From NCBI GenBank assembly GCA_002737445.1, contig NSIR01000001.1:157288-221287 (forward strand): 64,000 nt of DNA, read 5' to 3'. Below are positions 1-64,000 of the stretch, in pieces; the first letter of the stretch is position 1, and each line of letters begins with the position of its first letter. The stretch is from Nitrosarchaeum sp. (GTDB lineage: Archaea; Thermoproteota; Nitrososphaeria; Nitrososphaerales; Nitrosopumilaceae). The notes under the pieces are model-generated. The model was not told the DNA's origin. It ran no database searches and saw only the letters and a list, made by a program, of their open reading frames with translations. A program made the position numbers and the translations under genes.

Positions 1-2
1 TT

Positions 3-536
3 TCTGAACTTTATGGAAAAGGGGTTCCTATCATATTATTGGGATATCAATTAGGTAAGGCGCAAACTATCACTCAACTTTTTGGACATTGGGGTCCTCT
101 TTACTTTCATGATTCCATAAAAGAAATGAACACGCTACATCAAGAATTTGGTGTTTCTTTAAATCACGGAATTGGTCATACTGAGGCAGAAAAAAATGGA
201 TTATTATCTAAAAAACCATGGGTCATGGTTGCACCTATTATGTCTGAAAAAAATCAATTTCTTAAGGATATGAAATTAAAGTACGGGGCAGTAACTGTTG
301 GATTTAGTGGTTGGGCTCATTCTCCAAGATTTGCATTTGGACGACGTGCAGATTATTCAATTACTATGAGTGATCATTGTGATTTTAATGAATTAGTAGA
401 AATGGTCAAACAGTCAGGTGCAGAACAAATTTACACGATTCATGGATTTGTTGATGAGTTTGCACAACATTTACGTCAAATGGGATTTAATGCACAACCC
501 TTACGCAAAAATTTAGTAATTTCTCACCTAGTCTGA
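3..536 (+). CDS. MBL-fold/beta-CASP exonuclease-like RNA or DNA processing protein, C-terminal part
   Basis: Partial gene cut by the left edge: the frame is open from base 3 and the first possible start (TTG at 39) lies inside conserved sequence, so the true start is outside. About 177 residues are visible. The stretch GYQLGKAQ, then SDHCDFNEL and the late IHGF motif are typical of metallo-beta-lactamase/beta-CASP nucleases (mRNA 3'-end processing factor or ligase-associated exonuclease type), where the Asp/His motifs bind the two zinc ions. The N-terminal HxHxDH motif is not in the window. Stop TGA at 534-536, overlapping by 13 bp the end of the convergent small gene. Family assignment is good; RNA versus DNA as substrate is unknown. 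Confidence 0.8.
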   Translation, partial: SELYGKGVPIILLGYQLGKAQTITQLFGHWGPLYFHDSIKEMNTLHQEFGVSLNHGIGHTEAEKNGLLSKKPWVMVAPIMSEKNQFLKDMKLKYGAVTVGFSGWAHSPRFAFGRRADYSITMSDHCDFNELVEMVKQSGAEQIYTIHGFVDEFAQHLRQMGFNAQPLRKNLVISHLV

Positions 537-763
537 AAAATTCCACATTGACAATTTGATACTAGACATATTTCTGAATTTCTGATATGATCATGTGAGA
601 AATGTTTACAATTCTCATTTTTACATATTCTTCTTTGAGATTCTCTTTTAACTACTGATTGTGCAATAGAGTTTGCCTTGTCTTTTGAATATCCTTTTTT
701 GTCAATATAGTAATGAACAACTCTATTGTATAGTAAATCCACGTCAAATTGTTTTTCTAGCAT
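524..763 (-). CDS. Small Cys-rich putative zinc-binding protein
   Basis: A 79-residue protein of unknown function. The N-terminal half is charged and helical. The C-terminal part has C-x4-C, a His-rich HFSHDH stretch, then C-x4-C-x-C, a spacing that suggests one or two zinc sites. Convergent with the MBL-fold gene, sharing 13 bp at the 3' ends. The CxC ending recalls the Cys-rich microproteins at 49.5-51.1 kb, but the overall similarity is too low to call them one family. The coding call rests on the clean start, length and Cys pattern. Confidence 0.6.
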   Translation of the reverse strand: MLEKQFDVDLLYNRVVHYYIDKKGYSKDKANSIAQSVVKRESQRRICKNENCKHFSHDHIRNSEICLVSNCQCGIFQTR

Positions 764-985
764 TTACTTGTTATCTCCTTTTGTACAATTGAATTTATTG
801 AATAATTTTTAAATTCATTCATAGGTATGTCGTTTTACATCGCTGCTAATCCTATTTCAAGTAAACCTATTTTCAATTGAAAATTTATTTATTTTATGAC
901 TAAATTTCAAACAATCATAACTAATTTCTATTATATCATACAAATTTTAGTCATGATTTAAGTAGTTAAAAATTATATAATTATC

Positions 986-1087
986 ATGTGTGAAACACTA
1001 GATGAAATTCATGAAGCACAACTAGCTGCAATTATAGCTAGAATGAGAAAACAAAAATTAGAAAATAATCCTACTATCTGTAATTAA
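986..1087 (+). CDS. Possible 33-aa microprotein
   Basis: ATG at 986, TAA at 1085. Composition is that of a short amphipathic helix (MCETLDEIHEAQ..., then a basic segment) with a Cys near each end. A TATA-like stretch (AATTATATAATTATC, 971-985) lies immediately upstream, too close for a standard leaderless promoter, which lowers confidence. It ends 5 bp before the convergent glycerate kinase stop. No recognisable family. The rest of 764-985 is plain AT-rich spacer. Confidence 0.35.
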   Translation: MCETLDEIHEAQLAAIIARMRKQKLENNPTICN

Positions 1088-1091
1088 AAAT

Positions 1092-2369
1092 TTATTTTAA
1101 AATTACGCCTATATCCATTAAATTTGTATGTGTAAAATTGGTTTTAATATTACTTTTTTGTTTTTGAAAGAATTTTTCAGAATCACTATTTTTTAAAAAT
1201 TCTTTAATTATTGATTCGTCAATTTTGATATTTTCCATAATTGCACCTGCAAATAATGTATTTCCATCAATCCCATCTGTACCCATTGACGCAATAACTA
1301 TTTTTTTTAAATTTTGTGTATTTTTTAATAATCTTAAAACTAATTCTTGATTTCTTCCACCTGTTCCTTTACCAATTACTTCAACTGTAGTTTCACCACC
1401 AAAAATAAGACAAGTTTTTTGCTCATTTGGTATGTTTTCCATAATTGTTTTTGTCGCCTCTTTTATGTTCCCAAACACTTGTATTGTTTTTACCTGATAT
1501 CCTAATTCTTTGGCTTTAATTTCCATTGCATCAAGACAATCTTTGTTACTTGCAATTATGTAATTTTCCATATTTTTTTTTTTAGGTGTTTCTGGAATTT
1601 TTCCTTTAAATCCATCTTCTAAAATTTGTAAAACTTCTAATGAAATTTTATTTTGTAATTTGTATTTGTTGATTATATTTAATGCGTCTAGAAAAGTTGT
1701 ATTATCCATGTATGTCGTACCTGAGGCAATACTTGATAGATCATCTCCTTCAACATCTGACATCACAAGTCCAATTCCACGACATTTCATTTTTTCCACC
1801 AATTTACCGCCTTTAATTTTTGATAAATGCTTTCTAACACAATTAAATTCTTGAATGCTTGCACCTGATTTTAATAATAAATTAGTTACATAGATTTTAT
1901 CATCCAATGTTATGTTGTCTGGAATTGCAAGTAATGATGAACCTCCCCCTGAAACCAAAAAGATCACCAATTCATCTTCTCTTCTATTTTGAAGAAATTT
2001 TATTACTTCTTTTGCTGCCTTGACACTTGTTTGATCAGGTTTTGGGTGCCCTGAATTAAAAATCTGAAATTTTTTGCTTTTTATTTTTGATTTAGAGCCT
2101 TTAGGAATAACTATAATTCCACTTTTTATTGGAATAATTGCATTTAATGCCCTAGTCATGGAATCCCCAGCTTTACCAAATGCTACTGTGAAAATATTGG
2201 AAAACCCTTCAATGTTTAGTGTTTTACCATTAATTGTAATTTCTTTTGGTGTTACAAATTTTACCAAGATATTTTCTGGATCTGCAGCTTTTAATCCCGC
2301 ATCTAAAATCTCTAAACATTCAATTTTCTTTTCGGATGTTGCTAAATCTGCATAATTCTGAATAATCAT
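1092..2369 (-). CDS. Glycerate 2-kinase (MOFRL family)
   Basis: ATP-dependent phosphorylation of D-glycerate to 2-phosphoglycerate, feeding glycolysis or gluconeogenesis. 425 residues, normal for the GckA/TtuD-type kinase with N-terminal DUF4147 and C-terminal MOFRL domains. Seen: VSGGGSSLLA and SDVEGDD in the N-terminal Rossmann part, then FGGETTVEV, GKGTGGRNQE and MGTDGIDGN of the MOFRL part. Start ATG at 2369 gives a normal N-terminus. Divergent from the alcohol dehydrogenase at 2424, so the 54-bp gap must hold both promoters. Older annotations call the family hydroxypyruvate reductase. Confidence 0.88.
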   Translation of the reverse strand: MIIQNYADLATSEKKIECLEILDAGLKAADPENILVKFVTPKEITINGKTLNIEGFSNIFTVAFGKAGDSMTRALNAIIPIKSGIIVIPKGSKSKIKSKKFQIFNSGHPKPDQTSVKAAKEVIKFLQNRREDELVIFLVSGGGSSLLAIPDNITLDDKIYVTNLLLKSGASIQEFNCVRKHLSKIKGGKLVEKMKCRGIGLVMSDVEGDDLSSIASGTTYMDNTTFLDALNIINKYKLQNKISLEVLQILEDGFKGKIPETPKKKNMENYIIASNKDCLDAMEIKAKELGYQVKTIQVFGNIKEATKTIMENIPNEQKTCLIFGGETTVEVIGKGTGGRNQELVLRLLKNTQNLKKIVIASMGTDGIDGNTLFAGAIMENIKIDESIIKEFLKNSDSEKFFQKQKSNIKTNFTHTNLMDIGVILK

Positions 2370-2423
2370 CTGTTAATTTCTGTTATTGTAAGATATAATA
2401 ATAATCAATATTGAGTTCCATTC

Positions 2424-3368
2424 ATGTATTCCGTACGTATTCCAAAAATTATCAATTTTGGAAAAAATGCATTAGGTGAGACAGACTATCCAAAAAATGC
2501 TCTAGTTGTTACAACTGTACCACCAGAACTTTCTGATAAATGGCTATCTAAAATGGGAATCACTGATTACATGCTTTATGATAAAGTAAAACCTGAACCA
2601 TCAATTGATGATGTCACTGCTGTAATTTCACAATTTAAAGATAAAAATCCGTCTGTTCTAATTGGACTTGGCGGTGGTAGTTCAATGGATGTCGTAAAAT
2701 ATGCCGCACCTGAACTAAAAAAAGAAAAAATTTTAATTCCAACTACTTTTGGAACTGGAGCTGAAATGACGACATATTGTGTTTTAAAATTTGATGGAAA
2801 AAAGAAATTATTGCGTGAAGACAGATTTCTTGCTGACATGGCAGTAGTTGATTCATATTTTATGAGCGGTACTCCAGAACAAGTAATAAAAAGTTCTGTA
2901 TGTGATGCATGTGCTCAGGCAACTGAAGGATATGATAGTAAACTTGGTAATGATTTTACAAGAACAATGTGTAAACAAGCATTTGATATTTTATATGATG
3001 CAATTATGAATGACAAACCTGAAAATTATCCATACGGTTCAATGTTATCTGGTATTGGATTTGGAAATTGCTCAACTACTCTTGGGCATGCACTGTCTTA
3101 CGTGTTTTCAAATGAAGGAGTTCCACATGGATACTCTTTATCTTCTTGTACTACTGTGGCACATAAACACAACAAATCCATCTTTTATGATCGATTTAAA
3201 GAGGCTATGAAAAAGTTAGGTTTTGATAAACTTGAATTAAAGGCTGATGTTTCAGATGCTGCTGATACTGTAATGACTGATAGAGGACATTTGGATCCAA
3301 ACCCAATTCCAATCTCTAAAGAAGATGTAATCAAGTGTTTGCAAGATATTAAATCCGGAAATCTTTAA
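2424..3368 (+). CDS. Iron-type (group III) alcohol dehydrogenase-like protein
   Basis: NAD(P)H-dependent alcohol/aldehyde oxidoreductase fold: GGGSSMD (residues 83-89) binds the nucleotide; metal-binding helices follow. The four metal positions of iron alcohol dehydrogenases read Asp161, Gln165, His222, His235, so the second ligand, usually His, is Gln. At 314 residues it is about 60-70 shorter than typical members. Known from the family: thaumarchaeal iron-type dehydrogenases serve as semialdehyde reductases of the 3-hydroxypropionate/4-hydroxybutyrate cycle; whether this protein does so is inference, and glycerol-1-phosphate or glycerol dehydrogenase-like roles are alternatives. ATG start 24 bp downstream of an AATATTG-type promoter region. 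Confidence 0.82.
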   Translation: MYSVRIPKIINFGKNALGETDYPKNALVVTTVPPELSDKWLSKMGITDYMLYDKVKPEPSIDDVTAVISQFKDKNPSVLIGLGGGSSMDVVKYAAPELKKEKILIPTTFGTGAEMTTYCVLKFDGKKKLLREDRFLADMAVVDSYFMSGTPEQVIKSSVCDACAQATEGYDSKLGNDFTRTMCKQAFDILYDAIMNDKPENYPYGSMLSGIGFGNCSTTLGHALSYVFSNEGVPHGYSLSSCTTVAHKHNKSIFYDRFKEAMKKLGFDKLELKADVSDAADTVMTDRGHLDPNPIPISKEDVIKCLQDIKSGNL

Positions 3369-3463
3369 GATTCTTTAATTTTTACATTTTTCTATTTTAT
3401 TAATATTTAGTGAAACCCATCTATGACTAAACTTATTTATGCTAATGTAATTGTCCAAGTTAC

Positions 3464-4567
3464 ATGATTACTGAAAAACCCTTAAAATTCGGTATTCAAA
3501 ATGGATTAAATGTTGCTCGTGCAGGTTACACTGAAGATCAAATTTTAACTGCATGTATGCTTGCCGATAAAACCGGTTATGATTCTATTTTCTACATGGA
3601 TCACACAAATGTCCCTCAATGGAAAAATGCAATTGTTTTGGATCCTTGGGTTATGTTATCTGCAATTGCTGCAGTAACTCATAATGTTGAGATTGGAACT
3701 TGTGTGACTGATGCAATTAGAAGACATCCTTCCAATATTGCACTAGCTACAATTACACTTGATAGAATTTCTAAAGGAAGAGCAATTTTAGGAATTGGTG
3801 CAGGTGAAGCTCAAAACTTGAAAGAATTTTGCATTCCATTTGAAAAACCAGTTTCAAAATGGGAAGAACAAATTGAAGTTATCAAAGCATTGTATGGTTC
3901 CACACCTGATAATACTGTAAACTATGACGGTAAATTTTACAAATTAGAAGGCGCTTGTCTTCAAGCACCTCCAATTCGAAAACCACATCCACCTACTTAC
4001 ATGGCATCAGGTGGTACTCGTACTTTGGAACTTACTGGAAAATTAGGTGAAGGCTGGTTACCAATTGGATACACTCCAGAATTATTTGAAGATCATGCTA
4101 AACAAATTAACGTGTCTATGAATAAACATAACAGAACTCAAAGTGAAAAAGATAGTTTCCAATATGCCCTTGATATTGACGTATACTTTTCAGAAGATGC
4201 AGAAGAATCATGGGCTAAAATGAAGGAAGCAGTAAAAGTTAGTTTGTTTAAACCTGAAATTTTACGTGTACACGGAATTAAAGAAATCGAAGGATTTGAT
4301 TTTGTAAAATACTTTACAGAATATTCAATGTCAGATCAATCTTGGATTGTAAAAATGAGAGAGGCTGCAACAAAGATTCCTGATAGCATTGCTCGTTCAT
4401 CAACAGCAGTCGGCACACCTGAAGATATCATTCCAACTTTTGAGCGATTCATGAAAGCAGGTGTAAATCATTTTGTAATTAGATTCTGGGGTAAGAATTA
4501 CTTTGGTTCTATTGATAAATTCGCAAGTCATGTAATGCCATATTTACGTGAAAAAATGCAAAAATAA
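3464..4567 (+). CDS. Luciferase-like, F420- or flavin-dependent oxidoreductase
   Basis: 367-residue TIM-barrel protein of the bacterial luciferase/Mer superfamily. Evidence: N-terminal KFGIQNG, YDSIFYMDH around residues 38-46, the GIGAGEAQN loop (about 111-119), and YMASGGTRTLEL (about 180-191), all typical of F420-dependent N5,N10-methylene-tetrahydromethanopterin reductase-like enzymes. Thaumarchaea make F420, so an F420 partner is likely, but the substrate is not known. Monocistronic, ATG start. Naming it Mer would be over-reading, since ammonia oxidizers lack the methanogenic context. Confidence 0.85.
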   Translation: MITEKPLKFGIQNGLNVARAGYTEDQILTACMLADKTGYDSIFYMDHTNVPQWKNAIVLDPWVMLSAIAAVTHNVEIGTCVTDAIRRHPSNIALATITLDRISKGRAILGIGAGEAQNLKEFCIPFEKPVSKWEEQIEVIKALYGSTPDNTVNYDGKFYKLEGACLQAPPIRKPHPPTYMASGGTRTLELTGKLGEGWLPIGYTPELFEDHAKQINVSMNKHNRTQSEKDSFQYALDIDVYFSEDAEESWAKMKEAVKVSLFKPEILRVHGIKEIEGFDFVKYFTEYSMSDQSWIVKMREAATKIPDSIARSSTAVGTPEDIIPTFERFMKAGVNHFVIRFWGKNYFGSIDKFASHVMPYLREKMQK

Positions 4568-4617
4568 GTTCATTTTACATCGAAAATCATTTACTAAGCT
4601 AATTTTGTAATCTTGTA

Positions 4618-4842
4618 ATGGACGATGAACTTCCAAAAATAATAAAAAAATGCCTAAAACTTTTAGAAGACAATATTGAGGTTTTATCCAATATGGAATT
4701 GGATTTGGAAGATCGGAAAGAAGATGAACTTGTATCTGATTTAAAATTACACCAACTATATGATATGACTGATGACGTATCAGAAAGTACAAAATTAAAA
4801 CGTGCGGAATTTAATTTTATGCGTAGAAAAGCAGAAGATTAA
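4618..4842 (+). CDS. Small acidic helical protein, unknown function
   Basis: 74 residues, ATG at 4618, TAA at 4840. Very acidic in the middle (DLEDRKEDELVSD) with a basic C-terminal end; predicted to be two helices, possibly a coiled coil. No family recognised. It follows the F420-type oxidoreductase by 50 bp on the same strand and is convergent with the next gene. Coding call rests on composition and complete frame. Confidence 0.6.
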   Translation: MDDELPKIIKKCLKLLEDNIEVLSNMELDLEDRKEDELVSDLKLHQLYDMTDDVSESTKLKRAEFNFMRRKAED

Positions 4843-4855
4843 CTATACTTGAAAT

Positions 4856-5284
4856 TTACGATTTATGTGGACGCCTATTCTTACTTTTCATTCTAGTGTA
4901 TGATTTGACTAGACGTTTTTTATGTTGCTTTTCTATTCTTTTTCTTGTACGTGCAGTAGAATTTGTTTCACCTTGTATAATTTTGACTTTACTTCCATCT
5001 CTGAGCATAATTGGTTTTCCTTTAAATCTAAATTCTATGTCATGACATTTTTTATAGTATTTTTTTAGACAAAAGAATATTCTGTTGTTTGTACCATGCA
5101 TTTCTTTGACCTCTTTTGATTTTTTTAATTCGTTGAGTACGTTTCGCAGTAATCCTTTATCTATATCGGATATTCTGTGTAGTTCTCTAAACCAAATAAA
5201 TCTGGAATTAGTTCCCCATTCCTCTAAAATTTTTAGTGACAAAATTATTGCTCTTTGCCATTCTTCTTCACGTTCGTCCAACAA
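4856..5284 (-). CDS. Putative small DNA/RNA-binding protein with winged-helix-like N-terminus and basic tail
   Basis: 142 residues. The first ~75 residues (helices around RAIILSLKILEEWG, RFIWFRELHRIS, then LRNVLNELKKSKEV) look like a small helix-turn-helix or winged helix. The last ~40 residues are strongly basic (ARTRKRIEKQHKKRLVKSYTRMK), suggesting nucleic-acid contact. No named family. The HTH reading is inference from pattern only. Confidence 0.6.
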   Translation of the reverse strand: MLDEREEEWQRAIILSLKILEEWGTNSRFIWFRELHRISDIDKGLLRNVLNELKKSKEVKEMHGTNNRIFFCLKKYYKKCHDIEFRFKGKPIMLRDGSKVKIIQGETNSTARTRKRIEKQHKKRLVKSYTRMKSKNRRPHKS

Positions 5285-5321
5285 TCTACTGTATATTTAT
5301 CCTATATTTTAGGAATTTTAA

Positions 5322-5555
5322 TTAGTGCTGAGAATTTTTTTTTGATCTAGTTATTTGTTTTAATCTTGATTGAGTAACTTTGCTTGACTGTGTTTGATTT
5401 TTTTCCATTTCTTTTGCAATGGTGTCTATTTTTTTAATAATCTGTGATTGCTCTTCTGATGAATTTGATTTCATGAGATTTTTCTTCAATTTTTTGAGGT
5501 CTGATGAATATTTAGAAAATTCATTTTTTAAATCATTAAGATATGGGTCATCCAT
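5322..5555 (-). CDS. Small coiled-coil protein, unknown function
   Basis: 77 residues, Lys/Ser/Gln-rich. Residues ~10-55 form heptad-like Leu/Ile spacing (LKKLKKNLMKS, IIKKIDTIAKEMEK), a likely coiled coil, followed by a basic tail. Lies 37 bp upstream (in genome order) of the winged-helix-like gene, same strand, so the two may be co-transcribed from the promoter near 5580. No family recognised. Confidence 0.5.
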   Translation of the reverse strand: MDDPYLNDLKNEFSKYSSDLKKLKKNLMKSNSSEEQSQIIKKIDTIAKEMEKNQTQSSKVTQSRLKQITRSKKNSQH

Positions 5556-5630
5556 GATTTTTATCCAACTCTGTCATAATCTAGAGATTTACCCTCTTAA
5601 TTTATAATATTATTGCCGAATATACTCTTA

Positions 5631-6263
5631 TTGCAGTTAAATGGAATTTTAAAAATTCAATCACGCAAAAAAATTCAAGAATTTTTAAATCAAGAACATG
5701 TGGGACGAATTTCTAGCATAGATGAGGCTGGATACCCTCAGATTATCCCAATGAATTTTGTATTTCTTGATGATTCAATTTATTTACATTCTCATACTAG
5801 AGGTGAAAAAATTGATAATGTTAAACGAAACAATAAAGTTGGTTTTGAAGTTGATAGGGAATTGGAATTTTTACCTTCATATTTTGAGGATCCAAAAGAC
5901 GCATCACTTGCAGATACATTGTACATTAGTATTGTAATCAAGGGCAAAGCAACAATAGTGATAGATAATGAGGAAAAAACACTCGCTCTAAACGGTCTTA
6001 TGCAAAAATATCAATCAGAAGGAGGGTACGATCCAATTGAATCTACAATGAGAGTTTTGGAAGCTGTTGCAGTAATCAAAATAATTCCTGAAACACTTGA
6101 TGGAAAATATAAGATTGGACAAAATATGAATATGGAAAAAAGAATGAATTTAGCTAAAAGTATATTGAATCGTAACTCTGTAAATTCTAAAGAAACTTTA
6201 AAAATTATGGGATTTGAAATAACTGAACATGGTTTACAAATGACTAGTGAACCTATATGGTAG
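5631..6263 (+). CDS. Pyridoxamine 5'-phosphate oxidase-like FMN-binding protein
   Basis: Split-barrel flavin/F420-binding protein: HVGRISSIDEAGYPQIIPMNF and IYLHSHTRGEKIDNVKRN are the standard strands and FMN-phosphate-contacting loop of the family; the C-terminal ~60 residues (NLAKSILNRNSVNSK) are an extension. Substrate unknown. Start choice: the frame could open at TTG 5613, but TTTATAATAT at 5600-5610 looks like the TATA box, and TTG 5631 sits about 26 bp downstream, fitting a leaderless mRNA and giving 210 residues. Confidence 0.78.
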   Translation: MQLNGILKIQSRKKIQEFLNQEHVGRISSIDEAGYPQIIPMNFVFLDDSIYLHSHTRGEKIDNVKRNNKVGFEVDRELEFLPSYFEDPKDASLADTLYISIVIKGKATIVIDNEEKTLALNGLMQKYQSEGGYDPIESTMRVLEAVAVIKIIPETLDGKYKIGQNMNMEKRMNLAKSILNRNSVNSKETLKIMGFEITEHGLQMTSEPIW

Positions 6264-6313
6264 CAGTATAATACTATCACACTTGCTTTAAATTCAGTTT
6301 TGGATTATTGTAA

Positions 6314-8269
6314 TTGTTGCAACAAATTCATAAATTTGAACTGGTATCAGAGTTTGTACCTACAGGTGATCAGCCACAAGCAATTGACGTTCTAGTTGAA
6401 GGTGTAAAAAAAGGCTCAATTCAGACATTACTTGGCGTAACTGGTAGTGGAAAGACATTTTCTGTTGCAAACGTAATTGCAAGAACTGGAAAAAATACTT
6501 TGGTAATTTCACACAACAAAACTTTGGCAGCACAACTTTATTCTGAATTAAAACAATTTTTCCCAAAAAACAATGTAGGGTATTTTGTATCTTATTACGA
6601 TTATTATCAGCCTGAAAGTTATTTGCCTCAAACTGATACCTACATTGAAAAAGAGACTCAAATTAATGAAAAAATTGAAAAATTACGATTAGAGGCAACT
6701 GCCATGCTTTTATCTGATGAACCGACAATTATTGTCTCTACTGTATCTTGTATTTACTCACTTGGCAATCCCAAGGATTGGCGAGATTTAGCAATTATTT
6801 TGAATTTAAATGATATAATGAAAAGAAGTGATTTAATTAAAAAATTCAATGACGCTAGATATGAAAGAAATGATATCACAGTAGCTCCTGGCAATTTTAG
6901 AGTAAAGGGTGATACCATAGATATTGTTCCTGCATATTCTGAAGACATTGTAAGAATTTCTATGTTTGGTGATAATATTGAAAAAATTATTTTACTTGAT
7001 AGTATAACACTTAAAGAAAAACGTAAATTATCTGAAATAAAAATTTTTCCTGCTAAACATTATTTAATTGCAAAAGATGTTAGAGCAAAAGCTGTGCTTT
7101 CAATTAAGGAAGAATTAGCACGACGATTACCTGAATTAAATGAATTAGAAAAACAGCGACTTGAAATGAGAACTAAATATGATTTAGAAATGATAGAAGA
7201 GTTGGGGTATTGTTCTGGAATTGAAAATTATTCAAGACATTTTGATGGAAGACAATCAGGTGAGAAAGCATACTGTTTAATGGATTTTTTTGGAGATGAT
7301 TATTTACTTGTCATTGATGAATCTCATGTTACATTACCACAATTACATGCAATGTACAAAGGCGATTATTCAAGAAAAAAACAATTAATCACGTATGGAT
7401 TTCGCTTACCTAGTGCATATGATAATCGTCCACTTAAATTTGAAGAATTTGAAAGTTATTTAAAAAATACAATTTTTGTTTCTGCAACTCCAAGTGAATA
7501 TGAGAAAAAAATATCATCTCAAATAGCCGAGCAACTAGTAAGGCCTACTGGATTACTTGATCCATCAGTTGAGGTTAGATCAACAAAGGATCAAATGGAC
7601 GATTTAATTCACGAAATTGCTTTACGTTCGGCTAAAAATGAGCGTGTTCTAGTTACAACTTTGACAAAGCGTATGGCTGAAGACCTGGCAGAATATCTCT
7701 CAAAAAAACAAGTTAGAGTACGATACATGCACTCTGAAATAGAGGGATTACAACGAACTGAATTAATTCGTCAATTGCGATTAGGCGAATTTGACGTTCT
7801 TGTTGGAATTAATTTATTACGTGAAGGTTTAGATATTCCTGAAGTTTCCCTTGTTGCAATTTTAGATGCAGATAAGGAAGGGTTTTTGAGAAATTTTACA
7901 AGTTTAATTCAAACATTTGGAAGAGCTGCTAGAAATGTAAATGGATCAGTGATCATGTATGCCGATAATATCACAAAATCTATGATTCATGCAATGGATG
8001 AAACTAAACGACGTAAAGAAAAACAAATTGAATACAACATTGAGCATAAGATTGATCCAAAAACAATTATCAAATCTGTTCCTGAACAAGTTACCACTTT
8101 GGATGAATCTAAATTAAAATCAACACATGATCTTGCTAATGATTTAATTGAATTAGAATCAAACATGAAAAAATATTCTGAAGAATTAGATTTTGAGCAT
8201 GCAATTGAATGTCGTGATAGAATAAAACGATTGGAAAGGGAGATAAAATTTAAAGATGGTAGAAAATAA
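6314..8269 (+). CDS. uvrB: UvrB, excinuclease ABC subunit B
   Basis: DNA-damage recognition helicase-like subunit of nucleotide excision repair. 651 residues, normal length. Seen: Walker A GVTGSGKTFS near residue 43, the beta-hairpin SYYDYYQPESYLP near 93-105, DESHVTLPQ of motif II, helicase motifs GLDIPEVSLV and QTFGRAARN, and a C-terminal UVR motif (ELESNMKKYSEELDFEHAIE) that binds UvrC. Starts with TTG at 6314 or 6317. Overlaps uvrA by 14 bp, so the two are co-translated. UvrABC is of bacterial origin and found in mesophilic archaea. Confidence 0.97.
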   Translation: MLQQIHKFELVSEFVPTGDQPQAIDVLVEGVKKGSIQTLLGVTGSGKTFSVANVIARTGKNTLVISHNKTLAAQLYSELKQFFPKNNVGYFVSYYDYYQPESYLPQTDTYIEKETQINEKIEKLRLEATAMLLSDEPTIIVSTVSCIYSLGNPKDWRDLAIILNLNDIMKRSDLIKKFNDARYERNDITVAPGNFRVKGDTIDIVPAYSEDIVRISMFGDNIEKIILLDSITLKEKRKLSEIKIFPAKHYLIAKDVRAKAVLSIKEELARRLPELNELEKQRLEMRTKYDLEMIEELGYCSGIENYSRHFDGRQSGEKAYCLMDFFGDDYLLVIDESHVTLPQLHAMYKGDYSRKKQLITYGFRLPSAYDNRPLKFEEFESYLKNTIFVSATPSEYEKKISSQIAEQLVRPTGLLDPSVEVRSTKDQMDDLIHEIALRSAKNERVLVTTLTKRMAEDLAEYLSKKQVRVRYMHSEIEGLQRTELIRQLRLGEFDVLVGINLLREGLDIPEVSLVAILDADKEGFLRNFTSLIQTFGRAARNVNGSVIMYADNITKSMIHAMDETKRRKEKQIEYNIEHKIDPKTIIKSVPEQVTTLDESKLKSTHDLANDLIELESNMKKYSEELDFEHAIECRDRIKRLEREIKFKDGRK

Positions 8270-11072
8270 ACTAAAGATTCGTGGTGCAAGACACCATAAT
8301 CTTAAAAACATTGATGTGGATATACCAAAAAATCAACTAGTTGTAATTAGTGGTTTATCTGGATCTGGAAAATCTACTTTAGCTTTTGACACAATTTATG
8401 CCGAGGGTCAAAGACGTTATGTTGAATCACTTTCTGCATATGCAAGACAATTCCTTGAAATAATGGACAAGCCTGATGTTGATTCTATAGAAGGACTTTC
8501 ACCTGCTATTGCAATTCAGCAAAAAACTACAAGTAAGAATCCACGTTCCACTGTTGGGACAACAACTGAAATTTATGATTACATAAGATTACTTTATGCC
8601 CGAATTGGAATTCCATACTGCACGAATTGTGCTAGAAAAATATCCACACAATCAGTTGAAACCATATGTGATTCAATTCTTAAAGATTTTAGTGGACAAA
8701 AGATTTTAATTTTATCCCCTATTATTCAAAGAAAAAAAGGAACGTATGAAAAATTATTTGAACAAATTAAAAAAGATGGTTACTCTAGAATACGTCTAAA
8801 TGGCGAGATTATGAGCCTGGATGAACCGATTCCACCACTAGATAGGCAGAAATGGCATAATATTGAGATTGTAGTGGATAGACTACAGACAGAAAAATCT
8901 GAGCGTTCTAGATTATTTGAGGCAATACAAACTGCGATTAAATCCTCAAAGGGCGATGTTATGATTTCCTCTGGTAAATTAGAAAGAATTTTTTCACAAA
9001 ACAACGCATGCCCATACTGTGGTTTAACAATCGGTGAATTGGAACCTAGAACTTTTTCATTTAATTCTCCATTTGGAATGTGTAAAACATGTAATGGATT
9101 GGGCATTAAAATGGAATTTGATGCAGACCTTGTAATTCCTGATAAAAGCAAATCTATTTTGCAAGGTGCAATTGTTCCGTGGAGTGGACGATTTTCGGCA
9201 TTTAGAAAACAAGCACTGAAAGCTGTTGGGATAAAATTTAATTTTGACTTGATGACTCCAATTGAAAAAATTTCAGCAAAACACATGCATATCATTTTAA
9301 ACGGTACAAATGATCTAATTGATTTTAAATATAGTTCTAAATCCGGTGATTCCTCATGGCAACACACTGACGGATTTGAAGGTGTGTTGGTTAATCTTCA
9401 ACGTTCCTTTATGGAAACTGATTCTGAATCAAAACGTGATTGGCTTAAACAATTCATGCGAGATACCCCCTGCAATGCATGTAATGGAAAAAAATTAAAA
9501 CCTGAATCATTGGCAGTCAGAATTAATGATAAAGGAATTATGGATGTATGTGATTTATCAATAGATCACTGCTATGATTTTTTTTCAACATTAAATTTGA
9601 CTGAAACTGAGAAATACATTGCACGAGATGTACTTAAAGAAATTAAAGAACGATTAGAATTTTTAATCAATGTTGGATTGAACTATTTAACTCTGAATAG
9701 ATTAAGTTCTACTTTATCTGGTGGTGAATCACAACGAATTAGATTAGCAACACAAATCGGTTCTAATCTTACTGGTGTTTTGTATGTTCTTGATGAGCCT
9801 ACAATAGGATTACATCAACGTGATAATGAACGACTAATTAAAACGCTAACAAAGCTACGAAATCTTGGAAATACAGTCATTGTTGTGGAGCATGACGAAG
9901 AAGTTATACGAAATTCAGACTGGATTATTGATTTGGGTCCTGGTGCTGGAGTACATGGAGGAAATGTTGTTTTTGAAGGGACAATCAAGCAAATTCTTTC
10001 TAGTAAAAAATCTGTCACTGGAGATTATTTAAAAAATAACTCATTAATTAAATTAGAAGATAAAATACGTAATCCCAATGGATCTTTAATTATTAAAGGA
10101 GCTGCAGAAAATAATTTAAAAAATATAGATGTGGAGATTCCGTTAGGCCTATTTGTTTGTGTGACTGGTGTTTCAGGTTCTGGTAAATCTACTTTGATAA
10201 ATGATGTTTTATTAAAAACTCTGGAAAATCATTTTTATAAAGTTAATATCAAACCTGGCGCTCATAAAGAAATTTTAGGTCTTGAAAATATAGATAAAAT
10301 AATTGCCATTGATCAATCCCCGATAGGGCGAACTCCACGTTCAAATCCTTCTACATACATTGGCGTGTTTACTTTTATTCGAGAATTATATGCAAATACA
10401 GAATTATCAAAAGAAAGAGGCTACTCTGTTGGTCAATTTTCATTTAATGTTCCTGATGGAAGATGTTTTGCTTGTTCTGGTGACGGTGTAAAACAAATAG
10501 AAATGCAATTTCTATCTGATGTTTTTGTAAAATGTGATGAATGCAAAGGTAAAAGATACAATTCTGAAACTTTGACTGTTTTGTACAGGGGGAAAAATAT
10601 TTCTGATATTTTGGATATGACTGTATATGAGGCATTACAATTTTTTGAAAATATTCCTGCAATAAAAAGAAAATTGCAAACTTTATTTGATGTTGGATTG
10701 GGCTACATAAAACTAGGACAATCATCTGTAACTTTATCTGGGGGTGAGGCTCAAAGGGTAAAACTGGCATCTGAATTATCTAAACGTGGAACTGGAAAAA
10801 CATTTTACATATTAGATGAGCCCACTACTGGGTTGCATTTTGCAGACGTTCAAAAACTTTTGGACGTGCTGAATAGATTGGTAAATCTAGGAAATACTGT
10901 ACTTGTAATTGAACATAACATGGATGTAATCAAAAATTCTGATTGGCTAATTGACTTGGGACCTGAAGGTGGTGATGAAGGTGGCAAAATTATTGCTATT
11001 GGTACGCCTGTACAGGTATCTGAAGCACCTGGAAGTTATACTGGAAAGTATCTTAAAAAATTATTACCGTAA
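8256..11072 (+). CDS. uvrA: UvrA, excinuclease ABC subunit A
   Basis: Dimeric ABC-type ATPase that scans DNA and loads UvrB. 938 residues, full length. Two nucleotide-binding modules: Walker A GLSGSGKST and GVSGSGKST, signatures LSGGESQRIRLA and LSGGEAQRVKLA, Walker B YVLDEPTIGLH and YILDEPTTGLH. Zinc modules: CTNC near residue 120, CPYC/CKTC, and CFACSGDG with CDEC. ATG at 8256 lies inside the uvrB end. Transcribed with uvrB. Confidence 0.98.
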   Translation: MVENKLKIRGARHHNLKNIDVDIPKNQLVVISGLSGSGKSTLAFDTIYAEGQRRYVESLSAYARQFLEIMDKPDVDSIEGLSPAIAIQQKTTSKNPRSTVGTTTEIYDYIRLLYARIGIPYCTNCARKISTQSVETICDSILKDFSGQKILILSPIIQRKKGTYEKLFEQIKKDGYSRIRLNGEIMSLDEPIPPLDRQKWHNIEIVVDRLQTEKSERSRLFEAIQTAIKSSKGDVMISSGKLERIFSQNNACPYCGLTIGELEPRTFSFNSPFGMCKTCNGLGIKMEFDADLVIPDKSKSILQGAIVPWSGRFSAFRKQALKAVGIKFNFDLMTPIEKISAKHMHIILNGTNDLIDFKYSSKSGDSSWQHTDGFEGVLVNLQRSFMETDSESKRDWLKQFMRDTPCNACNGKKLKPESLAVRINDKGIMDVCDLSIDHCYDFFSTLNLTETEKYIARDVLKEIKERLEFLINVGLNYLTLNRLSSTLSGGESQRIRLATQIGSNLTGVLYVLDEPTIGLHQRDNERLIKTLTKLRNLGNTVIVVEHDEEVIRNSDWIIDLGPGAGVHGGNVVFEGTIKQILSSKKSVTGDYLKNNSLIKLEDKIRNPNGSLIIKGAAENNLKNIDVEIPLGLFVCVTGVSGSGKSTLINDVLLKTLENHFYKVNIKPGAHKEILGLENIDKIIAIDQSPIGRTPRSNPSTYIGVFTFIRELYANTELSKERGYSVGQFSFNVPDGRCFACSGDGVKQIEMQFLSDVFVKCDECKGKRYNSETLTVLYRGKNISDILDMTVYEALQFFENIPAIKRKLQTLFDVGLGYIKLGQSSVTLSGGEAQRVKLASELSKRGTGKTFYILDEPTTGLHFADVQKLLDVLNRLVNLGNTVLVIEHNMDVIKNSDWLIDLGPEGGDEGGKIIAIGTPVQVSEAPGSYTGKYLKKLLP

Positions 11073-11136
11073 TGAAGTTGTTGGCATTCCTTAATTTAAC
11101 ACATATTTAGAAAAAATTGGTGATCATGCTGTGTTT

Positions 11137-11223
11137 ATGAGTGATGCAATTAATTATATTGTAACAGGCAAACATCGTCCAAGCGAAGAACGTATTACAT
11201 CTCATACTAAAACTGAAAATTAA
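11137..11223 (+). CDS. Possible 28-aa microprotein between uvrA and uvrC
   Basis: ATG at 11137, TAA at 11221; an in-frame GTG at 11131 could add two residues. ACATATTTAG at 11101-11110 could be a TATA box for a leaderless start here. Polar, basic C-terminal half (GKHRPSEERITSHTKTE). The gap 11073-11339 is otherwise AT-rich spacer. Support is only the promoter spacing and a clean short frame. Confidence 0.3.
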   Translation: MSDAINYIVTGKHRPSEERITSHTKTEN

Positions 11224-11339
11224 TTAATTTTAAATAATTATTCTTACCAATTACATCAAAATACTTTGGAATTTGTAATAAATGTAAAAATTAGGCAGGA
11301 AATAAAATTAAAATTAGCCCACTATAATGTTGAAGGGTA

Positions 11340-12950
11340 ATGACTTTTGATATTTCAAAAATCAACATTCCCTCAAATCCTGGCATTTATTTAATGAAGG
11401 ACTCTAATGCAAAAATAATCTATATTGGTAAAGCCAAAAATCTTAAAAATCGTGTTCGTTCATATTTTTTAAAAAATCAAAATTATAAAACACAAAAACT
11501 GGTTGAAAATATATCTGATATTGAATTTGTTTTAACTGATAATGAAAGTGAAGCATTTCTTTTAGAATCAAATATGATTAAAAAGCATAGACCAAAATTT
11601 AACATTGAATTAAAAGATCAACAGCGTTATACCTATCTTCGAATATCTGATGAAAAATATCCCCGATTACTTGTTGCACGAAGAACACGTGAAGGAAAGT
11701 TTCTTGGAAGTGGAACCACTTTTGGACCATTTATGCAAGGAAGCTCCAAACTGCTTACAATTGGAACTCTTCGAAAAGCATTTCAAATTAGAATTTGTAA
11801 ACAACTACCAAATAAAGTCTGTTTGGAATATCATTTAGGAAATTGTGAAGGTCCATGTGAATTTAAAGATGCAGAAAAAAAGTATCCAGAACATGTATCT
11901 GCACTGCAAGAAGTTTTAAAAGGAAAAAATCAGACTCTGATTTTTACAAAAAAATTAGAAGAAGAAATGAAACAGGCTGCAGAATCTCAACAATTTGAGC
12001 GTGCAAAAGATATTCGTGACACTTTGATAAGACTTGGTAGTCTAAAAACAAAACAAAAAATGGAATATATTGAAAATTCCGACGAAGAATATTTTGGAAT
12101 TGGAGATAAAGATCAAATTGCAACTGTTATGAATTTTAGAATGATTAATGGTGTAATTCGCGATAGTGATAAATTCTTTTTTGATATGATTGGTGATAAT
12201 GATTTTTCAAATTTCCTTTTTCAATATTATACAATTCATAAAATTCCAAAATTTATCTTTGTTAGCCAACCCCCAAAAAATTTACATCTTTTGGAATCTT
12301 TGCTTTCTGAGCAGGCAGGATTTACAGTTGAAATCATTTGTCCGCAGCGTGGTAAAAGAAAAGATATCATTAATTTAATTTTAAAAAATATTTTATTGAT
12401 TCATTCTATGGGTGGTGATCCTGGATTGTTGGAATTAAAGGAAATACTGCATCTTCCAGTTATTCCTAAAGTGATAGAATGTTTTGATATTTCAAATCAC
12501 GGAGTTGATTTTGCAGTTGGTTCAATGTCTCAATTCGTGGATGGCAAACCAAATAAATCTGGATATAGAAAATTCAAAATTAAAACAGTTTTTGGTAGAG
12601 ATGATTTTGCCATGATTGGTGAAATAATTAAACGAAGATATCTTAGATTATTGGAAGAAAATTCACAGTTACCTGATTTGATATTGATTGATGGTGGAAA
12701 AGGACAACTAAATGCTGCCCTCAAATCATTACAATCACTTGGTTTGTCCCTTAATTGTATTTCACTTGCTAAAGAAAATGAAGAAATATTTATTCCAAAT
12801 CAAAAAAATCCGATATTGATTTCCAAAGATAAATCATCATTAAAAATTTTACAGCATGCTCGAGATGAAACTCATAGATTTGGCGTTGCATTCAATAGAA
12901 CGATTCGTAAAAATATGTTAAATAATAAAAAAGAGAAAAATTTTAGTTAG
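11340..12950 (+). CDS. uvrC: UvrC, excinuclease ABC subunit C
   Basis: Dual-incision nuclease of excision repair. 536 residues: GIY-YIG nuclease at the N-terminus (PGIYLMKDSNAKIIYIGKAK), the Cys cluster CKQLPNKVCLEYHLGNCEGPC, UVR motif (QQFERAKDIRD), and the RNase H-like endonuclease domain (ECFDISNHG, then DLILIDGGKGQL; HDETHRF-like ARDETHRFGVAF). It ends about 30 residues after that motif, so the C-terminal helix-hairpin-helix domain of bacterial UvrC (about 600 aa) is missing. ATG at 11340. Separated from uvrA by 267 bp with its own promoter region. Confidence 0.96.
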   Translation: MTFDISKINIPSNPGIYLMKDSNAKIIYIGKAKNLKNRVRSYFLKNQNYKTQKLVENISDIEFVLTDNESEAFLLESNMIKKHRPKFNIELKDQQRYTYLRISDEKYPRLLVARRTREGKFLGSGTTFGPFMQGSSKLLTIGTLRKAFQIRICKQLPNKVCLEYHLGNCEGPCEFKDAEKKYPEHVSALQEVLKGKNQTLIFTKKLEEEMKQAAESQQFERAKDIRDTLIRLGSLKTKQKMEYIENSDEEYFGIGDKDQIATVMNFRMINGVIRDSDKFFFDMIGDNDFSNFLFQYYTIHKIPKFIFVSQPPKNLHLLESLLSEQAGFTVEIICPQRGKRKDIINLILKNILLIHSMGGDPGLLELKEILHLPVIPKVIECFDISNHGVDFAVGSMSQFVDGKPNKSGYRKFKIKTVFGRDDFAMIGEIIKRRYLRLLEENSQLPDLILIDGGKGQLNAALKSLQSLGLSLNCISLAKENEEIFIPNQKNPILISKDKSSLKILQHARDETHRFGVAFNRTIRKNMLNNKKEKNFS

Positions 12951-13489
12951 TTAACTGAAACGCTTCCAACCATCCAAGGGTGTATCATGTCAAAATAATC
13001 ATAGTTTCCTGATTCATTAAATGTAAATTCAAATGAATTTCCACTCTTGATTAAACTACTATCAAATACTCCTCCTGGTATTGCATCTGATGGACTACCA
13101 CTTGTTATTGTATGTGGTTTTGTATCTGAATTTTTCCATTCTACTGTATCACCTACATTAATTGTAATTGATGCTGGTGAAAAACACTTGTTGGATGTTT
13201 CACAACCTGGTGATGAAGTTCCAGTTGGAATTATTATGTTAACTGTTTCTGATCTTGGTGTCTCTACAACTGGTGTCTCTACAACTGGTGCAGTTACTAC
13301 TGGTGTTTTTACCACGATCCTTTCTTCTTGCGGTGTTTCTTGCATTATTGGTTTTTCAGTTCTAGTAATTACTGGAGCATATGTATTTGGTGCTTCATTT
13401 TGAATACTACTAGCATAGAATGCAAATCCTACACCTACAACTACAATTGCAATAGAAAATACAATTGCAATTTTGTCTATTCCTGCCAT
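12947..13489 (-). CDS. Membrane-anchored cupredoxin with Asp in place of the copper-ligand Cys
   Basis: Plastocyanin-like protein on the outer face of the cell membrane. From ATG 13489 (180 aa): N-terminal membrane anchor (IAIVFSIAIVVVGVGFAFYA), a Pro/Thr/Val-rich linker with repeated VVETP, then the cupredoxin domain: GCETSNKCFSP, VGDTVEWKN, KPHTITSG (His ligand), and the C-terminal YFDMIHPWMVG. In type 1 copper proteins this last motif is CxxHxxxxM-like; here the Cys position is Asp (GAC) while His and Met remain. The frame opens at 13546, but ATG 13489 directly precedes the anchor and lies about 26 bp from a TTTATTAATC TATA-like site. Such cupredoxins are thought to replace cytochrome c in ammonia-oxidizing archaea; this one probably binds copper differently. 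Confidence 0.88.
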   Translation of the reverse strand: MAGIDKIAIVFSIAIVVVGVGFAFYASSIQNEAPNTYAPVITRTEKPIMQETPQEERIVVKTPVVTAPVVETPVVETPRSETVNIIIPTGTSSPGCETSNKCFSPASITINVGDTVEWKNSDTKPHTITSGSPSDAIPGGVFDSSLIKSGNSFEFTFNESGNYDYFDMIHPWMVGSVSVN

Positions 13490-14140
13490 AATTAATTCGA
13501 ATTTATCATCAAGATTAATAAATCTAATCGTTATTTTCAGGCACAAAATTTAATATGATTAAAATGGTGAAAATTTTACAATTGATATCTATTCGGGATA
13601 TACTGTTTTATTTGAATTTTAAATTTCTATTTTTCTTCAAAAATTTACATGAATCTTAAAAAATCAATGAAAGTCTTACATGATCGCTTCAATTGTTTTT
13701 AACTAAAGTCAATCATACTAGACAATTATTTCTTTTATCATTCATTGTTATTGTACAATTATAACTTGCATTGGCGCTCTCACCAAGTAACTCTGTTTTT
13801 GGTCTTAAGCCCTTTGCAATTATTTTTTAATTAATGCATTTTTGTTATGTTGTTTTATCTCTCATTATTGATTTTTATATTTGTCATAAAGATGACTTTT
13901 TGATTAATTTTAATTTAAAGACAATTTGTCGAAAATTTGATCATGTTATAGGACTTGGCAAATCAACACCCCTGAATTGCATTTAGGCATAAAAAATTCA
14001 TTCAAGGACAAAAAAATCGTAAAAAAATGTTCTAGTGCTGGACTAAAAATAAAACATGCTCTGATTGTCAACCAAAAAGCGGTTTTTTGTCTATATAATT
14101 TGAATCCCGCCCTTATGATCAAAGTTTCAAAGAAACTATC
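13490..14140. other. Long intergenic region, 650 bp
   Basis: Two overlapping open frames near 13946-14189 on opposite strands have no coding-like composition and I leave them out. A possible small transcript: ACAATTATAAC (13754-13763) as TATA, then CCAAGTAACT...TTTTTGG with CCAA/TTGG pairing and a T-run near 13825-13830. This is weak. TATATAATTT at 14091-14100 is a good TATA box for the gene starting at 14141, leaving a leader of roughly 15-20 nt. Confidence 0.35.
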
Positions 14141-14347
14141 ATGTTGGAATCTCAAACATTCTTTTCAAAAATGGTTGATGAGCTTGTAGAGTTTTCTGAA
14201 TATGACCCTGAACTTGCTGACGGGATTCGTTGGTTGGATAATCAGGCGCAAAAAAAAGGAATCACATTTTATGATATGGTTTTTGAAGTGTTGTACAAAC
14301 ACGATGTAAATTCTAAAGCAAAAGAATGGCTTAACACAAGAAATTAA
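14141..14347 (+). CDS. Small conserved-looking helical protein, paralogue of the gene at 15634
   Basis: 68 residues, ATG at 14141. Acidic, helical: LVEFSEYDPELADGIRWLD, then KKGITFYDMVFEVLYKHD. The GITFYDMVF segment matches GMSFYDAFL of the 62-residue protein at 15634, with similar preceding Gln/Asn-rich residues, so the two are probably paralogues. Convergent with citrate synthase (3 bp between stops). Function unknown. Confidence 0.7.
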   Translation: MLESQTFFSKMVDELVEFSEYDPELADGIRWLDNQAQKKGITFYDMVFEVLYKHDVNSKAKEWLNTRN

Positions 14348-14350
14348 AAA

Positions 14351-15520
14351 TTATTTTCTCAAATCTAGACCTTTGTATTCACAACCTTCAGGTCCACAAT
14401 ATTTTCCGACATACACAGCTTCTGGTCTATACAAAGCTGGTTTTGGTGCTGCTTCTGCAAATTTTTCTTCAATTATGTGTGCTGCCCACCCTACAACTCT
14501 TGATATTGCAAAAATTGGTGTATTCAAATCCATTGGAATTTTTAACATATAGTAAATCGAAGCACTATACAAATCTACATTTGGATAAATGTCCTTGCCT
14601 TTTTTATTTTTCATTTCCTCGATTGTAGTTTTTTCTACTTTTTCAGTAATGTTATACCATGGTTCGCCTGTTTTTGTAGCAAGTTTTTTTGATAATTCTT
14701 TTAAAACTTGTGCACGTGGATCATATGTTTTATAAACCGCATGACCCATCCCCATTATTTTTTCATTCTTGTCCATTTTTTCATTAATCCATGGAACAAC
14801 GTTATCTTCAGTACCTATATCTAAAAGCATCTTCATCACTTCTGTATTTGCTCCACCATGTAATTCTCCACTTAATGCTCCAATTGCTGCACTTGTTGCT
14901 GAATACATGTGTGCTCTAGTTGATGCAACTTGTCTTGCAACAAATGTAGATGCGTTAAATGTATGTTCAGCATGAAGAATTAAACAAGTATCAAAAATCT
15001 TTTCAATTTCACTATCTGGTTTTTTACCAAACAACATGTAGAGAAAATTTGCTGCGTGATCTAAAGTTGGATCAGGATCAATTACTTCCAATCCGTCTCT
15101 GACCCTTTGCCAACTTGCAATAATTGTTGGTACTTTGCCAATTAGATTGATTGCTTTTTCATAGCTTGCTTCCTTTGTTGCAAATTCTTCATCATAATAT
15201 CCTGCAAGTGCTGCTACAAATGCTTGCAACATGTCCATTGGGTCTGCATCTTTTCTCCAATTTCCCATGTTGATTTGCATTCTTTTTGGAATCCATCTTG
15301 CATCAACTAATTTTGATTTGAATTCTGCTAGTTGTTCTTTTGTTGGTAATTCGTCATGTAATAGTAGATATGCTGTTTCTTCAAAGTTTGATTTTTTTGT
15401 TAGTTCTAAAATATCAAAGCCACGGTAAATCAGTTTACCTTTTTCCCCATCTATGCTTGAAATTCTTGTATCTGCAACTTGAATTCCACGCAAGCCTGTA
15501 TTTTTTGTTTCCACGCACAT
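14351..15520 (-). CDS. gltA: Citrate synthase
   Basis: Condenses acetyl-CoA and oxaloacetate to citrate (TCA reactions). 389 residues, archaeal/Gram-positive-type short form. Seen: GLRGIQVADTRIS and GKLIYRGFDI at the N-terminus; catalytic ILHAEHTFNAST (first His region), ELHGGANTEVMKML (second His), MGMGHAVYKTYDPRA, and the C-terminal substrate Arg region ARPEA-like LYRPEAVYVG. ATG at 15520. In this genus the TCA enzymes work mainly for biosynthesis. Confidence 0.96.
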   Translation of the reverse strand: MCVETKNTGLRGIQVADTRISSIDGEKGKLIYRGFDILELTKKSNFEETAYLLLHDELPTKEQLAEFKSKLVDARWIPKRMQINMGNWRKDADPMDMLQAFVAALAGYYDEEFATKEASYEKAINLIGKVPTIIASWQRVRDGLEVIDPDPTLDHAANFLYMLFGKKPDSEIEKIFDTCLILHAEHTFNASTFVARQVASTRAHMYSATSAAIGALSGELHGGANTEVMKMLLDIGTEDNVVPWINEKMDKNEKIMGMGHAVYKTYDPRAQVLKELSKKLATKTGEPWYNITEKVEKTTIEEMKNKKGKDIYPNVDLYSASIYYMLKIPMDLNTPIFAISRVVGWAAHIIEEKFAEAAPKPALYRPEAVYVGKYCGPEGCEYKGLDLRK

Positions 15521-15633
15521 CCATTTAGAAATCTTCTATTATGTTTTCCCAAGAAATCATGTCTATGAAGTTTAGTAATTAGTCTAATATGGCAACTCTG
15601 GGTCATAAATGATAATTTTTAATAAAAAATTAA

Positions 15634-15822
15634 ATGAATCCATCTGAACGACAACTTTTAGAAAAACTAGATAATTTGGTTTTAACTGCATCAGGCGATG
15701 AATTACGCAAAATTCAGGAAATAGATATTCAAACTCAAATGAACGGAATGTCGTTTTATGATGCATTTTTAAATTCTACAATTTTGACAAATCAAAGTAT
15801 GAAACAGGAATCTTTGGATTAA
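15634..15822 (+). CDS. Small helical protein, paralogue of the gene at 14141
   Basis: 62 residues, ATG at 15634, preceded by AAAATTAA. Helical and polar; QMNGMSFYDAFLNS resembles QKKGITFYDMVF of the 68-residue protein on the other side of citrate synthase. Function unknown. The opposite-strand frame over the same bases has poorer composition. Confidence 0.62.
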   Translation: MNPSERQLLEKLDNLVLTASGDELRKIQEIDIQTQMNGMSFYDAFLNSTILTNQSMKQESLD

Positions 15823-15875
15823 AAATAATTCTGCATTCTTGATTTAAATGAGGGTATACGGGAATTTCTACAATA

Positions 15876-16922
15876 ATGGTTGCAACAAAGAAAATTAAAA
15901 CTGTAAAGAAAAAAATAGTAATTAAAGTAAAATCTAATCTGCAAAGAACCAAAGTTATTTGTATTTCACACAAAGAGGACGCAGACGGTATTAGTTCTGC
16001 AGCTTTAATTAAACAAGCTTTTGGCGGCGTTTCAATTTTAGTTGATTATCCAGGACAAATGGAAACTATTAAGCAAGTTTGCTCTGATGATAAATTAAAA
16101 TCATTATTCATTTGTGATTTGGGTCTTAGTAAAAAGAATCAAGACGAATTTGTTGATATTTTAACAGTGCTAAAAAAGAATCACGTTACAGTAACATACA
16201 TTGATCATCATGATATTGATCCAAAAATTACTAGTCAATTAGAAAAAATTAAAGTTAAAATGATTCATGATATCAACGAGTGCACAACTGTTCAAGTTTA
16301 CAATGCATTTAAATCAAAACTTTCAGAGCATGCCTCATTTGTAGCTGCATGTGCGGCAATCACTGATTATATGGAAGATAGACCAATTGGCTCCAAATTA
16401 CTTCAAATTTACGATAGACAATTTGCTTTAATCAATGCAACAGTACTAACTTACAATATAGTTGGACACCAAAAAGATCCGGACTATCTATTGTATTTGG
16501 TAGATGAATTATCTGAATCTAAATTTCCACATGAAATTCCAAATACATTTGAATTTGCCCAGATACAAGTTGAAAAATTAGCACAGATAATTGCCAAAGT
16601 CAAGGTGGGAATGAAGACAATGAAGAATATTGGATATATGGAAATAATGGATTCTGGTGCAAGCGGGGCAGTTAATTTTGTTTTAGGATTATCTGGAAAA
16701 GACGTCGGTGTTGCGTATAAAGAAAGAGTTGATCATGGAATTTATGCTGTATCTGTTAGAGGTTCAAGATCTTGTAAAATACATCTTGGTAAAATTGTCA
16801 ATCTTCTTGCAACTGAACTTGGTGGCTCAGGGGGAGGACATGATAAAGCATGTGGTGCTGTTATTCCTAAACCAAAAATTCAAATATTTTTGAAAGAATT
16901 TAATAAAAAACTAAATCAATAA
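15876..16922 (+). CDS. DHH-family phosphoesterase (RecJ/NrnA-like)
   Basis: Likely Mn-dependent 5'-3' exonuclease or nano-RNase. 348 residues. Lys-rich N-terminus (TKKIKTVKKKIVIKVK), then motif I SHKEDADGISSAAL, the signature YIDHHDID, AAITDYMED, and the C-terminal DHHA1 motif GGSGGGHDKACGA. These are all the motifs of the superfamily. Archaeal DHH proteins include RecJ-like GAN partners of GINS and separate RNA exonucleases; I cannot tell which. ATG at 15876; ends 1 bp from the convergent RidA stop. Confidence 0.9.
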   Translation: MVATKKIKTVKKKIVIKVKSNLQRTKVICISHKEDADGISSAALIKQAFGGVSILVDYPGQMETIKQVCSDDKLKSLFICDLGLSKKNQDEFVDILTVLKKNHVTVTYIDHHDIDPKITSQLEKIKVKMIHDINECTTVQVYNAFKSKLSEHASFVAACAAITDYMEDRPIGSKLLQIYDRQFALINATVLTYNIVGHQKDPDYLLYLVDELSESKFPHEIPNTFEFAQIQVEKLAQIIAKVKVGMKTMKNIGYMEIMDSGASGAVNFVLGLSGKDVGVAYKERVDHGIYAVSVRGSRSCKIHLGKIVNLLATELGGSGGGHDKACGAVIPKPKIQIFLKEFNKKLNQ

Positions 16923-16923
16923 T

Positions 16924-17379
16924 TTAATTTTTTATTTCAACAATCGCATCAATCTCAGTCATTGAATTTAATGGCAAACTTGAGACTCCCACTGCAATTC
17001 TTGAATGTTTCCCATTTTCTCCAAATATTTCATAAAATAAATCTGAAGCTGCATTGATTACTTTTGGGTGCTGTGTAAATTCTGGCACTGAATTTACAAA
17101 TCCCGACAATCTTACAATTTTAGAAATTTTTTCTAAATCTCCCAACTCTTTTTTAAGTTGAGCAAGTATGTTGATTGCACAAATTCTTGCTGCCTTTTGA
17201 GCCATTTCGATATTTTCGTCAGTTACTTTTCCAGTGTAACTAACTTTTCCGTCTTCCATTGGTATCTGACCTGAAACATATACTAGATTTCCTGTTTTTA
17301 CTACTGGGATATATGATCCGGCAGGATTTGGAGGTGTTGGTAATTTTATTCCTATTTGTTTTATTTTTTCTTCAATCAC
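16924..17379 (-). CDS. RidA/YjgF/UK114-family enamine/imine deaminase
   Basis: Hydrolyses reactive enamine/imine intermediates made by PLP enzymes, for example in branched-chain amino acid metabolism. 151 residues, slightly longer than the ~130 standard, but with all key parts: GSYIPVVKTGNLVYVSGQIP near the N-terminus and HSRIAVGVSSLPLNSMTEID near the C-terminus, where the Arg matches the conserved substrate-carboxylate Arg. The window carries ilvBN and leuAB, which need such activity, but not next to it. Confidence 0.86.
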   Translation of the reverse strand: MIEEKIKQIGIKLPTPPNPAGSYIPVVKTGNLVYVSGQIPMEDGKVSYTGKVTDENIEMAQKAARICAINILAQLKKELGDLEKISKIVRLSGFVNSVPEFTQHPKVINAASDLFYEIFGENGKHSRIAVGVSSLPLNSMTEIDAIVEIKN

Positions 17380-17407
17380 AATGTTTATGACTATATTTCT
17401 TATAATT

Positions 17408-18574
17408 TTAGTTTTTACTTATTTTAATGAGAACGTTTTCGCCCTTACTTGAATTGTTTTGATACACTGTTCTTGTTTTGTATCCTTGCTTTTGTAGACA
17501 TCCGTCCAAAATTGACACCCACGGTAATGAATGTCCACTATTCAATTTTGATTCAACTGTTATGTTTTTTGTATTGGTATCAAAATTTACATGACCTGAA
17601 CACATGATTTGCAGTACTGCATCCATAATTTCAATAATTTCCTCCAGTGGTCTAGTTTTCAAATTAATTCCATTTTTTTCTAATAATTTGAGCATGTCTA
17701 AATCTGGTTTTTTTGTAATCATCGTAGCATTTAGTATGTGTGTTAATCCGTTTTCATTAATTATGCGTATTATTTTGTATATTTCCTGAGCTTCATTTTT
17801 TGTCATATCTGCTAGAGATTCAGTTCTAATTGCATTTTTCCAAATATCTAAAAATATTCTTGTTTGATTAATTCCTAGTACGTCTGTTGATGAAAATATT
17901 GCGCCCTTGCCATTTTCATTATCTACCATCAATACCTCGGTTTCATCAAAAACAAAACAATTCTGAACAATTTCTGATACTCTAATTTTTACTCCATTTG
18001 GAATTGTTCTGTATACCTCTGAGCAAATCTGTGAGGAAGGTAACAATAATTTTACTTCTAAATCTCTACGAATCACTGATAGTAATTGCTCTTTACATTC
18101 TCCTAACAGTGACAATCCCCACTGATCAACTATTATGTTGATTGAAGATTTTGAACCTTCAATCATGATTCTTAATTGTTCTAATACATTATTTACGCTA
18201 ACATGAAAATATCTTTTTTCCTCTGAACCTCTTGATTTTCTACTCTCTTCACTTGTTTTTTTAAGATTTGAAATTAAACTATTCATTGCATTAACTTTGT
18301 TAATTTGTTCATGAATAATTGAATCAAATGCATCCTCTGGTGCAATTACAGTACACATGATTGGCTTACTTTTAGAAATAATGACTAGTTTTTTATTTTC
18401 TAGCTTTAATAATGTAGGATAAATTTTGGTTCTTGGAATATCTGAATAATATGCAAGATCCCCTGCAGATATTGTTCCTTTTGAAATAAGTGCAACATAT
18501 GCCTGAGCCTCATATTTACTCAATCCAAATTCTTCAAGACTTACAGTTAATGCATGCTCATTTACCATGATCAT
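17408..18574 (-). CDS. TrmB-type transcriptional regulator
   Basis: 388 residues. N-terminal winged helix of TrmB type: EEFGLSKYEAQAYVALISKGTISAGDLAYYSDIPRTKIYPTL is seen at residues ~15-55, followed by a coiled coil (~85-110) and a PLD-like sensor part (~120-250), then a ~130-residue extension of unknown role. Start could be ATG 18574 or 18568. Divergent from the cdv operon; the 150-bp gap holds GTAAC/GTTAC repeats that could be its operators. Effector unknown: sugar-binding TrmB residues cannot be judged by eye. Confidence 0.85.
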   Translation of the reverse strand: MIMVNEHALTVSLEEFGLSKYEAQAYVALISKGTISAGDLAYYSDIPRTKIYPTLLKLENKKLVIISKSKPIMCTVIAPEDAFDSIIHEQINKVNAMNSLISNLKKTSEESRKSRGSEEKRYFHVSVNNVLEQLRIMIEGSKSSINIIVDQWGLSLLGECKEQLLSVIRRDLEVKLLLPSSQICSEVYRTIPNGVKIRVSEIVQNCFVFDETEVLMVDNENGKGAIFSSTDVLGINQTRIFLDIWKNAIRTESLADMTKNEAQEIYKIIRIINENGLTHILNATMITKKPDLDMLKLLEKNGINLKTRPLEEIIEIMDAVLQIMCSGHVNFDTNTKNITVESKLNSGHSLPWVSILDGCLQKQGYKTRTVYQNNSSKGENVLIKISKN

Positions 18575-18644
18575 TGTTTATACTTGATTAGGTAATACTA
18601 TGAGCTAAATTCCTTTACACAATTACTTAAAAAAATTCAAAATT

Positions 18645-18689
18645 GTAACCATAGTTACGTGTGACTGCGGTTACTGGCAAAATTGTTAC
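18645..18689. promoter_or_regulatory. GTAAC/GTTAC repeat array between trmB and the cdv operon
   Basis: GTAAC-CATA-GTTAC is an exact inverted repeat at 18645-18658; further GTTAC copies follow at 18670-18674 and 18685-18689, spaced 15-16 bp. The array sits between two divergent genes and upstream of the cdv-operon TATA region (AAATATCTATTTAC, near 18698-18712). An operator for the TrmB-type protein is the natural guess. Confidence 0.5.
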
Positions 18690-18725
18690 ACTGTCCTGAA
18701 ATATGAAATATCTATTTACTAATGT

Positions 18726-19286
18726 ATGATGTATAATTCAAATTTAATTGGAATGACTTGTGTGAATACATCTCAAACTGTGACTATTGTCCCCCGATTA
18801 GAATATTCTACCTGTTTACTTGATAGTATCATTGAGGTATTGAAAAGAAAACAAATTGAAATAAAAAAATTAAATCAAAATTTTATGGAATTAGATGACG
18901 GTGATCACACTTTTGTAAAAACAATTGATTTTGAGCGAACTATTGTTTTTTCATTAGAAACTCTTTCTCAAATTCAAAAAATAATGCATTCAATCTCTGG
19001 AATTACTAGTATACCTAAACTTTTACCTTTAACCATCCCTGTGATTAGAACTCTGAGTGCACAGCTTTTCACTTTACTGCCCTCTTGCAGTCAAAATCTT
19101 TCTGAATTATCGGTTTATTTGGGAAGTATTGTTTTAGATTCTGCAATTATTACTCATGCAAGATTTGATTTTAGTCAATCTAATCTTGAATCTGCTTCTT
19201 TACTAAATGAAGTAAAATTGATTGTAGACTCTAAAATAAGTAAGCAGTATCCTAATGTTGATTTTTCTAAAGTAGGCAATAATTGA
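18726..19286 (+). CDS. ESCRT-III (CdvB)-like helical protein, first gene of the CdvC operon
   Basis: 186 residues, mostly helical. Residues 98-140 (PKLLPLTIPVIRTL..., LLPSCSQNLSELS, GSIVLDSA) resemble the core helices of archaeal CdvB/ESCRT-III proteins, where a hydrophobic IPVVR-like helix is followed by L-x2-xxP and a G-x-I/L-xDA helix. This is pattern recognition, not a search result. The last 4 bp (TTGA) overlap the next gene, which abuts cdvC, so the three are one operon. Likely role, inferred: partner of the CdvC ATPase in cell division or membrane remodelling. Confidence 0.65.
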   Translation: MMYNSNLIGMTCVNTSQTVTIVPRLEYSTCLLDSIIEVLKRKQIEIKKLNQNFMELDDGDHTFVKTIDFERTIVFSLETLSQIQKIMHSISGITSIPKLLPLTIPVIRTLSAQLFTLLPSCSQNLSELSVYLGSIVLDSAIITHARFDFSQSNLESASLLNEVKLIVDSKISKQYPNVDFSKVGNN

Positions 19287-19780
19287 ATTTTCTCAACTCT
19301 AAACATGATTTTGCTAAACATATTGACAATATCCAATCACTTTCTACAAAAATTGAAAAAAAATTAACTACTTTTGATGCCCCTGATGTTAAAATTGATA
19401 AATTATCAGTTGAGGAATTACAAGATATTAATAAAATCGTGGGATTGGCAAATTTTTTGCTATTAAAATACGAAGATAAGAAAGAAACACGTGCAATTTT
19501 GCAGAATTTCGTATCAATTATCACTGAATCCGCACAATCTATTGAATCAGTTGACGATGAAATTTCTGAATTAATTTTATCTGCTGAATATTCAATTAAT
19601 AAAGTCAAAAATATGCATTCTAAATTTTCTGATAAATCTGACCTTGAAAAATCAACTTTGAATGAATTTACTGTGGATTCACCTAAAATTAGTCCAATTA
19701 ATTTAACCAATTTTGTTACACCGATTAACACGTCTGAATACCAACAAAATAATCTAGAGAATAGTGTGCAAGTGATTTAA
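19283..19780 (+). CDS. Helical protein of the CdvC operon, unknown function
   Basis: 165 residues. TTG start at 19283 inside the stop of the previous gene (TTGA); TAA at 19778-19780 directly followed by the cdvC ATG. Predicted: one or more long helices up to residue ~125, then a Pro/Asn/Thr-rich tail (SPKISPINLTNFVTPINTS) that could be a MIT-interacting motif of the kind CdvB uses to bind the CdvC MIT domain. The tail reading is inference. No named family. Confidence 0.65.
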   Translation: MNFLNSKHDFAKHIDNIQSLSTKIEKKLTTFDAPDVKIDKLSVEELQDINKIVGLANFLLLKYEDKKETRAILQNFVSIITESAQSIESVDDEISELILSAEYSINKVKNMHSKFSDKSDLEKSTLNEFTVDSPKISPINLTNFVTPINTSEYQQNNLENSVQVI

Positions 19781-20974
19781 ATGAGTTTAGCCCCACAAGA
19801 ACTAGAAAATAATGCAAGCAAGTATGCTTCAGAGGCAATAAAATTTGATTCACAAGGAGCTCGAGGTATGGCTATCACACATTACCAACATGCGATTGAT
19901 TCACTTGTAAAGCTGTTACAACTTTATCCCACAAGCAAACTTAATTCTATTTACAAAGACAGATGCAATTCTTATCATAATCGAATTAAAGCCCTCCAAG
20001 AATCACGTGGAGTTGAGCCTGCAGTTGATCCAAACGCTTCTCCTAAAGAACAAAAAGATTCTGTTAAAAGACAGACAGATGAAAATGATTTTGAAGATCT
20101 TATACTAAAAGAAAAACCAAATGTTAGTTGGAGTGAAGTAATTGGATTGGATGATGCAAAAAATGCATTGCGTGAATCAATAGTTTATCCTACAAAAAGA
20201 CCTGATTTATTTCCTTTAGGCTGGCCAAAGGGCATGCTTCTTTATGGTCCACCTGGAACTGGAAAAACAATGTTAGCAGCTGCAACTGCAAATGAAATGG
20301 ATGGTTATTTCATTAATGTTGATGCTGCATCTATGATGAGTAAATGGTTGGGGGAAGCTGAAAAAAATGTTTCAAAATTATTTGCTATGGCAAGAAGTTA
20401 TGCTGAAAAAGAAGGTAAACCTGTAATTCTTTTTGTTGATGAAGTTGATTCTCTTTTAGGTTCTAGAAGTAGTGAAGTCGGTGGAGAGGTTAGAACTAAA
20501 AATCAATTTTTGACAGAAATGGATGGTGTTAATAGTAAAGGTAAAAATTTAATGCTTTATGTTATTGGGGCTACAAACAAACCTTGGAGTCTTGATTGGC
20601 CATTTCTTAGAAGATTCCAAAAACGAATTTACGTTTCACTTCCAACTCAAGAAGCAAGAGAAAAATTATTTGAACAATATACTGCTCCATTAAGAAAAGA
20701 TCCCAAAGTAAACGTCAAAGAACTTGCAAAATTATTTGATGGATATAGTGCAAGTGATATCAAGGATGTTTGCCAAGCTGCTCAAATTAAGGCAGTTCAT
20801 GAAATTTTCAATGCTCCGGATTATCATGAACCAATATCAGGGGAAGTTCCAATACTGCCACGTGAACTAACTACTGATGACTTTAAGATAATTATGGAAA
20901 GACGAAAACCAAGCGTTTCACTTGAAATGATCCGTGCATATTTCAAATGGAGTGAAGAATTCCGTGCACTTTGA
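19781..20974 (+). CDS. cdvC: CdvC, Vps4-like AAA ATPase of the archaeal ESCRT division system
   Basis: Disassembles ESCRT-III (CdvB) polymers during cell division. 397 residues: N-terminal MIT domain (~1-75; LENNASKYASEAIKFDSQG, ITHYQHAIDSLVKLL), linker, AAA core with Walker A GPPGTGKT (156-163), Walker B ILFVDEVD (216-223), GSRS arginine-side loop, and Arg finger region FLRRFQKRIY. Vps4-like C-terminal helix (AYFKWSEEFRAL). Last gene of a three-gene operon with no gap to the gene before. In thaumarchaea cdvA, cdvB and cdvC are scattered, so the upstream genes are of interest. Confidence 0.95.
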   Translation: MSLAPQELENNASKYASEAIKFDSQGARGMAITHYQHAIDSLVKLLQLYPTSKLNSIYKDRCNSYHNRIKALQESRGVEPAVDPNASPKEQKDSVKRQTDENDFEDLILKEKPNVSWSEVIGLDDAKNALRESIVYPTKRPDLFPLGWPKGMLLYGPPGTGKTMLAAATANEMDGYFINVDAASMMSKWLGEAEKNVSKLFAMARSYAEKEGKPVILFVDEVDSLLGSRSSEVGGEVRTKNQFLTEMDGVNSKGKNLMLYVIGATNKPWSLDWPFLRRFQKRIYVSLPTQEAREKLFEQYTAPLRKDPKVNVKELAKLFDGYSASDIKDVCQAAQIKAVHEIFNAPDYHEPISGEVPILPRELTTDDFKIIMERRKPSVSLEMIRAYFKWSEEFRAL

Positions 20975-21111
20975 GAAATTTTCAATTTAAATTTACGATC
21001 AACTTTCAAAAAACTTAAATCTACAATCAAAAGAACTCGTCGAGGGTTACAATTACTACAAAGAAATCAAGACACACAAACAAATTCGGAAAGATAATTC
21101 TTGATAATGGT

Positions 21112-22203
21112 GTGGTTTTAGATGGCATGGGATTTGGTCATTCTACAACCGTTTTTGGTGAAATCGTCTTTAATACCGGAATGGTGGGATATGCTGAAAC
21201 CCTGACAGATCCCTCATACAGTGGACAAATTCTTACACTTACATATCCTCTAGTGGGAAACTATGGAGTACCAGATCCATCAATTAAGGATCAAGATGGA
21301 ATTTCAAAGTTTTTTGAATCTGATAAAATTCAACTGAGGGGATTAATTGTTCATGAACTTTCTTTAACTGCAAGTCATTGGAATTTATCCATGACTCTTG
21401 ATGAGTGGATGTATAATGAAAAAATTCCTGGGATTTCTGGAATTGATACACGTGCACTAACAAAAAATATTCGTACCGGTGGAGTGATGATGGCAGCTTT
21501 GGTAGTATCTGAAACTGAAATTAATGTAGATGAAATAAAAAAACAACTTGCCGCTGCTCCAAATTATAATTCAGAACAATTCATGGATATAGTATCAACT
21601 AAACAGGAAGTAGTGTATGGCTCTGAGGAAAAATCTGTTGTTGTAATTGACACTGGTGCAAAAAATGCAATACTACGAAGTATTCGTGAACTTGGATACA
21701 AAGTAATAAAATTACCTTGGAATACTTCATTTGAAAAAATCATGTCTTACAATCCAAAAGGTGTTGTAATTAGTAATGGTCCAGGTGATCCTCAAAAATG
21801 TTCAGACACTATAGATACTGCAAGAAAACTTATTGAAAAAAATATTCCGACTCTTGGAATTTGTTTAGGTGCACAAATAATTGGTATTGCTGGAAACACA
21901 CAAACTTACAAATTAAAATATGGTCATCGTGGACAAAACAAACCATGTGTAAATTTGGATAACAATCAAATTTATGTTACAAGTCAGAATCATGGTTACG
22001 GTATTACACCTGAATCATTACAATCATCTGAATTTGATCTATGGTTTACAAACGCAGACGATAAAACAGTCGAGGGAATAAAACATAAAAAACAAAACTG
22101 TATTGCAGTTCAGTTTCATCCAGAAGCTGCACCGGGCCCTTATGATTGTAAATTCGTATTTGAAGAACTCAAACACCTTATGGAGGAAGGCAAATCTGCC
22201 TAA
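21112..22203 (+). CDS. carA: Carbamoyl-phosphate synthase small (glutaminase) subunit
   Basis: Supplies ammonia from glutamine to CarB for arginine and pyrimidine synthesis. 363 residues from the first canonical start (GTG 21112). Class I amidotransferase domain with LGICLGAQIIG (nucleophile Cys) and VQFHPEAAPG (His), and the N-terminal CarA domain (FNTGMVGYAETLTDPSY). The frame stays open upstream to 21019 and the 20 codons before 21112 read like a real CarA N-terminus (TNKFGKIILDNG), yet contain no ATG, GTG or TTG. A TATA-like CTTAAATCT at 21013-21021 and GAGGG at 21042-21046 point to a start at ATT 21052 or GTT 21046. Overlaps carB. Confidence 0.93.
   Translation: MVLDGMGFGHSTTVFGEIVFNTGMVGYAETLTDPSYSGQILTLTYPLVGNYGVPDPSIKDQDGISKFFESDKIQLRGLIVHELSLTASHWNLSMTLDEWMYNEKIPGISGIDTRALTKNIRTGGVMMAALVVSETEINVDEIKKQLAAAPNYNSEQFMDIVSTKQEVVYGSEEKSVVVIDTGAKNAILRSIRELGYKVIKLPWNTSFEKIMSYNPKGVVISNGPGDPQKCSDTIDTARKLIEKNIPTLGICLGAQIIGIAGNTQTYKLKYGHRGQNKPCVNLDNNQIYVTSQNHGYGITPESLQSSEFDLWFTNADDKTVEGIKHKKQNCIAVQFHPEAAPGPYDCKFVFEELKHLMEEGKSA
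22182..22190 (+). promoter_or_regulatory. Strong Shine-Dalgarno site in front of a CTG codon (carB start)
   Basis: GGAGGAAGG lies inside the 3' end of carA, 5 nt before CTG at 22196. That CTG opens the carB frame with residues LPKNESIKKILVLGSG, the expected CarB N-terminus. No ATG, GTG or TTG exists in that frame between here and the in-frame TAA at 22277; the nearest upstream one is TTG 22160, with no such ribosome site. CTG is therefore the best-supported start. Confidence 0.6.
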
Positions 22204-25200
22204 GAATGAGTCGATAAAGAAAATTCTTGTACTTGGTAGTGGGGCCATAAAAATCGGAGAAGCCGGCGAAAGTCGCTAAAACGACCGTCAATTTGACTAC
22301 TCCGGAAGCCAATGCCTCAAAGCAATACACGAAGATGGATTGAAAAGTGTACTAATCAATCCAAACATTGCAACAATTCAGACTGATACCAGATTTGCAA
22401 ATAAGGTGTACTTGCTACCTGTGAATGTAGAGTATGTAGAATCTATTATCGAAAAGGAAAGACCTGATGGCATCATGCTTGCATATGGGGGGCAGACTGC
22501 TTTGAATTGTGGTGTAAATCTTGCACAAGCAGGTATTCTTGAAAAATACGGGGTACATGTTTTAGGTACACAAATTCCTGGAATACAGCAAACTGAGGAT
22601 CGACAACTCTTCAAAGATGCTATGAATCAATGCAATGTTCCAATTTTAAAAAGTAGAACTGTACGAAATTTTATAGATGCAAAAGATATTGCTCAGGAAT
22701 TAGGTTATCCTGTAATTATTAGAGTTGCATATACTCTTGGTGGAAAAGGAGGCGGGGTTGCATATAATGAAATTGAGTTACATGAAATTGTTGAACGAGG
22801 ATTAAGAGCAAGTCTTGTTGGTCAAGTTTTAATTGAAGAATACATTGGACACTGGAAACAAATTGAATACGAAGTAATGCAAGATTATGTTGGAAATAAT
22901 GTAATTGTATGTAATATGGAAAATGTTCTTTCAATGAAAGTTCACACGGGTGATAATATTGTAGTTGCACCTTCACAAACAATTGATAATAGAGAATATC
23001 ATATGTTGCGCTCTGCAGCTCTACGAGCAACAAAACATGTTGGAATTGTAGGTGAATGTAACATTCAGTATGGATTGGATCCTGATTCTGATAGATACGT
23101 AGCTATAGAAATTAATCCTAGATTATCTCGCTCTTCTGCACTTGCAAGTAAAGCCACTGGTTACCCATTGGCATACATGTCTGCAAAAATTGGATTGGGA
23201 TATACGCTACCTGAATTGGAAAATAGAATCACCAAAGCAACTACTGCCTGTTTTGAGCCTTCATTAGATTATATTGTATGTAAACACCCTCGATGGGATT
23301 TTGCAAAATTTGATCTTGTGAAACGAAAACTTGGACCTACTATGAAATCTGTTGGAGAAGTAATGGCCATAGGGCGTACTTTTGAGGAATCATTACAAAA
23401 ATCAATTCGTATGTTGGATATTGGAAATGACGGTCTTGTTTTAAATCGAAATAATATGAAATCATATAGTGAAGAGGAAATAGAAGATCACCTCTCTAAT
23501 TCAGATGATTTAATCTTGTATTATGTAGCAGTTGCACTTACTATGGGAATCACTGTTGAAAGAATCTATAAACTTTCAGCGATTGATCCTTGGTTTATTG
23601 AAAAAATAAAAAATATTGTAGATGTTGAAAATAAATTAAAACAAAAACCACTTAGTACTGCATTACTTTGGGAATCCAAAAAGATGGGATTTTCAGATAA
23701 ACAAATTGCACGTGCTAAAGATAGGTTACCTAAAGAAATACGTGAAATACGTAAAAAAGCAGGAGTACTGCCCTCAGTAAAACAAATTGATACTTTGGCT
23801 GCTGAATGGCCTGCAGTTACAAACTATCTCTATCTTACATACGGCGGTATGGAAAATGATATTAAAATTTCACCTAATGAAAGAGGCGTAATTGTTCTTG
23901 GTGCTGGTCCATATAGAATTGGTAGCAGTGTTGAATTTGATTGGGGTACGGTTAACATGGTTTGGGGTTTACAAGAAAACGGGGAAAAAATAGTTTCAGT
24001 TGTAAATTGCAATCCTGAGACTGTTTCAACGGATTATGATATTTGCAGTAGGCTGTATTTTGAAGAATTAACTTTGGAGAGAATTTTAGATATAGCCGAA
24101 TTTGAAAATCCTACAGGTATAGTGACTTGTGTTGGAGGTCAAACTGCAAATAATTTGACATTAGATCTTGCAAATAATGGTATTAGCATAATGGGTACAA
24201 GTGCCCTTGATGTTGATAGAGCTGAAAACCGTTCAAAATTCAGTGCCGAATTAGATAAATTACATATTCAACAGCCCCGTTGGCAAGCGTTTTCAAATAC
24301 TGCAGACGCGAAAAGTTTTGCGCAAGACGTTGGGTTCCCAGTAATTGTTAGACCTTCATACGTACTTTCTGGTGCTGCAATGAAAGTTGTATGGTCACAA
24401 GATGAATTAAAAAAATATGTAAAGGAAGCTACAGATGTATCTCCAGATTACCCAGTTGTAATTTCAAAATTCATGCTAAATTCCCTAGAAGTTGATGTTG
24501 ATGGAGTTAGTGATGGAACTGATGTTTTAATTGGAGCGATAGTTGAACACATTGAAAGTGCAGGTGTTCATTCAGGGGATGCAATGATGTGCATACCTCC
24601 ATGGAGATTAAATAATAAAACAATTGAGACTATCACTGAATATTCTACAAATATTGCAAAAACGTTTAATGTCAAAGGACCATTTAATTTACAATTTTTA
24701 ATTCATGATGATCATGTGTATGTAATTGAATTAAATATTCGAGCATCACGTTCCATGCCATTTGTATCAAAACTTGTCAAGACGAATCTTATTTCATTAG
24801 CTGCAAAAGCAATACTGGGTAAACCTCTTCCTAAATTATCTGAAAACAAATGGCAAAAAATTCCAAACTTTGGAATCAAGGTACCACAATTTTCATTCAT
24901 GCAACTTGAGGGTGCCGATATACGACTTGGTGTAGAAATGCAATCTACTGGTGAGGTCGCATGTTTTGGTACAAGCTTTTACGATGCATTAGCTAAAGGA
25001 CTTATTTCTGCTGGATACACTTTACCAAAAACAGGTACAGCACTTGTAACTGTAGGTGGATCTCAAAATAAGGAAAAATTATTGCAATCTATTGCACGAT
25101 TAAAAAATCTTGGATTTAAGATTCTTGCAACTGAACATACTGCAGAATTTTTTGAGGAAAAAATCGGTGATATTGAAATAGTTCATAAAATCTCCGAGCC

Positions 25201-25462
25201 TACCAGAAAACCAAACATTGCAGATTTACTTTATGAGCGAAAAATTGATTTTATTATTAATATTCCAAGCACATCCACCATTGAAAAATATGTTGGAATG
25301 CTTGAAGACGAATATCAAATTAGACGAAAATCATTGGAATTGGGAATTCCGGTTCTTACTACTATAGAATTGGCTGATTCTTTTGTTAAAACTTTGGAAT
25401 GGCTTAAGGATAATGATACAACAAAGGATCCAATTGAACCATATGATAAAATAGATTACTAG
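22196..25462 (+). CDS. carB: Carbamoyl-phosphate synthase large subunit, interrupted by a putative 21-nt intron
   Basis: Makes carbamoyl phosphate from bicarbonate, ammonia and 2 ATP. Two ATP-grasp halves: LGGKGGGVAYNE and INPRLSRSSALASKATGYPLA in the first, GAGPYRIGSSVEFDWGTVN opening the second, IELNIRASRSMPFVSKL, then the C-terminal MGS domain. Coding from CTG 22196 with bases 22271-22291 removed gives 1081 residues, the normal length (E. coli about 1073), and the junction reads KIGEAGE-FDYSGSQ as in all CarB. Unspliced, TAA at 22277 would stop translation after 27 codons; the first ordinary start after it (TTG 22340) would drop about 40 conserved residues of the first nucleotide-binding fold. 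Overlaps carA by 8 bp. Confidence 0.93.
22254..22305 (+). other. Putative archaeal BHB intron in carB (intron 22271-22291)
   Basis: Central 4-bp helix GGCG (22265-22268) with CGTC (22286-22289, one G-U pair); 3-nt bulges AAA (22269-22271) and AAT (22290-22292); inner helix GTCG (22272-22275) with CGAC (22282-22285), loop CTAAAA. Archaeal splicing endonuclease cuts after the second bulge nucleotide, here 22270/22271 and 22291/22292, which removes exactly the 21 extra nt. No helix directly abuts the second bulge, so this is a relaxed motif; a 6-bp outer pairing TCGGAG (22254-22259) with CTCCGG (22300-22305) follows an internal loop. Codons around it are unusually GC-ending for this genome, as expected if the RNA fold is selected. 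Confidence 0.72.
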
Positions 25463-25560
25463 TAAATTCTTTTTCTCCTTCTAGCATCATTACTGGTTTT
25501 GAAGACATTGTTCTTGTTTTTAGCATCAAAGTTATACCATGGACATTGAATTAAATTCTT

Positions 25561-25863
25561 GTGACAAATGACTCTGATAGAATAAAATCTATAGTTTCTG
25601 AAAACCGAGTAAAATTACATCTTTTTGAGCCAAGTCAAAGAAAAATTTGGACTGTAGTTGGAAAAAGTAAAGAACATTGGTTAGATCCTGATGCTGAGTA
25701 TTGCTCGTGTCTTGGATATTTTTTTGGTAGATTAAATCAAAAAACAACTTGCTATCATTTAGAATCAGTACATTTAGCTAAGTCTGAAAATAAAATAGAT
25801 ACAATTAGATTCTCTGATGATGAATATGGTGATTTTATTTCTGGATTGATTCTTGATTTATAA
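25561..25863 (+). CDS. Small SWIM zinc-finger protein
   Basis: 100 residues from GTG 25561. Contains the SWIM signature CxCx(n)CxH: CSC near residues 48-50, then TTCYHLESVHLA (C at ~65, H at ~67). SWIM domains bind DNA or proteins; archaeal short forms occur alone or with recombination proteins. No partner gene is adjacent. The upstream AAGTTATACC region (25529-25538) could be its promoter, placing the start about 27 bp downstream. Confidence 0.8.
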   Translation: MTNDSDRIKSIVSENRVKLHLFEPSQRKIWTVVGKSKEHWLDPDAEYCSCLGYFFGRLNQKTTCYHLESVHLAKSENKIDTIRFSDDEYGDFISGLILDL

Positions 25864-25910
25864 AAATTCCATTTAGAACTTTTTATTAACTAGAAATAAA
25901 TTAAAATATT

Positions 25911-26162
25911 ATGGATGAGGATCAATACAACTCACTAATTGACAAAATAACTACGATGATGGAAGAGGATGGATTATCTGTAGATGAACAAAATCCTGAA
26001 AAACTAGAAAAATATGTTGCTCAAACAAAATTAAATTCAGAATTTAATGACGAGGATGCTTTAAAATTAGTTTATGAATCATTACTTTATTTTAAATTAA
26101 AAAATTTAGATTCTGGTGACCCTCTTCAAAAGGGCGATGAGTTTGGAGCTGGATTTAGTTAA
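25911..26162 (+). CDS. Small acidic helical protein, unknown function
   Basis: 83 residues, ATG at 25911. Acidic, helical, with LIDKITTMMEEDGLSVDE and a Gly/Phe-rich C-terminus (GDEFGAGFS). ATTAAAATATT just upstream. Ends 2 bp before the convergent stop of the next gene. No family recognised. Confidence 0.62.
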   Translation: MDEDQYNSLIDKITTMMEEDGLSVDEQNPEKLEKYVAQTKLNSEFNDEDALKLVYESLLYFKLKNLDSGDPLQKGDEFGAGFS

Positions 26163-26164
26163 TT

Positions 26165-26464
26165 CTATCCTAACGGAATAGATTCAATATCGTCCTTTGA
26201 TACCCCTTTCCAAAGTCCGATCACTCCTTCGGCTTTTACCTCTTCAACTTTAGTTATGAGTTGAATTTTTATGTGATCTGGTGTAGGTGGCATCCAAAGC
26301 ATTGCCATGTAATCTCCAATATTTCCGACTTTATTTGGTGATGCCATTACAATTTTCTCCTTTGAAAATCCTTTTGATATTAGGGCATTTTCTGCTTTTT
26401 CTTGAAGATCCATTCTTCCATGTGTGAATAGATAGATGTTTTTTTGGTTGTCAATATTTGCCAT
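26165..26464 (-). CDS. Conserved-looking hypothetical protein
   Basis: 99 residues, ATG at 26464. Pattern of alternating strands and helices (KNIYLFTHGRMDLQEKAENALISKGF, then IKIQLITKVEEVKAEGVIGLW), suggesting a small alpha/beta fold. No catalytic motif and no family recognised. Divergent from the A-ATPase subunit F gene, 89 bp between starts. Confidence 0.62.
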   Translation of the reverse strand: MANIDNQKNIYLFTHGRMDLQEKAENALISKGFSKEKIVMASPNKVGNIGDYMAMLWMPPTPDHIKIQLITKVEEVKAEGVIGLWKGVSKDDIESIPLG

Positions 26465-26553
26465 ATTTTGCTAGATTTTTTTAAGTAAATCAATCTTTCC
26501 AGATCTTTTACGTACCAAAAAGGGTTAAATTAGAATAAACAAAAATTTTATCT

Positions 26554-26847
26554 GTGAAAATATCCACCGTGGGTAGTAAATCATTTGTTACAAGCTTCCA
26601 ATTAGCTGGAGTTCCAGGTATAATTTCAAATACTCCTAAAAACACATTAGATGAAATAAAAAAACTTACTGCGGATTCCAACGTTGGATTAATTTTGGTA
26701 AGTGATGATATGACAAAATCCATTAATGACGAATTAACTAAACTTCGTTCAGAAAAATCAACACTTGTTTTTACACTGCCTTCAGCTGGAAGTGAAAAAA
26801 CCGATGTTGATTATAGATTAATGCTCAAAAAGATTCTCGGTGTATAA
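26554..26847 (+). CDS. A-type ATP synthase subunit F
   Basis: Central-stalk regulatory subunit of the archaeal A1Ao ATP synthase. 97 residues, normal length. GTG start at 26554. Seen: MKISTVGSKSFVTSFQLAGV at the N-terminus, LILVSDDMTKSINDEL in the middle, and short Rossmann-like ending, as in AtpF/NtpF. It stands alone; no other atp gene is in the window. Confidence 0.82.
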   Translation: MKISTVGSKSFVTSFQLAGVPGIISNTPKNTLDEIKKLTADSNVGLILVSDDMTKSINDELTKLRSEKSTLVFTLPSAGSEKTDVDYRLMLKKILGV

Positions 26848-26884
26848 TTTAATCTTCTTATGTTGAATCGTTTAAAGTTTTGAT

Positions 26885-27913
26885 ATGAAGACAGTATCTG
26901 TTAAAGATCCATCTATTATTTCAGTAAATGAAATAGACAATCCGAAATTAAATTCTGGAGATATTTTGGTACAAATGCATGCATGTGGAATATGTGGCTC
27001 TGATTTAGAAAAAGTATTTGGAGAATATGGGCAACCTTCTATGCGATTAGGTCATGAACCGGCAGGAATTATAATTGATACTAGTTCAGATGTATCTGAA
27101 TTTAAAAAAGGCGATAGGGTGTTCACTCATCATCATGTTCCATGTTATTCTTGTCACTTGTGTACACACGGTAATGAAACAATGTGTTCAAAATATTCTG
27201 AAACAAATCTTTCACCATGTGGTCTTTCTGAAGAATATGTTGTACCAAAATGGAATGTGGAACATGGAGGTGTGCTAAAGATTCCTGACTCTATGAGCTT
27301 TGAACAGGCAGCAATGATAGAACCTTTGGCATGTTGTCTTAGAGCTTGGACAAAATACTCTTATCAACAAGAAGACTCGGTTGCAATTTTTGGCGTTGGT
27401 CCCACTGGTATGATGCATGTAATGATCGCACAACTTAAAAAATTCTCAAAAATTTTTTGTTTTGATATTAATGATTTTAGATTAGAGTTTGCAAAAAAAT
27501 TAAACATTACAGATTCTATTAATTCTGCAGATCCAGATAGGAAACAGAAAATATTGGATTATACTGATAACCAAGGTGTAGATGTGGCAATAGTTGCCAC
27601 AAGTAATCTTAAGGCATTAGATGATGCAATTAGCATGGTACGAAAAGGTGGTACCGTCATGATGTTTGGTGTTCCATCAAAAGGCTCTAAAATTATTTTG
27701 AATATGACTGAAATTTATTCTAAAGAAATAACTCTTGTCACAAGTTATGCTGCATCTGATATTGATACTAAAGAAGCTTTGAGGCTAATAGAATCATCTC
27801 AAATCAATGTTCTACAATTAGTGACTCACACATATTCTATTCAAGATTCTCAAAAAGCATTTGATCATGCTAAAAGCGGTGATCATGCAATGAAAATAAT
27901 TATAATCAAATAG
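26885..27913 (+). CDS. Zinc-dependent alcohol dehydrogenase (MDR family)
   Basis: 342 residues. Catalytic zinc: Cys in HACGICGSD (~residue 34-37) and HE in RLGHEPAG (~57-58). Structural zinc: C-x2-C-x2-C-x7-C in CYSCHLCTHGNETMC. NAD(P) fold: IFGVGPTGMMHV (~167-178). Resembles threonine/sorbitol/erythrose-type polyol dehydrogenases; substrate unknown. 46 bp before the LsrF-like aldolase on the same strand, so a shared pathway is possible: oxidation of a sugar alcohol or hydroxyketone followed by carbon-carbon cleavage. Confidence 0.87.
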   Translation: MKTVSVKDPSIISVNEIDNPKLNSGDILVQMHACGICGSDLEKVFGEYGQPSMRLGHEPAGIIIDTSSDVSEFKKGDRVFTHHHVPCYSCHLCTHGNETMCSKYSETNLSPCGLSEEYVVPKWNVEHGGVLKIPDSMSFEQAAMIEPLACCLRAWTKYSYQQEDSVAIFGVGPTGMMHVMIAQLKKFSKIFCFDINDFRLEFAKKLNITDSINSADPDRKQKILDYTDNQGVDVAIVATSNLKALDDAISMVRKGGTVMMFGVPSKGSKIILNMTEIYSKEITLVTSYAASDIDTKEALRLIESSQINVLQLVTHTYSIQDSQKAFDHAKSGDHAMKIIIIK

Positions 27914-27959
27914 GAAAGGCTTAAGACAGGTATTTTCATTCTTTCAAAATCGAAGAGAT

Positions 27960-28937
27960 TTGGACTGGGGATTAAAAAATAGACTTTCAGGAATCATTAA
28001 AGCACAAAATAATCGTGCACTCATGCTAGCTATTGATCATGGATACTTTTTAGGTCCAACTGAGAAATTAGAAAATCCAAAAAAAGTAATTGCACCTTTA
28101 CTCAAATACTGCGATTCATTGATGGTTACACGCGGTGTTCAAAGAACATGCGTTCCAAATTCGACAGACGTACCTATGGTTTTACGAGTTTCAGGTGGTG
28201 CAAGCATTATTGGCGAGGATTTATCTCAAGAAGATATTACAGTTAGTATCAAAGATGCAGTTAGACTAAATGCCAGTGCACTTGCCATGTCTATTTTTGT
28301 TGGTTCAAAATATGAACATAAAAGTATTGTAAATTTAGGAAAATTAGTAAATGATGCAGAAGAATTTGGAATTCCGGTTCTTGCAGTAACTGCAGTAGGT
28401 AAAGAACTTGGTAAAGATGCTAGATATCTTTCATTGGCATGTAGAATAGCTGCTGAACAAGGTGCACATATCGTTAAAACTTATTATTGTGATAATTTTG
28501 AAAAAGTAGTTGAATCTTGTCCTGTACCAATTATTGTTGCAGGTGGAAAAAAGATCTCTGAATTAGATGCATTACGATTAACATACAATGCAATCAAAGG
28601 AGGCGCGGTAGGCGTTGATATGGGTCGAAATATCTGGCAATCAGAATATCCTGTAGCTATGATTAGAGCTGTGCGTTCCATTGTTCATGGAAATGCAACT
28701 GTTGAACAGGCATACAAATTATATCAAACATTACAAAGTGAAAAACCACAATTCAAATCAAACACACCTAATCAAACCAAACCACAATTCAAATCAAACA
28801 CACCTAATCAAACCAAACCACAATTCAAATCAAACACACCTAATCAAACCAAACCCCAAAGTAAACCTGTTGAAAATAAACCTAAACCAACAACTGATAG
28901 CTCAAAACCAAATAAACCAATAAAAAGTAACAACTAA
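27960..28937 (+). CDS. LsrF-like aldolase/thiolase (DeoC/FbaB family) with repeat tail
   Basis: Class I TIM-barrel aldolase. The first ~265 residues match the LsrF type: AIDHGYFLGPTE, CDSLMVTRGVQR, SKYEHKSI, GAHIVKTYY (Schiff-base Lys region), VAGGKK, GGAVGVDMGRNIWQSE. LsrF is the 3-hydroxy-5-phosphonooxypentane-2,4-dione thiolase of AI-2 breakdown; related archaeal enzymes are FBP aldolase or ADH synthase of the aromatic pathway, so the substrate here is open. Start is TTG 27960. The last ~60 residues are a low-complexity Gln/Asn/Pro/Lys tail with three exact PQFKSNTPNQTK copies. Confidence 0.85.
   Translation: MDWGLKNRLSGIIKAQNNRALMLAIDHGYFLGPTEKLENPKKVIAPLLKYCDSLMVTRGVQRTCVPNSTDVPMVLRVSGGASIIGEDLSQEDITVSIKDAVRLNASALAMSIFVGSKYEHKSIVNLGKLVNDAEEFGIPVLAVTAVGKELGKDARYLSLACRIAAEQGAHIVKTYYCDNFEKVVESCPVPIIVAGGKKISELDALRLTYNAIKGGAVGVDMGRNIWQSEYPVAMIRAVRSIVHGNATVEQAYKLYQTLQSEKPQFKSNTPNQTKPQFKSNTPNQTKPQFKSNTPNQTKPQSKPVENKPKPTTDSSKPNKPIKSNN
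28746..28853 (+). repeat. Three perfect 36-bp tandem repeats inside the LsrF-like gene
   Basis: Copies at 28746-28781, 28782-28817 and 28818-28853 are identical at the DNA level, in frame (12 codons each), encoding PQFKSNTPNQTK. A degenerate fourth unit (CCCCAAAGTAAA...) follows. Perfect identity indicates recent expansion by slippage or recombination. Confidence 0.98.
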
Positions 28938-28945
28938 TTTTAATT

Positions 28946-29344
28946 TTATATTCGTGATAGATGAATATGTGCAATTTTCCATGTCTGTTGTTTAATTAAA
29001 ACAAACGTCGCTCTACCATTAATCACTATGTGTTCACCAGTGTATGCTTTGTTATCTACTAACATTCCTCTTTGTTCTAATTCCAAAGCTACTATGGCTG
29101 TCTCCCCAAATACACTAATTTTTAAATTTTTTATTTTATAATCATAATCTGAAATGCTGATAAATTTTAATTCTTCCAATTCTATCGTTGTTTGAAAATC
29201 TTTAAGATCATACGGTGGTAAATCCCCAAAGCTTGAAAATCTAGAATCATTTAGATGAATATTTCGTAATGATGAAAAATCTTTTGTTTTTCCAGATTCT
29301 AGCAACATTTCAATTATTTTAATAATTTCTTCATTTTCAGACAA
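28946..29344 (-). CDS. SnoaL/NTF2-like protein (DUF4440 type)
   Basis: 132 residues. N-terminal helices (IIKIIEMLLESGKTKDF), FSSFGDLPPYD, then long strands ending in TFVLIKQQTWKIAHIHLSRI; this ending (W-K-I-xx-H-xS) is typical of the cystatin-like cone fold of ketosteroid-isomerase/SnoaL proteins. No assigned function. Convergent with the LsrF-like gene. Confidence 0.75.
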   Translation of the reverse strand: MSENEEIIKIIEMLLESGKTKDFSSLRNIHLNDSRFSSFGDLPPYDLKDFQTTIELEELKFISISDYDYKIKNLKISVFGETAIVALELEQRGMLVDNKAYTGEHIVINGRATFVLIKQQTWKIAHIHLSRI

Positions 29345-29494
29345 AACTGTATTTGAATTATGAAAATTATCAGTTTAAGTCTTCTGGAATGAATGCATTA
29401 AACCTGAATCTTTTCAATAATCTTTATTAGTTATTTGATAATAATCACAATAGAGTTTGAATGAACACAAATACATTTGGTAAATGTTGGTTTT

Positions 29495-29534
29495 TACTAG
29501 ATCTAGTACTGTAAAACATGCTGTAAATTTTACA
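29495..29534. promoter_or_regulatory. Palindromic operator candidates at the ilv-leu promoter
   Basis: TACTAGATCTAGTA (29495-29508) is a perfect 14-bp palindrome. Directly after it, TGTAAAA (29510-29516) pairs with TTTTACA (29528-29534). AAATTTTACA (29525-29534) is the likely TATA element, about 30-40 bp before the ilvB start codons (29561/29570), so a protein bound here would block or aid transcription. The spacer 29345-29494 shows nothing else. Confidence 0.5.
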
Positions 29535-29560
29535 CATTAAAATTATGGGGATTGATTTGA

Positions 29561-31258
29561 TTGAATGAAATGGAAACTATGACCGGCGCCAGAGCATTAA
29601 TGGTTGCTATGGAAAAAGAAGGTGTCAAAGAAGTATTTGGCTTACCTGGAGGTGCAAATCTTCCAATGTATGATGAATTTGCTCGATGTAATATTAGACA
29701 TATTTTGGTTAGACATGAACAATCTGCAGCACATATGGCAGATGGTTTTGGAAGAGTTAGTCGAAAACCTGGTGTATGTTTTGCCACATCTGGACCTGGT
29801 GCAACCAATATTTTGACCGGACTTGCAACTGCCCAAGCTGATTCATCCCCAATGATTGCAGTCACAGGTCAAGTCCCTGTAGCGATGATTGGAAAAGACG
29901 CATTTCAAGAAAGTGATATTATTGGAATGGCAAACCCTGTTCTAAAATATTCATTTCAACCAAGATCTGCTAATGAAATTCCACTAGTAGTTAAGAAAGC
30001 ATTTTACATTTCAGAAACTGGCAGACCTGGTCCCGTTCTTATTGATATTCCAAAAGATGTTCAACAAAAAGAGGCATCTATGATTTTTCCAGACGAATTT
30101 AAAATCCTCGGTTACCACCCCTGGACTGATCCTGACATTGTTCATATTGAAAGAGCAATTGAAATGTTACTTAGTTCTGAAAGACCAATCATACTGGCTG
30201 GTGGTGGTGCAATTATTTCATCTGCATTTGCAGAAGTTCAATCAATAGCTGAATTACTTATGATTCCTGTTGTCACTACTTTCAAAGGAAAAGGGGCATT
30301 CCCAGAAAATCATCCATTATCATTGGGACCGATTGGTATGCATGGTCATGCCGAGGCAAACAAGATGATGATTGAAGCTGACTGTGTATTGGCGATAGGT
30401 ACCAGATTTTCTGATAGATCTGTTGGAACTTTTGAAGCATTTGAAAAAAGATTAAAAATTATTCATATGGATGTAGATCCTGCTGAAATTGGTAAAAATC
30501 AAACTACGTCTGTTGCAATCATTGGAGATGTACGTGCATCTCTTAGAATTATGATAAAGATATTGATGCAAAAAGCAATCAAACGAACTGAGGAAAATAT
30601 TTGGATTAAACATGTTAAAGAAACCAAAGCATACTGGAAAGAAAATCTCAAATTACATCCTGGTGAAATGGGGGCTGCAAAAATATTGAGAAAACTTAGA
30701 GAACTTTTACCGCATGAATCTATTGTAACTACTGAAGTGGGACAACATCAAATGTGGGCTTCATTATTTTATGATGTAATACAACCTGGAACTTTTTTTA
30801 GTTCAACTGGACTTGGAACTATGGGCTGGGGATTTCCTGCAGCAATAGGTGCCAAAGTTGCAAGACCAAATGTGCCTGTTGTGGATATTGCTGGTGATGG
30901 TAGTTTTAGTATGACTGAAAATTCTCTTGCAACTGCGGTGTTGGAAGATATTCCTGTAATTGTATTTCTTTTGAATAACTTTTCACTAGGAATGGTTGCA
31001 CAATGGCAAAGAACTTTCTATAATCGACGAATGATTGGAGTTGATCAAGGAAAATGCCCAGATTACGTTAAATTGGCAGAATCATATGGTGCTCAAGGAA
31101 TACGTGCACAATCTATGGATGAACTTGATAAGGCTATCAAAACAGCATTGAAAAGTGATGTTGCTACTGTTATTGATATTCCAATTGATCCAGAAGAAGA
31201 TGTGTTACCTTTTGTTGCCCCCGGAACTTCTCTTGCAGATATGATTTTACCTTCATAG
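29561..31258 (+). CDS. ilvB: Acetolactate synthase, large (catalytic) subunit
   Basis: First common step of valine/leucine/isoleucine synthesis: two pyruvates to 2-acetolactate (TPP, FAD). 565 residues, normal. Seen: EVFGLPGGANLPMYDE and the catalytic Glu in LVRHEQSAAHMADG; GPGATNILTGLATAQADS; FAD/central domain GPIGMHGHAEAN; TPP motif GDGSFSMTENSLATAVLEDIPV...LNN. TTG 29561 and ATG 29570 are both possible starts. First gene of ilvB-ilvN-leuA(-leuB). Confidence 0.96.
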   Translation: MNEMETMTGARALMVAMEKEGVKEVFGLPGGANLPMYDEFARCNIRHILVRHEQSAAHMADGFGRVSRKPGVCFATSGPGATNILTGLATAQADSSPMIAVTGQVPVAMIGKDAFQESDIIGMANPVLKYSFQPRSANEIPLVVKKAFYISETGRPGPVLIDIPKDVQQKEASMIFPDEFKILGYHPWTDPDIVHIERAIEMLLSSERPIILAGGGAIISSAFAEVQSIAELLMIPVVTTFKGKGAFPENHPLSLGPIGMHGHAEANKMMIEADCVLAIGTRFSDRSVGTFEAFEKRLKIIHMDVDPAEIGKNQTTSVAIIGDVRASLRIMIKILMQKAIKRTEENIWIKHVKETKAYWKENLKLHPGEMGAAKILRKLRELLPHESIVTTEVGQHQMWASLFYDVIQPGTFFSSTGLGTMGWGFPAAIGAKVARPNVPVVDIAGDGSFSMTENSLATAVLEDIPVIVFLLNNFSLGMVAQWQRTFYNRRMIGVDQGKCPDYVKLAESYGAQGIRAQSMDELDKAIKTALKSDVATVIDIPIDPEEDVLPFVAPGTSLADMILPS

Positions 31259-31267
31259 TGAATTATC

Positions 31268-31756
31268 ATGTGGGCAATTCTTACTCTTTTAGTTGAAAAT
31301 AAACCTGGAATCTTGTTTAAGGTTACTCATTTATTCAGATCAAGAAATTTCAATATTGATAGTATTTCTGTAGGTGTAACTGATAATCCTGAATATTCTA
31401 GAATGACAATTACTACATTTGGTGATGAAAAACAAGTTGAACAAATTGTGAAACAACTTGATAAGATGATTGATACTATAGAGGTCAAACATTTGGATGA
31501 GCACAAAACTGTATATCGTGAACTAAGTATTTTTAAGATTAAACTTAGTAATGCAAATGATAGCATGGAAATAAATAAATTGGCAAACGCTTACGGTGGA
31601 AAAATACATGATGTCAGAAAAGGCTCTATCATGGTAGAGTTGACTGCAACTCCTGATCAAATTCGAGCATTTGAGGAATTGGCAAAACCGTTTGGAATTA
31701 TTGAAGTTGCACGAACTGGTGTCGCTGCTTTAGAAAGAGGCGGATATGAGAATTAG
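31268..31756 (+). CDS. ilvN: Acetolactate synthase, small (regulatory) subunit
   Basis: Binds valine and tunes IlvB. 162 residues: N-terminal ACT domain (LTLLVENKPGILFKVTHLFRSRNFNIDSI), then the ALS_ss_C domain (IMVELTATPDQIRAFEELAKPFGIIEVARTG). 9 bp after ilvB; its last 11 bp overlap leuA, so translation is coupled. Confidence 0.96.
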   Translation: MWAILTLLVENKPGILFKVTHLFRSRNFNIDSISVGVTDNPEYSRMTITTFGDEKQVEQIVKQLDKMIDTIEVKHLDEHKTVYRELSIFKIKLSNANDSMEINKLANAYGGKIHDVRKGSIMVELTATPDQIRAFEELAKPFGIIEVARTGVAALERGGYEN

Positions 31757-33260
31757 AATTTTTGATACAACATTAAGAGATGGAGAGCAAACACCTGGTA
31801 TTTCATTATCCCCTGATCAAAAACTTGCCATTGCAAAAAAATTAGATATACTTGGAGTTGATGCAATTGAAGCTGGATTTCCTGTAATTTCTGAGGGTGA
31901 ATTCAAAGCTGTGAGTATGATTGCACGTGAAGGATTATCTGCGGATATTTTTGGTTTAGCTAGAACTACTACTAAAGACATTGATGCAGTAGTTGATGCA
32001 GGATTGACACACGTTCATACATTCATTGCAACTTCAGATATCCATTTGGAATATAAATTGAAAATGACACGTGAACAAGCACTTGAAAAAGCTATAGATG
32101 CAGTACAATATGGTAAATCCCGTGGACTTGAAGTAGAGTTTTCTGCTGAAGATGCAACTAGAACTGATAGAAATTTTCTTAAACATGTATTTGGTGAAGT
32201 TGCAAAAGCTGGCGCTGATAGAATTGATATTCCTGATACAGTTGGATACTCCACTCCTGAATACATTGCAGAAATAACTCGAGATGCAATTGAAACTTCA
32301 AAACTTCCAATCAGTGTTCATTGCCATAATGACTTTGGATTGGCAGTAGCTAATGCATTATCTGGGATCCGAGCTGGTGCTCAATGTGCACATGTGACAA
32401 TTAATGGAATTGGTGAACGAGCTGGAAATGCTGCATTGGAAGAATTTGTTATGGCTTTAAAGTGCTTACCATATGATCAAAAATATGAAACTGGAATCAA
32501 TTCTGAATTACTCTATGAAACATCTAGATTCATTTCAAAAACCGTAGGTGTTCAAGTTCAACCAAACAAAGCAATTGTCGGCGATAATGCATTTGGTCAT
32601 GAATCTGGAATTCATACACATGGAATTTTGAATAATCCTTTAACTTATGAGCCCATTAGTCCTGAATTAGTTGGAAGAAAAAGATGGCTTCAAGTTGGAA
32701 AACATGCCGGCATTCATGGCATGAATGCAATGCTTGCCGAATATGATATACATCCAACCGAAGATCAGGCAAAACAAATTCTTGACAAGATCAAAATTAT
32801 TGGTGATCAAGGAAAACAAGTTACTGATGTTGAATTACTTTCTATTGCAAGTAATGTTTTAGGTGAAAAGGGAATAAAACGTATTGTACAGTTAACTGGT
32901 TTTTCAGTATCTACCGGAATTGGAACTATGCCTTATGCATTTGTAAAATTAAATATTGATGGCAAGGATTTCATTGGAACTGATTACGGTGTTGGTCCAG
33001 TAGATGCAGCATTAAACGCAATACAAAAAATCACTGGCCAAATATCTGAACTTAAAATAAAAGATTATGGTTTAGCTTCTATATCAGGCGGTTCTACTGC
33101 ATTATGTGAAGTGACAATTCGTGTTGAGGATGCACAAGGAAACAGTGTATCTGCAAAATCTATTGGAGAGGATATTGTTACTACTAGCGTTCAAGCCGTA
33201 ATTGATGGAATAAATAGAATTATGCTCAAAAAAATGCTAAATCAGAAGCAATTAGACTAA
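31746..33260 (+). CDS. leuA: 2-Isopropylmalate synthase
   Basis: Adds acetyl-CoA to 2-oxoisovalerate, the first leucine-specific step. 504 residues. DRE-TIM signature FDTTLRDGEQTPG at the N-terminus, metal site HCHNDFGLAVAN (~195-206), NGIGERAGNAALEE, HESGIHTHG, and a C-terminal LeuA_dimer allosteric domain (~370-500). R-citramalate synthase is the main alternative; the location next to leuB and the length favour LeuA. Confidence 0.92.
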   Translation: MRIRIFDTTLRDGEQTPGISLSPDQKLAIAKKLDILGVDAIEAGFPVISEGEFKAVSMIAREGLSADIFGLARTTTKDIDAVVDAGLTHVHTFIATSDIHLEYKLKMTREQALEKAIDAVQYGKSRGLEVEFSAEDATRTDRNFLKHVFGEVAKAGADRIDIPDTVGYSTPEYIAEITRDAIETSKLPISVHCHNDFGLAVANALSGIRAGAQCAHVTINGIGERAGNAALEEFVMALKCLPYDQKYETGINSELLYETSRFISKTVGVQVQPNKAIVGDNAFGHESGIHTHGILNNPLTYEPISPELVGRKRWLQVGKHAGIHGMNAMLAEYDIHPTEDQAKQILDKIKIIGDQGKQVTDVELLSIASNVLGEKGIKRIVQLTGFSVSTGIGTMPYAFVKLNIDGKDFIGTDYGVGPVDAALNAIQKITGQISELKIKDYGLASISGGSTALCEVTIRVEDAQGNSVSAKSIGEDIVTTSVQAVIDGINRIMLKKMLNQKQLD

Positions 33261-33293
33261 ATCCTAAAATTCCCTTCTTTGTAAAATTTTATC

Positions 33294-34310
33294 ATGTATA
33301 AAATTTCCTTAATCACTGGAGATGGAATTGGACCTGAATTATCTGATTCTGCAATATCTGTATTAAATACAATTCATGATAAACTTGATTTAAAATTTGA
33401 AATTACAAAATTATCTGCAGGAGATACTGCATTAAAGGAAACAGGAAAAGCTTTACCTGATGAAACAATAGATGCCATCAAAAAATCAGATGTTTGTTTA
33501 AAGGCACCTGTGGGTGAGAGTGCGGCGGATGTAATTGTTGTATTGAGGCGAATGTTTGATCTTTATGCAAATATTAGACCTGCAAAATCATATCCGCAAA
33601 TGCCTGCATTAAGGGATGATATTGATATGGTTATAGTCAGAGAAAATACTGAGGATCTTTACATTGGTAAGGAATTTAGCTTGGGGGATTCTGCAGTTGC
33701 ATTAAGAGTAATTTCAGAGTTTGCCTCAAAGAGAATTGCAAAATATGCATTTGAAACTGCAACACAACGTAATTCCATGAAAAAAGTTACATGTGTTCAT
33801 AAATCAAATGTAATGCGACTTACTGATGGATTATTTGCAAAATCTTGCAGTGAAGTTGCAAAAAATTACCCTGATATTATATTTGAACAAATGTACGTTG
33901 ATGCATGTGCAATGAATCTTATTCGTCAACCAGAAAAGTTTGATGTAATTGTAACTACAAATTTGTTTGGAGATATTTTATCTGATGAGTCATCTCAAGT
34001 TGTAGGTGGATTGGGCATGGCGCCAGCTGCAAATATTGGTGATAATTTTGCCTTGTTTGAACCAGTTCATGGTGCTGCCTTTGATATTGCAGGAAAAAAT
34101 ATTGCAAATCCGTCATCATTTTTGTTATCACTTAAAATGATGTTTGACTGGTTAGGTGCAAAACATAATGATTCAAAATGTTTTACAGTTGGAGAAAAAT
34201 TAGAATCTACTATATTTAATTTGGTAAAAACTGGTGCCAAAACCAAAGACATTGGTGGAAGTAAATCCACTAGTGAATTTACTGCAGATATCGTTAATCT
34301 ATTGTATTAG
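33294..34310 (+). CDS. leuB: 3-Isopropylmalate dehydrogenase
   Basis: Oxidative decarboxylation of 3-isopropylmalate with NAD+. 338 residues. Seen: ITGDGIGPELS at the N-terminus, VVLRRMFDLYANIRP substrate loop, VIVRENTEDLYIG, metal site TTNLFGDILSDESSQ, and GAAFDIAGKNIANP for NAD binding. 33 bp after leuA, probably the same transcript. Isocitrate and homoisocitrate dehydrogenases share the fold; the LRRxxDLYANIRP loop and context favour LeuB. No leuCD in the window. Confidence 0.9.
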   Translation: MYKISLITGDGIGPELSDSAISVLNTIHDKLDLKFEITKLSAGDTALKETGKALPDETIDAIKKSDVCLKAPVGESAADVIVVLRRMFDLYANIRPAKSYPQMPALRDDIDMVIVRENTEDLYIGKEFSLGDSAVALRVISEFASKRIAKYAFETATQRNSMKKVTCVHKSNVMRLTDGLFAKSCSEVAKNYPDIIFEQMYVDACAMNLIRQPEKFDVIVTTNLFGDILSDESSQVVGGLGMAPAANIGDNFALFEPVHGAAFDIAGKNIANPSSFLLSLKMMFDWLGAKHNDSKCFTVGEKLESTIFNLVKTGAKTKDIGGSKSTSEFTADIVNLLY

Positions 34311-34338
34311 AACATGCGTTTGGAATTATCTAAAACAT

Positions 34339-34350
34339 ATTTTATCTAAT
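34339..34350 (+). promoter_or_regulatory. TATA box for the cupredoxin pseudogene
   Basis: TTTTATCTAA lies about 24-26 bp before the ATG at 34367, the usual spacing for a leaderless archaeal mRNA, so the promoter of the interrupted gene looks intact. Confidence 0.5.
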
Positions 34351-34366
34351 AATTTTATGTTATTGA

Positions 34367-34825
34367 ATGGCTGATTCTAAAAATATAGGAATTAGTCTAG
34401 CATCTATTGCCATTGCAGTGATTGCAATTATAATTGCAGCAATTCCATCTGGCTCTGATATGGCACCAGTTGAGGTAGAAAATAAATACACTCCACAAAC
34501 TAAAGAGATTTGACTCTTTACACAAGTTGATGAAACAATTGATGAGGAAAAATATTTGATACCTCCTGACTTGTTTTCACTAGATAGTATCGTAGTCAAT
34601 AAAGGCCATAATGTAAAAATACATTTTTACAATCTAGAGCCAGCAGAGAAACAAGAGCATCACACATTTACCATCGATGACCCCGCATACATGGTTCATG
34701 CAGTTATTAATTCTGAAGAAAATACAATCATTGAATTTACTGCTTCAGAAGCAAGAGTATTTGATTATCTATGTACATTTCATCAACCAACAATGAGAGG
34801 ACAATTACTCGTTTTAGACCCATAA
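34367..34825 (+). pseudogene. Membrane-anchored cupredoxin gene with one in-frame TGA
   Basis: One frame runs from ATG 34367 to TAA 34823 and is broken only by TGA at 34511-34513. Before it: N-terminal membrane anchor (IGISLASIAIAVIAIIIAAI) and PVEVENKYTPQTKEI. After it: LFTQVDETIDEEK, then a cupredoxin domain with HHTFTI and the copper motif CTFHQPTM. The expected residue at the stop is Trp (KEIWLFTQ in such proteins), so TGG to TGA is a one-base change. All copper ligands remain and codon use after the stop looks normal. Either a very young pseudogene, a sequencing error, or readthrough. Other genes here use TGA as a stop, so a changed code is excluded. An internal start at TTG 34556 would lack the anchor. 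Confidence 0.75.
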
Positions 34826-34946
34826 TCGCACTTTTTTTTTAATTTACATTGATTTTAAAATAATTATATTGGGAATGATTTTTCCCTGAATTTGCATATT
34901 TTAGAAAATTGCCAATTTTTATAAATTAGATAATTTGCTGTTTGGT

Positions 34947-35078
34947 ATGGTAGTTTGTGTTATTTGTAAATTAAGTCCTGGCACATTAAAAATTACAGAT
35001 GGTAATCCAAGTTACAAGGGAAAACCAATTTGTAGTGAATGCAGCGAGTATAGACGACTATTAAAAGACACTAAATAG
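34947..35078 (+). CDS. 43-aa zinc-ribbon microprotein
   Basis: ATG at 34947, TAG at 35076. Two CxxC knuckles: CVIC at the N-terminus and CSEC at ~29-32, with a KGKPIC-type lead, followed by a basic end (YRRLLKDTK). TTATAAAT at 34918-34926 is about 25 bp upstream, fitting leaderless transcription. A typical thaumarchaeal single zinc ribbon of unknown role. Confidence 0.75.
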   Translation: MVVCVICKLSPGTLKITDGNPSYKGKPICSECSEYRRLLKDTK

Positions 35079-35079
35079 A

Positions 35080-35322
35080 TTATTTAGATTCTTTATTTTT
35101 CTTTGCCCATTCTTCATACATTTTGATAAGATCATCTACATCTTTTCCGTTTTCCGAATAAGTTAGTATCACACCAAATGTACCTTTTGTATCATGACCT
35201 CTTGCAAAATATCCCCAAAACGAATCTGGCAATTTTTGAAAGTTGTTGGAATCGTGTGAAACTCCAATTAGATTATTTCCTATTACCTCAACTACTCTTT
35301 TTGCATCCATTTGTTCTATCAT
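35080..35322 (-). CDS. Small protein, unknown function
   Basis: 80 residues, ATG at 35322. Seen: VVEVIGNNLIGVSHDSNNF, FWGYFARGHDTKGTFGVILTYSENG, then an acidic/basic helix. Likely one small alpha/beta domain. 40 bp after the AspRS stop on the same strand, so perhaps co-transcribed with aspS. No family recognised. Confidence 0.6.
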   Translation of the reverse strand: MIEQMDAKRVVEVIGNNLIGVSHDSNNFQKLPDSFWGYFARGHDTKGTFGVILTYSENGKDVDDLIKMYEEWAKKNKESK

Positions 35323-35362
35323 GTTATTGGTATTCTCTTTTGCAATAAATATTTAAATTAAT

Positions 35363-36673
35363 TTATGGGCTTAATCTATCTGGATCTCTTGGATAAAGTA
35401 CAACTTCTCTTACGTTATCTATTCCAATTAGAGTAGTCATTAGTCTGTCTAATCCCATTCCCCAACCTGAATGTGGAGGCATTCCCCAATCAAATGTTTG
35501 AAGGTGATCAGCAAATTGAGTAGGATCCAAACCTTTCTCTCCTAGTCTGGCTTTTAATAATTCTCTATCGTGTAATCTAGTTCCACCTGATGAAAGCTCT
35601 AGATAACCAAATTGAAGATCAAATGAGCGTGATAATTTTGGATCTTCGTCTTTTTCTCTAATGTAAAATGGTTTTAGTTTCATTGGCCAATCCGTAAGAA
35701 AATAAAATCCAGGATGATTTTTTCCAATTATTCTTAAATGCGAATCCAGCAAGTCATCTCCAAATTCTACTTTTTCACCCGCCTTGTTTAATTCCTCAAT
35801 CACTTGCATGTATGTTACTCTTTCAAAAGGATAATTTGGAATTTCAATTACATGTCCTATAATTTCTTGTTCTTTTTTACATTTTTCAGATATTACTTTG
35901 TAAACTTCAATTACTAGTGATTCTAAAATATTCATCACATCATTATAATCCATGAATGCAGCTTCAATGTCTATGCTTGTAAATTCACTAAGATGACGAC
36001 CTGTGTGTGAATTTTCTGCTCTGTAAAAACTAGAAATTTCATAAACTCTTTCAAGTCCTATTGTCATTTGTTCTTTGTATAACTGTGGACTTTGAGCAAG
36101 ATATGCTGTTTTACCAAAATAATCAAGTGAAAATAAATTTGCCCCTCCTTCGCTTGCACTACCAATTATTTTCGGTGTTGTAATTTCAATAAATTTTTTC
36201 TCGGCTAATGTTTTTCGTAATACTTCTAATACAAAATGTCTTAATTTGAAAATTGATGCAGTTTTTTGATTTCTCATATCTAATGCACGATGATTTAATC
36301 GTGTGTCAATATTACTCTCCAATCTGCCAATTGGATCAACTGGTAATGGGTGTATTGCCTTTGCAAGTACTTGTATTTCCTCGGCTTTAATTTCAAATGC
36401 AAAATCTCGTGCCTTTGTTTCTTGCACAATTCCTTTTACTGTAATTACGCTTTGACGGTTTATCTCCTCTAGATTGTCATTTAATTCACCCTTTACAATT
36501 ATCTGAGAAATTCCGGAAACATCGCGTAATGTAATAAATGTCATTTTTCCTAATTTTCTTAGATCTTCAATCCATCCCCCTAATACTACTTCTTTTCCAA
36601 TAGTATCCGTGTTTAATTCGGCAATATCATGAGTTTTTACAAATCCCAATTCATTTTCACTCTCTTTTTTCAT
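35363..36673 (-). CDS. aspS: Aspartyl-tRNA synthetase, archaeal type
   Basis: Charges tRNA-Asp (and perhaps tRNA-Asn, as many archaeal AspRS are non-discriminating). 436 residues. N-terminal OB anticodon domain (VVLGGWIEDLRKLGKMTFITLRD), class II core: ITTPKIIGSASEGGANLF, AQSPQLYKEQ, YEISSFYRAENSHTGRHLSEFTSIDIE is motif 2, and GWGMGLDRLMT motif 3. Divergent from the ABC ATPase with 104 bp between starts. Confidence 0.95.
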   Translation of the reverse strand: MKKESENELGFVKTHDIAELNTDTIGKEVVLGGWIEDLRKLGKMTFITLRDVSGISQIIVKGELNDNLEEINRQSVITVKGIVQETKARDFAFEIKAEEIQVLAKAIHPLPVDPIGRLESNIDTRLNHRALDMRNQKTASIFKLRHFVLEVLRKTLAEKKFIEITTPKIIGSASEGGANLFSLDYFGKTAYLAQSPQLYKEQMTIGLERVYEISSFYRAENSHTGRHLSEFTSIDIEAAFMDYNDVMNILESLVIEVYKVISEKCKKEQEIIGHVIEIPNYPFERVTYMQVIEELNKAGEKVEFGDDLLDSHLRIIGKNHPGFYFLTDWPMKLKPFYIREKDEDPKLSRSFDLQFGYLELSSGGTRLHDRELLKARLGEKGLDPTQFADHLQTFDWGMPPHSGWGMGLDRLMTTLIGIDNVREVVLYPRDPDRLSP

Positions 36674-36777
36674 TAAAATTTATCTTTATGTCAAGGTTTC
36701 GGGTATTTTTGATAATTTTGATGACTATTTGTATCCATTAATTAAAAACAAAAATTATAGTTAATTTTACAACTAAC

Positions 36778-37704
36778 ATGACATTGATTGTCAAAGGATT
36801 ATGTGCTCAGTATGATGCTCAAAACGGTTCTATCTATGCTGTAGAGGACGTTGATTTTGATTTGGCAGATGGTGAATCAATTGGAATTGCTGGAGAAAGT
36901 GGATGCGGTAAAAGCACATTGGGCATTTCAATCATTCGTATGCTTTTAGGTGGTAAGATGAAAGGACAAATTCTTTTAGATAATGACTCCTTACTTGAAA
37001 TTTCTGAATCCGAATTTACTGAAAAATTTAGATGGAAAAAAATATCTATGATTTTTCAGGGGGCTATGAATTCACTTGATCCTGTATTTACTATCTATGA
37101 ACAATTTGTAGAAATTCTAAAGCAACATAATTTTAAAAGTAATTTAGATGCCATAATTCTTGATGCAATTCACTCTGTAAGTTTAGATGATCTTGTTTTA
37201 AAAAAGTACCCTCACGAGCTTAGCGGTGGAATGAAACAAAGAGTAATAATTGCTATGGCGCTATTACTTCAACCACGATTTGTTATTGCAGATGAGCCAA
37301 CAACTGCTCTTGATGTTTTGATTCAATCACAAATAATTAATTTATTAAAAAAGCTAAAAAAAGATGGAATGTCCTTTATGTTAATTAGTCATGATCTTGC
37401 GGTATTATCTGAAATTGCTGATAAAATTGGAATTATGTATGGTGGGCACATGGTAGAATTTGGTTCTTCATATGAAATTTTTAAAAATCCTAAACATCCT
37501 TACACTCAAGGGCTCTTGGAATCAATTCCAACATTAAATGGTAATCCTCCTAAATACATTAAAGGAATTCCACCAAGTCTTTTAGAATATCCAACACAAT
37601 GTCGTTTTATTGAACGATGTCCGCTTGCAATAGATAAATGTAAAATAGTTCCCCCAAAATTAAAAACAAAAACAGGATATGTTAGATGTTGGTTGTATGA
37701 GTAA
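36778..37704 (+). CDS. Peptide/nickel-type ABC transporter ATP-binding protein (DppD-like)
   Basis: 308 residues. Walker A GESGCGKST (~residues 39-47), Q-loop MIFQGAMNSLDP, signature LSGGMKQRVIIAMAL, Walker B RFVIADEPTTALD, H-loop LISHDLAV. C-terminal oligopeptide-transporter extension with four Cys (CRFIERCPLAIDKC ... CW), which binds an Fe-S cluster or zinc in the family. No permease, binding protein or second ATPase is adjacent, so it is an orphan here. Confidence 0.9.
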   Translation: MTLIVKGLCAQYDAQNGSIYAVEDVDFDLADGESIGIAGESGCGKSTLGISIIRMLLGGKMKGQILLDNDSLLEISESEFTEKFRWKKISMIFQGAMNSLDPVFTIYEQFVEILKQHNFKSNLDAIILDAIHSVSLDDLVLKKYPHELSGGMKQRVIIAMALLLQPRFVIADEPTTALDVLIQSQIINLLKKLKKDGMSFMLISHDLAVLSEIADKIGIMYGGHMVEFGSSYEIFKNPKHPYTQGLLESIPTLNGNPPKYIKGIPPSLLEYPTQCRFIERCPLAIDKCKIVPPKLKTKTGYVRCWLYE

Positions 37705-37819
37705 TTCTGTAAAATTATTTTGATTGCGAGTATTTTTTATAACTAGCTGTGGATATTTTTAATGAATGCTGGGCTTACTCATGCATTTCATTAAATAATG
37801 CATAATGATTCGTTGATTT

Positions 37820-38449
37820 GTGGATTTTGCTTCTCTAATTCCATTTTCTACTGAAGTGGGCTATCTTGGATTAGCACTAGTTAATTTTTTCGGCTCTCTA
37901 ATTCCCTTTATTCCATTACCTGGATTTATTTTGCTTGCATCAATGTCCGTAGGGGAACAGTACAATTTGCATGCTCTGGCATTAATTTCTGCATTAACTG
38001 CAACTGTGGCAAAGCAAATTATTTTTTATCTGAGTTATCAGGGTCGACGAATAATAAATGAAAAGACTAGAACTAGGATCCGCCCATTTGAGCGATTGGT
38101 AAAACGATACGGTGCTGCTGCTGCCTTTGTTGCAGCTGCGACTCCAATTCCCGATGATTTAATTTACATTCCATTGGGTTTGGCAAAATACAATCCAAAA
38201 CGATTCTTTCTTGCAACTTTGAGTGGTAAAATAGTTCTTAGTTATTGCATTGTTTTAATTTCTCATAGTGTTGGTGTGTCTTTACTTGATCCATTTCTTG
38301 AAGATGTAACTGATGTAAACACTGTATACATTGGAATTATCATTTTTAGTGCAATTATGACTCTATCTATCGTGCTTGTCTTAAAATTAGATTGGAGGAG
38401 AATTTTGGGACGATTTGTACCATGGACACTGGATGAAAATAATAAATAA
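37820..38449 (+). CDS. DedA/VTT-domain membrane protein
   Basis: 209 residues, GTG start at 37820 (a stop lies 6 bp upstream in frame). Multiple membrane helices (ALVNFFGSLIPFIPLPGFILLA; TVYIGIIIFSAIMTLSIVLVL) and the VTT/SNARE-associated core: F-x-x-RY-G-like ERLVKRYGAAAAFVAAATPIPDDL with conserved Arg and Pro residues, then GLAKYNPKRFFLATLSGKI. Family members flip or move lipids. C-terminal helix precedes a short charged tail. Confidence 0.82.
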   Translation: MDFASLIPFSTEVGYLGLALVNFFGSLIPFIPLPGFILLASMSVGEQYNLHALALISALTATVAKQIIFYLSYQGRRIINEKTRTRIRPFERLVKRYGAAAAFVAAATPIPDDLIYIPLGLAKYNPKRFFLATLSGKIVLSYCIVLISHSVGVSLLDPFLEDVTDVNTVYIGIIIFSAIMTLSIVLVLKLDWRRILGRFVPWTLDENNK

Positions 38450-38450
38450 A

Positions 38451-39011
38451 TTATTTAATTTCTATTTTAAAATTCCATAGTTTATCGATTCCATTTTTTA
38501 TTCCAATTCTTGGAGATGATGTTATTTTATTTGGAGTTATTCCATCGGTGATAAATAATTTGGAATTTAGAGTCAAATCTACCCCGTAATGCTCTTTTGT
38601 AATGTTTAATGCTTGAGTTAGTTTGGCAGGTCCATTTGCTAGTTTTTTCTTGTCTGTAGTGTTTCTATTTTTTTCCATGATCTTTATTCCTTTTTGTGGT
38701 ATTATGCCACGAATCAATACTGCACCTGCATCAAACTTTGAATTTTTTGCAACTACATTAAAGCAATAATGCATTCCATATGTAAAATACACATACGCAA
38801 TTCCAACTTCTCCAAACATTACTTTGTTGCGTTTTGTGATTTTTCTAAATGCGTGACTTGCAGGATCATCAGTGTGTCTATACGCTTCAGTTTCTATGAT
38901 TATTCCTGAAATTTCTTGGTTGTTTATTTTACGTACTAGTTTTTTTCCTAGTAATTTTTTTGCAACAGTAACTGTATCTTGTAAATAAAATTCTCTAGGT
39001 AGTATAGTCAA
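38451..39011 (-). CDS. 3-Methyladenine DNA glycosylase (AAG/MPG family)
   Basis: Removes alkylated and deaminated purines. 186 residues, the usual bacterial/archaeal size. Seen: FYLQDTVTVAKKLLGKKLVR, catalytic IIETEAYRHTDDPASHAFR (Glu), FGEVGIAYVYFTYGMHYCFNVV, GPAKLTQALNI and SSPRIGI. Its first 17 bp overlap the end of the uracil-DNA glycosylase gene, so the two form a base-excision repair operon. Confidence 0.93.
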   Translation of the reverse strand: MTILPREFYLQDTVTVAKKLLGKKLVRKINNQEISGIIIETEAYRHTDDPASHAFRKITKRNKVMFGEVGIAYVYFTYGMHYCFNVVAKNSKFDAGAVLIRGIIPQKGIKIMEKNRNTTDKKKLANGPAKLTQALNITKEHYGVDLTLNSKLFITDGITPNKITSSPRIGIKNGIDKLWNFKIEIK

Positions 39012-39582
39012 TATCCACTGGAATTACTTTGCCGTTTTTTAAGTCTCTGATTAAATCAAATAATTTTAAAATGTCATTTTTTAGTGTGACAATTAATTTT
39101 TGATTGTATATTGTAGCAGCTGGATGTATAGTTAGAAAATATAGTTGATTGTCTTTTTTTACAATTTTTCCTCTATATTTTGTAATTTCATTTCCTCCTA
39201 AAATTGAATTAAATGCAGTATTTCCTAGTATGCAAATTATTTTTGGTTTTATTATGGCAATTTCTTGTTGAAGATATTCACTACACGCGCTTCTTTCTGT
39301 TGTACTTGGAACTCTATTTTTTGGAGGTCTACATTTTACCACATTTGTTATGTATATTGATTCTCGTGATATTTTTGCATTCTCTAGTGATTCTGTGAGT
39401 CGTTTTCCTGCAATTCCTATAAATGGCTCTCCATGCTTATCTTCATTTTTTCCAGGTGCTTCTCCTACAAAAATTACATCTGATTGAAAATTTCCCTTTC
39501 CTGGTACTGAATTTGTTCTTGTAGTTGCCAGTTCACATTTTGTGCACTTGATTACTGTTTCTTTAATTTTTTTTAAATCCAC
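38995..39582 (-). CDS. Uracil-DNA glycosylase, family 4 (Fe-S)
   Basis: Excises uracil from DNA. 195 residues. Fe-S cysteines: C-x2-C at residues 13/16 and two later ones (VVKCRPP; SACSEYL). Motif 1 GEAPGKNEDKHGEPFIGIAG and motif 2 HPAATIYN are those of family 4, with Glu instead of family 1 Asp. Upstream partner in an operon with the alkyl-adenine glycosylase, overlapping by 17 bp. Confidence 0.94.
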   Translation of the reverse strand: MDLKKIKETVIKCTKCELATTRTNSVPGKGNFQSDVIFVGEAPGKNEDKHGEPFIGIAGKRLTESLENAKISRESIYITNVVKCRPPKNRVPSTTERSACSEYLQQEIAIIKPKIICILGNTAFNSILGGNEITKYRGKIVKKDNQLYFLTIHPAATIYNQKLIVTLKNDILKLFDLIRDLKNGKVIPVDIDYTT

Positions 39583-39626
39583 TATATTTTGGCTGGTATT
39601 CTAATTAATAATCCCTGAATTTGTTT

Positions 39627-39764
39627 TTAATGATTTGATATTGCAGGCATGGTAAAATAATACTCATCCTCAAAGGCATAGTCCATGTCTCCTTTTTTAC
39701 GTAAAAATTCAAAGTATGTAGTGCAATTTGTATAAAATTCTGTATTTTTATCTTGATGATCCAT
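39627..39764 (-). CDS. Possible 45-aa microprotein
   Basis: ATG at 39764, TAA at 39627. Rich in aromatic and acidic residues (NTEFYTNCTTYFEFLRKKGDMDYAFEDEYYF). Composition is unlike random AT-rich DNA. It lies upstream of the glycosylase pair, 45 bp before its first start and on the same strand. The remaining gap 39765-39899 shows only spacer and the promoter of the next gene. No family recognised. Confidence 0.45.
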   Translation of the reverse strand: MDHQDKNTEFYTNCTTYFEFLRKKGDMDYAFEDEYYFTMPAISNH

Positions 39765-39899
39765 GATTAACTATTGTATTAAATTCCATTTTTTACCCAG
39801 AGTGAGTGATTTTAGTTCTTCAAGTTTGTTTTCTTTAAGCAAATTTTGCTTTTTTTGGCAAAGTAATTTAGAGTGTAGTTTAATTTACAATAGATAGAT

Positions 39900-41720
39900 T
39901 TGTCAAAAATTGTAGTAGATACTAGCATCATAATTAATGGTCAATTAATCACTCAAATTGAATCCGGAAATATTGCCAACTCTGAAATTTTAATTCCACA
40001 GGCAGTCTTTGATGAATTGCAATCTCAGGCATCTAATAAAAAAGAGCATGGTTTTATTGGATTGGAGGCAATAAAAAAACTCAAAGACATTTCTGCTAAA
40101 TTTGCATTAAATGTCTCTATTGTTGGTACTCATGTTACATCAGAAGATATTCGCATGGCAGGGTCTGGTAGAATTGATGCAATAATTAAAGACGTGGCAA
40201 AACAACACGGTGCAATTTTATACACATCAGATAATCTTCAACATCTAGTAGCGCAAGCCGAGGGATTAGAATCCGTCTTTGTAAAACCTGTTGCAAAAAG
40301 TGTTGTTTTAGAATTTTTAAAATTTTTTGACCCTGAAACTATGAGTGTACATCTTAAAGAAAATATGCCCCCAATGGCAAAAAAAGGCAAACCCGGATCT
40401 TTTGTATTAACTAAACTATCTGATGAGATTCTTTCAAAAGAATACCTACAATTAATATCGTCTCAAATTTTAGAAACTAGTTCTGATTCTAGTATAGAGA
40501 TTTCAAAAAATGGTGCAACTGTAATTCAGTACAATGATTACCGAATAGCCATTACACAAACTCCATTTTCTGAAGCATTTGAAATTACTATAGTTCATCC
40601 AATTGTGAAATTAACTTTGGATGATTACTCTATCTCTGATGATTTAATGAAGAGATTCTCTGATAGGGCAGAGGGCATAATTATATCTGGTCCACCAGGT
40701 TCTGGAAAAAGTACTCTGGCATCAAGTTTGGCTAATTTTTATCACAGCACTGGAAAGATTGTAAAAACATTTGAATCTCCACGTGATTTACAAGTAGACC
40801 CAGGAATCACCCAGTACACAAAACTTGAAGGAAGTTTTGATAATAGTGCCGATATTTTATTATTGGTACGTCCTGATTATACGATTTTTGATGAAGTTAG
40901 AAGACGAGAAGATTTTAGAACTTTTGCAGATTTGAGACTTACAGGTGTAGGCATGGTTGGAGTGGTTCATGCAAATTCTCCTCTTGATGCAATTCAGAGA
41001 TTTATTGGAAAAATTGAATTGGGTATAATTCCAAATGTAATTGATACTGTAGTTTTTGTTAAAGATGGTCAGATTGGTAAAATTTATGATTTAGAACTTG
41101 TAGTCAAAGTTCCAACAGGAATGACTGAATCTGATTTGGCACGACCTGTAATTGAGATAAGAAATTTTGCAGATAATGTACTAGAGCATGAAATCTATAC
41201 TTTTGGTGAAGAAAATGTTATTGTTCCCGTATCCAAAAAAGTACAAAAAGTTGGCATTACAAAATTGGCTGAAGATAAAATTAGAGATGTTTTTAGGAAA
41301 TTTGATCCTCGGGTCCAAGTAGAAATACTATCTGATAATAAAGCCAAAGTTACAGTTGATAAACAATACATGGCATCCATTATTGGTAAGGGTGGATCTA
41401 ACATTAATGAGATTGAAAAGTTGCTCAAAATTCACATTGATGTGGTGGAAAAAGAAGGATATTCTAATGCTGATTTAATTAATGGTTCTACTGATTTACC
41501 ATTTACTTTTTCAGAATCAAAATCATCTCTATCTTTAACTGTGAATAGAGAATTTTCCTCCATGCATGCAGATATTTTTGTTAAAGATCAACATGTTGCA
41601 TCAGTTCGTATTGGTAGAAAAGGTGAGATACTAATTCCAAAGCGCTCGGATACTGCAAAAAATTTGATGAAAATTGTAGAATCTCAGCATGACATTCATG
41701 TGTTTCTCAAGGATTTTTAA
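39900..41720 (+). CDS. PIN domain - PilT/VirB11-like ATPase - KH domain protein
   Basis: 606 residues, TTG start at 39900. N-terminal PIN nuclease fold (IVVDTSIIINGQL; VFDELQSQASNKKEHGFIGLEA; RIDAIIKDVAKQHGAILYTSDN, with the conserved acidic residues), secretion-type ATPase with Walker A SGPPGSGKST (~residues 260-269) and FDEVRRREDF, then a KH-like RNA-binding segment SIIGKGGSNINEIEKLL near residue 490. This architecture (COG1855) is conserved across archaea; likely RNA processing or quality control linked to an ATPase motor, exact role unknown. Its end overlaps the convergent regulator gene by 14 bp. Confidence 0.9.
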   Translation: MSKIVVDTSIIINGQLITQIESGNIANSEILIPQAVFDELQSQASNKKEHGFIGLEAIKKLKDISAKFALNVSIVGTHVTSEDIRMAGSGRIDAIIKDVAKQHGAILYTSDNLQHLVAQAEGLESVFVKPVAKSVVLEFLKFFDPETMSVHLKENMPPMAKKGKPGSFVLTKLSDEILSKEYLQLISSQILETSSDSSIEISKNGATVIQYNDYRIAITQTPFSEAFEITIVHPIVKLTLDDYSISDDLMKRFSDRAEGIIISGPPGSGKSTLASSLANFYHSTGKIVKTFESPRDLQVDPGITQYTKLEGSFDNSADILLLVRPDYTIFDEVRRREDFRTFADLRLTGVGMVGVVHANSPLDAIQRFIGKIELGIIPNVIDTVVFVKDGQIGKIYDLELVVKVPTGMTESDLARPVIEIRNFADNVLEHEIYTFGEENVIVPVSKKVQKVGITKLAEDKIRDVFRKFDPRVQVEILSDNKAKVTVDKQYMASIIGKGGSNINEIEKLLKIHIDVVEKEGYSNADLINGSTDLPFTFSESKSSLSLTVNREFSSMHADIFVKDQHVASVRIGRKGEILIPKRSDTAKNLMKIVESQHDIHVFLKDF

Positions 41721-42180
41721 AATCATTTAAGATTTTTGGATTTGATTTAAGAAACGTAATAAATTTTCTCAACTGTTTAATTGTTTTTTGATTTAAATGG
41801 TGTTCAGTACCCTCTGCATCTTTATTTGCAGTTTCATGATTTACCCCCAAAATCTCAAAAAATTCCAACAGAATTCCATGATTTTGTATTATTTCATGTG
41901 CTATTCTTTGTCCTTTATTTGTCAGATTAATTCCATGATATTTCTCGTATTCTAATAATTTATTTTCCTCCAATCTTTGCAGCATTTTTGTAACACTTGG
42001 CGCACTTACATTCATGTATCGTGAAATATCTAGAGTTGTAGCATACCCTTTCAATTCTACTAGTTCTAAGATTACTTCAAGATAATCCTCCATTCTTGTA
42101 CTGAAACTTGTTCTTTCTGATTGATGGGCAGCCTTTATTGATTCTAAACGCTTGGAATTTTTTACTTTCAACGTATTCAT
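41707..42180 (-). CDS. DtxR/MntR-type metal-dependent transcriptional regulator
   Basis: 157 residues. N-terminal winged helix (MEDYLEVILELVELKGYATTLDISRYMNVSAPSVTKMLQRLEE seen at ~30-72), then GQRIAHEIIQNHGILLEFFEILGV and EGTEHHLNQKTIKQL of the dimer/metal domain. Metal-ligand pattern Asp/Met near the N-terminus, Glu/His in the second half fits manganese or iron sensing. No metal transporter is adjacent; TauE/SafE at 44.7 kb is not an obvious target. Confidence 0.87.
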   Translation of the reverse strand: MNTLKVKNSKRLESIKAAHQSERTSFSTRMEDYLEVILELVELKGYATTLDISRYMNVSAPSVTKMLQRLEENKLLEYEKYHGINLTNKGQRIAHEIIQNHGILLEFFEILGVNHETANKDAEGTEHHLNQKTIKQLRKFITFLKSNPKILNDFKNP

Positions 42181-42184
42181 GTAT

Positions 42185-42222
42185 CTAAACTAAACCTAGT
42201 ATAATTGATGTACCTTGAGCCT
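42185..42222 (-). promoter_or_regulatory. Promoter of the DtxR-type regulator with repeated CTAGG elements
   Basis: Read on the minus strand: AACTAGGCTC, a spacer, then TTATACTAGGTTTAG just before the ATG at 42180. The two ACTAGG copies are in direct orientation about 20 bp apart, and TTATAC is the likely TATA element. DtxR-family operators often carry TTAGG-type half-sites, so autoregulation is plausible but unproven. Confidence 0.35.
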
Positions 42223-42299
42223 AGTTATTCTTTATTGACTTGCAAGTAATAATTATTGATCATTGAATCTTAACTAATTTTTTCTAAACCTCAGATATC

Positions 42300-42644
42300 A
42301 TGGTTGATAATCTAAAAATACGCCTAGAAAAGATACGCAAGTTTTCTGATTCTGCCAAGAGACGTGCTTCTCTGTATACAGACATGTCAAAATTTGAAGG
42401 TAAATCAACTGCTCAGGCATTAAGATGTACGCAAAGAGCTTCAGCACCTGGAAAAAAGATGCAAAAAATTGGTGTGGCTCTAGTTTTAGCTCCGGAACCT
42501 GTGACTACTCCAATAGGTATAATGCTAATAGCAGCTGGAACAATTTTTGCAAAAAAATACAATGGTGCAACTATACATGATATTGGTCATGAGACAAAGC
42601 ATACAATTTCTACAATAAATGATTTCAAAAATACTGTAATGTGA
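42300..42644 (+). CDS. Small protein with one hydrophobic segment, unknown function
   Basis: 114 residues, ATG at 42300. Basic N-terminal half (RLEKIRKFSDSAKRRASLY), then a hydrophobic stretch (IGVALVLAPEPVTTPIGIMLIAAGTIFA) that could be a membrane hairpin, then a polar tail. Divergent from the DtxR-type gene (119 bp between starts). No family recognised. Confidence 0.65.
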   Translation: MVDNLKIRLEKIRKFSDSAKRRASLYTDMSKFEGKSTAQALRCTQRASAPGKKMQKIGVALVLAPEPVTTPIGIMLIAAGTIFAKKYNGATIHDIGHETKHTISTINDFKNTVM

Positions 42645-42749
42645 TTAATATTTTTTTATACATTTTCGTATTATGCTCAAAAGTGATATACAATTAACAA
42701 CCTAACATATTTTCTGGACTAGATGAATTGATCAATATTAATTTTAATA

Positions 42750-42867
42750 AAGAAAAGGCGTAACCCTCAATTGCGGAACACTGAGAGATTTCCTCTCGTG
42801 GTCAGGACGTCAAACGCCTGATTGCCTTTTTTGTTCTGCAGGGTCACGCAGTCTAATCAGCCGAAAT
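42750..42867 (-). ncRNA. Structured RNA candidate (about 118 nt)
   Basis: A GC-richer island in very AT-rich DNA with nested pairings (plus coordinates): GCGTAACCCT 42758-42767 with AGGGTCACGC 42840-42849 (9 of 10); GCGGAACA 42773-42780 with TGTTCTGC 42832-42839 (8, one G-U), stacked directly on the first; hairpin GAGAG 42783-42787 / CTCTC 42793-42797; hairpin TCAGG-A-CGT 42802-42810 / ACG-CCTGA 42814-42821. Minus strand preferred: TTATTATATA near 42885-42896 is a TATA box 25 bp upstream, the hairpin loop reads GAAAT, and CTTTTCTTT (42758-42750) after the closing stem can end transcription. No long ORF. I do not recognise it as RNase P, SRP, 5S, tRNA or C/D RNA. Confidence 0.6.
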
Positions 42868-43246
42868 TGTTATCGACACGTCTCTATATAATAAATAGAT
42901 ATATTTAAATTCTTATACATATATTTTCATTTTTAATCTTAATTTATTATAATTATTACAAGTAATATAATAAAATATATAAAATATTATTGATATTTAT
43001 ATTATTTACATTCATTTAATTCTTTAAATAAATTATTAAAATTTGTTTATATTTAAAATTAAATTATTTAAATTTAATAAATTTAGAGAATTTATGTCAA
43101 AATACTTTTTAAATTATTTTCCACGGTTTACGATAAATTGATAAAAGTGTAGAAAAACTCTGCACTGATTAATTTTTTATTTAAATTTGTTTTTTTGTAA
43201 TTGAACTATTTTTAAATTCTTATGTTTGTATAAATCACAAAAATCC
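42868..43246. other. Extremely AT-rich intergenic stretch
   Basis: From about 42895 to 43100 the sequence is almost only A and T (runs such as AATTATTTAAATTTAATAAATTTAG). No frame of note. It holds the promoter of the structured RNA (near 42890) and, at the right end, of the zinc-ribbon gene. Easily melted DNA such as this occurs at replication origins, but no Cdc6/Orc gene or clear origin box is nearby. Confidence 0.6.
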
Positions 43247-43360
43247 ATGAGTGATGAGATTGGTCAGTGCCCTAAATGTTTTGGAATGATATTTAGAGAA
43301 CAAGGTGAAGCAATTTCTTGGTTTTGTCCTACATGCAATTTAAAATTTAACAGCGAATAA
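43247..43360 (+). CDS. 37-aa zinc-ribbon microprotein
   Basis: ATG at 43247, TAA at 43358. CPKC at residues 8-11 and CPTC at 27-30 form a complete four-Cys zinc ribbon with 15 residues between the knuckles. TTATGTTTGTATAAATC upstream (43219-43236) could hold the TATA element. Similar in type to the 43-aa protein at 34947. Confidence 0.72.
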   Translation: MSDEIGQCPKCFGMIFREQGEAISWFCPTCNLKFNSE

Positions 43361-43426
43361 TTATCTTGAATTATAATTTTTTATCAATTGATACAGGTAT
43401 TTTAAAAGGAATGAATTAGAAGACTT

Positions 43427-43918
43427 ATGGCAACAAGAACCCAAGTTTTACTTCCTGTAATGTTTGCCGCCGTAATTATTGGGATTGCTGGACTATATGC
43501 AATTCCAAGTGATAGTAAATTGGAATCTGTAGAATTTCCACGAGGTACAATCAAAATAGATGATATTCCATTAGAGGTTCAAGTTGCAGATACTGAACCT
43601 CGACGTATACGTGGTTTAATGTTTCAAAATGAATTGCCCTACAATCAAGGAATGCTCTTTGTTTTTGATACCTCTGGAATTTATTCAATATGGATGCTAA
43701 ATATGCAATTTCCATTAGATATGATTTGGTTTGATAATGATGGTAAAATCATTCATATGGAAAAAGATGTTCAACCTTGTAAAACTGCTTTAGAACTAAT
43801 GGCATGTCAAAGCTTTGTTCCTGCTGGTGATTCATTATATATTCTTGAAGTTACTTCTGGATTTATAGATAAATTTCACATTACACTTGATTCTAAACTT
43901 TCTATAATTTCGATATAA
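43427..43918 (+). CDS. DUF192 protein with N-terminal membrane anchor
   Basis: 163 residues. N-terminal hydrophobic segment (VLLPVMFAAVIIGIAGLYA), then the DUF192 fold: LEVQVADTEPRRIRGLMFQNELPYNQGMLFVF is the family's core start, followed by WMLNMQFPLDMIWFDNDG and an ending region QSFVPAGDSLYILEV. Function of the family is unknown; members are extracytoplasmic. Followed by another membrane-anchored gene 42 bp later. Confidence 0.88.
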   Translation: MATRTQVLLPVMFAAVIIGIAGLYAIPSDSKLESVEFPRGTIKIDDIPLEVQVADTEPRRIRGLMFQNELPYNQGMLFVFDTSGIYSIWMLNMQFPLDMIWFDNDGKIIHMEKDVQPCKTALELMACQSFVPAGDSLYILEVTSGFIDKFHITLDSKLSIISI

Positions 43919-43960
43919 GTGCCATAAAATTTATCTAAGGTAAATTAGTTCAAAAAAAAA

Positions 43961-44674
43961 ATGGATAGAAAAATTCTGCTTGGCACTGGAATTATCATCA
44001 TCATTTTGATTGGAATAGTGGGCATCAATGCAATGTATGGTGATGCAAAAACAACACTCCCGTTAGAGGATGAAACTCAAAAAGCATTAAAGATTAAAGA
44101 TGGAATCGGCGACGGTATTTCTAATTCAAGTAAAAAGCACTTTCAAATAATAGATTTTTCATATATTGATTCTAATTCTATTTTAAAATCCTCTCTTGCT
44201 TCAAAAGGAATTTCAATGTCTAGCCCATTAAAATTTACTGGGGATTCGATTACAAAATACTGTAATTTTTATAAATACAATACAACACAAAATACGATTC
44301 AATATTGTACCTCCACAGAATTGAAGGATTCTGATAATAACTTTCTTGGAAATATACACATGATTGGCACAACTGCCTCACCAAATGCGGTATTTGGTAT
44401 AATTCAAACAGATCCACAATTATCCCAATTAGATTCTATCAAAATTACATATCAAATCATGGTAGAGTCTCTTGTTTGTGATTGTTGGCAAGATCACAAA
44501 CCTGGTAAACTTGAATCTGTTTCTGCTTGGATTGACGCTGCAAAATCCCATCATTTGGATGGTGATAGAATGACTAGCAACTCCAAGATTAGTGGATTTC
44601 CTGAAAAAAAATTATTTTTAGAAATTACAACTAATGCCGAAGGATATCTTTGGAAGTTAATAATAACAGACTAA
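43961..44674 (+). CDS. Membrane-anchored extracytoplasmic protein, unknown function
   Basis: 237 residues. N-terminal anchor (ILLGTGIIIIILIGIVGINAMYG) and a ~210-residue outer domain with six Cys, among them YCNFYKYN, QYCTST and VCDCW, suggesting disulfides or metal binding. No family recognised. Same strand and 42 bp after the DUF192 gene, so probably one transcript. Confidence 0.68.
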   Translation: MDRKILLGTGIIIIILIGIVGINAMYGDAKTTLPLEDETQKALKIKDGIGDGISNSSKKHFQIIDFSYIDSNSILKSSLASKGISMSSPLKFTGDSITKYCNFYKYNTTQNTIQYCTSTELKDSDNNFLGNIHMIGTTASPNAVFGIIQTDPQLSQLDSIKITYQIMVESLVCDCWQDHKPGKLESVSAWIDAAKSHHLDGDRMTSNSKISGFPEKKLFLEITTNAEGYLWKLIITD

Positions 44675-44714
44675 ATTCAATTTATGTATTGGATAACTCT
44701 GATTTTTGTTTAGT

Positions 44715-45482
44715 ATGATTGATCAATTGTGGTTAATTCCTCTTGGATTTGCGGCTGGAATTCTTGGTTCCATGATTGGTCTTGGTGGAGGTATTATCGT
44801 TGTACCTGTATTGACATTTTTTGGGTTTCCGCCAACATTATCTGCAAGTAACAGTCTTTTTGCAGCTTTTAGTAATGCAGTGGGATCAACAATTTCTTAT
44901 TCACGTCAAAAAAGAATTGATTATTCACTAGGATTAAAGCTAGGATTATTGTGCATTCCTGGAACTGTTTTGGGGGCGTATATTTCAAGTGATGTAACTC
45001 CTGGAATATTTAAAATATTATTTGGATTGGTATTGATTTTTTCTGCGGCATACATATTTTTGAGAAAAAAAATAGAGCCATCTGAGAAAAATCTTACAAA
45101 AAAAATAATATTTTTTGTTATATCTGCAAGCTTTTTTGCTGGAATAATTTCATCTTTTTTTGGAATAGGTGGGGGTGTTATCTTTGTACCACTAATGGTA
45201 ATAGGAATTGGAATGAGTATGAAAAATGCTATTCCTACATCTCAATTTATTTTATTATTTGCATCGCTATCTGGAATTATAGTTCATAGTATGTTGGGTC
45301 ATGCTGATTTTATTCAAGCTGGACTTTTATCTATAGGTGCATTTGCTGGAGGGCTAATTGGCGCACGTATTTCTTTAGATATTAAAGAAAAATCACTACA
45401 AATTCTAGTTTCAACTGTAATACTTTTAGCTGCAATAAAATTATTTTTTGATTCAATATCTGAGAGTTTGTTTGTTGGTTAG
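44715..45482 (+). CDS. TauE/SafE-family membrane transporter
   Basis: Likely exporter of sulfite, sulfonate or similar anions. 255 residues from ATG 44715, eight or so hydrophobic segments. The duplicated motif is clear: GSMIGLGGGIIVVPVLTFFGF near the N-terminus and GIISSFFGIGGGVIFVPLMVIG in the second half. TTG 44706 would add three residues, but CAATTTATG (44679-44687) is about 28 bp before ATG 44715. Substrate cannot be told from sequence. Confidence 0.87.
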   Translation: MIDQLWLIPLGFAAGILGSMIGLGGGIIVVPVLTFFGFPPTLSASNSLFAAFSNAVGSTISYSRQKRIDYSLGLKLGLLCIPGTVLGAYISSDVTPGIFKILFGLVLIFSAAYIFLRKKIEPSEKNLTKKIIFFVISASFFAGIISSFFGIGGGVIFVPLMVIGIGMSMKNAIPTSQFILLFASLSGIIVHSMLGHADFIQAGLLSIGAFAGGLIGARISLDIKEKSLQILVSTVILLAAIKLFFDSISESLFVG

Positions 45483-45892
45483 ATTCAATAATATTTAGTT
45501 TCTAAGTTGTAAGAAAGTTTGACCAAAGTTTTGGTTGTGTATCTGTATGTACAATTTAGAGATGAAATTTTTGAATTGCACGCCAAAATGTGTTGATTGA
45601 ATATTGACTACATATGAAATTTTGATAACACCGTAAATTACACTTCAATACTGGGGATGCGTTTTGTCAGATCAGTTAAATGCCCACCCATTTTGTTTAT
45701 AATGAATTTGAATTTGCAGCTGAAATTCAATAAACTGAATCATCATGTTTTATGCATACTCTTAACTTGAGGATTTAGAGTTCGATGAAAAGTTTGACTA
45801 ATCCCTTATTATATTGAAATTATATTATCTCTAAATAGAAAGCATGTTCACTACCCTCACTTGATTCACATTATACCTAAAAAATGGCGAAC

Positions 45893-45998
45893 GTACAATT
45901 TCCTGTCCTCACCAGAGTCACTGAGAAAATAAAGAGTCTACTTGTACTCCACAGTTTTTTCTTTTTTATGTCATAATCTCATGTTATTGAGATTTTTT
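45893..45998 (+). ncRNA. Weak small-RNA candidate with terminator hairpin
   Basis: CATTATACC at 45868-45876 could be a TATA box. GTACAA (45893-45898) pairs with TTGTAC (45942-45947) around a ~43-nt loop containing CTGA (a D-box-like CACTGAG) but no C box. A T-run follows at 45955-45967. Identity unknown; the evidence is only pairing and T-tracts. Confidence 0.28.
45975..45998 (+). terminator. Hairpin-plus-T-run terminator-like element
   Basis: AATCTCA (45975-45981), 6-nt loop TGTTAT, TGAGATT (45988-45994), then TTTT to 45998: a 7-bp perfect stem followed by Ts. It would stop plus-strand transcription coming from the small-RNA candidate. Confidence 0.5.
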
Positions 45999-46137
45999 AT
46001 GTGTTCCAAGTGTGCAAAAAATACAAAGATCATAGTATACATTAGATATTAATTTAATACAACCACATTTGCATGGGCATATTTTTTGCTGCAGCATTAT
46101 GACCTAAAGTCATGTCATATTATAGGGAATAATAAAA

Positions 46138-47238
46138 TTGGCTTTAGACAATATACCTACTCTTAATATGACTGCAAGAGTAATCTTCAAAAATCAAGCA
46201 AAAATGCAAACAAGAATTCTAAAAATTAATCCAAAAAATCCACAAATTTCAAAGATAAGACAGGCTGCCAAAATTATAAAATCTGGAAATCTTGTTGCAT
46301 TTCCAACAGAAACAGTATATGGTCTTGGAGCAAATGCACTAGATTCAAAGTCAGTCAAAAAAATCTTTATTGCTAAAGGCAGACCGTCAGATAATCCACT
46401 TATTATTCACATTTCGGATATTGCAGACCTTAAGATGCTAGTGGATTACATACCAAATACAGCACATGAATTAATTAACAAGTTTTGGCCAGGACCACTC
46501 ACATTAGTGCTTAAAAAATCAAAAAGAGTTCCAAAAATTACTACTGGTGGAATTAATACAGTTGCAGTAAGAATGCCAAAAAACAAGATTGCGCAAGCAT
46601 TGATACGAGAAACTGGTGTACCGATAGCAGCACCATCTGCAAACGTTTCTGGAAGACCAAGCCCTACCACATCAGAGCACGTATCTAATGATCTGGATGG
46701 TAGAATCAGTATGATAATAGATGGAGGTAAAACAAAAATCGGAATAGAATCCACGGTGATTGATCTGTCTAGAAAAACCCCCATGCTATTAAGACCTGGA
46801 GGTGTAACATTAGAGCAACTACAACGCATCATTGGTAAAATTGCAATCCATCCAACCATACAAGAAAGAAAAACAAAATCTGTCCATCGCTCACCCGGTA
46901 TGAAATACAGACATTATTCTCCAAATGCAAAAATAATTCTAATTGAGGGTACAGAAGATAAAGTAAAAAACAAAATTTTGCATCTTTTGTCTCAATTCAA
47001 AAAACAGGGAAAAAAAGTTGGTATAATGACTGCTGTAAATACAAGATACAAATCAAATATGACTGTATTTCTAGGTAATAATTTGGATGTAATAGCTGCT
47101 GACTTATTTAAAACATTCAGAGAATTTGATACAAAAAAAATCGATATAGTACTTGTACAAGGTATCAGTCGTAAGGGATTGGGTCTTGGAATAATGAATA
47201 GACTCGGAAAAGCTGCATACAAAAAGATCAAGATTTAA
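46138..47238 (+). CDS. sua5: Threonylcarbamoyl-AMP synthase (Sua5/YrdC)
   Basis: Makes threonylcarbamoyl-AMP for the universal t6A modification of ANN-decoding tRNAs. 366 residues. N-terminal YrdC domain: IKSGNLVAFPTETVYGLGANAL, KGRPSDNPLIIHI, WPGPLTLVLKK, APSANVSGRPSPTT, STVIDLS and RPGG. C-terminal Sua5 domain after a linker with SPGMKYRHYSPNAK. The frame opens at TTG 46138 about 20 bp after ATATTATAGG; ATG 46168 or 46204 are alternatives, the latter (MQTRILK) being nearest to the usual family start. Confidence 0.94.
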   Translation: MALDNIPTLNMTARVIFKNQAKMQTRILKINPKNPQISKIRQAAKIIKSGNLVAFPTETVYGLGANALDSKSVKKIFIAKGRPSDNPLIIHISDIADLKMLVDYIPNTAHELINKFWPGPLTLVLKKSKRVPKITTGGINTVAVRMPKNKIAQALIRETGVPIAAPSANVSGRPSPTTSEHVSNDLDGRISMIIDGGKTKIGIESTVIDLSRKTPMLLRPGGVTLEQLQRIIGKIAIHPTIQERKTKSVHRSPGMKYRHYSPNAKIILIEGTEDKVKNKILHLLSQFKKQGKKVGIMTAVNTRYKSNMTVFLGNNLDVIAADLFKTFREFDTKKIDIVLVQGISRKGLGLGIMNRLGKAAYKKIKI

Positions 47239-47335
47239 AGTGCTTTTAGATCAGAGTAAAATAATTCATATTATTTACATTGGTCCATTCATAATTACTA
47301 AAAATCTATTCAATGCAAGTTATTTACTTGAAAGT

Positions 47336-47647
47336 ATGCCTGAGATTAATTCTGATAAAAAAAGTCAAGTTTCCACATTAAGGCTTCCAACAGAATTAAT
47401 TGCAGAACTCAAAAAAGAGGCAAGTTATGAAAAAGTAAATTTTAACTCTCTTGTGACAAAAATACTATCTACTCATATATTGTGGGGCAGATATGAACGA
47501 AAAGTGGGATTGCTACCAATGACTAAACCATTTGTAAATGCTGCAATACACAGACTTGATGACAAAGAGATTATCATATTAGCAAAGGTAATTGAAAAAG
47601 AAACTTTCTCAAACATATTACGTTTTATGAAAAGAGATTACCTGTAG
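47336..47647 (+). CDS. Ribbon-helix-helix-like small regulator
   Basis: 103 residues from ATG 47336 (MPEINSDKK). VSTLRLPTELIAELKKEASYEKVNFNSLVTKIL is the strand-helix-helix pattern of Arc/MetJ-type DNA-binding proteins, followed by a ~55-residue C-terminal domain ending in a helix. The frame is open upstream to GTG 47240, but that extra part (IIHIIYIGPFIITKN) does not belong to the family. Follows sua5 on the same strand. Target unknown. Confidence 0.68.
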   Translation: MPEINSDKKSQVSTLRLPTELIAELKKEASYEKVNFNSLVTKILSTHILWGRYERKVGLLPMTKPFVNAAIHRLDDKEIIILAKVIEKETFSNILRFMKRDYL

Positions 47648-47780
47648 ATGGCACTGATTTAGTGTTGATGTAATAAGTTAATGCATTAAGCCTCCCCCAA
47701 AATCCTTTTTTCAGTTGGAGTATTTGTGCAATCCTTACTGAAAGATTGATATCCTGTGAAATTATTTTAGTTTATTTACT

Positions 47781-48665
47781 CTAATAATTAATGTATTTTT
47801 CATAATCAGTTAATCTGTTACGAATTGTTATCGCGGTAATTCCTGAAACTTTAATAATTTCTTGTTTTATTATCATTTGATTAGTTTTGATACATGCCAT
47901 GTAAATTACAGTGGCTGCCACTCCATGAGGATTTTTCCCAACAGTCAATTCTTTTTCTTTAAGAATATCAAAAATTTTTATTGCTTCTCGTTTAGTGATT
48001 TCAGGTAGTTGTAAATTATTTGCAAATTTTATTATACAATTAATTGGGTCCGTTATCGGAATTGTAATTCTAATGTTTTGAAATAATATTCTATATGCCT
48101 TGGCGATTATCTTTCGTTTTTCTTGCAGATGACTTGCAATATCTCTTATTGTCCTTGTGGTTTCCATTTCTCTGCATGCAGCATACATGCATGCACCAAC
48201 TATTGATTTGATGGTTCTGCCGCGTATTAGTTGTGCTTTTCCAGCCTTTCTATACAGATATGCTGCTCTATCAATTATTGCATCTGATAGTCCTAGTTTT
48301 TCTTTGAGTTTGAGCATTTCATAGAGTGCACTTCTTAGATTTCTATCTGCGGATGTTTTTACTTGACTTCTAGAATCCCACAATCTCATTCTATTTATGG
48401 ACTGTCTCATTTCATAGCCTAGTGGTTTACCTCCTGAATCTCGATTTAATTTTCCAATAATTGTAGATAATCCCATGTCGTGCATCATTAGTGATGTTGG
48501 CATGTATTCATTTTGTGGAACACTTTCTTTTCTTTGATCAGTGATTTTTTCTTGTAAAATTTTCCCACACTTCTGACAGATAACTTCCCCTGTCTCAAAA
48601 TCAGTAATTATTATATGATCATTGCATGATTGAATTTTTTTGTTTTCATGAAATTTTTGAATCAT
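47781..48665 (-). CDS. Transcription initiation factor B (TFIIB-like)
   Basis: Recruits RNA polymerase to TBP-bound promoters. 294 residues. N-terminal zinc ribbon with Cys/His ligands C15-x2-H18 and later CQKC (the first knuckle is CNDH rather than CxxC), B-reader region, then two cyclin repeats: first from RSALYEMLKLKEKLGLSDAIIDRAAYLYRKA onward with TIKSIVGACMYAACRE, second ending AATVIYMACIKTNQMI with an HTH-like SGITAITIRNRLTDY. Thaumarchaea have several TFBs; this is one. Its spacer 48666-48948 shows nothing beyond AT-rich promoter DNA. Confidence 0.94.
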   Translation of the reverse strand: MIQKFHENKKIQSCNDHIIITDFETGEVICQKCGKILQEKITDQRKESVPQNEYMPTSLMMHDMGLSTIIGKLNRDSGGKPLGYEMRQSINRMRLWDSRSQVKTSADRNLRSALYEMLKLKEKLGLSDAIIDRAAYLYRKAGKAQLIRGRTIKSIVGACMYAACREMETTRTIRDIASHLQEKRKIIAKAYRILFQNIRITIPITDPINCIIKFANNLQLPEITKREAIKIFDILKEKELTVGKNPHGVAATVIYMACIKTNQMIIKQEIIKVSGITAITIRNRLTDYEKYINY

Positions 48666-48948
48666 AGGTATCCCAGGTGTAAAAAAAGATAGTAATCAAA
48701 ATTAAGCAGTTATCCATTAACTCTATGTTCTGATTCCAATATCAAATTTCCATACCATTGATATTTTTCCTTGATGATTACTATCTGATTATGTTGTACT
48801 CTTGTGAAATAAAAACAGTATTGAAATAATTTTGAATATCTGTTTATTATTTTTATTAATTTTAAACAATTTTAAACATTATCAAATACATGTAAAATAT
48901 TTTTTAATATGCAAATAATTTTTTATCTAGATAAAAAATTATTTTAAA

Positions 48949-49281
48949 TTAAAATGTCATTGCTTCTCTCATCATTAAAGATAAATCCTCTCTTATTGGG
49001 GTATAACTTCGTGTAAAATTTAGATCATTTAACAGTGAATCAACTAACGCACATTTATTTTTTGCATGCTGATAATATTTCTCAAATGCCATATCAAATG
49101 AATTACATTTTCCAAATTGACTCCAAAAATCATCTCGTATTATGGTATATTCTTGTAAAAAATACAATATCGGGACTTCAACTGTAGGGGACATGTTGTA
49201 TCGTAAAAGTTTTACCAGTATTATCTCAAATTCTCGATCTAGATTTGCATCATAGATTTGCTGGTAAATACTTGACATCAT
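48949..49281 (-). CDS. Small helical protein, unknown function
   Basis: 110 residues, ATG at 49281 or 49278. All-helical by composition (FEIILVKLLRYN; VPILYFLQEYTIIRDDFWSQFGKC; FEKYYQHAKNKCALVDSLLNDL). No family recognised. Followed downstream (genome order) by 283 bp of spacer before TFB. Confidence 0.6.
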   Translation of the reverse strand: MMSSIYQQIYDANLDREFEIILVKLLRYNMSPTVEVPILYFLQEYTIIRDDFWSQFGKCNSFDMAFEKYYQHAKNKCALVDSLLNDLNFTRSYTPIREDLSLMMREAMTF

Positions 49282-49491
49282 GTAAATACCATGACTTCGT
49301 CTTTGGCTATTTTTTCTCTAAATTTTTCCTTGGCACTTAATTTTTTATCTTTCATGATGCCTATCCTTGCTGATGGAATTTATTGTAGATCGTATCAAAT
49401 ATGAACAAATATTTACTAATGATTGAAAATAATGGATATATTTTCAGATTTTCAAGTTCAAAGTATAATATCTCTAGTCTGTATGCAAGTC

Positions 49492-49599
49492 ATGTTTGAT
49501 GTTTTAAAATGCGAATGTCCTCCTGGCTCTGAAAGTCATGAAAATGATGAAGGAATGCAAATTTGTCTTTCATGTGGTGGCTGGATGGATTTAGAGTAA
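49492..49599 (+). CDS. 35-aa Cys-rich microprotein
   Basis: Start ATG at 49492, 26 bp after a good TATA box (AAGTATAATA, 49460-49470), fitting a leaderless mRNA; ATG 49483 in the same frame is possible. CEC at ~7-9 with PP after it and CLSC at ~25-28 give one four-Cys zinc site. Its stop TAA overlaps the next start (TAATG). Confidence 0.65.
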   Translation: MFDVLKCECPPGSESHENDEGMQICLSCGGWMDLE

Positions 49600-49748
49600 T
49601 GCCAAAACTTATTTTGGAAACTAGCATTTCTTACACTGATTGCATCTCATGCCACAATCCATTACCACATTGTCACTGTGTGTGTCTGTATTGTGGACAA
49701 CGCGATGAGTGTGACTGTGTATTGTTTGATGTAGCAACTGGAGGTTGA
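49599..49748 (+). CDS. 49-aa Cys-rich microprotein (CxxC-CxC-CxC type)
   Basis: ATG at 49599 overlaps the previous stop (TAATG), so translation is coupled. Nine Cys: CISC (15-18), CHCVC (25-29), YCG (32), CDC (38-40), plus His residues; at least two zinc sites. The pattern CxxC-x6-CxC-x4-CGxRxxCxC matches the protein at 50998-51144 closely. TGA at 49746 lies just after GGAGG (49740-49744), which serves the next gene. Confidence 0.68.
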   Translation: MPKLILETSISYTDCISCHNPLPHCHCVCLYCGQRDECDCVLFDVATGG

Positions 49749-49752
49749 ATAA

Positions 49753-49911
49753 TTGAATATTTCTGATACTAGAATAATAAAGTGTGCCATTTGTAAAAAA
49801 CCAATAGGCAACGCAGATTTTGATGCTGAAATAATTCGTCTAAAATGTATGCAATGTACAAATCCAATTTTAGGTATTAAAGACAATTTATTTTGTTTGA
49901 TTTACCAATAA
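49753..49911 (+). CDS. 52-aa zinc-ribbon microprotein
   Basis: TTG start at 49753, preceded by a clear Shine-Dalgarno GGAGG (49740-49744, 8-nt spacing) inside the previous gene. CAIC at ~12-15 and CMQC at ~32-35 form a four-Cys zinc ribbon, followed by a hydrophobic end (NLFCLIYQ). Third gene of a tight three-gene unit; TAA at 49909 converges with the RAM-domain gene 7 bp away. Confidence 0.65.
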   Translation: MNISDTRIIKCAICKKPIGNADFDAEIIRLKCMQCTNPILGIKDNLFCLIYQ

Positions 49912-49918
49912 TTTTAAA

Positions 49919-50449
49919 TTATTTGTTAAATCCTTGATTTCCAACTACATTTAATGTAATTGTAGATTTTATGTTTTGAATTTTACGTATTTTTTTACTA
50001 ATTATATCTGAAATATCATTGTACGTTGGTGCAACAATTTTACAAATAATTTCAAAAGATCCAATCAAACTATCGGCTTCTACTAATTCAGTTATCTTTT
50101 TTAATTCTTGCAAAATTGATTCTTCATATGATCTATTACATCTAATCATGACAAAAGCTTGCACCATATATTTTTCCAAAACTTCTTTTTCAATTTTATT
50201 TACTTTATCAAAACTTTGTTTTTCATTTACCCATAATGTTAGTGTTGAACGAATTTTTTGAATTTTTCTAATACCATTTGATATGTCATGATGAATTTTT
50301 CCCTCATCATATGATTCAAGTTTTGTTAAAATATCGTACGAGCCAAATGTACCATGCGCCTCATTTACACTTTCAATTTTATTTAGATTGGATATGATTG
50401 AATCTTCAGTCCCTGACTCGTTTGCTATTAGAACATATGCTTTTGACAT
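49919..50449 (-). CDS. Tandem Lrp/AsnC effector (RAM) domain protein without HTH
   Basis: 176 residues made of two RAM-type ligand/oligomerisation domains (about 1-80 and 95-170): each has A-x-V-x-I at the start, GSYDILTKLES or GSFEIICKIVA in the middle and IRSTLTLW/IKSTITL at the end. No DNA-binding part. Its ATG (50449) directly abuts the stop of the single-RAM gene at 50450, so both are one transcript and probably arose by duplication. Likely amino-acid-binding partners of Lrp-type regulators. Confidence 0.85.
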   Translation of the reverse strand: MSKAYVLIANESGTEDSIISNLNKIESVNEAHGTFGSYDILTKLESYDEGKIHHDISNGIRKIQKIRSTLTLWVNEKQSFDKVNKIEKEVLEKYMVQAFVMIRCNRSYEESILQELKKITELVEADSLIGSFEIICKIVAPTYNDISDIISKKIRKIQNIKSTITLNVVGNQGFNK

Positions 50450-50689
50450 TTAGGTTTGTCCTTCTATTCCCATCAAAGTTAAAGTGGACCTAATATGTTC
50501 AATTTTTCGAATACTCCAAATAATGACTTCACGTAACTTTTCTTTTTCAGCATGCTCTGCTTTGACAATTATATCATATGCTCCAAATGTCCCATGTACT
50601 TCTTTGATGGCATCAATATGCTTTAGATTTTCAATTATCTCCTCTTCTTTTCCCAAATCACAATTAATCAAAACATATGCTGTTGGCAT
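50450..50689 (-). CDS. Stand-alone Lrp/AsnC effector (RAM) domain protein
   Basis: 79 residues, one RAM domain: AYVLINCDLGKEEEIIENLKHI, VHGTFGAYDIIVKAEH, IEHIRSTLTLM. First gene of the pair with the double-RAM protein. Homologous to each half of it, the first half most (VNEAHGTFGSYDIL). Known small SraA-like RAM proteins sense amino acids or bridge regulators. Confidence 0.85.
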   Translation of the reverse strand: MPTAYVLINCDLGKEEEIIENLKHIDAIKEVHGTFGAYDIIVKAEHAEKEKLREVIIWSIRKIEHIRSTLTLMGIEGQT

Positions 50690-50828
50690 TATATCACTAG
50701 TTACCTGAATTATTATTTAAGATGAACTTTAAATTTATTAATATTTGTTTGATTATGTCAATTATATTCAAACATATTTACATTAATTAAATAAAGTACT
50801 TTATTATTGTATACCGCATTATGGTGTT

Positions 50829-50978
50829 ATGAGTTACTGCATAACGTGCTATGGTGTGGCAGATGTGTGTTTCTGTGAAACAAAGAAGGTTTCTCTTGAT
50901 GAATACGTTCAAGAAATCAAAGAATGCACCGAGTTGAAATGCTACTGCAAAGAACACATTCCAAAAATTGTAAAATAA
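50829..50978 (+). CDS. 49-aa Cys-rich microprotein
   Basis: ATG at 50829, TAA at 50976. Eight Cys: CITC (4-7), CFC (14-16), C33, CYC (38-40) and His nearby, so the order CxxC-x6-CxC ... C-x4-CxC parallels the proteins at 49599 and 50998, with an insert of ~14 residues (LDEYVQEIKE) between the two halves. GC content and codon use are higher than the flanking spacer. Convergent with the 50998 gene. Binding of zinc or an Fe-S cluster is inference. Confidence 0.65.
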   Translation: MSYCITCYGVADVCFCETKKVSLDEYVQEIKECTELKCYCKEHIPKIVK

Positions 50979-50997
50979 TATCTTTTACAATTTTTTC

Positions 50998-51144
50998 TTA
51001 ATATTCAAACTCTCTTTGCTTGATGGTATCTAGCTCACATTTACAGCCCTCTCTTTTTCCACATTTGGGACAGTTGCAAAGAGACACTAGTAACGACGTG
51101 TTACATCCTACACACTTTGTATATTCTGCAAAATCTTCATGCAT
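50998..51144 (-). CDS. 48-aa Cys-rich microprotein
   Basis: ATG at 51144, TAA at 50998. Eight Cys: CVGC (11-14), CNC (23-25), CPKCGKREGCKC-type ending (28, 34, 36). Same pattern as the protein at 49599 (CxxC-x8-CxC-x2-CGxRxxCxC), strong evidence that both are real and related. Separated from the 50829 gene by 19 bp, convergent. Its own upstream spacer up to 51256 is AT-rich. Confidence 0.7.
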   Translation of the reverse strand: MHEDFAEYTKCVGCNTSLLVSLCNCPKCGKREGCKCELDTIKQREFEY

Positions 51145-51256
51145 ATACTGTAATTGTATTTCTGAAAATTAAATCTATACAAAATTCTCTAAACATTTAT
51201 TTAATTTTTACCTAATATTTTAAATAAATTTTTACTTTACATATATCGAGTATTTC

Positions 51257-51568
51257 TTATCCATAATTGATGTTTTTTATTCTTACATTGCTACCTTTGC
51301 TTTCCAAATAATGACCCATAAAATTAGTCATCTGCTCTCCTATTTTGTATCCTAGTGCACCTTTCATCATACCTGATTTTTCAATTACCTCTGCCATCTC
51401 TAAACTAATTTGAATATTAAAAAATGTCCAGCCAAATTTCTCAAACGGGCTCTCAATGGTATATCCATTATTCACACTGCACTGTTTTTCTAATTCATCT
51501 AGTGCATGTTTTACTATAATTATTTCCTTATCAAAACTTTTAGTACTAATTTGAAATAAAGGATTCAA
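51257..51568 (-). CDS. Small protein, unknown function
   Basis: 103 residues, ATG at 51568. One Cys, helical N-terminus (IIIVKHALDELEKQ), a W-F-F region (FEKFGWTFFNIQISLEMAEVI) and GYKIGEQMTNFMGHYL. Two bp downstream of the MaoC-like stop, so likely the last gene of the SDR-MaoC-unknown operon. No family recognised. Confidence 0.62.
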   Translation of the reverse strand: MNPLFQISTKSFDKEIIIVKHALDELEKQCSVNNGYTIESPFEKFGWTFFNIQISLEMAEVIEKSGMMKGALGYKIGEQMTNFMGHYLESKGSNVRIKNINYG

Positions 51569-51570
51569 GA

Positions 51571-52011
51571 TTATTTTTTGATTCTATACCAGTTTTTATT
51601 TGCAAGCACAATAATTTTCCCATCTTGGTTTGTTCCCTCATAGTCTACTGCAATTTTACCAAATTGTTCATCAATATCTTTTTTCTCAGATATAGTAAAT
51701 TTTATTTTCAATACATCATTAATGTATAGTGGATTTAGAAATCGTACACTCTTATTTTCCCACTCTGCATCCCCGTCAGTTCCAATAAAAATTATATGAT
51801 TTCCATAAATTTGACTCAGTCTGGTAAATTCTCCTTCCATTCTTGATAGTATGGCTCTTCCTGAAATTAGTTTTTGTTTTGTTTTTTGCATATCTTCCAA
51901 AAATACATTTTTTATTCTAGAGAATTTCAAATACAATTCCAATTCTTTTTCTGAAATACTAGATGTGGAAAAAAATGAATCTCCAACTTTAAATTCTGAG
52001 AATTTTTTCAT
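51571..52011 (-). CDS. MaoC-like hotdog protein
   Basis: 146 residues. Opens as MaoC/NodN dehydratase-like domains do (FSEFKVGDSFFSTSSISEKELELYLKFSRI), then GRAILSRMEGEFTRLSQ, where the catalytic Asp/His of (R)-hydratases would sit, but no clear DxxxxH is seen, and strands NPLYINDVLKIKFTISEK. Hydratase activity is uncertain. 2 bp after the SDR gene, same operon. Confidence 0.68.
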   Translation of the reverse strand: MKKFSEFKVGDSFFSTSSISEKELELYLKFSRIKNVFLEDMQKTKQKLISGRAILSRMEGEFTRLSQIYGNHIIFIGTDGDAEWENKSVRFLNPLYINDVLKIKFTISEKKDIDEQFGKIAVDYEGTNQDGKIIVLANKNWYRIKK

Positions 52012-52013
52012 TA

Positions 52014-53792
52014 CTATCTTGATTCATCAACACAAAATATGACTTCTGATGATTGTGCTGCATTATCTGATACTAGGAAATTTAGTGCTTGCGCAATTCT
52101 TTCATTGTTTGGCTCTGCCCCTGTAACTGAACCTGAAAATATTGTAAATATTCTAATTTTTGAATCAAGTACATCACTTAGTTCTTGATTTACTGTAGTT
52201 GTAAATGGTCGTAGTGCTCCTCTAAATACTTCGACTTGAGCTCTTTGCATTCCTGTAACTTTGACCCCAATTGGTAAATCTGGTCCAATTATCATCATGG
52301 TACCTTTCGCATTTTTGTATAATCGTGGATCTTTATCTCCACCTGGAACAAACTGCTCTAGTGTCCTTTGTCCAACTATTGCAGGGGTTGTGATGAATTT
52401 TTCAATTAATTCTTGCCATTTTGCCCTTGTTAGTTCAGTTAATTTTGAAATATTTGGCAATTTTCCTGTACTGTGAACCACTGCTAAAATATTGCCCAAA
52501 TTGGTATTTGCTGTATTTAGCCATCTTTGAACTTCATTTGGATCTTTGAGATTTACTATGTGTGAGTGAAACTTTGAACTAATTTGTTCCTGTAATTCTT
52601 TTGGAGTTGATTCAGAGATAAAACACGCAACTTTACCGCCATTTTTTGTAACATGTGCTGCCAAATACTCTACTCTATCTGCATCTGATTTTTCAGTTGC
52701 ATCAACTGTGAATACTATGGATCTTCCAGTAAAGTTTGGTTGATGCACACCTGGTGTAGTAGTGCCAATATGCGGTTTAACTGGATAAAATACTCTATCC
52801 CCTGGAATTATTTTTCCATTTAATGTTTTTGCAATTTGATCATCACATAAATTCAAAACAGATTCTGCAACTTGTACTTGAGACAAAAATTGCTGATCTG
52901 CAATCATGTGTGATGTATTGGTTTGAACTTTTTCTGCAATGTTCTGAATTTTATTTAATAAATTACCAAGTGTTATAGTTAATTTTGTGACATCTTTACC
53001 ATTTTCTGCTGATAATTTTGTTGCAGCTTTTGAAATTCCATTTTTTATAATATCCTGCTCTTCGCCTAGTAATGGTAATACTTCTTTTGCTGCAGCATCC
53101 ACTTGAATTGGTGTCAAATCCTCAAAACCACTAACACGCAAAAATTCTGCTGCAGCTTTTGGATACACTGTCTTGTAAATTCTATCTGAATGAACTGGTC
53201 CTGGATTTGTTCCAATTGATATAATTTTTTTATTCGTCAACTCCCATGACATTGCCTCAACTAGTCTGTTTTTTGCCCCCTGCGATGCAGTGTATGGACT
53301 ACGGAATCTGTATGGTCTTTGCTCTAGCGGTCTTTCTTCTGTAAAAAATGTAGAAATTGTTATAATTTTGCCATTCTCTTTCATTACTTTGAGTGCTTGA
53401 ACTGATCCCCAAAATGTTCCAGTCAAGTGAATATCAACAGTACTTTTGAATTCATCTAAAGGTGCATTTGCAAAGCATGTGACTGGTCCTGATACGCCTG
53501 CATTATTTATGACATAATCCACAGTAATGTTTTCTTTTTTTAGTGTATCAAACATGTCATTTATTCCAATTTCATCACTTACATCTACTCCTGAAAAAAT
53601 TCTAACACTTGCACCACTGTTAATTTTAGAAATTATTTCTTTTAATATTATTGAGGTTTCATCTAAAGGCTCTTTTCTTCTACCCAAAATTATCACACTG
53701 GCTCCATTTTCAATAAATTTTTTAGCAATTGCTTGCCCTATTCCAGTACCACTACCTGTTACTAGGGCAATTTTATTTTGAAATTTTAACAT
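52014..53792 (-). CDS. Large double-domain short-chain dehydrogenase/reductase-like protein
   Basis: 592 residues, over twice the usual 250. First domain (1-250): NAD(P) site TGSGTGIGQ (12-20), VINNAGVSG, S147 in the IITISTFF strand, and Y167 in YTASQ, but the catalytic Lys of YxxxK is Gln171 (CAG), with K174 three residues later. A ~100-residue helical linker (~250-340) follows, then a second, degenerate SDR-like domain (~350-590: RSIVFTVDATEK, ILAVVHSTGKLP, MMIIGPDLPIG). Operon with the MaoC-like gene suggests hydroxyacyl-CoA or polyketide-type chemistry. Activity of the first domain is in doubt. Confidence 0.82.
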   Translation of the reverse strand: MLKFQNKIALVTGSGTGIGQAIAKKFIENGASVIILGRRKEPLDETSIILKEIISKINSGASVRIFSGVDVSDEIGINDMFDTLKKENITVDYVINNAGVSGPVTCFANAPLDEFKSTVDIHLTGTFWGSVQALKVMKENGKIITISTFFTEERPLEQRPYRFRSPYTASQGAKNRLVEAMSWELTNKKIISIGTNPGPVHSDRIYKTVYPKAAAEFLRVSGFEDLTPIQVDAAAKEVLPLLGEEQDIIKNGISKAATKLSAENGKDVTKLTITLGNLLNKIQNIAEKVQTNTSHMIADQQFLSQVQVAESVLNLCDDQIAKTLNGKIIPGDRVFYPVKPHIGTTTPGVHQPNFTGRSIVFTVDATEKSDADRVEYLAAHVTKNGGKVACFISESTPKELQEQISSKFHSHIVNLKDPNEVQRWLNTANTNLGNILAVVHSTGKLPNISKLTELTRAKWQELIEKFITTPAIVGQRTLEQFVPGGDKDPRLYKNAKGTMMIIGPDLPIGVKVTGMQRAQVEVFRGALRPFTTTVNQELSDVLDSKIRIFTIFSGSVTGAEPNNERIAQALNFLVSDNAAQSSEVIFCVDESR

Positions 53793-53947
53793 GAATATAT
53801 TTGCAAAACTTTTGTATTATTTAATTTAATTGTTCTTGAGTGTTTTAAAGAATCAAAATTGATGTCTTATCTACATCATGCTTGCTGGTAATTCCACTTT
53901 TTGCTTAAATCATAAATCTTTAAGTTAATTCAAAATAAATATGATCG

Positions 53948-54667
53948 TTGGATTTATTTTCTAAAAAAAAACAATCAACAAATAATCTATCTAAAAATCC
54001 TAAAGATCTAGTTTCAACATTTTTCAGCAATACTGCAAATTCATATGATAAAATAGTTTACTTGACTACATTTGGTATAGATCGTTCTTGGAAAAAAAAG
54101 ATTTTAGAGCAAATTACTACTGAAAAGTCAGTCTTGGATCTTGCATGTGGTACTGGTATTCTTACTAAACTTATTGCTGATAAAATTCCACACGCTAAAA
54201 TTATTGGATTAGATATTACTACCCCCTATATCGAAAAAGCAAAAATTAAATTAAAATCTTATGAAAACATTTCATTTGTAATTGATGATGCTGAAAAATT
54301 TAATCTTGATTCAAAGTTTGATTGCATTACAACCTCTTATTTACCAAAATATTGCAATGCTGATATTTTAATTAAAAATTGTATTAATCATTTGAATGTT
54401 GGCGGTAAAATAATACTACATGATTTTACATATCCAAAAAATTTATTTATGCAAAAAATATGGAATTTATATTTTAATGTGCTTAACTTAATTGGATTTT
54501 TTATTCCAAATTGGAAAAACGTGTTTGTACATTTACCTAATCTTATAAGAACGACAAATTGGGTTACAGACTATGAAAAAATTATGAAAAATAATGAATT
54601 AAAAATTTACAAACATGATTTAACTTTAGGAACTGCCTCTATTCTTATTGGAATAAAAATTATCTAA
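53948..54667 (+). CDS. UbiE/MenG-like SAM-dependent methyltransferase
   Basis: 239 residues, TTG start at 53948. SAM motif I VLDLACGTGILTKL, IIGLDITTPYIEKAK, and the UbiE-like front FFSNTANSYDKIVYLTTFGIDRSWK and DYEKIMKNNELKIYKHDLTLGTASILIG end. C-methyltransferases of this type methylate quinone rings. Neighbours on the opposite strand look like chorismate lyase and UbiA, supporting a quinone role. Tail-to-tail overlap (42 bp) with the chorismate-lyase-like gene. Confidence 0.82.
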   Translation: MDLFSKKKQSTNNLSKNPKDLVSTFFSNTANSYDKIVYLTTFGIDRSWKKKILEQITTEKSVLDLACGTGILTKLIADKIPHAKIIGLDITTPYIEKAKIKLKSYENISFVIDDAEKFNLDSKFDCITTSYLPKYCNADILIKNCINHLNVGGKIILHDFTYPKNLFMQKIWNLYFNVLNLIGFFIPNWKNVFVHLPNLIRTTNWVTDYEKIMKNNELKIYKHDLTLGTASILIGIKII

Positions 54668-55069
54668 TATTATTTTTTCTACAATTGTAAACCATGTAGT
54701 TCCATTGTGATTTATTTCATATTTTCTTGAAACTATTTTATTTTCAAGATCATTTTTTAGTGATATGATATTTCTAGTGACTATGATGTTGTTTTTATTT
54801 AGAATTGTTCCTATTCCATATTTTTTCATCAATATTTCCCTCAAAATCACTTTAGGTAAAATACTACTGTCAAATTTCACAAAAGCTTTGATGATTGGCA
54901 ATCCGTTTGCAATAATTTCTACATTTCTTTCATTTTGATTATTTAATGTGGTGATTTGATCTATTACTTTTAATTCTATTTTTGATTGAAGAATTTCACC
55001 AAGAATTTTAACTACTTGACATACTGGTGCATCCAGTATTTTTTTTAACGTATCTTTAAAATCATCCAT
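54626..55069 (-). CDS. Chorismate lyase (UbiC/DUF98)-like protein
   Basis: 147 residues. Features of the chorismate pyruvate-lyase fold: IIANGLPIIKAFVKFDSSILPKVILREI, KKYGIGTIL, RNIISLKN and the ending SRKYEINHNGTTWFTIVEKI, which resembles the R-x-Y-x-I...I-x-E motif of the DUF98 family. This is pattern-based and moderately sure. Followed by the UbiA-like gene 23 bp upstream in genome order, same strand. Would make 4-hydroxybenzoate from chorismate. Confidence 0.6.
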   Translation of the reverse strand: MDDFKDTLKKILDAPVCQVVKILGEILQSKIELKVIDQITTLNNQNERNVEIIANGLPIIKAFVKFDSSILPKVILREILMKKYGIGTILNKNNIIVTRNIISLKNDLENKIVSRKYEINHNGTTWFTIVEKIILDNFYSNKNRGSS

Positions 55070-55092
55070 GTGAACTGTTGTTTTTTAAACAA

Positions 55093-55779
55093 TTAAAGGT
55101 ATTTTGTTATAAAAATGATAACCGTCAAAATTACCACTATGGATGTAATAGATTTTAGAATAATTTCTTTTTTGTAAAATAAATCGTAAGATGCATTATT
55201 TTGTTTTAGAATTTTATATTTTTTAGAAGTGACTATCAAAATATAACTTGCAGATGCCGAGATCACGGCATAAATTATTGTCTCTAAAGTTACAAAATTG
55301 GATTGAATTGTCGCTCCTGCAAAAACTGGTAAAATTCCCCATGATATTACAAATGATGCATTGTTGTGAAATTTACCTTGAAACAACTCTAAATTATACG
55401 CCAATAAAAAAAATATTTCAATTATACCAATTAAAAATAGCCAATATGATCCTGAAAATACATAATACATTCCAATCAAAATTGCTACTATTAACGAAAT
55501 TATTGAGGCTGTCCATAGATTTCTTTTGGATATGTTTCCCCAAGGTTTTTTCTTACTACCTAGTGCATCAAGACAATGCCCTGATATGCCAATTGCACAA
55601 AAGTAAAGTACACAAATTGATAATAATTTATCCAAATTGAATTCTACAGACAGGGATCCCCACACTGCAAAAGATATCACCATTCCAGTATATGGTAAAA
55701 ATAAAATCCCCACTATTATTCTGAAATTTTTAGAACCAAATTTTGGAACAAACCATTCTGATAATCTATCTTTTTCCAT
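55093..55779 (-). CDS. UbiA-like prenyltransferase
   Basis: 228 residues with seven or so hydrophobic segments. CAIGISGHCLDALGSKKKPWG in the first loop region is the place of the Asp-rich motif of UbiA enzymes, though only one Asp of the usual NDxxDxxxD is present; the second region YNLELFQGKFHN follows. Such degenerate forms occur in archaeal UbiA relatives (with PWG after the motif). Attaches an isoprenoid chain to an aromatic or other acceptor. Shorter than the ~290 typical. Confidence 0.65.
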   Translation of the reverse strand: MEKDRLSEWFVPKFGSKNFRIIVGILFLPYTGMVISFAVWGSLSVEFNLDKLLSICVLYFCAIGISGHCLDALGSKKKPWGNISKRNLWTASIISLIVAILIGMYYVFSGSYWLFLIGIIEIFFLLAYNLELFQGKFHNNASFVISWGILPVFAGATIQSNFVTLETIIYAVISASASYILIVTSKKYKILKQNNASYDLFYKKEIILKSITSIVVILTVIIFITKYL

Positions 55780-56008
55780 TAGTTGTACCTGATTGGGTCT
55801 CTAATATTGTCTTGCTCTGACATTTTAGATTATGTTTTTTATACTGTCTATCTTTTTTATTTTAAATTTATTACTGTCTTCTAATTCATGTATTTTCTTA
55901 TTAAAAACTTAAAAGATTCCACACATTTGTTCAAATCTCAACTTGTTACTCTCTACTAGTAATTAATTTCTTGATATCTTTATTTGTGGGTTTAATTTTT
56001 TACTCTTT

Positions 56009-56245
56009 ATGCATGATTCTGAGCTAGACACATTTGTCTTGCAAACGTGGGGCGAAAAATTTTCTAGCATGTTAAAATCTATAGGTGTTGATTCTAAATC
56101 AAAACAAATTGGAACTGATGATGTTGAAAAAAGTGATTATTTTAGTCGATACTTCTCTCAAACCCCTAGAATGGTAACAAACAAGGGATGTATCGATGTT
56201 GAAAATTCCAATATCGATGTAATTCAAATTATTCAAAAGGGATAA
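56009..56245 (+). CDS. Small protein, unknown function
   Basis: 78 residues, ATG at 56009. Acidic start (HDSELDTFVLQTWGEKFSSML), then polar and beta-like end (NIDVIQIIQKG). 3 bp before the next gene on the same strand, so the pair is an operon. No family recognised. The 229-bp spacer upstream (55780-56008) holds nothing else I can see. Confidence 0.6.
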   Translation: MHDSELDTFVLQTWGEKFSSMLKSIGVDSKSKQIGTDDVEKSDYFSRYFSQTPRMVTNKGCIDVENSNIDVIQIIQKG

Positions 56246-56248
56246 AAA

Positions 56249-56626
56249 ATGCAAGATCCAAATCCATTGCCTTGGGGCGCACTTGATAGATACCAAGCAC
56301 ACTTTATTGTGCGAATGCAACCATATGATAATGTGATTGATTATGTCACTAAAACAAAACTTAGTACAAAAGGACATTTTTCATCAAAGAAACTTTTGAA
56401 AATTACTTGGGATGGTACTGGCAAACTTGCAAGAATGTTAAATCAAGATGATTCTCTAAATGATTTAATTGTAAAACAATCTATTGATGATGCTACAATT
56501 TACATCGAACCTACTGATAATGCCATACGAATTAGAAGTAAATGGAAAAATCACTTGGACTTTGGAATTACTTCCGAATTATTTGAGATTTATGATAAAA
56601 TTGCTGGACACATAAAAAAAGTCTAA
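56249..56626 (+). CDS. Small protein, unknown function
   Basis: 125 residues, ATG at 56249. PLPWGALDRYQAHFIVRMQPYDN then a strand-rich region (IYIEPTDNAIRIRSKWKNH) and a C-terminal helix. Second gene of the pair starting at 56009. Last 4 bp overlap the stop of endA (convergent). No family recognised. Confidence 0.62.
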   Translation: MQDPNPLPWGALDRYQAHFIVRMQPYDNVIDYVTKTKLSTKGHFSSKKLLKITWDGTGKLARMLNQDDSLNDLIVKQSIDDATIYIEPTDNAIRIRSKWKNHLDFGITSELFEIYDKIAGHIKKV

Positions 56627-57159
56627 GCTTTCCACCAATCTAATGCTAGAAAATCTACTTTGTCTTTTCCTTTCGGTATGGCTAGAATGAATTGTTTTCT
56701 TACTGTAGTTGCAAGTCTTCCTGCTAAAACAATTGCAGTTGATGTTATTGGATCACTCCTATTGTACACTTGAATTAAAAATGGAGCATGATCAATACCT
56801 GGTCCTTTTTCATACACTGCAAAATCACATCCAAATTTTATACCTGGATTAATCACATAACCTTTATCCCGAAAATTTTTGTACACTACATATTTTTTAT
56901 CAAAATCATGGTATTCTTTTTTACATAATTCTATCATTTCTTCAACTTTTATTTTTTGATTTAATTTGTAAATTGTAATTTTTTTATTTTCAAGTAAATA
57001 CAATCCTTCTATAAGATCTAAAATTAATGGTACGTTGATTTCATCCGGCTTTGGTTTTGGAATACCTATTGGTTTACCATAATACCCATGACTAAATAAT
57101 TTGCGTGAATCTTCAATGTTCCATACAATGATTCTATTTTCAATCAGTTCTGTTTTCAT
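56623..57159 (-). CDS. endA: tRNA-splicing endonuclease
   Basis: Cuts bulge-helix-bulge introns out of pre-tRNA, rRNA and mRNA. 178 residues, like the short M. jannaschii enzyme (179). Catalytic triad visible: Tyr116 in FGCDFAVYEKG, His124 in IDHAPFLIQV, Lys155 in TVRKQFILAI, the same spacing as Y115/H125/K156 there. N-terminal domain has the small alpha/beta fold (RKLFSHGYYGKPIG). Whether it works as homo- or heterotetramer cannot be seen; a second subunit is not in the window. Its likely substrate includes the carB intron at 22271-22291. Confidence 0.92.
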   Translation of the reverse strand: MKTELIENRIIVWNIEDSRKLFSHGYYGKPIGIPKPKPDEINVPLILDLIEGLYLLENKKITIYKLNQKIKVEEMIELCKKEYHDFDKKYVVYKNFRDKGYVINPGIKFGCDFAVYEKGPGIDHAPFLIQVYNRSDPITSTAIVLAGRLATTVRKQFILAIPKGKDKVDFLALDWWKA

Positions 57160-57346
57160 TTAGTTCTTTTAATTTACATGCGTATATGAATTCTCTAGTT
57201 TAAATTGTGCATAACTTTTTTCTGACTAGACTCTATTTTTATAAATATTGAACATTATTCTATTTTTTAAAAAAAGTTTTCAATAATTAATCTATATTTT
57301 CAAAATTTACTGATATAAAGTAAAAAGATGGGATGGGTGTAATTTG

Positions 57347-58000
57347 TTATAGACTTAGTGCTAATAGTATGAAAGAATCTGATACACGTTGACATTTGTC
57401 AGACATTTCTTCAATTCCCTCAATTACGTCTTTTATAAGCAATAATTCTTTGACGTTTGTAACTTCGGCTAAAAGTTTGATTGTTGCTTGTCTATATTTG
57501 ACGTCTATCTCACGTTCTATTTTTTGTGTTTCTTGTGCCAGTTCAATTGCATTAGCAGTGTTGGTATTTAGACTACGTATGATTTCATTTAATTTGTAAA
57601 CTTCGTCTACTACCAATTCAATCAACTTTGTAATATCTACATCCAGATTTGCACTTTTCAATGTAGTAATCTTTATGTTTGAAAGTTTGAATGCTATTCC
57701 AGTAATGTAACCTGCAATCTCATCCATTGTGTATGCTGTATTGAGAAGATTTTCTCTATTCATGATTAAACCTCCTACATCAGCTACCTCTCGTGTAATT
57801 TTTCGTCTAAGATTTTCTACTTCGTCTTCTATTGTAGATATGTGTTCTAGTGAATTTTTTATGCCTACCTTGTCCTTTTTCATCATAAGGACTGGTAGTG
57901 CTGCAAGTTCTCTGGCTGCATTTAAAATTCGGTTGATTTCATCTTGTAAAACTGCTATAGCTTTTCTTTTTGCTTGAACTTCAAGCTCTCCACTATACAT
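57347..58000 (-). CDS. DUF47/PhoU-like helical protein
   Basis: 217 residues, two long helical bundles. Seen: AKRKAIAVLQDEINRILNAARELAALP, IEDEVENLRRKITREVADVGGLIMNREN, and the ending LLLIKDVIEGIEEMSDKCQRVSDSFILLALS of DUF47 (TIGR00153), which accompanies Pit phosphate transporters. No pit gene is adjacent. 187-bp spacer upstream (57160-57346) is AT-rich. Confidence 0.86.
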   Translation of the reverse strand: MYSGELEVQAKRKAIAVLQDEINRILNAARELAALPVLMMKKDKVGIKNSLEHISTIEDEVENLRRKITREVADVGGLIMNRENLLNTAYTMDEIAGYITGIAFKLSNIKITTLKSANLDVDITKLIELVVDEVYKLNEIIRSLNTNTANAIELAQETQKIEREIDVKYRQATIKLLAEVTNVKELLLIKDVIEGIEEMSDKCQRVSDSFILLALSL

Positions 58001-58066
58001 CGTACCTCATTGTTGCTAAGGTAATTTAAATCCTCTATGATTTACTGCGTTTTTCAAGGGGATAAA

Positions 58067-59839
58067 TCACATTAAATTTCTATCATGGGCCACTTTTTTC
58101 TGTCCCTTGAATAGCGTCAATACTTCCTCATTTGTAGATGCATCATCTGCATCTTTTTCAAGCCTTATTTTTCCAGTAAATTTTGGAAATCTTAATGCAA
58201 GTCCAGTATCTTTTCTAATTTTATTTCTGGCTGCCATGTGAATTGGACTAAGAGTTATTTCTGATGCCACAATTTCTATCACTAATTCTGGTTCAAACCA
58301 CACATCCGCTTCCATTTTACTATCTATTCGTGGATTTTTTTTTATTGTAACTTTATTGGAAAGAATCTGATAAATTTGATCTAAATCTTCGTCTTTAAAC
58401 CCAGTTCCTACTTTACATATACTCGTAAATGTATCCGTGTCATAATCACACGAAGCTAAAAGAAACGTTCCATATTTTCCAGTTCGTCTACCTTTTCCAA
58501 AAAATGCACCAATTACTACAAGGTCAAGGCTATCTCCAAGTTCATTCCTGTATTCTCTTTTTAATTTTAACCAAAAACTCCCACGCGCGCCTGCGTGATA
58601 TGGCTTGTCCAACATTTTTAGCATCACTCCCTCACACCCAGAATTTATGCTGTTTTCTAAAAATTCTTCAATTTCGTTTTGATTACTTATGTAACTCATT
58701 GGCACATATTTTGCAAAGTCATCTTCTTTGATAATTTTTTCTAGTAGACTTCTTCTTTCTTTATATTCTAATTCTAGGCAACTTTTTCCATCATAATACA
58801 ATACATCAAAAAAGTTTACAGTGATAGGGTACTGTAATACTGCTTTTTCTATTTCATATTTTCTTCTACGATGCATGAGCTCCTGAAATGGTAAAAATTC
58901 TCCAGTGTTTTCATTGATTGCAACTGCCTCTGCCTCTAAAATTACTTTTTGTGCTAGAATTGTTTTTGGAATTTTTTCTACAATATCTGGATAATAACTT
59001 GTAATATTTTCTAAACTTCTTGAAAATAATACTACTTTGTCTCCTTCAATATGTAATTGAACTCGTTCCCCATCTAATTTGTATTCTGCTGCAAATTTTA
59101 TTCCTAATTTTTCTATTGCTTCTTCTTCACTTTTTACTCTATCTGCTAGCATTGGTCTTATCGGATTAAATAAATTAATTTTGAATTCCTCTATTCCGGC
59201 AAGTCCTTTTTTTGCAATAGTCTCTGCAACCTTTCCTAGATCACTTGATACATTATATGCATGCTCCAAAACTTTTCTATTTTCTTTATTGTCTGTAAAT
59301 GCAATAGCAAGTGCATCCATAACTGTATTTTCTGCAATTCCCAATCGAAGTGTTCCAAGTAAAATTTTTAAAATAAATTTAGCTTCAACTGGACTTGCAT
59401 CATTGAGTAATCCTGAAATATATTTTATTTTTCTATCTTGTGTTTTTGATCCCTCTAATTTTGCAATCGTGTACAAGTTTTCATAAACTCGCTCAATTGT
59501 AATGTATTCAACTATAAACGTGGTCTGTTTTTTTTGCTCTAGTATCTTGGATGCCGCATGACCAAGATCTCCGCTTTTCCTGTATTCTTCCTCGATTTTT
59601 TTTTCAGCATTATCCAATCCAGCAGATTTTGCAATTGCACGAATTGCTAATTTCTCTGCAACTCCTAATTCAACTCCTTCAAAATCTGGTCTTAACTTTC
59701 CTTGTAGGAGATAAACCGTTCTTGAAATTACATCATGCGGAGTTTTTTTAAATAATTCTACAAGATACTGTGTTAATTCTAATCTTTTTGTAGTTAATTC
59801 CATTTTACTAAACGCATCAGCTAGAATAGAAAACTCCAT
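58067..59839 (-). CDS. lig: ATP-dependent DNA ligase
   Basis: Replicative/repair ligase. 590 residues, archaeal type. N-terminal DNA-binding domain (~1-210), adenylation domain with Lys254 in AEYKLDGERVQL (motif I, KxDGxR), motif III FFDVLYYDGKSC, motif IV GCEGVMLK, motif V FWLKLKREY, then the OB domain (LVVIGAFFGKGRRTGKYG). ATG at 59839. Next to a small membrane protein gene and FBP aldolase/phosphatase on the same strand. Confidence 0.96.
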   Translation of the reverse strand: MEFSILADAFSKMELTTKRLELTQYLVELFKKTPHDVISRTVYLLQGKLRPDFEGVELGVAEKLAIRAIAKSAGLDNAEKKIEEEYRKSGDLGHAASKILEQKKQTTFIVEYITIERVYENLYTIAKLEGSKTQDRKIKYISGLLNDASPVEAKFILKILLGTLRLGIAENTVMDALAIAFTDNKENRKVLEHAYNVSSDLGKVAETIAKKGLAGIEEFKINLFNPIRPMLADRVKSEEEAIEKLGIKFAAEYKLDGERVQLHIEGDKVVLFSRSLENITSYYPDIVEKIPKTILAQKVILEAEAVAINENTGEFLPFQELMHRRRKYEIEKAVLQYPITVNFFDVLYYDGKSCLELEYKERRSLLEKIIKEDDFAKYVPMSYISNQNEIEEFLENSINSGCEGVMLKMLDKPYHAGARGSFWLKLKREYRNELGDSLDLVVIGAFFGKGRRTGKYGTFLLASCDYDTDTFTSICKVGTGFKDEDLDQIYQILSNKVTIKKNPRIDSKMEADVWFEPELVIEIVASEITLSPIHMAARNKIRKDTGLALRFPKFTGKIRLEKDADDASTNEEVLTLFKGQKKVAHDRNLM

Positions 59840-59898
59840 TCCAATTCCATCATATTGTCTTGAATAAAAGTCTGAATCCTTTCAATTCTGAAATTTAA

Positions 59899-60309
59899 TT
59901 ATATGTATCTGAAAATAGTTGGCTTTTCTGATTTGGAAAGTATTGATACCATTGCAAAATTGTGGAGTGGATATTGTTTTTTGTACTGTTTCATAAAACT
60001 CCAAGCTACATCATGAGTTGTAAATTCTGTACGAATATCACGTATTTCACTTTTTACACCATATATATCAAAAATTATTATAGAATATTTCTTTGGACGA
60101 TTATGTGGTCTTGCTTTCAAAAACCATGTAAGTGCAAATAGAAAGATTACTAGTAAAATTACTGTCTCGCTGGCATATCTGAAAAATGTTATGAATATTC
60201 CTGGTATTGTTTGACCAAATAATACTGTAAAAGAATGTGAAAATGAAACTATTGCAATGATTACTGGAATGTATGTCTTCCAATCAAAAATTTTTAAAAT
60301 TTCAACCAA
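59899..60309 (-). CDS. Small membrane protein, unknown function
   Basis: 136 residues. Two hydrophobic segments (YIPVIIAIVSFSHSFTVLFG; TVILLVIFLFALTWFL) then a soluble ~75-residue C-terminal domain (SIIIFDIYGVKSEIRD, DVAWSFMKQYKKQYPLHNFAMVS). No family recognised. 59 bp before lig in the direction of transcription. Confidence 0.68.
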   Translation of the reverse strand: MVEILKIFDWKTYIPVIIAIVSFSHSFTVLFGQTIPGIFITFFRYASETVILLVIFLFALTWFLKARPHNRPKKYSIIIFDIYGVKSEIRDIRTEFTTHDVAWSFMKQYKKQYPLHNFAMVSILSKSEKPTIFRYI

Positions 60310-60355
60310 CTAATTAATGGTATCATGTAATTTCTTTTAAATATTTCTTGTTTTT

Positions 60356-61492
60356 TTAATCTGGATCTTCGTAATTTTCTTTCTTTTGAGATTTGTGTGT
60401 CTGTTCCTCAATTGGTTTCATTTTACTTTCTAGTATGTCTATTCTAGCTCTATATCCTTCAGCATATTCTAATTCTGATGGAACTAGTGTAGCTGGATGT
60501 ATGAATCCTTGACTTCGCATTGCTAATGCTTTTTTTGTTGCAATTTCTCTAATGTAATCCCAATCAGGTGTTGAAAATCCGTCAAAGGGTCCAACAAATT
60601 TTCCATTATGCATACTAAAAACTAGTGCCTCTACAATTGGAATGCAAAAATTGATTGATGCTGCAGAATTTAGTTTTACTGGCATGAGTGGCATATTGTG
60701 ACTTCCACGCGTGTTACCTGCAACATAATGAGGGTTGTTAAACACACTACCTACTTCTTCTGTTGCTGGAAAATTCTTTTGTGTTCTGATTAAACATATT
60801 GGATCATCTTTTCCAACATAAGTTCCTGCAATATTGTGTAGTCTATCTGTTGATGCTGCAAGAATTGGTTCTCCTTGTTTTGTTGTAACTGTGGCAACAA
60901 CATATCTTCCTGGATACATTAAAGCTGCTTCTATTGTTGGCTTGTCTTGCCATAATTCTAGTTTTGCAATTTTGCCTTGTTCTACATCCATGACATTAAT
61001 TATTACACCACTTGCAAGTGATTGATTTACAATTAATCCTGTATTACTTAGACTATCTACAAACATTCTGTAAATTGGATAGTTGAATGCACCTGGTTCT
61101 GTTTTGTCTGCAGCAATAACTGTGAATGCTTCATTTTGTCTTTCTTCAAATTCCATTTCTGCAACACCTGGTCCCATTCCTTTCACATTTCCTGAAAATG
61201 AATCCTTCAACAGATCTTGACCTGCTCCGTAAAGTCCTTCTTGTTTTGCAACTTGTGTTCCTGCCATAAATGCATCCCATGCTAATTTGTGAATTTTATC
61301 ATTATCTACGCCATGCGTATGTGACATGACAATGTGCACATCATCACCACAATATCCAATATAATGATCAATCAATAAATCTCCTGAATTTTTTACTGTT
61401 TTTCTAACTGCCTCTATTAATCCATCACTAGGTCTAGTATGTCCACCAATTCCGCCGACATCTGCTTTAATGACTGATACTGTAATTTTCAT
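60356..61492 (-). CDS. Fructose-1,6-bisphosphate aldolase/phosphatase (class V)
   Basis: Bifunctional gluconeogenic enzyme that condenses triose phosphates and removes the phosphate. 378 residues, typical length. N-terminus KADVGGIGGHTRPSD, GYCGDDVHIVMSHTHG (metal site), AADKTEPGAFNYPIYRMF, NNPHYVAGNTRGSHNMPLMPV and FDGFSTPDWDYIR are characteristic; C-terminal ~25 residues are a charged tail. ATG at 61492. Anabolic direction fits an autotroph. Confidence 0.95.
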   Translation of the reverse strand: MKITVSVIKADVGGIGGHTRPSDGLIEAVRKTVKNSGDLLIDHYIGYCGDDVHIVMSHTHGVDNDKIHKLAWDAFMAGTQVAKQEGLYGAGQDLLKDSFSGNVKGMGPGVAEMEFEERQNEAFTVIAADKTEPGAFNYPIYRMFVDSLSNTGLIVNQSLASGVIINVMDVEQGKIAKLELWQDKPTIEAALMYPGRYVVATVTTKQGEPILAASTDRLHNIAGTYVGKDDPICLIRTQKNFPATEEVGSVFNNPHYVAGNTRGSHNMPLMPVKLNSAASINFCIPIVEALVFSMHNGKFVGPFDGFSTPDWDYIREIATKKALAMRSQGFIHPATLVPSELEYAEGYRARIDILESKMKPIEEQTHKSQKKENYEDPD

Positions 61493-61621
61493 AACTTGTC
61501 TAATTTCACCTTTGATTTATGTGTAATTTTTTAATTTTATCTAAACTAATTTTTTTTTAAAACTTTTAGATTTTTTTAAAAATTCATAACAGTAATAAAT
61601 CCCCTCAAATACCGATTTTAC

Positions 61622-62923
61622 ATGGCAGACAAAAAACCACACTTGAACCTAATTGTTACAGGACACATTGATAATGGAAAATCCACAACTATGGGTCACT
61701 TCTTAATGGATTTGGGTGTTGTTGATGAAAGAACTATTGCAGCCCATGCATCTGAATCTGAAAAGACAGGAAAAGGTGATACTTTCAAGTATGCTTGGGT
61801 TATGGATAACATTAAAGACGAAAGAGAAAGAGGAATTACAATTGATCTAGCTTTTCAAAAATTTGAATCAGCAAAATACTTTTTTACATTAATTGATGCA
61901 CCTGGTCATAGAGACTTTATCAAAAACATGATTACTGGTGCTTCTGAAGCAGATGCCGCCATTCTCGTACTATCTGCTAAAGAAGGTGAAACTGATACTG
62001 CAATTGCAGCTGGTGGACAAGCAAGAGAACATGCATTCTTACTAAAAACATTGGGTGTAGGTCAAATCATTGTCGCAATAAATAAAATGGATGCAGTTGA
62101 GTACAAAGAAGCTGCATACAAAGCCGCTAAAGAAAAAGGTGAAAAACTCGTAAGATCTGTTGGTTATAAATTAGAAAATGTACCCTTTATTCCACTTTCT
62201 GGATGGAAGGGAGATAATTTAGTTAAAAAATCTGAAAACATGCCTTGGTATACTGGTAAAACACTATTGCAAGCATTTGATGACTTTACTGTAGCTGAAA
62301 AACCAATTGGTAAACCACTACGTGTTCCAATTCAAGATGTTTACACCATTACTGGTGTAGGTACTGTACCTGTAGGTAGAGTTGAAACAGGAATTATGAA
62401 AGCAGGACAAAAAATTATTGTAATGCCTTCTGGTGCACTAGGTGAAATAAAATCAATTGAAACACATCACACAGAAATGCCAACGGCTGAAGCTGGAGAC
62501 AACATTGGATTTAATCTTAGAGGTATTGAAAAGAAAGATATCAAAAGAGGAGATGTACTTGGAACTCCAGATGCACCACCAAAGGTTGCTAAAGAATTCA
62601 AAGCACAAATTATAGTTATTCATCATCCAACAGCTATTGCACCTGGTTATACTCCAGTAATGCACTGTCACACTGCACAGGTTGCAGCAACCGTAACTGA
62701 ATTCTTACAAAGAATTAATCCGGCAACAGGCGCAGTTGAAGAAGAAAATCCAAAATTCCTTAAAGTTGGTGATGCTGCAATTGTAAAAATTAGACCAGTT
62801 AGACCAACATGTGTAGAAACTTTCCAAGAATTTCCTGAAATGGGTAGATTTGCATTAAGGGATATGGGTGCAACTATTGCAGCTGGAATTATCAAAGAAA
62901 TTACCGAAGAACATAAACCATAA
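61622..62923 (+). CDS. Translation elongation factor 1-alpha (aEF1A)
   Basis: GTP-dependent delivery of aminoacyl-tRNA. 433 residues. G1 VTGHIDNGKST (~10-20), switch region GITIDLAFQKF, G3 DAPGHRDFIKNM, G4 NKMD, G5 PLSGWKGDN, then domains 2 and 3 (GVGTVPVGRVETG; CHTAQVA; RPTCVETFQEFPEMGRFALRDMG). ATG at 61622. G1 has Asn (IDNGKST) where many EF-Tu have His (HVDHGKT), which is common in archaea. Followed 11 bp later by rpsJ in a str-like order. Confidence 0.97.
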   Translation: MADKKPHLNLIVTGHIDNGKSTTMGHFLMDLGVVDERTIAAHASESEKTGKGDTFKYAWVMDNIKDERERGITIDLAFQKFESAKYFFTLIDAPGHRDFIKNMITGASEADAAILVLSAKEGETDTAIAAGGQAREHAFLLKTLGVGQIIVAINKMDAVEYKEAAYKAAKEKGEKLVRSVGYKLENVPFIPLSGWKGDNLVKKSENMPWYTGKTLLQAFDDFTVAEKPIGKPLRVPIQDVYTITGVGTVPVGRVETGIMKAGQKIIVMPSGALGEIKSIETHHTEMPTAEAGDNIGFNLRGIEKKDIKRGDVLGTPDAPPKVAKEFKAQIIVIHHPTAIAPGYTPVMHCHTAQVAATVTEFLQRINPATGAVEEENPKFLKVGDAAIVKIRPVRPTCVETFQEFPEMGRFALRDMGATIAAGIIKEITEEHKP

Positions 62924-62934
62924 ATTGAGTTAAA

Positions 62935-63243
62935 ATGACTCAAACTGCTCGTGTAAAATTAACTAGCATAAATCTTATCAAACTTGATGGTGTATGTAAT
63001 GAAATTATGGGTATTGGTAAAAAAACAGGTGTTAAAGTTAATGGTCCTACACCATTACCAGTTAAGAAACTACATGTTGCAACAAGAAAGTCTCCATGTG
63101 GTAGTGGAACTGAAACATATGAAAAATGGGAAATGAGAATGCACCGTAGAATAATCAACATTAGCGCTGATGACAAAGCAATACGCCAATTAATGCGATT
63201 AAAGATTCCTGATGATGTTTACATTGAATTATCCTTGACATAA
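62935..63243 (+). CDS. rpsJ: Ribosomal protein S10 (uS10)
   Basis: 102 residues, archaeal S10. ATG at 62935, 11 bp after EF-1A. Seen: ARVKLTSINLIKLDGVCNEIMGIGKKTGVKVNGPTPLPVKK, of which LPVKKLHVATRKSPCGSGTETYEKWEMR is the RNA-binding loop region, and the typical VYIELSL end. Conserved archaeal neighbour of EF-1A. Confidence 0.97.
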   Translation: MTQTARVKLTSINLIKLDGVCNEIMGIGKKTGVKVNGPTPLPVKKLHVATRKSPCGSGTETYEKWEMRMHRRIINISADDKAIRQLMRLKIPDDVYIELSLT

Positions 63244-63281
63244 TCTGGTATCCTTAAATTATAGAAATTTTGATGATAAAT

Positions 63282-63476
63282 ATGACTGATGACTCTTCTG
63301 AAAATATTCAAGAAATTCCAACTGAAACCTTTGATGTATTTTATTCTTGTTTGAGATGTGCAACTAATGTTTCAAATACAGAATTATCCAAATTACCTGA
63401 AATCAAATGTATTTGTGGATTTAGAGTGTTTACTAAAGTAAGACCACCTATTGTTAGAACTGTAAAGGCAATCTAA
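63282..63476 (+). CDS. RNA polymerase subunit P (Rpo12)
   Basis: Small zinc subunit of archaeal RNA polymerase, eukaryotic Rpb12 homologue. 64 residues from ATG 63282 (MTDDSSENIQ). Zinc ligands CLRC and CICG, then the hallmark RVFTKVRPPIVRTVKAI end. The frame opens at TTG 63270, but CCTTAAATT at 63252-63260 lies 26 bp before 63282, fitting leaderless transcription. Third gene after EF-1A and S10. Confidence 0.93.
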   Translation: MTDDSSENIQEIPTETFDVFYSCLRCATNVSNTELSKLPEIKCICGFRVFTKVRPPIVRTVKAI

Positions 63477-63674
63477 TTATCTATCTTTTTTGTAACTGTG
63501 CTCTCTTTGCAAGTGTGTTCTCATATCTTCCATATTTGAGAAATATTTCTCACATTCCTTACAATCATATTTCAAATCTTTTCCATGAACAATTTGTTTA
63601 TGATTCATCAAATCTTCCTGATGTGAAAATTTACTGGTACATACATCACAACTAATTTTTTTAAAAAATCCCAT
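63477..63674 (-). CDS. Small protein with two C2H2 zinc fingers
   Basis: 65 residues from ATG 63674 (MGFFKKISCDVC). Two classical C2H2 fingers: C-x2-C-x12-H-x4-H (CDVC...HKQIVH) and C-x2-C-x12-H-x4-H (CKECEKYFSNME...HLQREH), basic end. ATG 63740 in frame would overlap the next gene and is unlikely. Abuts the stop of the upstream zinc-ribbon gene (2 bp gap). DNA, RNA or protein binding is inferred. Confidence 0.8.
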   Translation of the reverse strand: MGFFKKISCDVCTSKFSHQEDLMNHKQIVHGKDLKYDCKECEKYFSNMEDMRTHLQREHSYKKDR

Positions 63675-63676
63675 AT

Positions 63677-64000
63677 CTATCCTAATTCTGCTTTCTTTTG
63701 ATCCCAACATTTTCCACAAAGTTGACCTTCTATCATCCATTTACTTTTTGGATTATGTCTGATAAATCCCATGGTTGCTCCACATAACGCACAAAATTTT
63801 TTCTTTATTTCAAAAGACGCTTCTTTTTTATCAAAGCACTCTTTACATAACAAACCTTGCATATCCCATTGCCATCTTGGCTCCCATAACTCTGAGATAA
63901 TTTTTGTAGTCCTACATACAACGCACGACTGTTTTATTTTTCCCTCATAGTATTCCTTTGATTTATCAAAGTGACAATCTCCACAAAGATAACCATTCAC
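63677..64000 (-). CDS. Multi-zinc-ribbon protein, N-terminus possibly outside window
   Basis: At least 107 residues; the frame reaches the right edge at GTG 64000, so the true start may lie beyond. Repeated CxxC knuckles: CGDC, CVVC, CKEC, CALC, CGKC, giving two or more treble-clef or ribbon zinc sites in internally similar blocks (WDMQGLLCKECFDKKEA and WMIEGQLCGKCWDQKKA). Each block pairs a ..L-C-x2-C-x..K-K helix with a C-x2-C before it. Likely operon with the C2H2 gene. Function unknown. Confidence 0.7.
   Translation of the reverse strand: MNGYLCGDCHFDKSKEYYEGKIKQSCVVCRTTKIISELWEPRWQWDMQGLLCKECFDKKEASFEIKKKFCALCGATMGFIRHNPKSKWMIEGQLCGKCWDQKKAELG

Follow-up and report, generated by a model that had tools for sequence, protein, structure and literature searches.

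Bacterial dual-function small RNAs, such as SR1 and SgrS, join a structured part with a short open reading frame (ORF) in one small molecule, and the peptides that such RNAs encode are conserved and functional. SR1P, the peptide of SR1, is a conserved functional peptide of this kind (PMC8501984). A reading frame of ca. ten codons is also present in tmRNA, a stable structured RNA, and in leader-peptide attenuators a short ORF lies beside alternative-looking stems and a T run. Small RNAs of Haloferax volcanii are occupied by ribosomes, mostly without evidence of coding (PMC12482152). The nearest described geometry is that of the short-ORF-dependent ribosome shunt of plant pararetroviruses and RTSV, in which a 5′-proximal ORF, of 6–7 codons in RTBV and RTSV, ends 7–8 nt before the base of a stable stem (PMC5902531).

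The window analysed here, a stretch of 64,000 nt of a Nitrosarchaeum sp. contig, carries a gene (Table 1) for what is, as judged from comparison of the copies, a real and previously unlisted small RNA of Nitrosopumilaceae. It comprises a probably leaderless mini-ORF followed by a folded domain, and it occurs in two classes, type 1, to which the window copy belongs, and type 2. No known kind of RNA sharing this architecture and no prior report of it were found in the open-access literature, although an earlier report elsewhere is possible. With respect to the shunt (PMC5902531), the ORF is here 8–9 codons long and the gap before the stem is 3–4 nt. Moreover, shunting takes place in the leaders of viral mRNAs and brings ribosomes to an ORF further downstream, whereas the present unit is a separate, probably leaderless gene of an archaeal chromosome, and past its stem neither a landing site nor an ORF was found, the stem being followed by a T run in most copies and the downstream genes being mostly convergent. 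In the description of the ribosome-associated RNAs of H. volcanii no sequence, structure, or mini-ORF architecture in common with the present RNA was noticed (PMC12482152). Unlike tmRNA, the RNA has no tRNA-like domain, its ORF opens with a start codon at the 5′ end, and it gives no match in ARAGORN or Rfam. It also differs from dual-function small RNAs in that the ORF lies at the extreme 5′ end, has a fixed length, and encodes an unconstrained peptide, in which a depletion of nonsynonymous changes was not found. A co-oriented downstream gene of the sort regulated by an attenuator or a riboswitch was likewise not found at the common loci of either type, where convergent genes follow.

Table 1. 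Features of the RNA gene and its promoter, given as positions in the window
Feature	Sequence	Positions	Strand	Remarks
RNA gene		42750..42879	(-)	ca. 130 nt; covariance model matches with the full model in the window and relatives; both ends predicted
TATA box	TTAAATA	42902..42908	(-)	starts 29 nt ahead of the start codon; conserved in copies
Mini-ORF	GTG TCG ATA ACA ATT TCG GCT GAT TAG	42853..42879	(-)	8 sense codons and a stop
P0 hairpin inside the mini-ORF		42860..42877	(-)	fold of the window transcript
Spacer, stop codon to P1		42850..42852	(-)	3 nt
P1, 5′ strand	GCGTGACCC	42841..42849	(-)	covariation; P1 also in type 2
P2, 5′ strand	GCAGAACA	42832..42839	(-)	compensatory changes in 6 of 7 modelled pairs
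P3 hairpin		42802..42821	(-)	compensatory changes in 8 of 8 pairs
P4 hairpin	GAGAGGAAATCTCTC	42783..42797	(-)	most conserved type 1 element
P2, 3′ strand	TGTTCCGC	42773..42780	(-)	A-C mismatch in the window copy; GTTCTGC in relatives
P1, 3′ strand	GGGTTACGC	42758..42766	(-)	covariation
3′ end	C + TTTTCTT	42750..42757	(-)	likely terminator; T run in most copies

An earlier, sequence-only reading of this DNA had placed a multi-helix structured RNA of unknown family at 42750–42867, as a minus-strand transcription unit with a TATA box and a T-rich end, in a GC-rich island within very AT-rich DNA. The island is real, with 50% G+C in this segment versus ca. 7% in the ca. 200 bp directly upstream of the RNA promoter (window 42900–43100). 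So are the nested helices, the minus strand of the segment folding at −38.2 kcal/mol (z −2.6, with 3 of 200 shuffles equally good), and the T-rich end, with TTTT at 42753–42756; in 171 of 189 copies four or more consecutive T occur close to the 3′ end of P1 or behind it. The 5′ boundary has to be moved. We infer that the RNA begins at the start codon (ca. 42879) and ends in the T-rich stretch, so the first 12 nt, which carry the start of the mini-ORF, had been missed. A TATA box does lie upstream, but the conserved one is that given in Table 1 and not the string 25 bp before 42867.

The plus strand of 42750–42867 has an even stronger fold z-score (−4.6); thus, folding alone gives no strand, which is revealed by the promoter, the ORF, and the counts of G-U and A-C combinations. 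In type 1, G-U exceeds A-C by 87:16 on the minus reading, which indicates that the minus strand is the transcribed one. A plus-strand RNA was rejected because of this ratio, a further one of 147:5, and the minus-strand position of the promoter and the ORF. None of the Rfam 15 covariance models matched the window at the gathering score, and nothing relevant was found at E values up to 10; weak psRNA6 matches, far under the cut-off, fall on the AT-rich flanks. In five divergent or type 2 loci the models also gave no family at the gathering score except for a neighbouring tRNA, and ARAGORN detected no tRNA or tmRNA in the window. The Infernal/Rfam check proposed with the sequence-only reading therefore leaves the RNA outside the listed families. 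Covariation far above the shuffled and slid controls, family-wide conservation, the lack of an Rfam match, the TATA box, and the T run support its interpretation as a minus-strand structured RNA of an unlisted family with its own transcription unit, and the first two of these led to the rejection of a chance fold.

In the type 1 domain P2 stacks on P1, leaving a bulge on the 3′ side, and leads into a three-way junction with P3 and P4. P1 and P2 are the stacked closing stems and P3 and P4 the hairpins that the sequence-only reading had described. Standard pairs occupy 96.2% of the cells in 76 distinct type 1 sequences, compared with 37–50% in slid controls, and 145 cells are changed on both sides versus 23 in shuffles; the covariation check suggested for relatives thus yielded compensatory changes. 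The sequence of P3 is free to vary with its pairing kept, and P4 is almost fixed. Two additional motifs were considered and abandoned. The likeness of ACGAGAGGAA to a sarcin-ricin loop, noticed by eye, was dropped since divergent members break it yet keep the GAGAG-CUCUC pairing, and a pseudoknot of AAAAAGGC with the 3′ GCCUUUU is credible for Nitrosopumilus, Nitrosarchaeum, and genera close to them but not beyond, since other genera do not keep the A stretch.

A divergent paralog, type 2, was revealed by a covariance model built from 78 copies (R2). Neither this second class nor the mini-ORF at the 5′ end figured in the sequence-only reading. Type 2 has the mini-ORF and P1 in common with type 1 and differs in the interior: its P1 has 11 bp, P2 is missing, and P3 is accompanied by a long P4. 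Here, too, the helices covary (98.5% of cells paired; 147 cells with double changes versus 46 in shuffles), and the mini-ORF has nine codons in all 58 of 58 copies. Type 2 was found in 108 of 250 genomes of the family. Its position in the loci studied from Nitrosopumilus and Nitrosarchaeum is between the genes encoding EPSP synthase and chorismate synthase, on the strand opposite to them; another genus carries it at a different site. The type 2 copy of the source genome (G000:C6:67849-67972; L178 1950-2073, minus) is AT-rich and is likewise situated within the shikimate gene cluster, oriented opposite to its genes.

A DNA search with 42740–42880 gave matches in 125 of 250 genomes of the family. 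When the order was searched with a covariance model built from 26 copies (R1), the RNA was found in 201 of the 400 genomes scanned, and the matches listed all belong to Nitrosopumilaceae. With laxer filters the RNA was detected in 37 of 39 chosen family genomes and in 15 of 17 genera; together with its relatives it is present in more than 200 Nitrosopumilaceae genomes. Complete genomes of the family carry 1–4 copies according to R2, which gave no match in 40 genomes from outside the family but within the order, an absence that holds at the sensitivity of this model. A sequence-pattern scan retrieved 47 named contigs, almost all from Nitrosopumilus, Nitrosarchaeum, and their relatives. The architecture itself, written as TTWWATA-N20-23-ATG-N24-TRR-N2-5-GCSYG, was found in 27 of 35 family genomes, and the matches listed were all this RNA except for one at a tRNA gene. 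The reversed pattern matched nowhere in the 35 genomes, and the pattern itself matched nowhere in 50 genomes without detected RNA, for which the family genomes served as the positive control. A mobile element or virus was rejected as the source, no match being found in viral contigs. The RNA is likely to matter to Nitrosopumilaceae, since nearly all sampled members carry it, in 1–4 copies per complete genome, under a conserved promoter of its own.

The most constant part of the architecture concerns the mini-ORF. All type 1 copies in the initial alignment have ATG, GTG, or TTG at the start position and an in-frame stop just ahead of P1. Among 164 distinct copies of both classes, which are related by descent, so that copy counts overstate the independent evidence and do not amount to 164 independent tests, only one departs from the conserved start, stop, and length. 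The exception (L180 1936-2062) is an AT-decayed type 1 copy in the usual SDR locus, with the mini-ORF broken and the stems decayed, and may be regarded as a natural pseudogene control. The starts comprise 157 ATG, 5 GTG, and 2 TTG and the stops 87 TAA, 49 TGA, and 28 TAG; TGG was never seen at the stop position, versus 8.4 cases expected from independent columns. The length is nine codons in 150 copies, eight in 11, and ten in two, and the stop lies 3–4 nt from P1, a stem of 9–11 bp, in 150 of 164 copies. In 75 pairs of near neighbours the mini-ORF differs in length once, by 3 nt, whereas the part behind the stop has 59 indels, of which 46 involve a single nucleotide. The stop pattern is not shared by the other two frames of the same stretch. 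TTAAATA, with at least six of seven matches, lies at −31 to −27 in all 163 copies whose upstream sequence is long enough, and 148 of these have it without a mismatch. In 751 ordinary genes of the same loci the TATA position peaks at −28, −29, and −27; the spacing in the RNA equals this peak and so fits the expectation for leaderless transcripts. We infer from it a TATA box set for a leaderless start, with the transcript probably beginning at the start codon.

The conservation of the frame does not extend to the peptide. Synonymous and nonsynonymous single changes number 7 and 48 in type 1, a count that takes in 16 type 2 copies, versus ca. 23 and 60 on random placement of the same base changes, and 4 and 36 in type 2, versus ca. 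9 and 35; hence, no depletion of amino acid changes was found in either class. The middle codon positions are the most variable and conservation is higher in the folded part than in the peptide, although within clades some likeness recurs (MRKDAN- and MPKDIIPID). With start, stop, and length fixed, conservation is thus a matter of the frame and not of the peptide. The frame is also no by-product of the type 1 hairpin, because type 2 keeps it despite a weak hairpin potential (mean z of the first 30 nt −0.9, compared with −2.8 in type 1 copies).

The surroundings of the RNA vary. The window copy lies, as the sequence-only reading had it, between a DtxR-type repressor gene and a DUF192 gene, with a 114-aa ORF on the repressor side; this arrangement is lineage-specific and partly common to other Nitrosarchaeum, and does not hold in general, other copies adjoining different genes. 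The usual type 1 site is flanked on one side by an SDR gene and on the other by a gene whose small product is predicted to be a membrane or secreted protein, with a CdvB/Snf7-like gene beyond. In one instance (L062 3369-4013; Pfam Snf7, E 1e-4, under the cut-off) this gene is two genes away from the common type 1 locus, as in many genera. Other type 1 sites adjoin purP-like (by eye), TFB-like, radical-SAM, and CorA-like genes; the neighbours tested against Pfam were SDR, Snf7, chorismate synthase, EPSP synthase, DtxR-type, and DUF192. The gene that follows the RNA is convergent at the common loci of both types, and no gene there is placed for control in cis; at one common type 1 locus the 3′ end of the RNA overlaps the end of the convergent gene by a few bases. 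The varied neighbours and the convergent next gene argue for a unit acting in trans, and the RNA is probably free-standing and trans-acting.

Since start, stop, and length are conserved while the peptide is not, the placement of the ribosome appears to be the selected trait. We consider it fairly probable (ca. 0.6) that this is a free-standing RNA whose 5′ end loads a ribosome that terminates at the foot of the fold, the ribosome positioning and not the peptide being under selection. A 70S ribosome would initiate directly at the 5′ end, translate 8–9 codons, and terminate at the foot of P1. From the geometry of the ribosome, P1 would occupy the mRNA entrance once the stop codon had reached the A site. 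The ribosome would then hold up or melt the bottom of P1, with the remaining fold left exposed, and the trans-acting RNA would be loaded on ribosomes or read by them. A ribosome so placed could make the RNA a reporter of the translation state or a ribosome-bound regulator, or could protect and mature its own RNA. A limit of this mechanism is that the type 1 mini-ORF sits in a hairpin, which may hinder leaderless initiation. The pattern suggests that the cell uses the ribosome rather than the peptide for the action of the RNA. Held more tentatively, at somewhat below even odds, is the proposal that a sequence-free, fixed-length, leaderless mini-ORF parks or times a single ribosome at the base of the fold, translation switching or carrying the RNA, e.g., as a sensor of ribosome occupancy or as an RNA-based factor for ribosome hibernation or marking. 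If true, this would be an RNA that is neither an mRNA nor an ordinary small RNA, present family-wide in archaea that are among the most abundant in the ocean. Its architecture would part translation from coding, the reading frame being kept and the peptide left free, and the mechanism predicts that a ribosome terminates at the base of the fold.

The conserved start and stop codons, the TATA spacing, and the peptide motifs recurring within clades (MRKDAN and MPKDIIPID) would equally suit a mini-mRNA for a functional peptide of 8–9 residues, with the folded part as a stabilising 3′ UTR. We find this unlikely, as amino acid changes are not depleted (7/48 in type 1 and 4/36 in type 2), most variation falls at the middle codon positions, and the peptide is less conserved than the fold. 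An unconstrained peptide speaks rather for a purely noncoding trans-acting RNA, the frame being a by-product of the 5′ hairpin, which is clear in the type 1 mini-ORF stretch, and of the AT-rich promoter start. A by-product would, nevertheless, hardly survive in type 2, where the frame is kept with little hairpin, nor explain a start position occupied by start codons only, an end occupied by stops only, and a length fixed where 1-nt indels are common behind the stop; this explanation is unlikely, too.

The mechanism based on ribosome placement has also to be set against explanations in which the RNA acts on its neighbours or is an old acquaintance. A leader peptide, a stem, and a T run resemble an attenuator, type 2 is antisense within the aroA-aroC cluster, and the overlap with a convergent gene end at one common type 1 locus could point to an antisense RNA. 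That the RNA controls the convergent gene or the aro operon, in cis or as an antisense RNA, is, however, improbable, for the common loci lack a same-strand gene downstream, the same RNA has different neighbours across loci and genera, and the overlap with an mRNA amounts to a few bases. That the RNA has diverged from a known one (5S, SRP, RNase P, tmRNA, an H/ACA or C/D guide, or a known riboswitch) is very improbable: the resemblance to 5S rRNA, in size and in a closing stem that bears two arms, is confined to the outline, and the Rfam and ARAGORN searches of the window, as well as the Rfam models on the five divergent or type 2 loci, the neighbouring tRNA aside, argue against it.

The source genome has a size of 1.19 Mb. 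Its 16S rRNA (G000 C1 228458-229610) reaches a contig end, with a gap at model positions 828–906, and no match to 23S rRNA was found in the assembly. A Nitrosopumilus-type copy of the RNA is located on a contig labelled as a Hyphomicrobiales bacterium (L104 5926-6062), which is probably mis-binned, and two contigs labelled as Nitrososphaeraceae (L064 and L095) carry a copy as well. On another contig (L119 1192-1315 and 1501-1623) two type 1 copies form a tandem pair ca. 190 nt apart, each with a mini-ORF and a TATA box.
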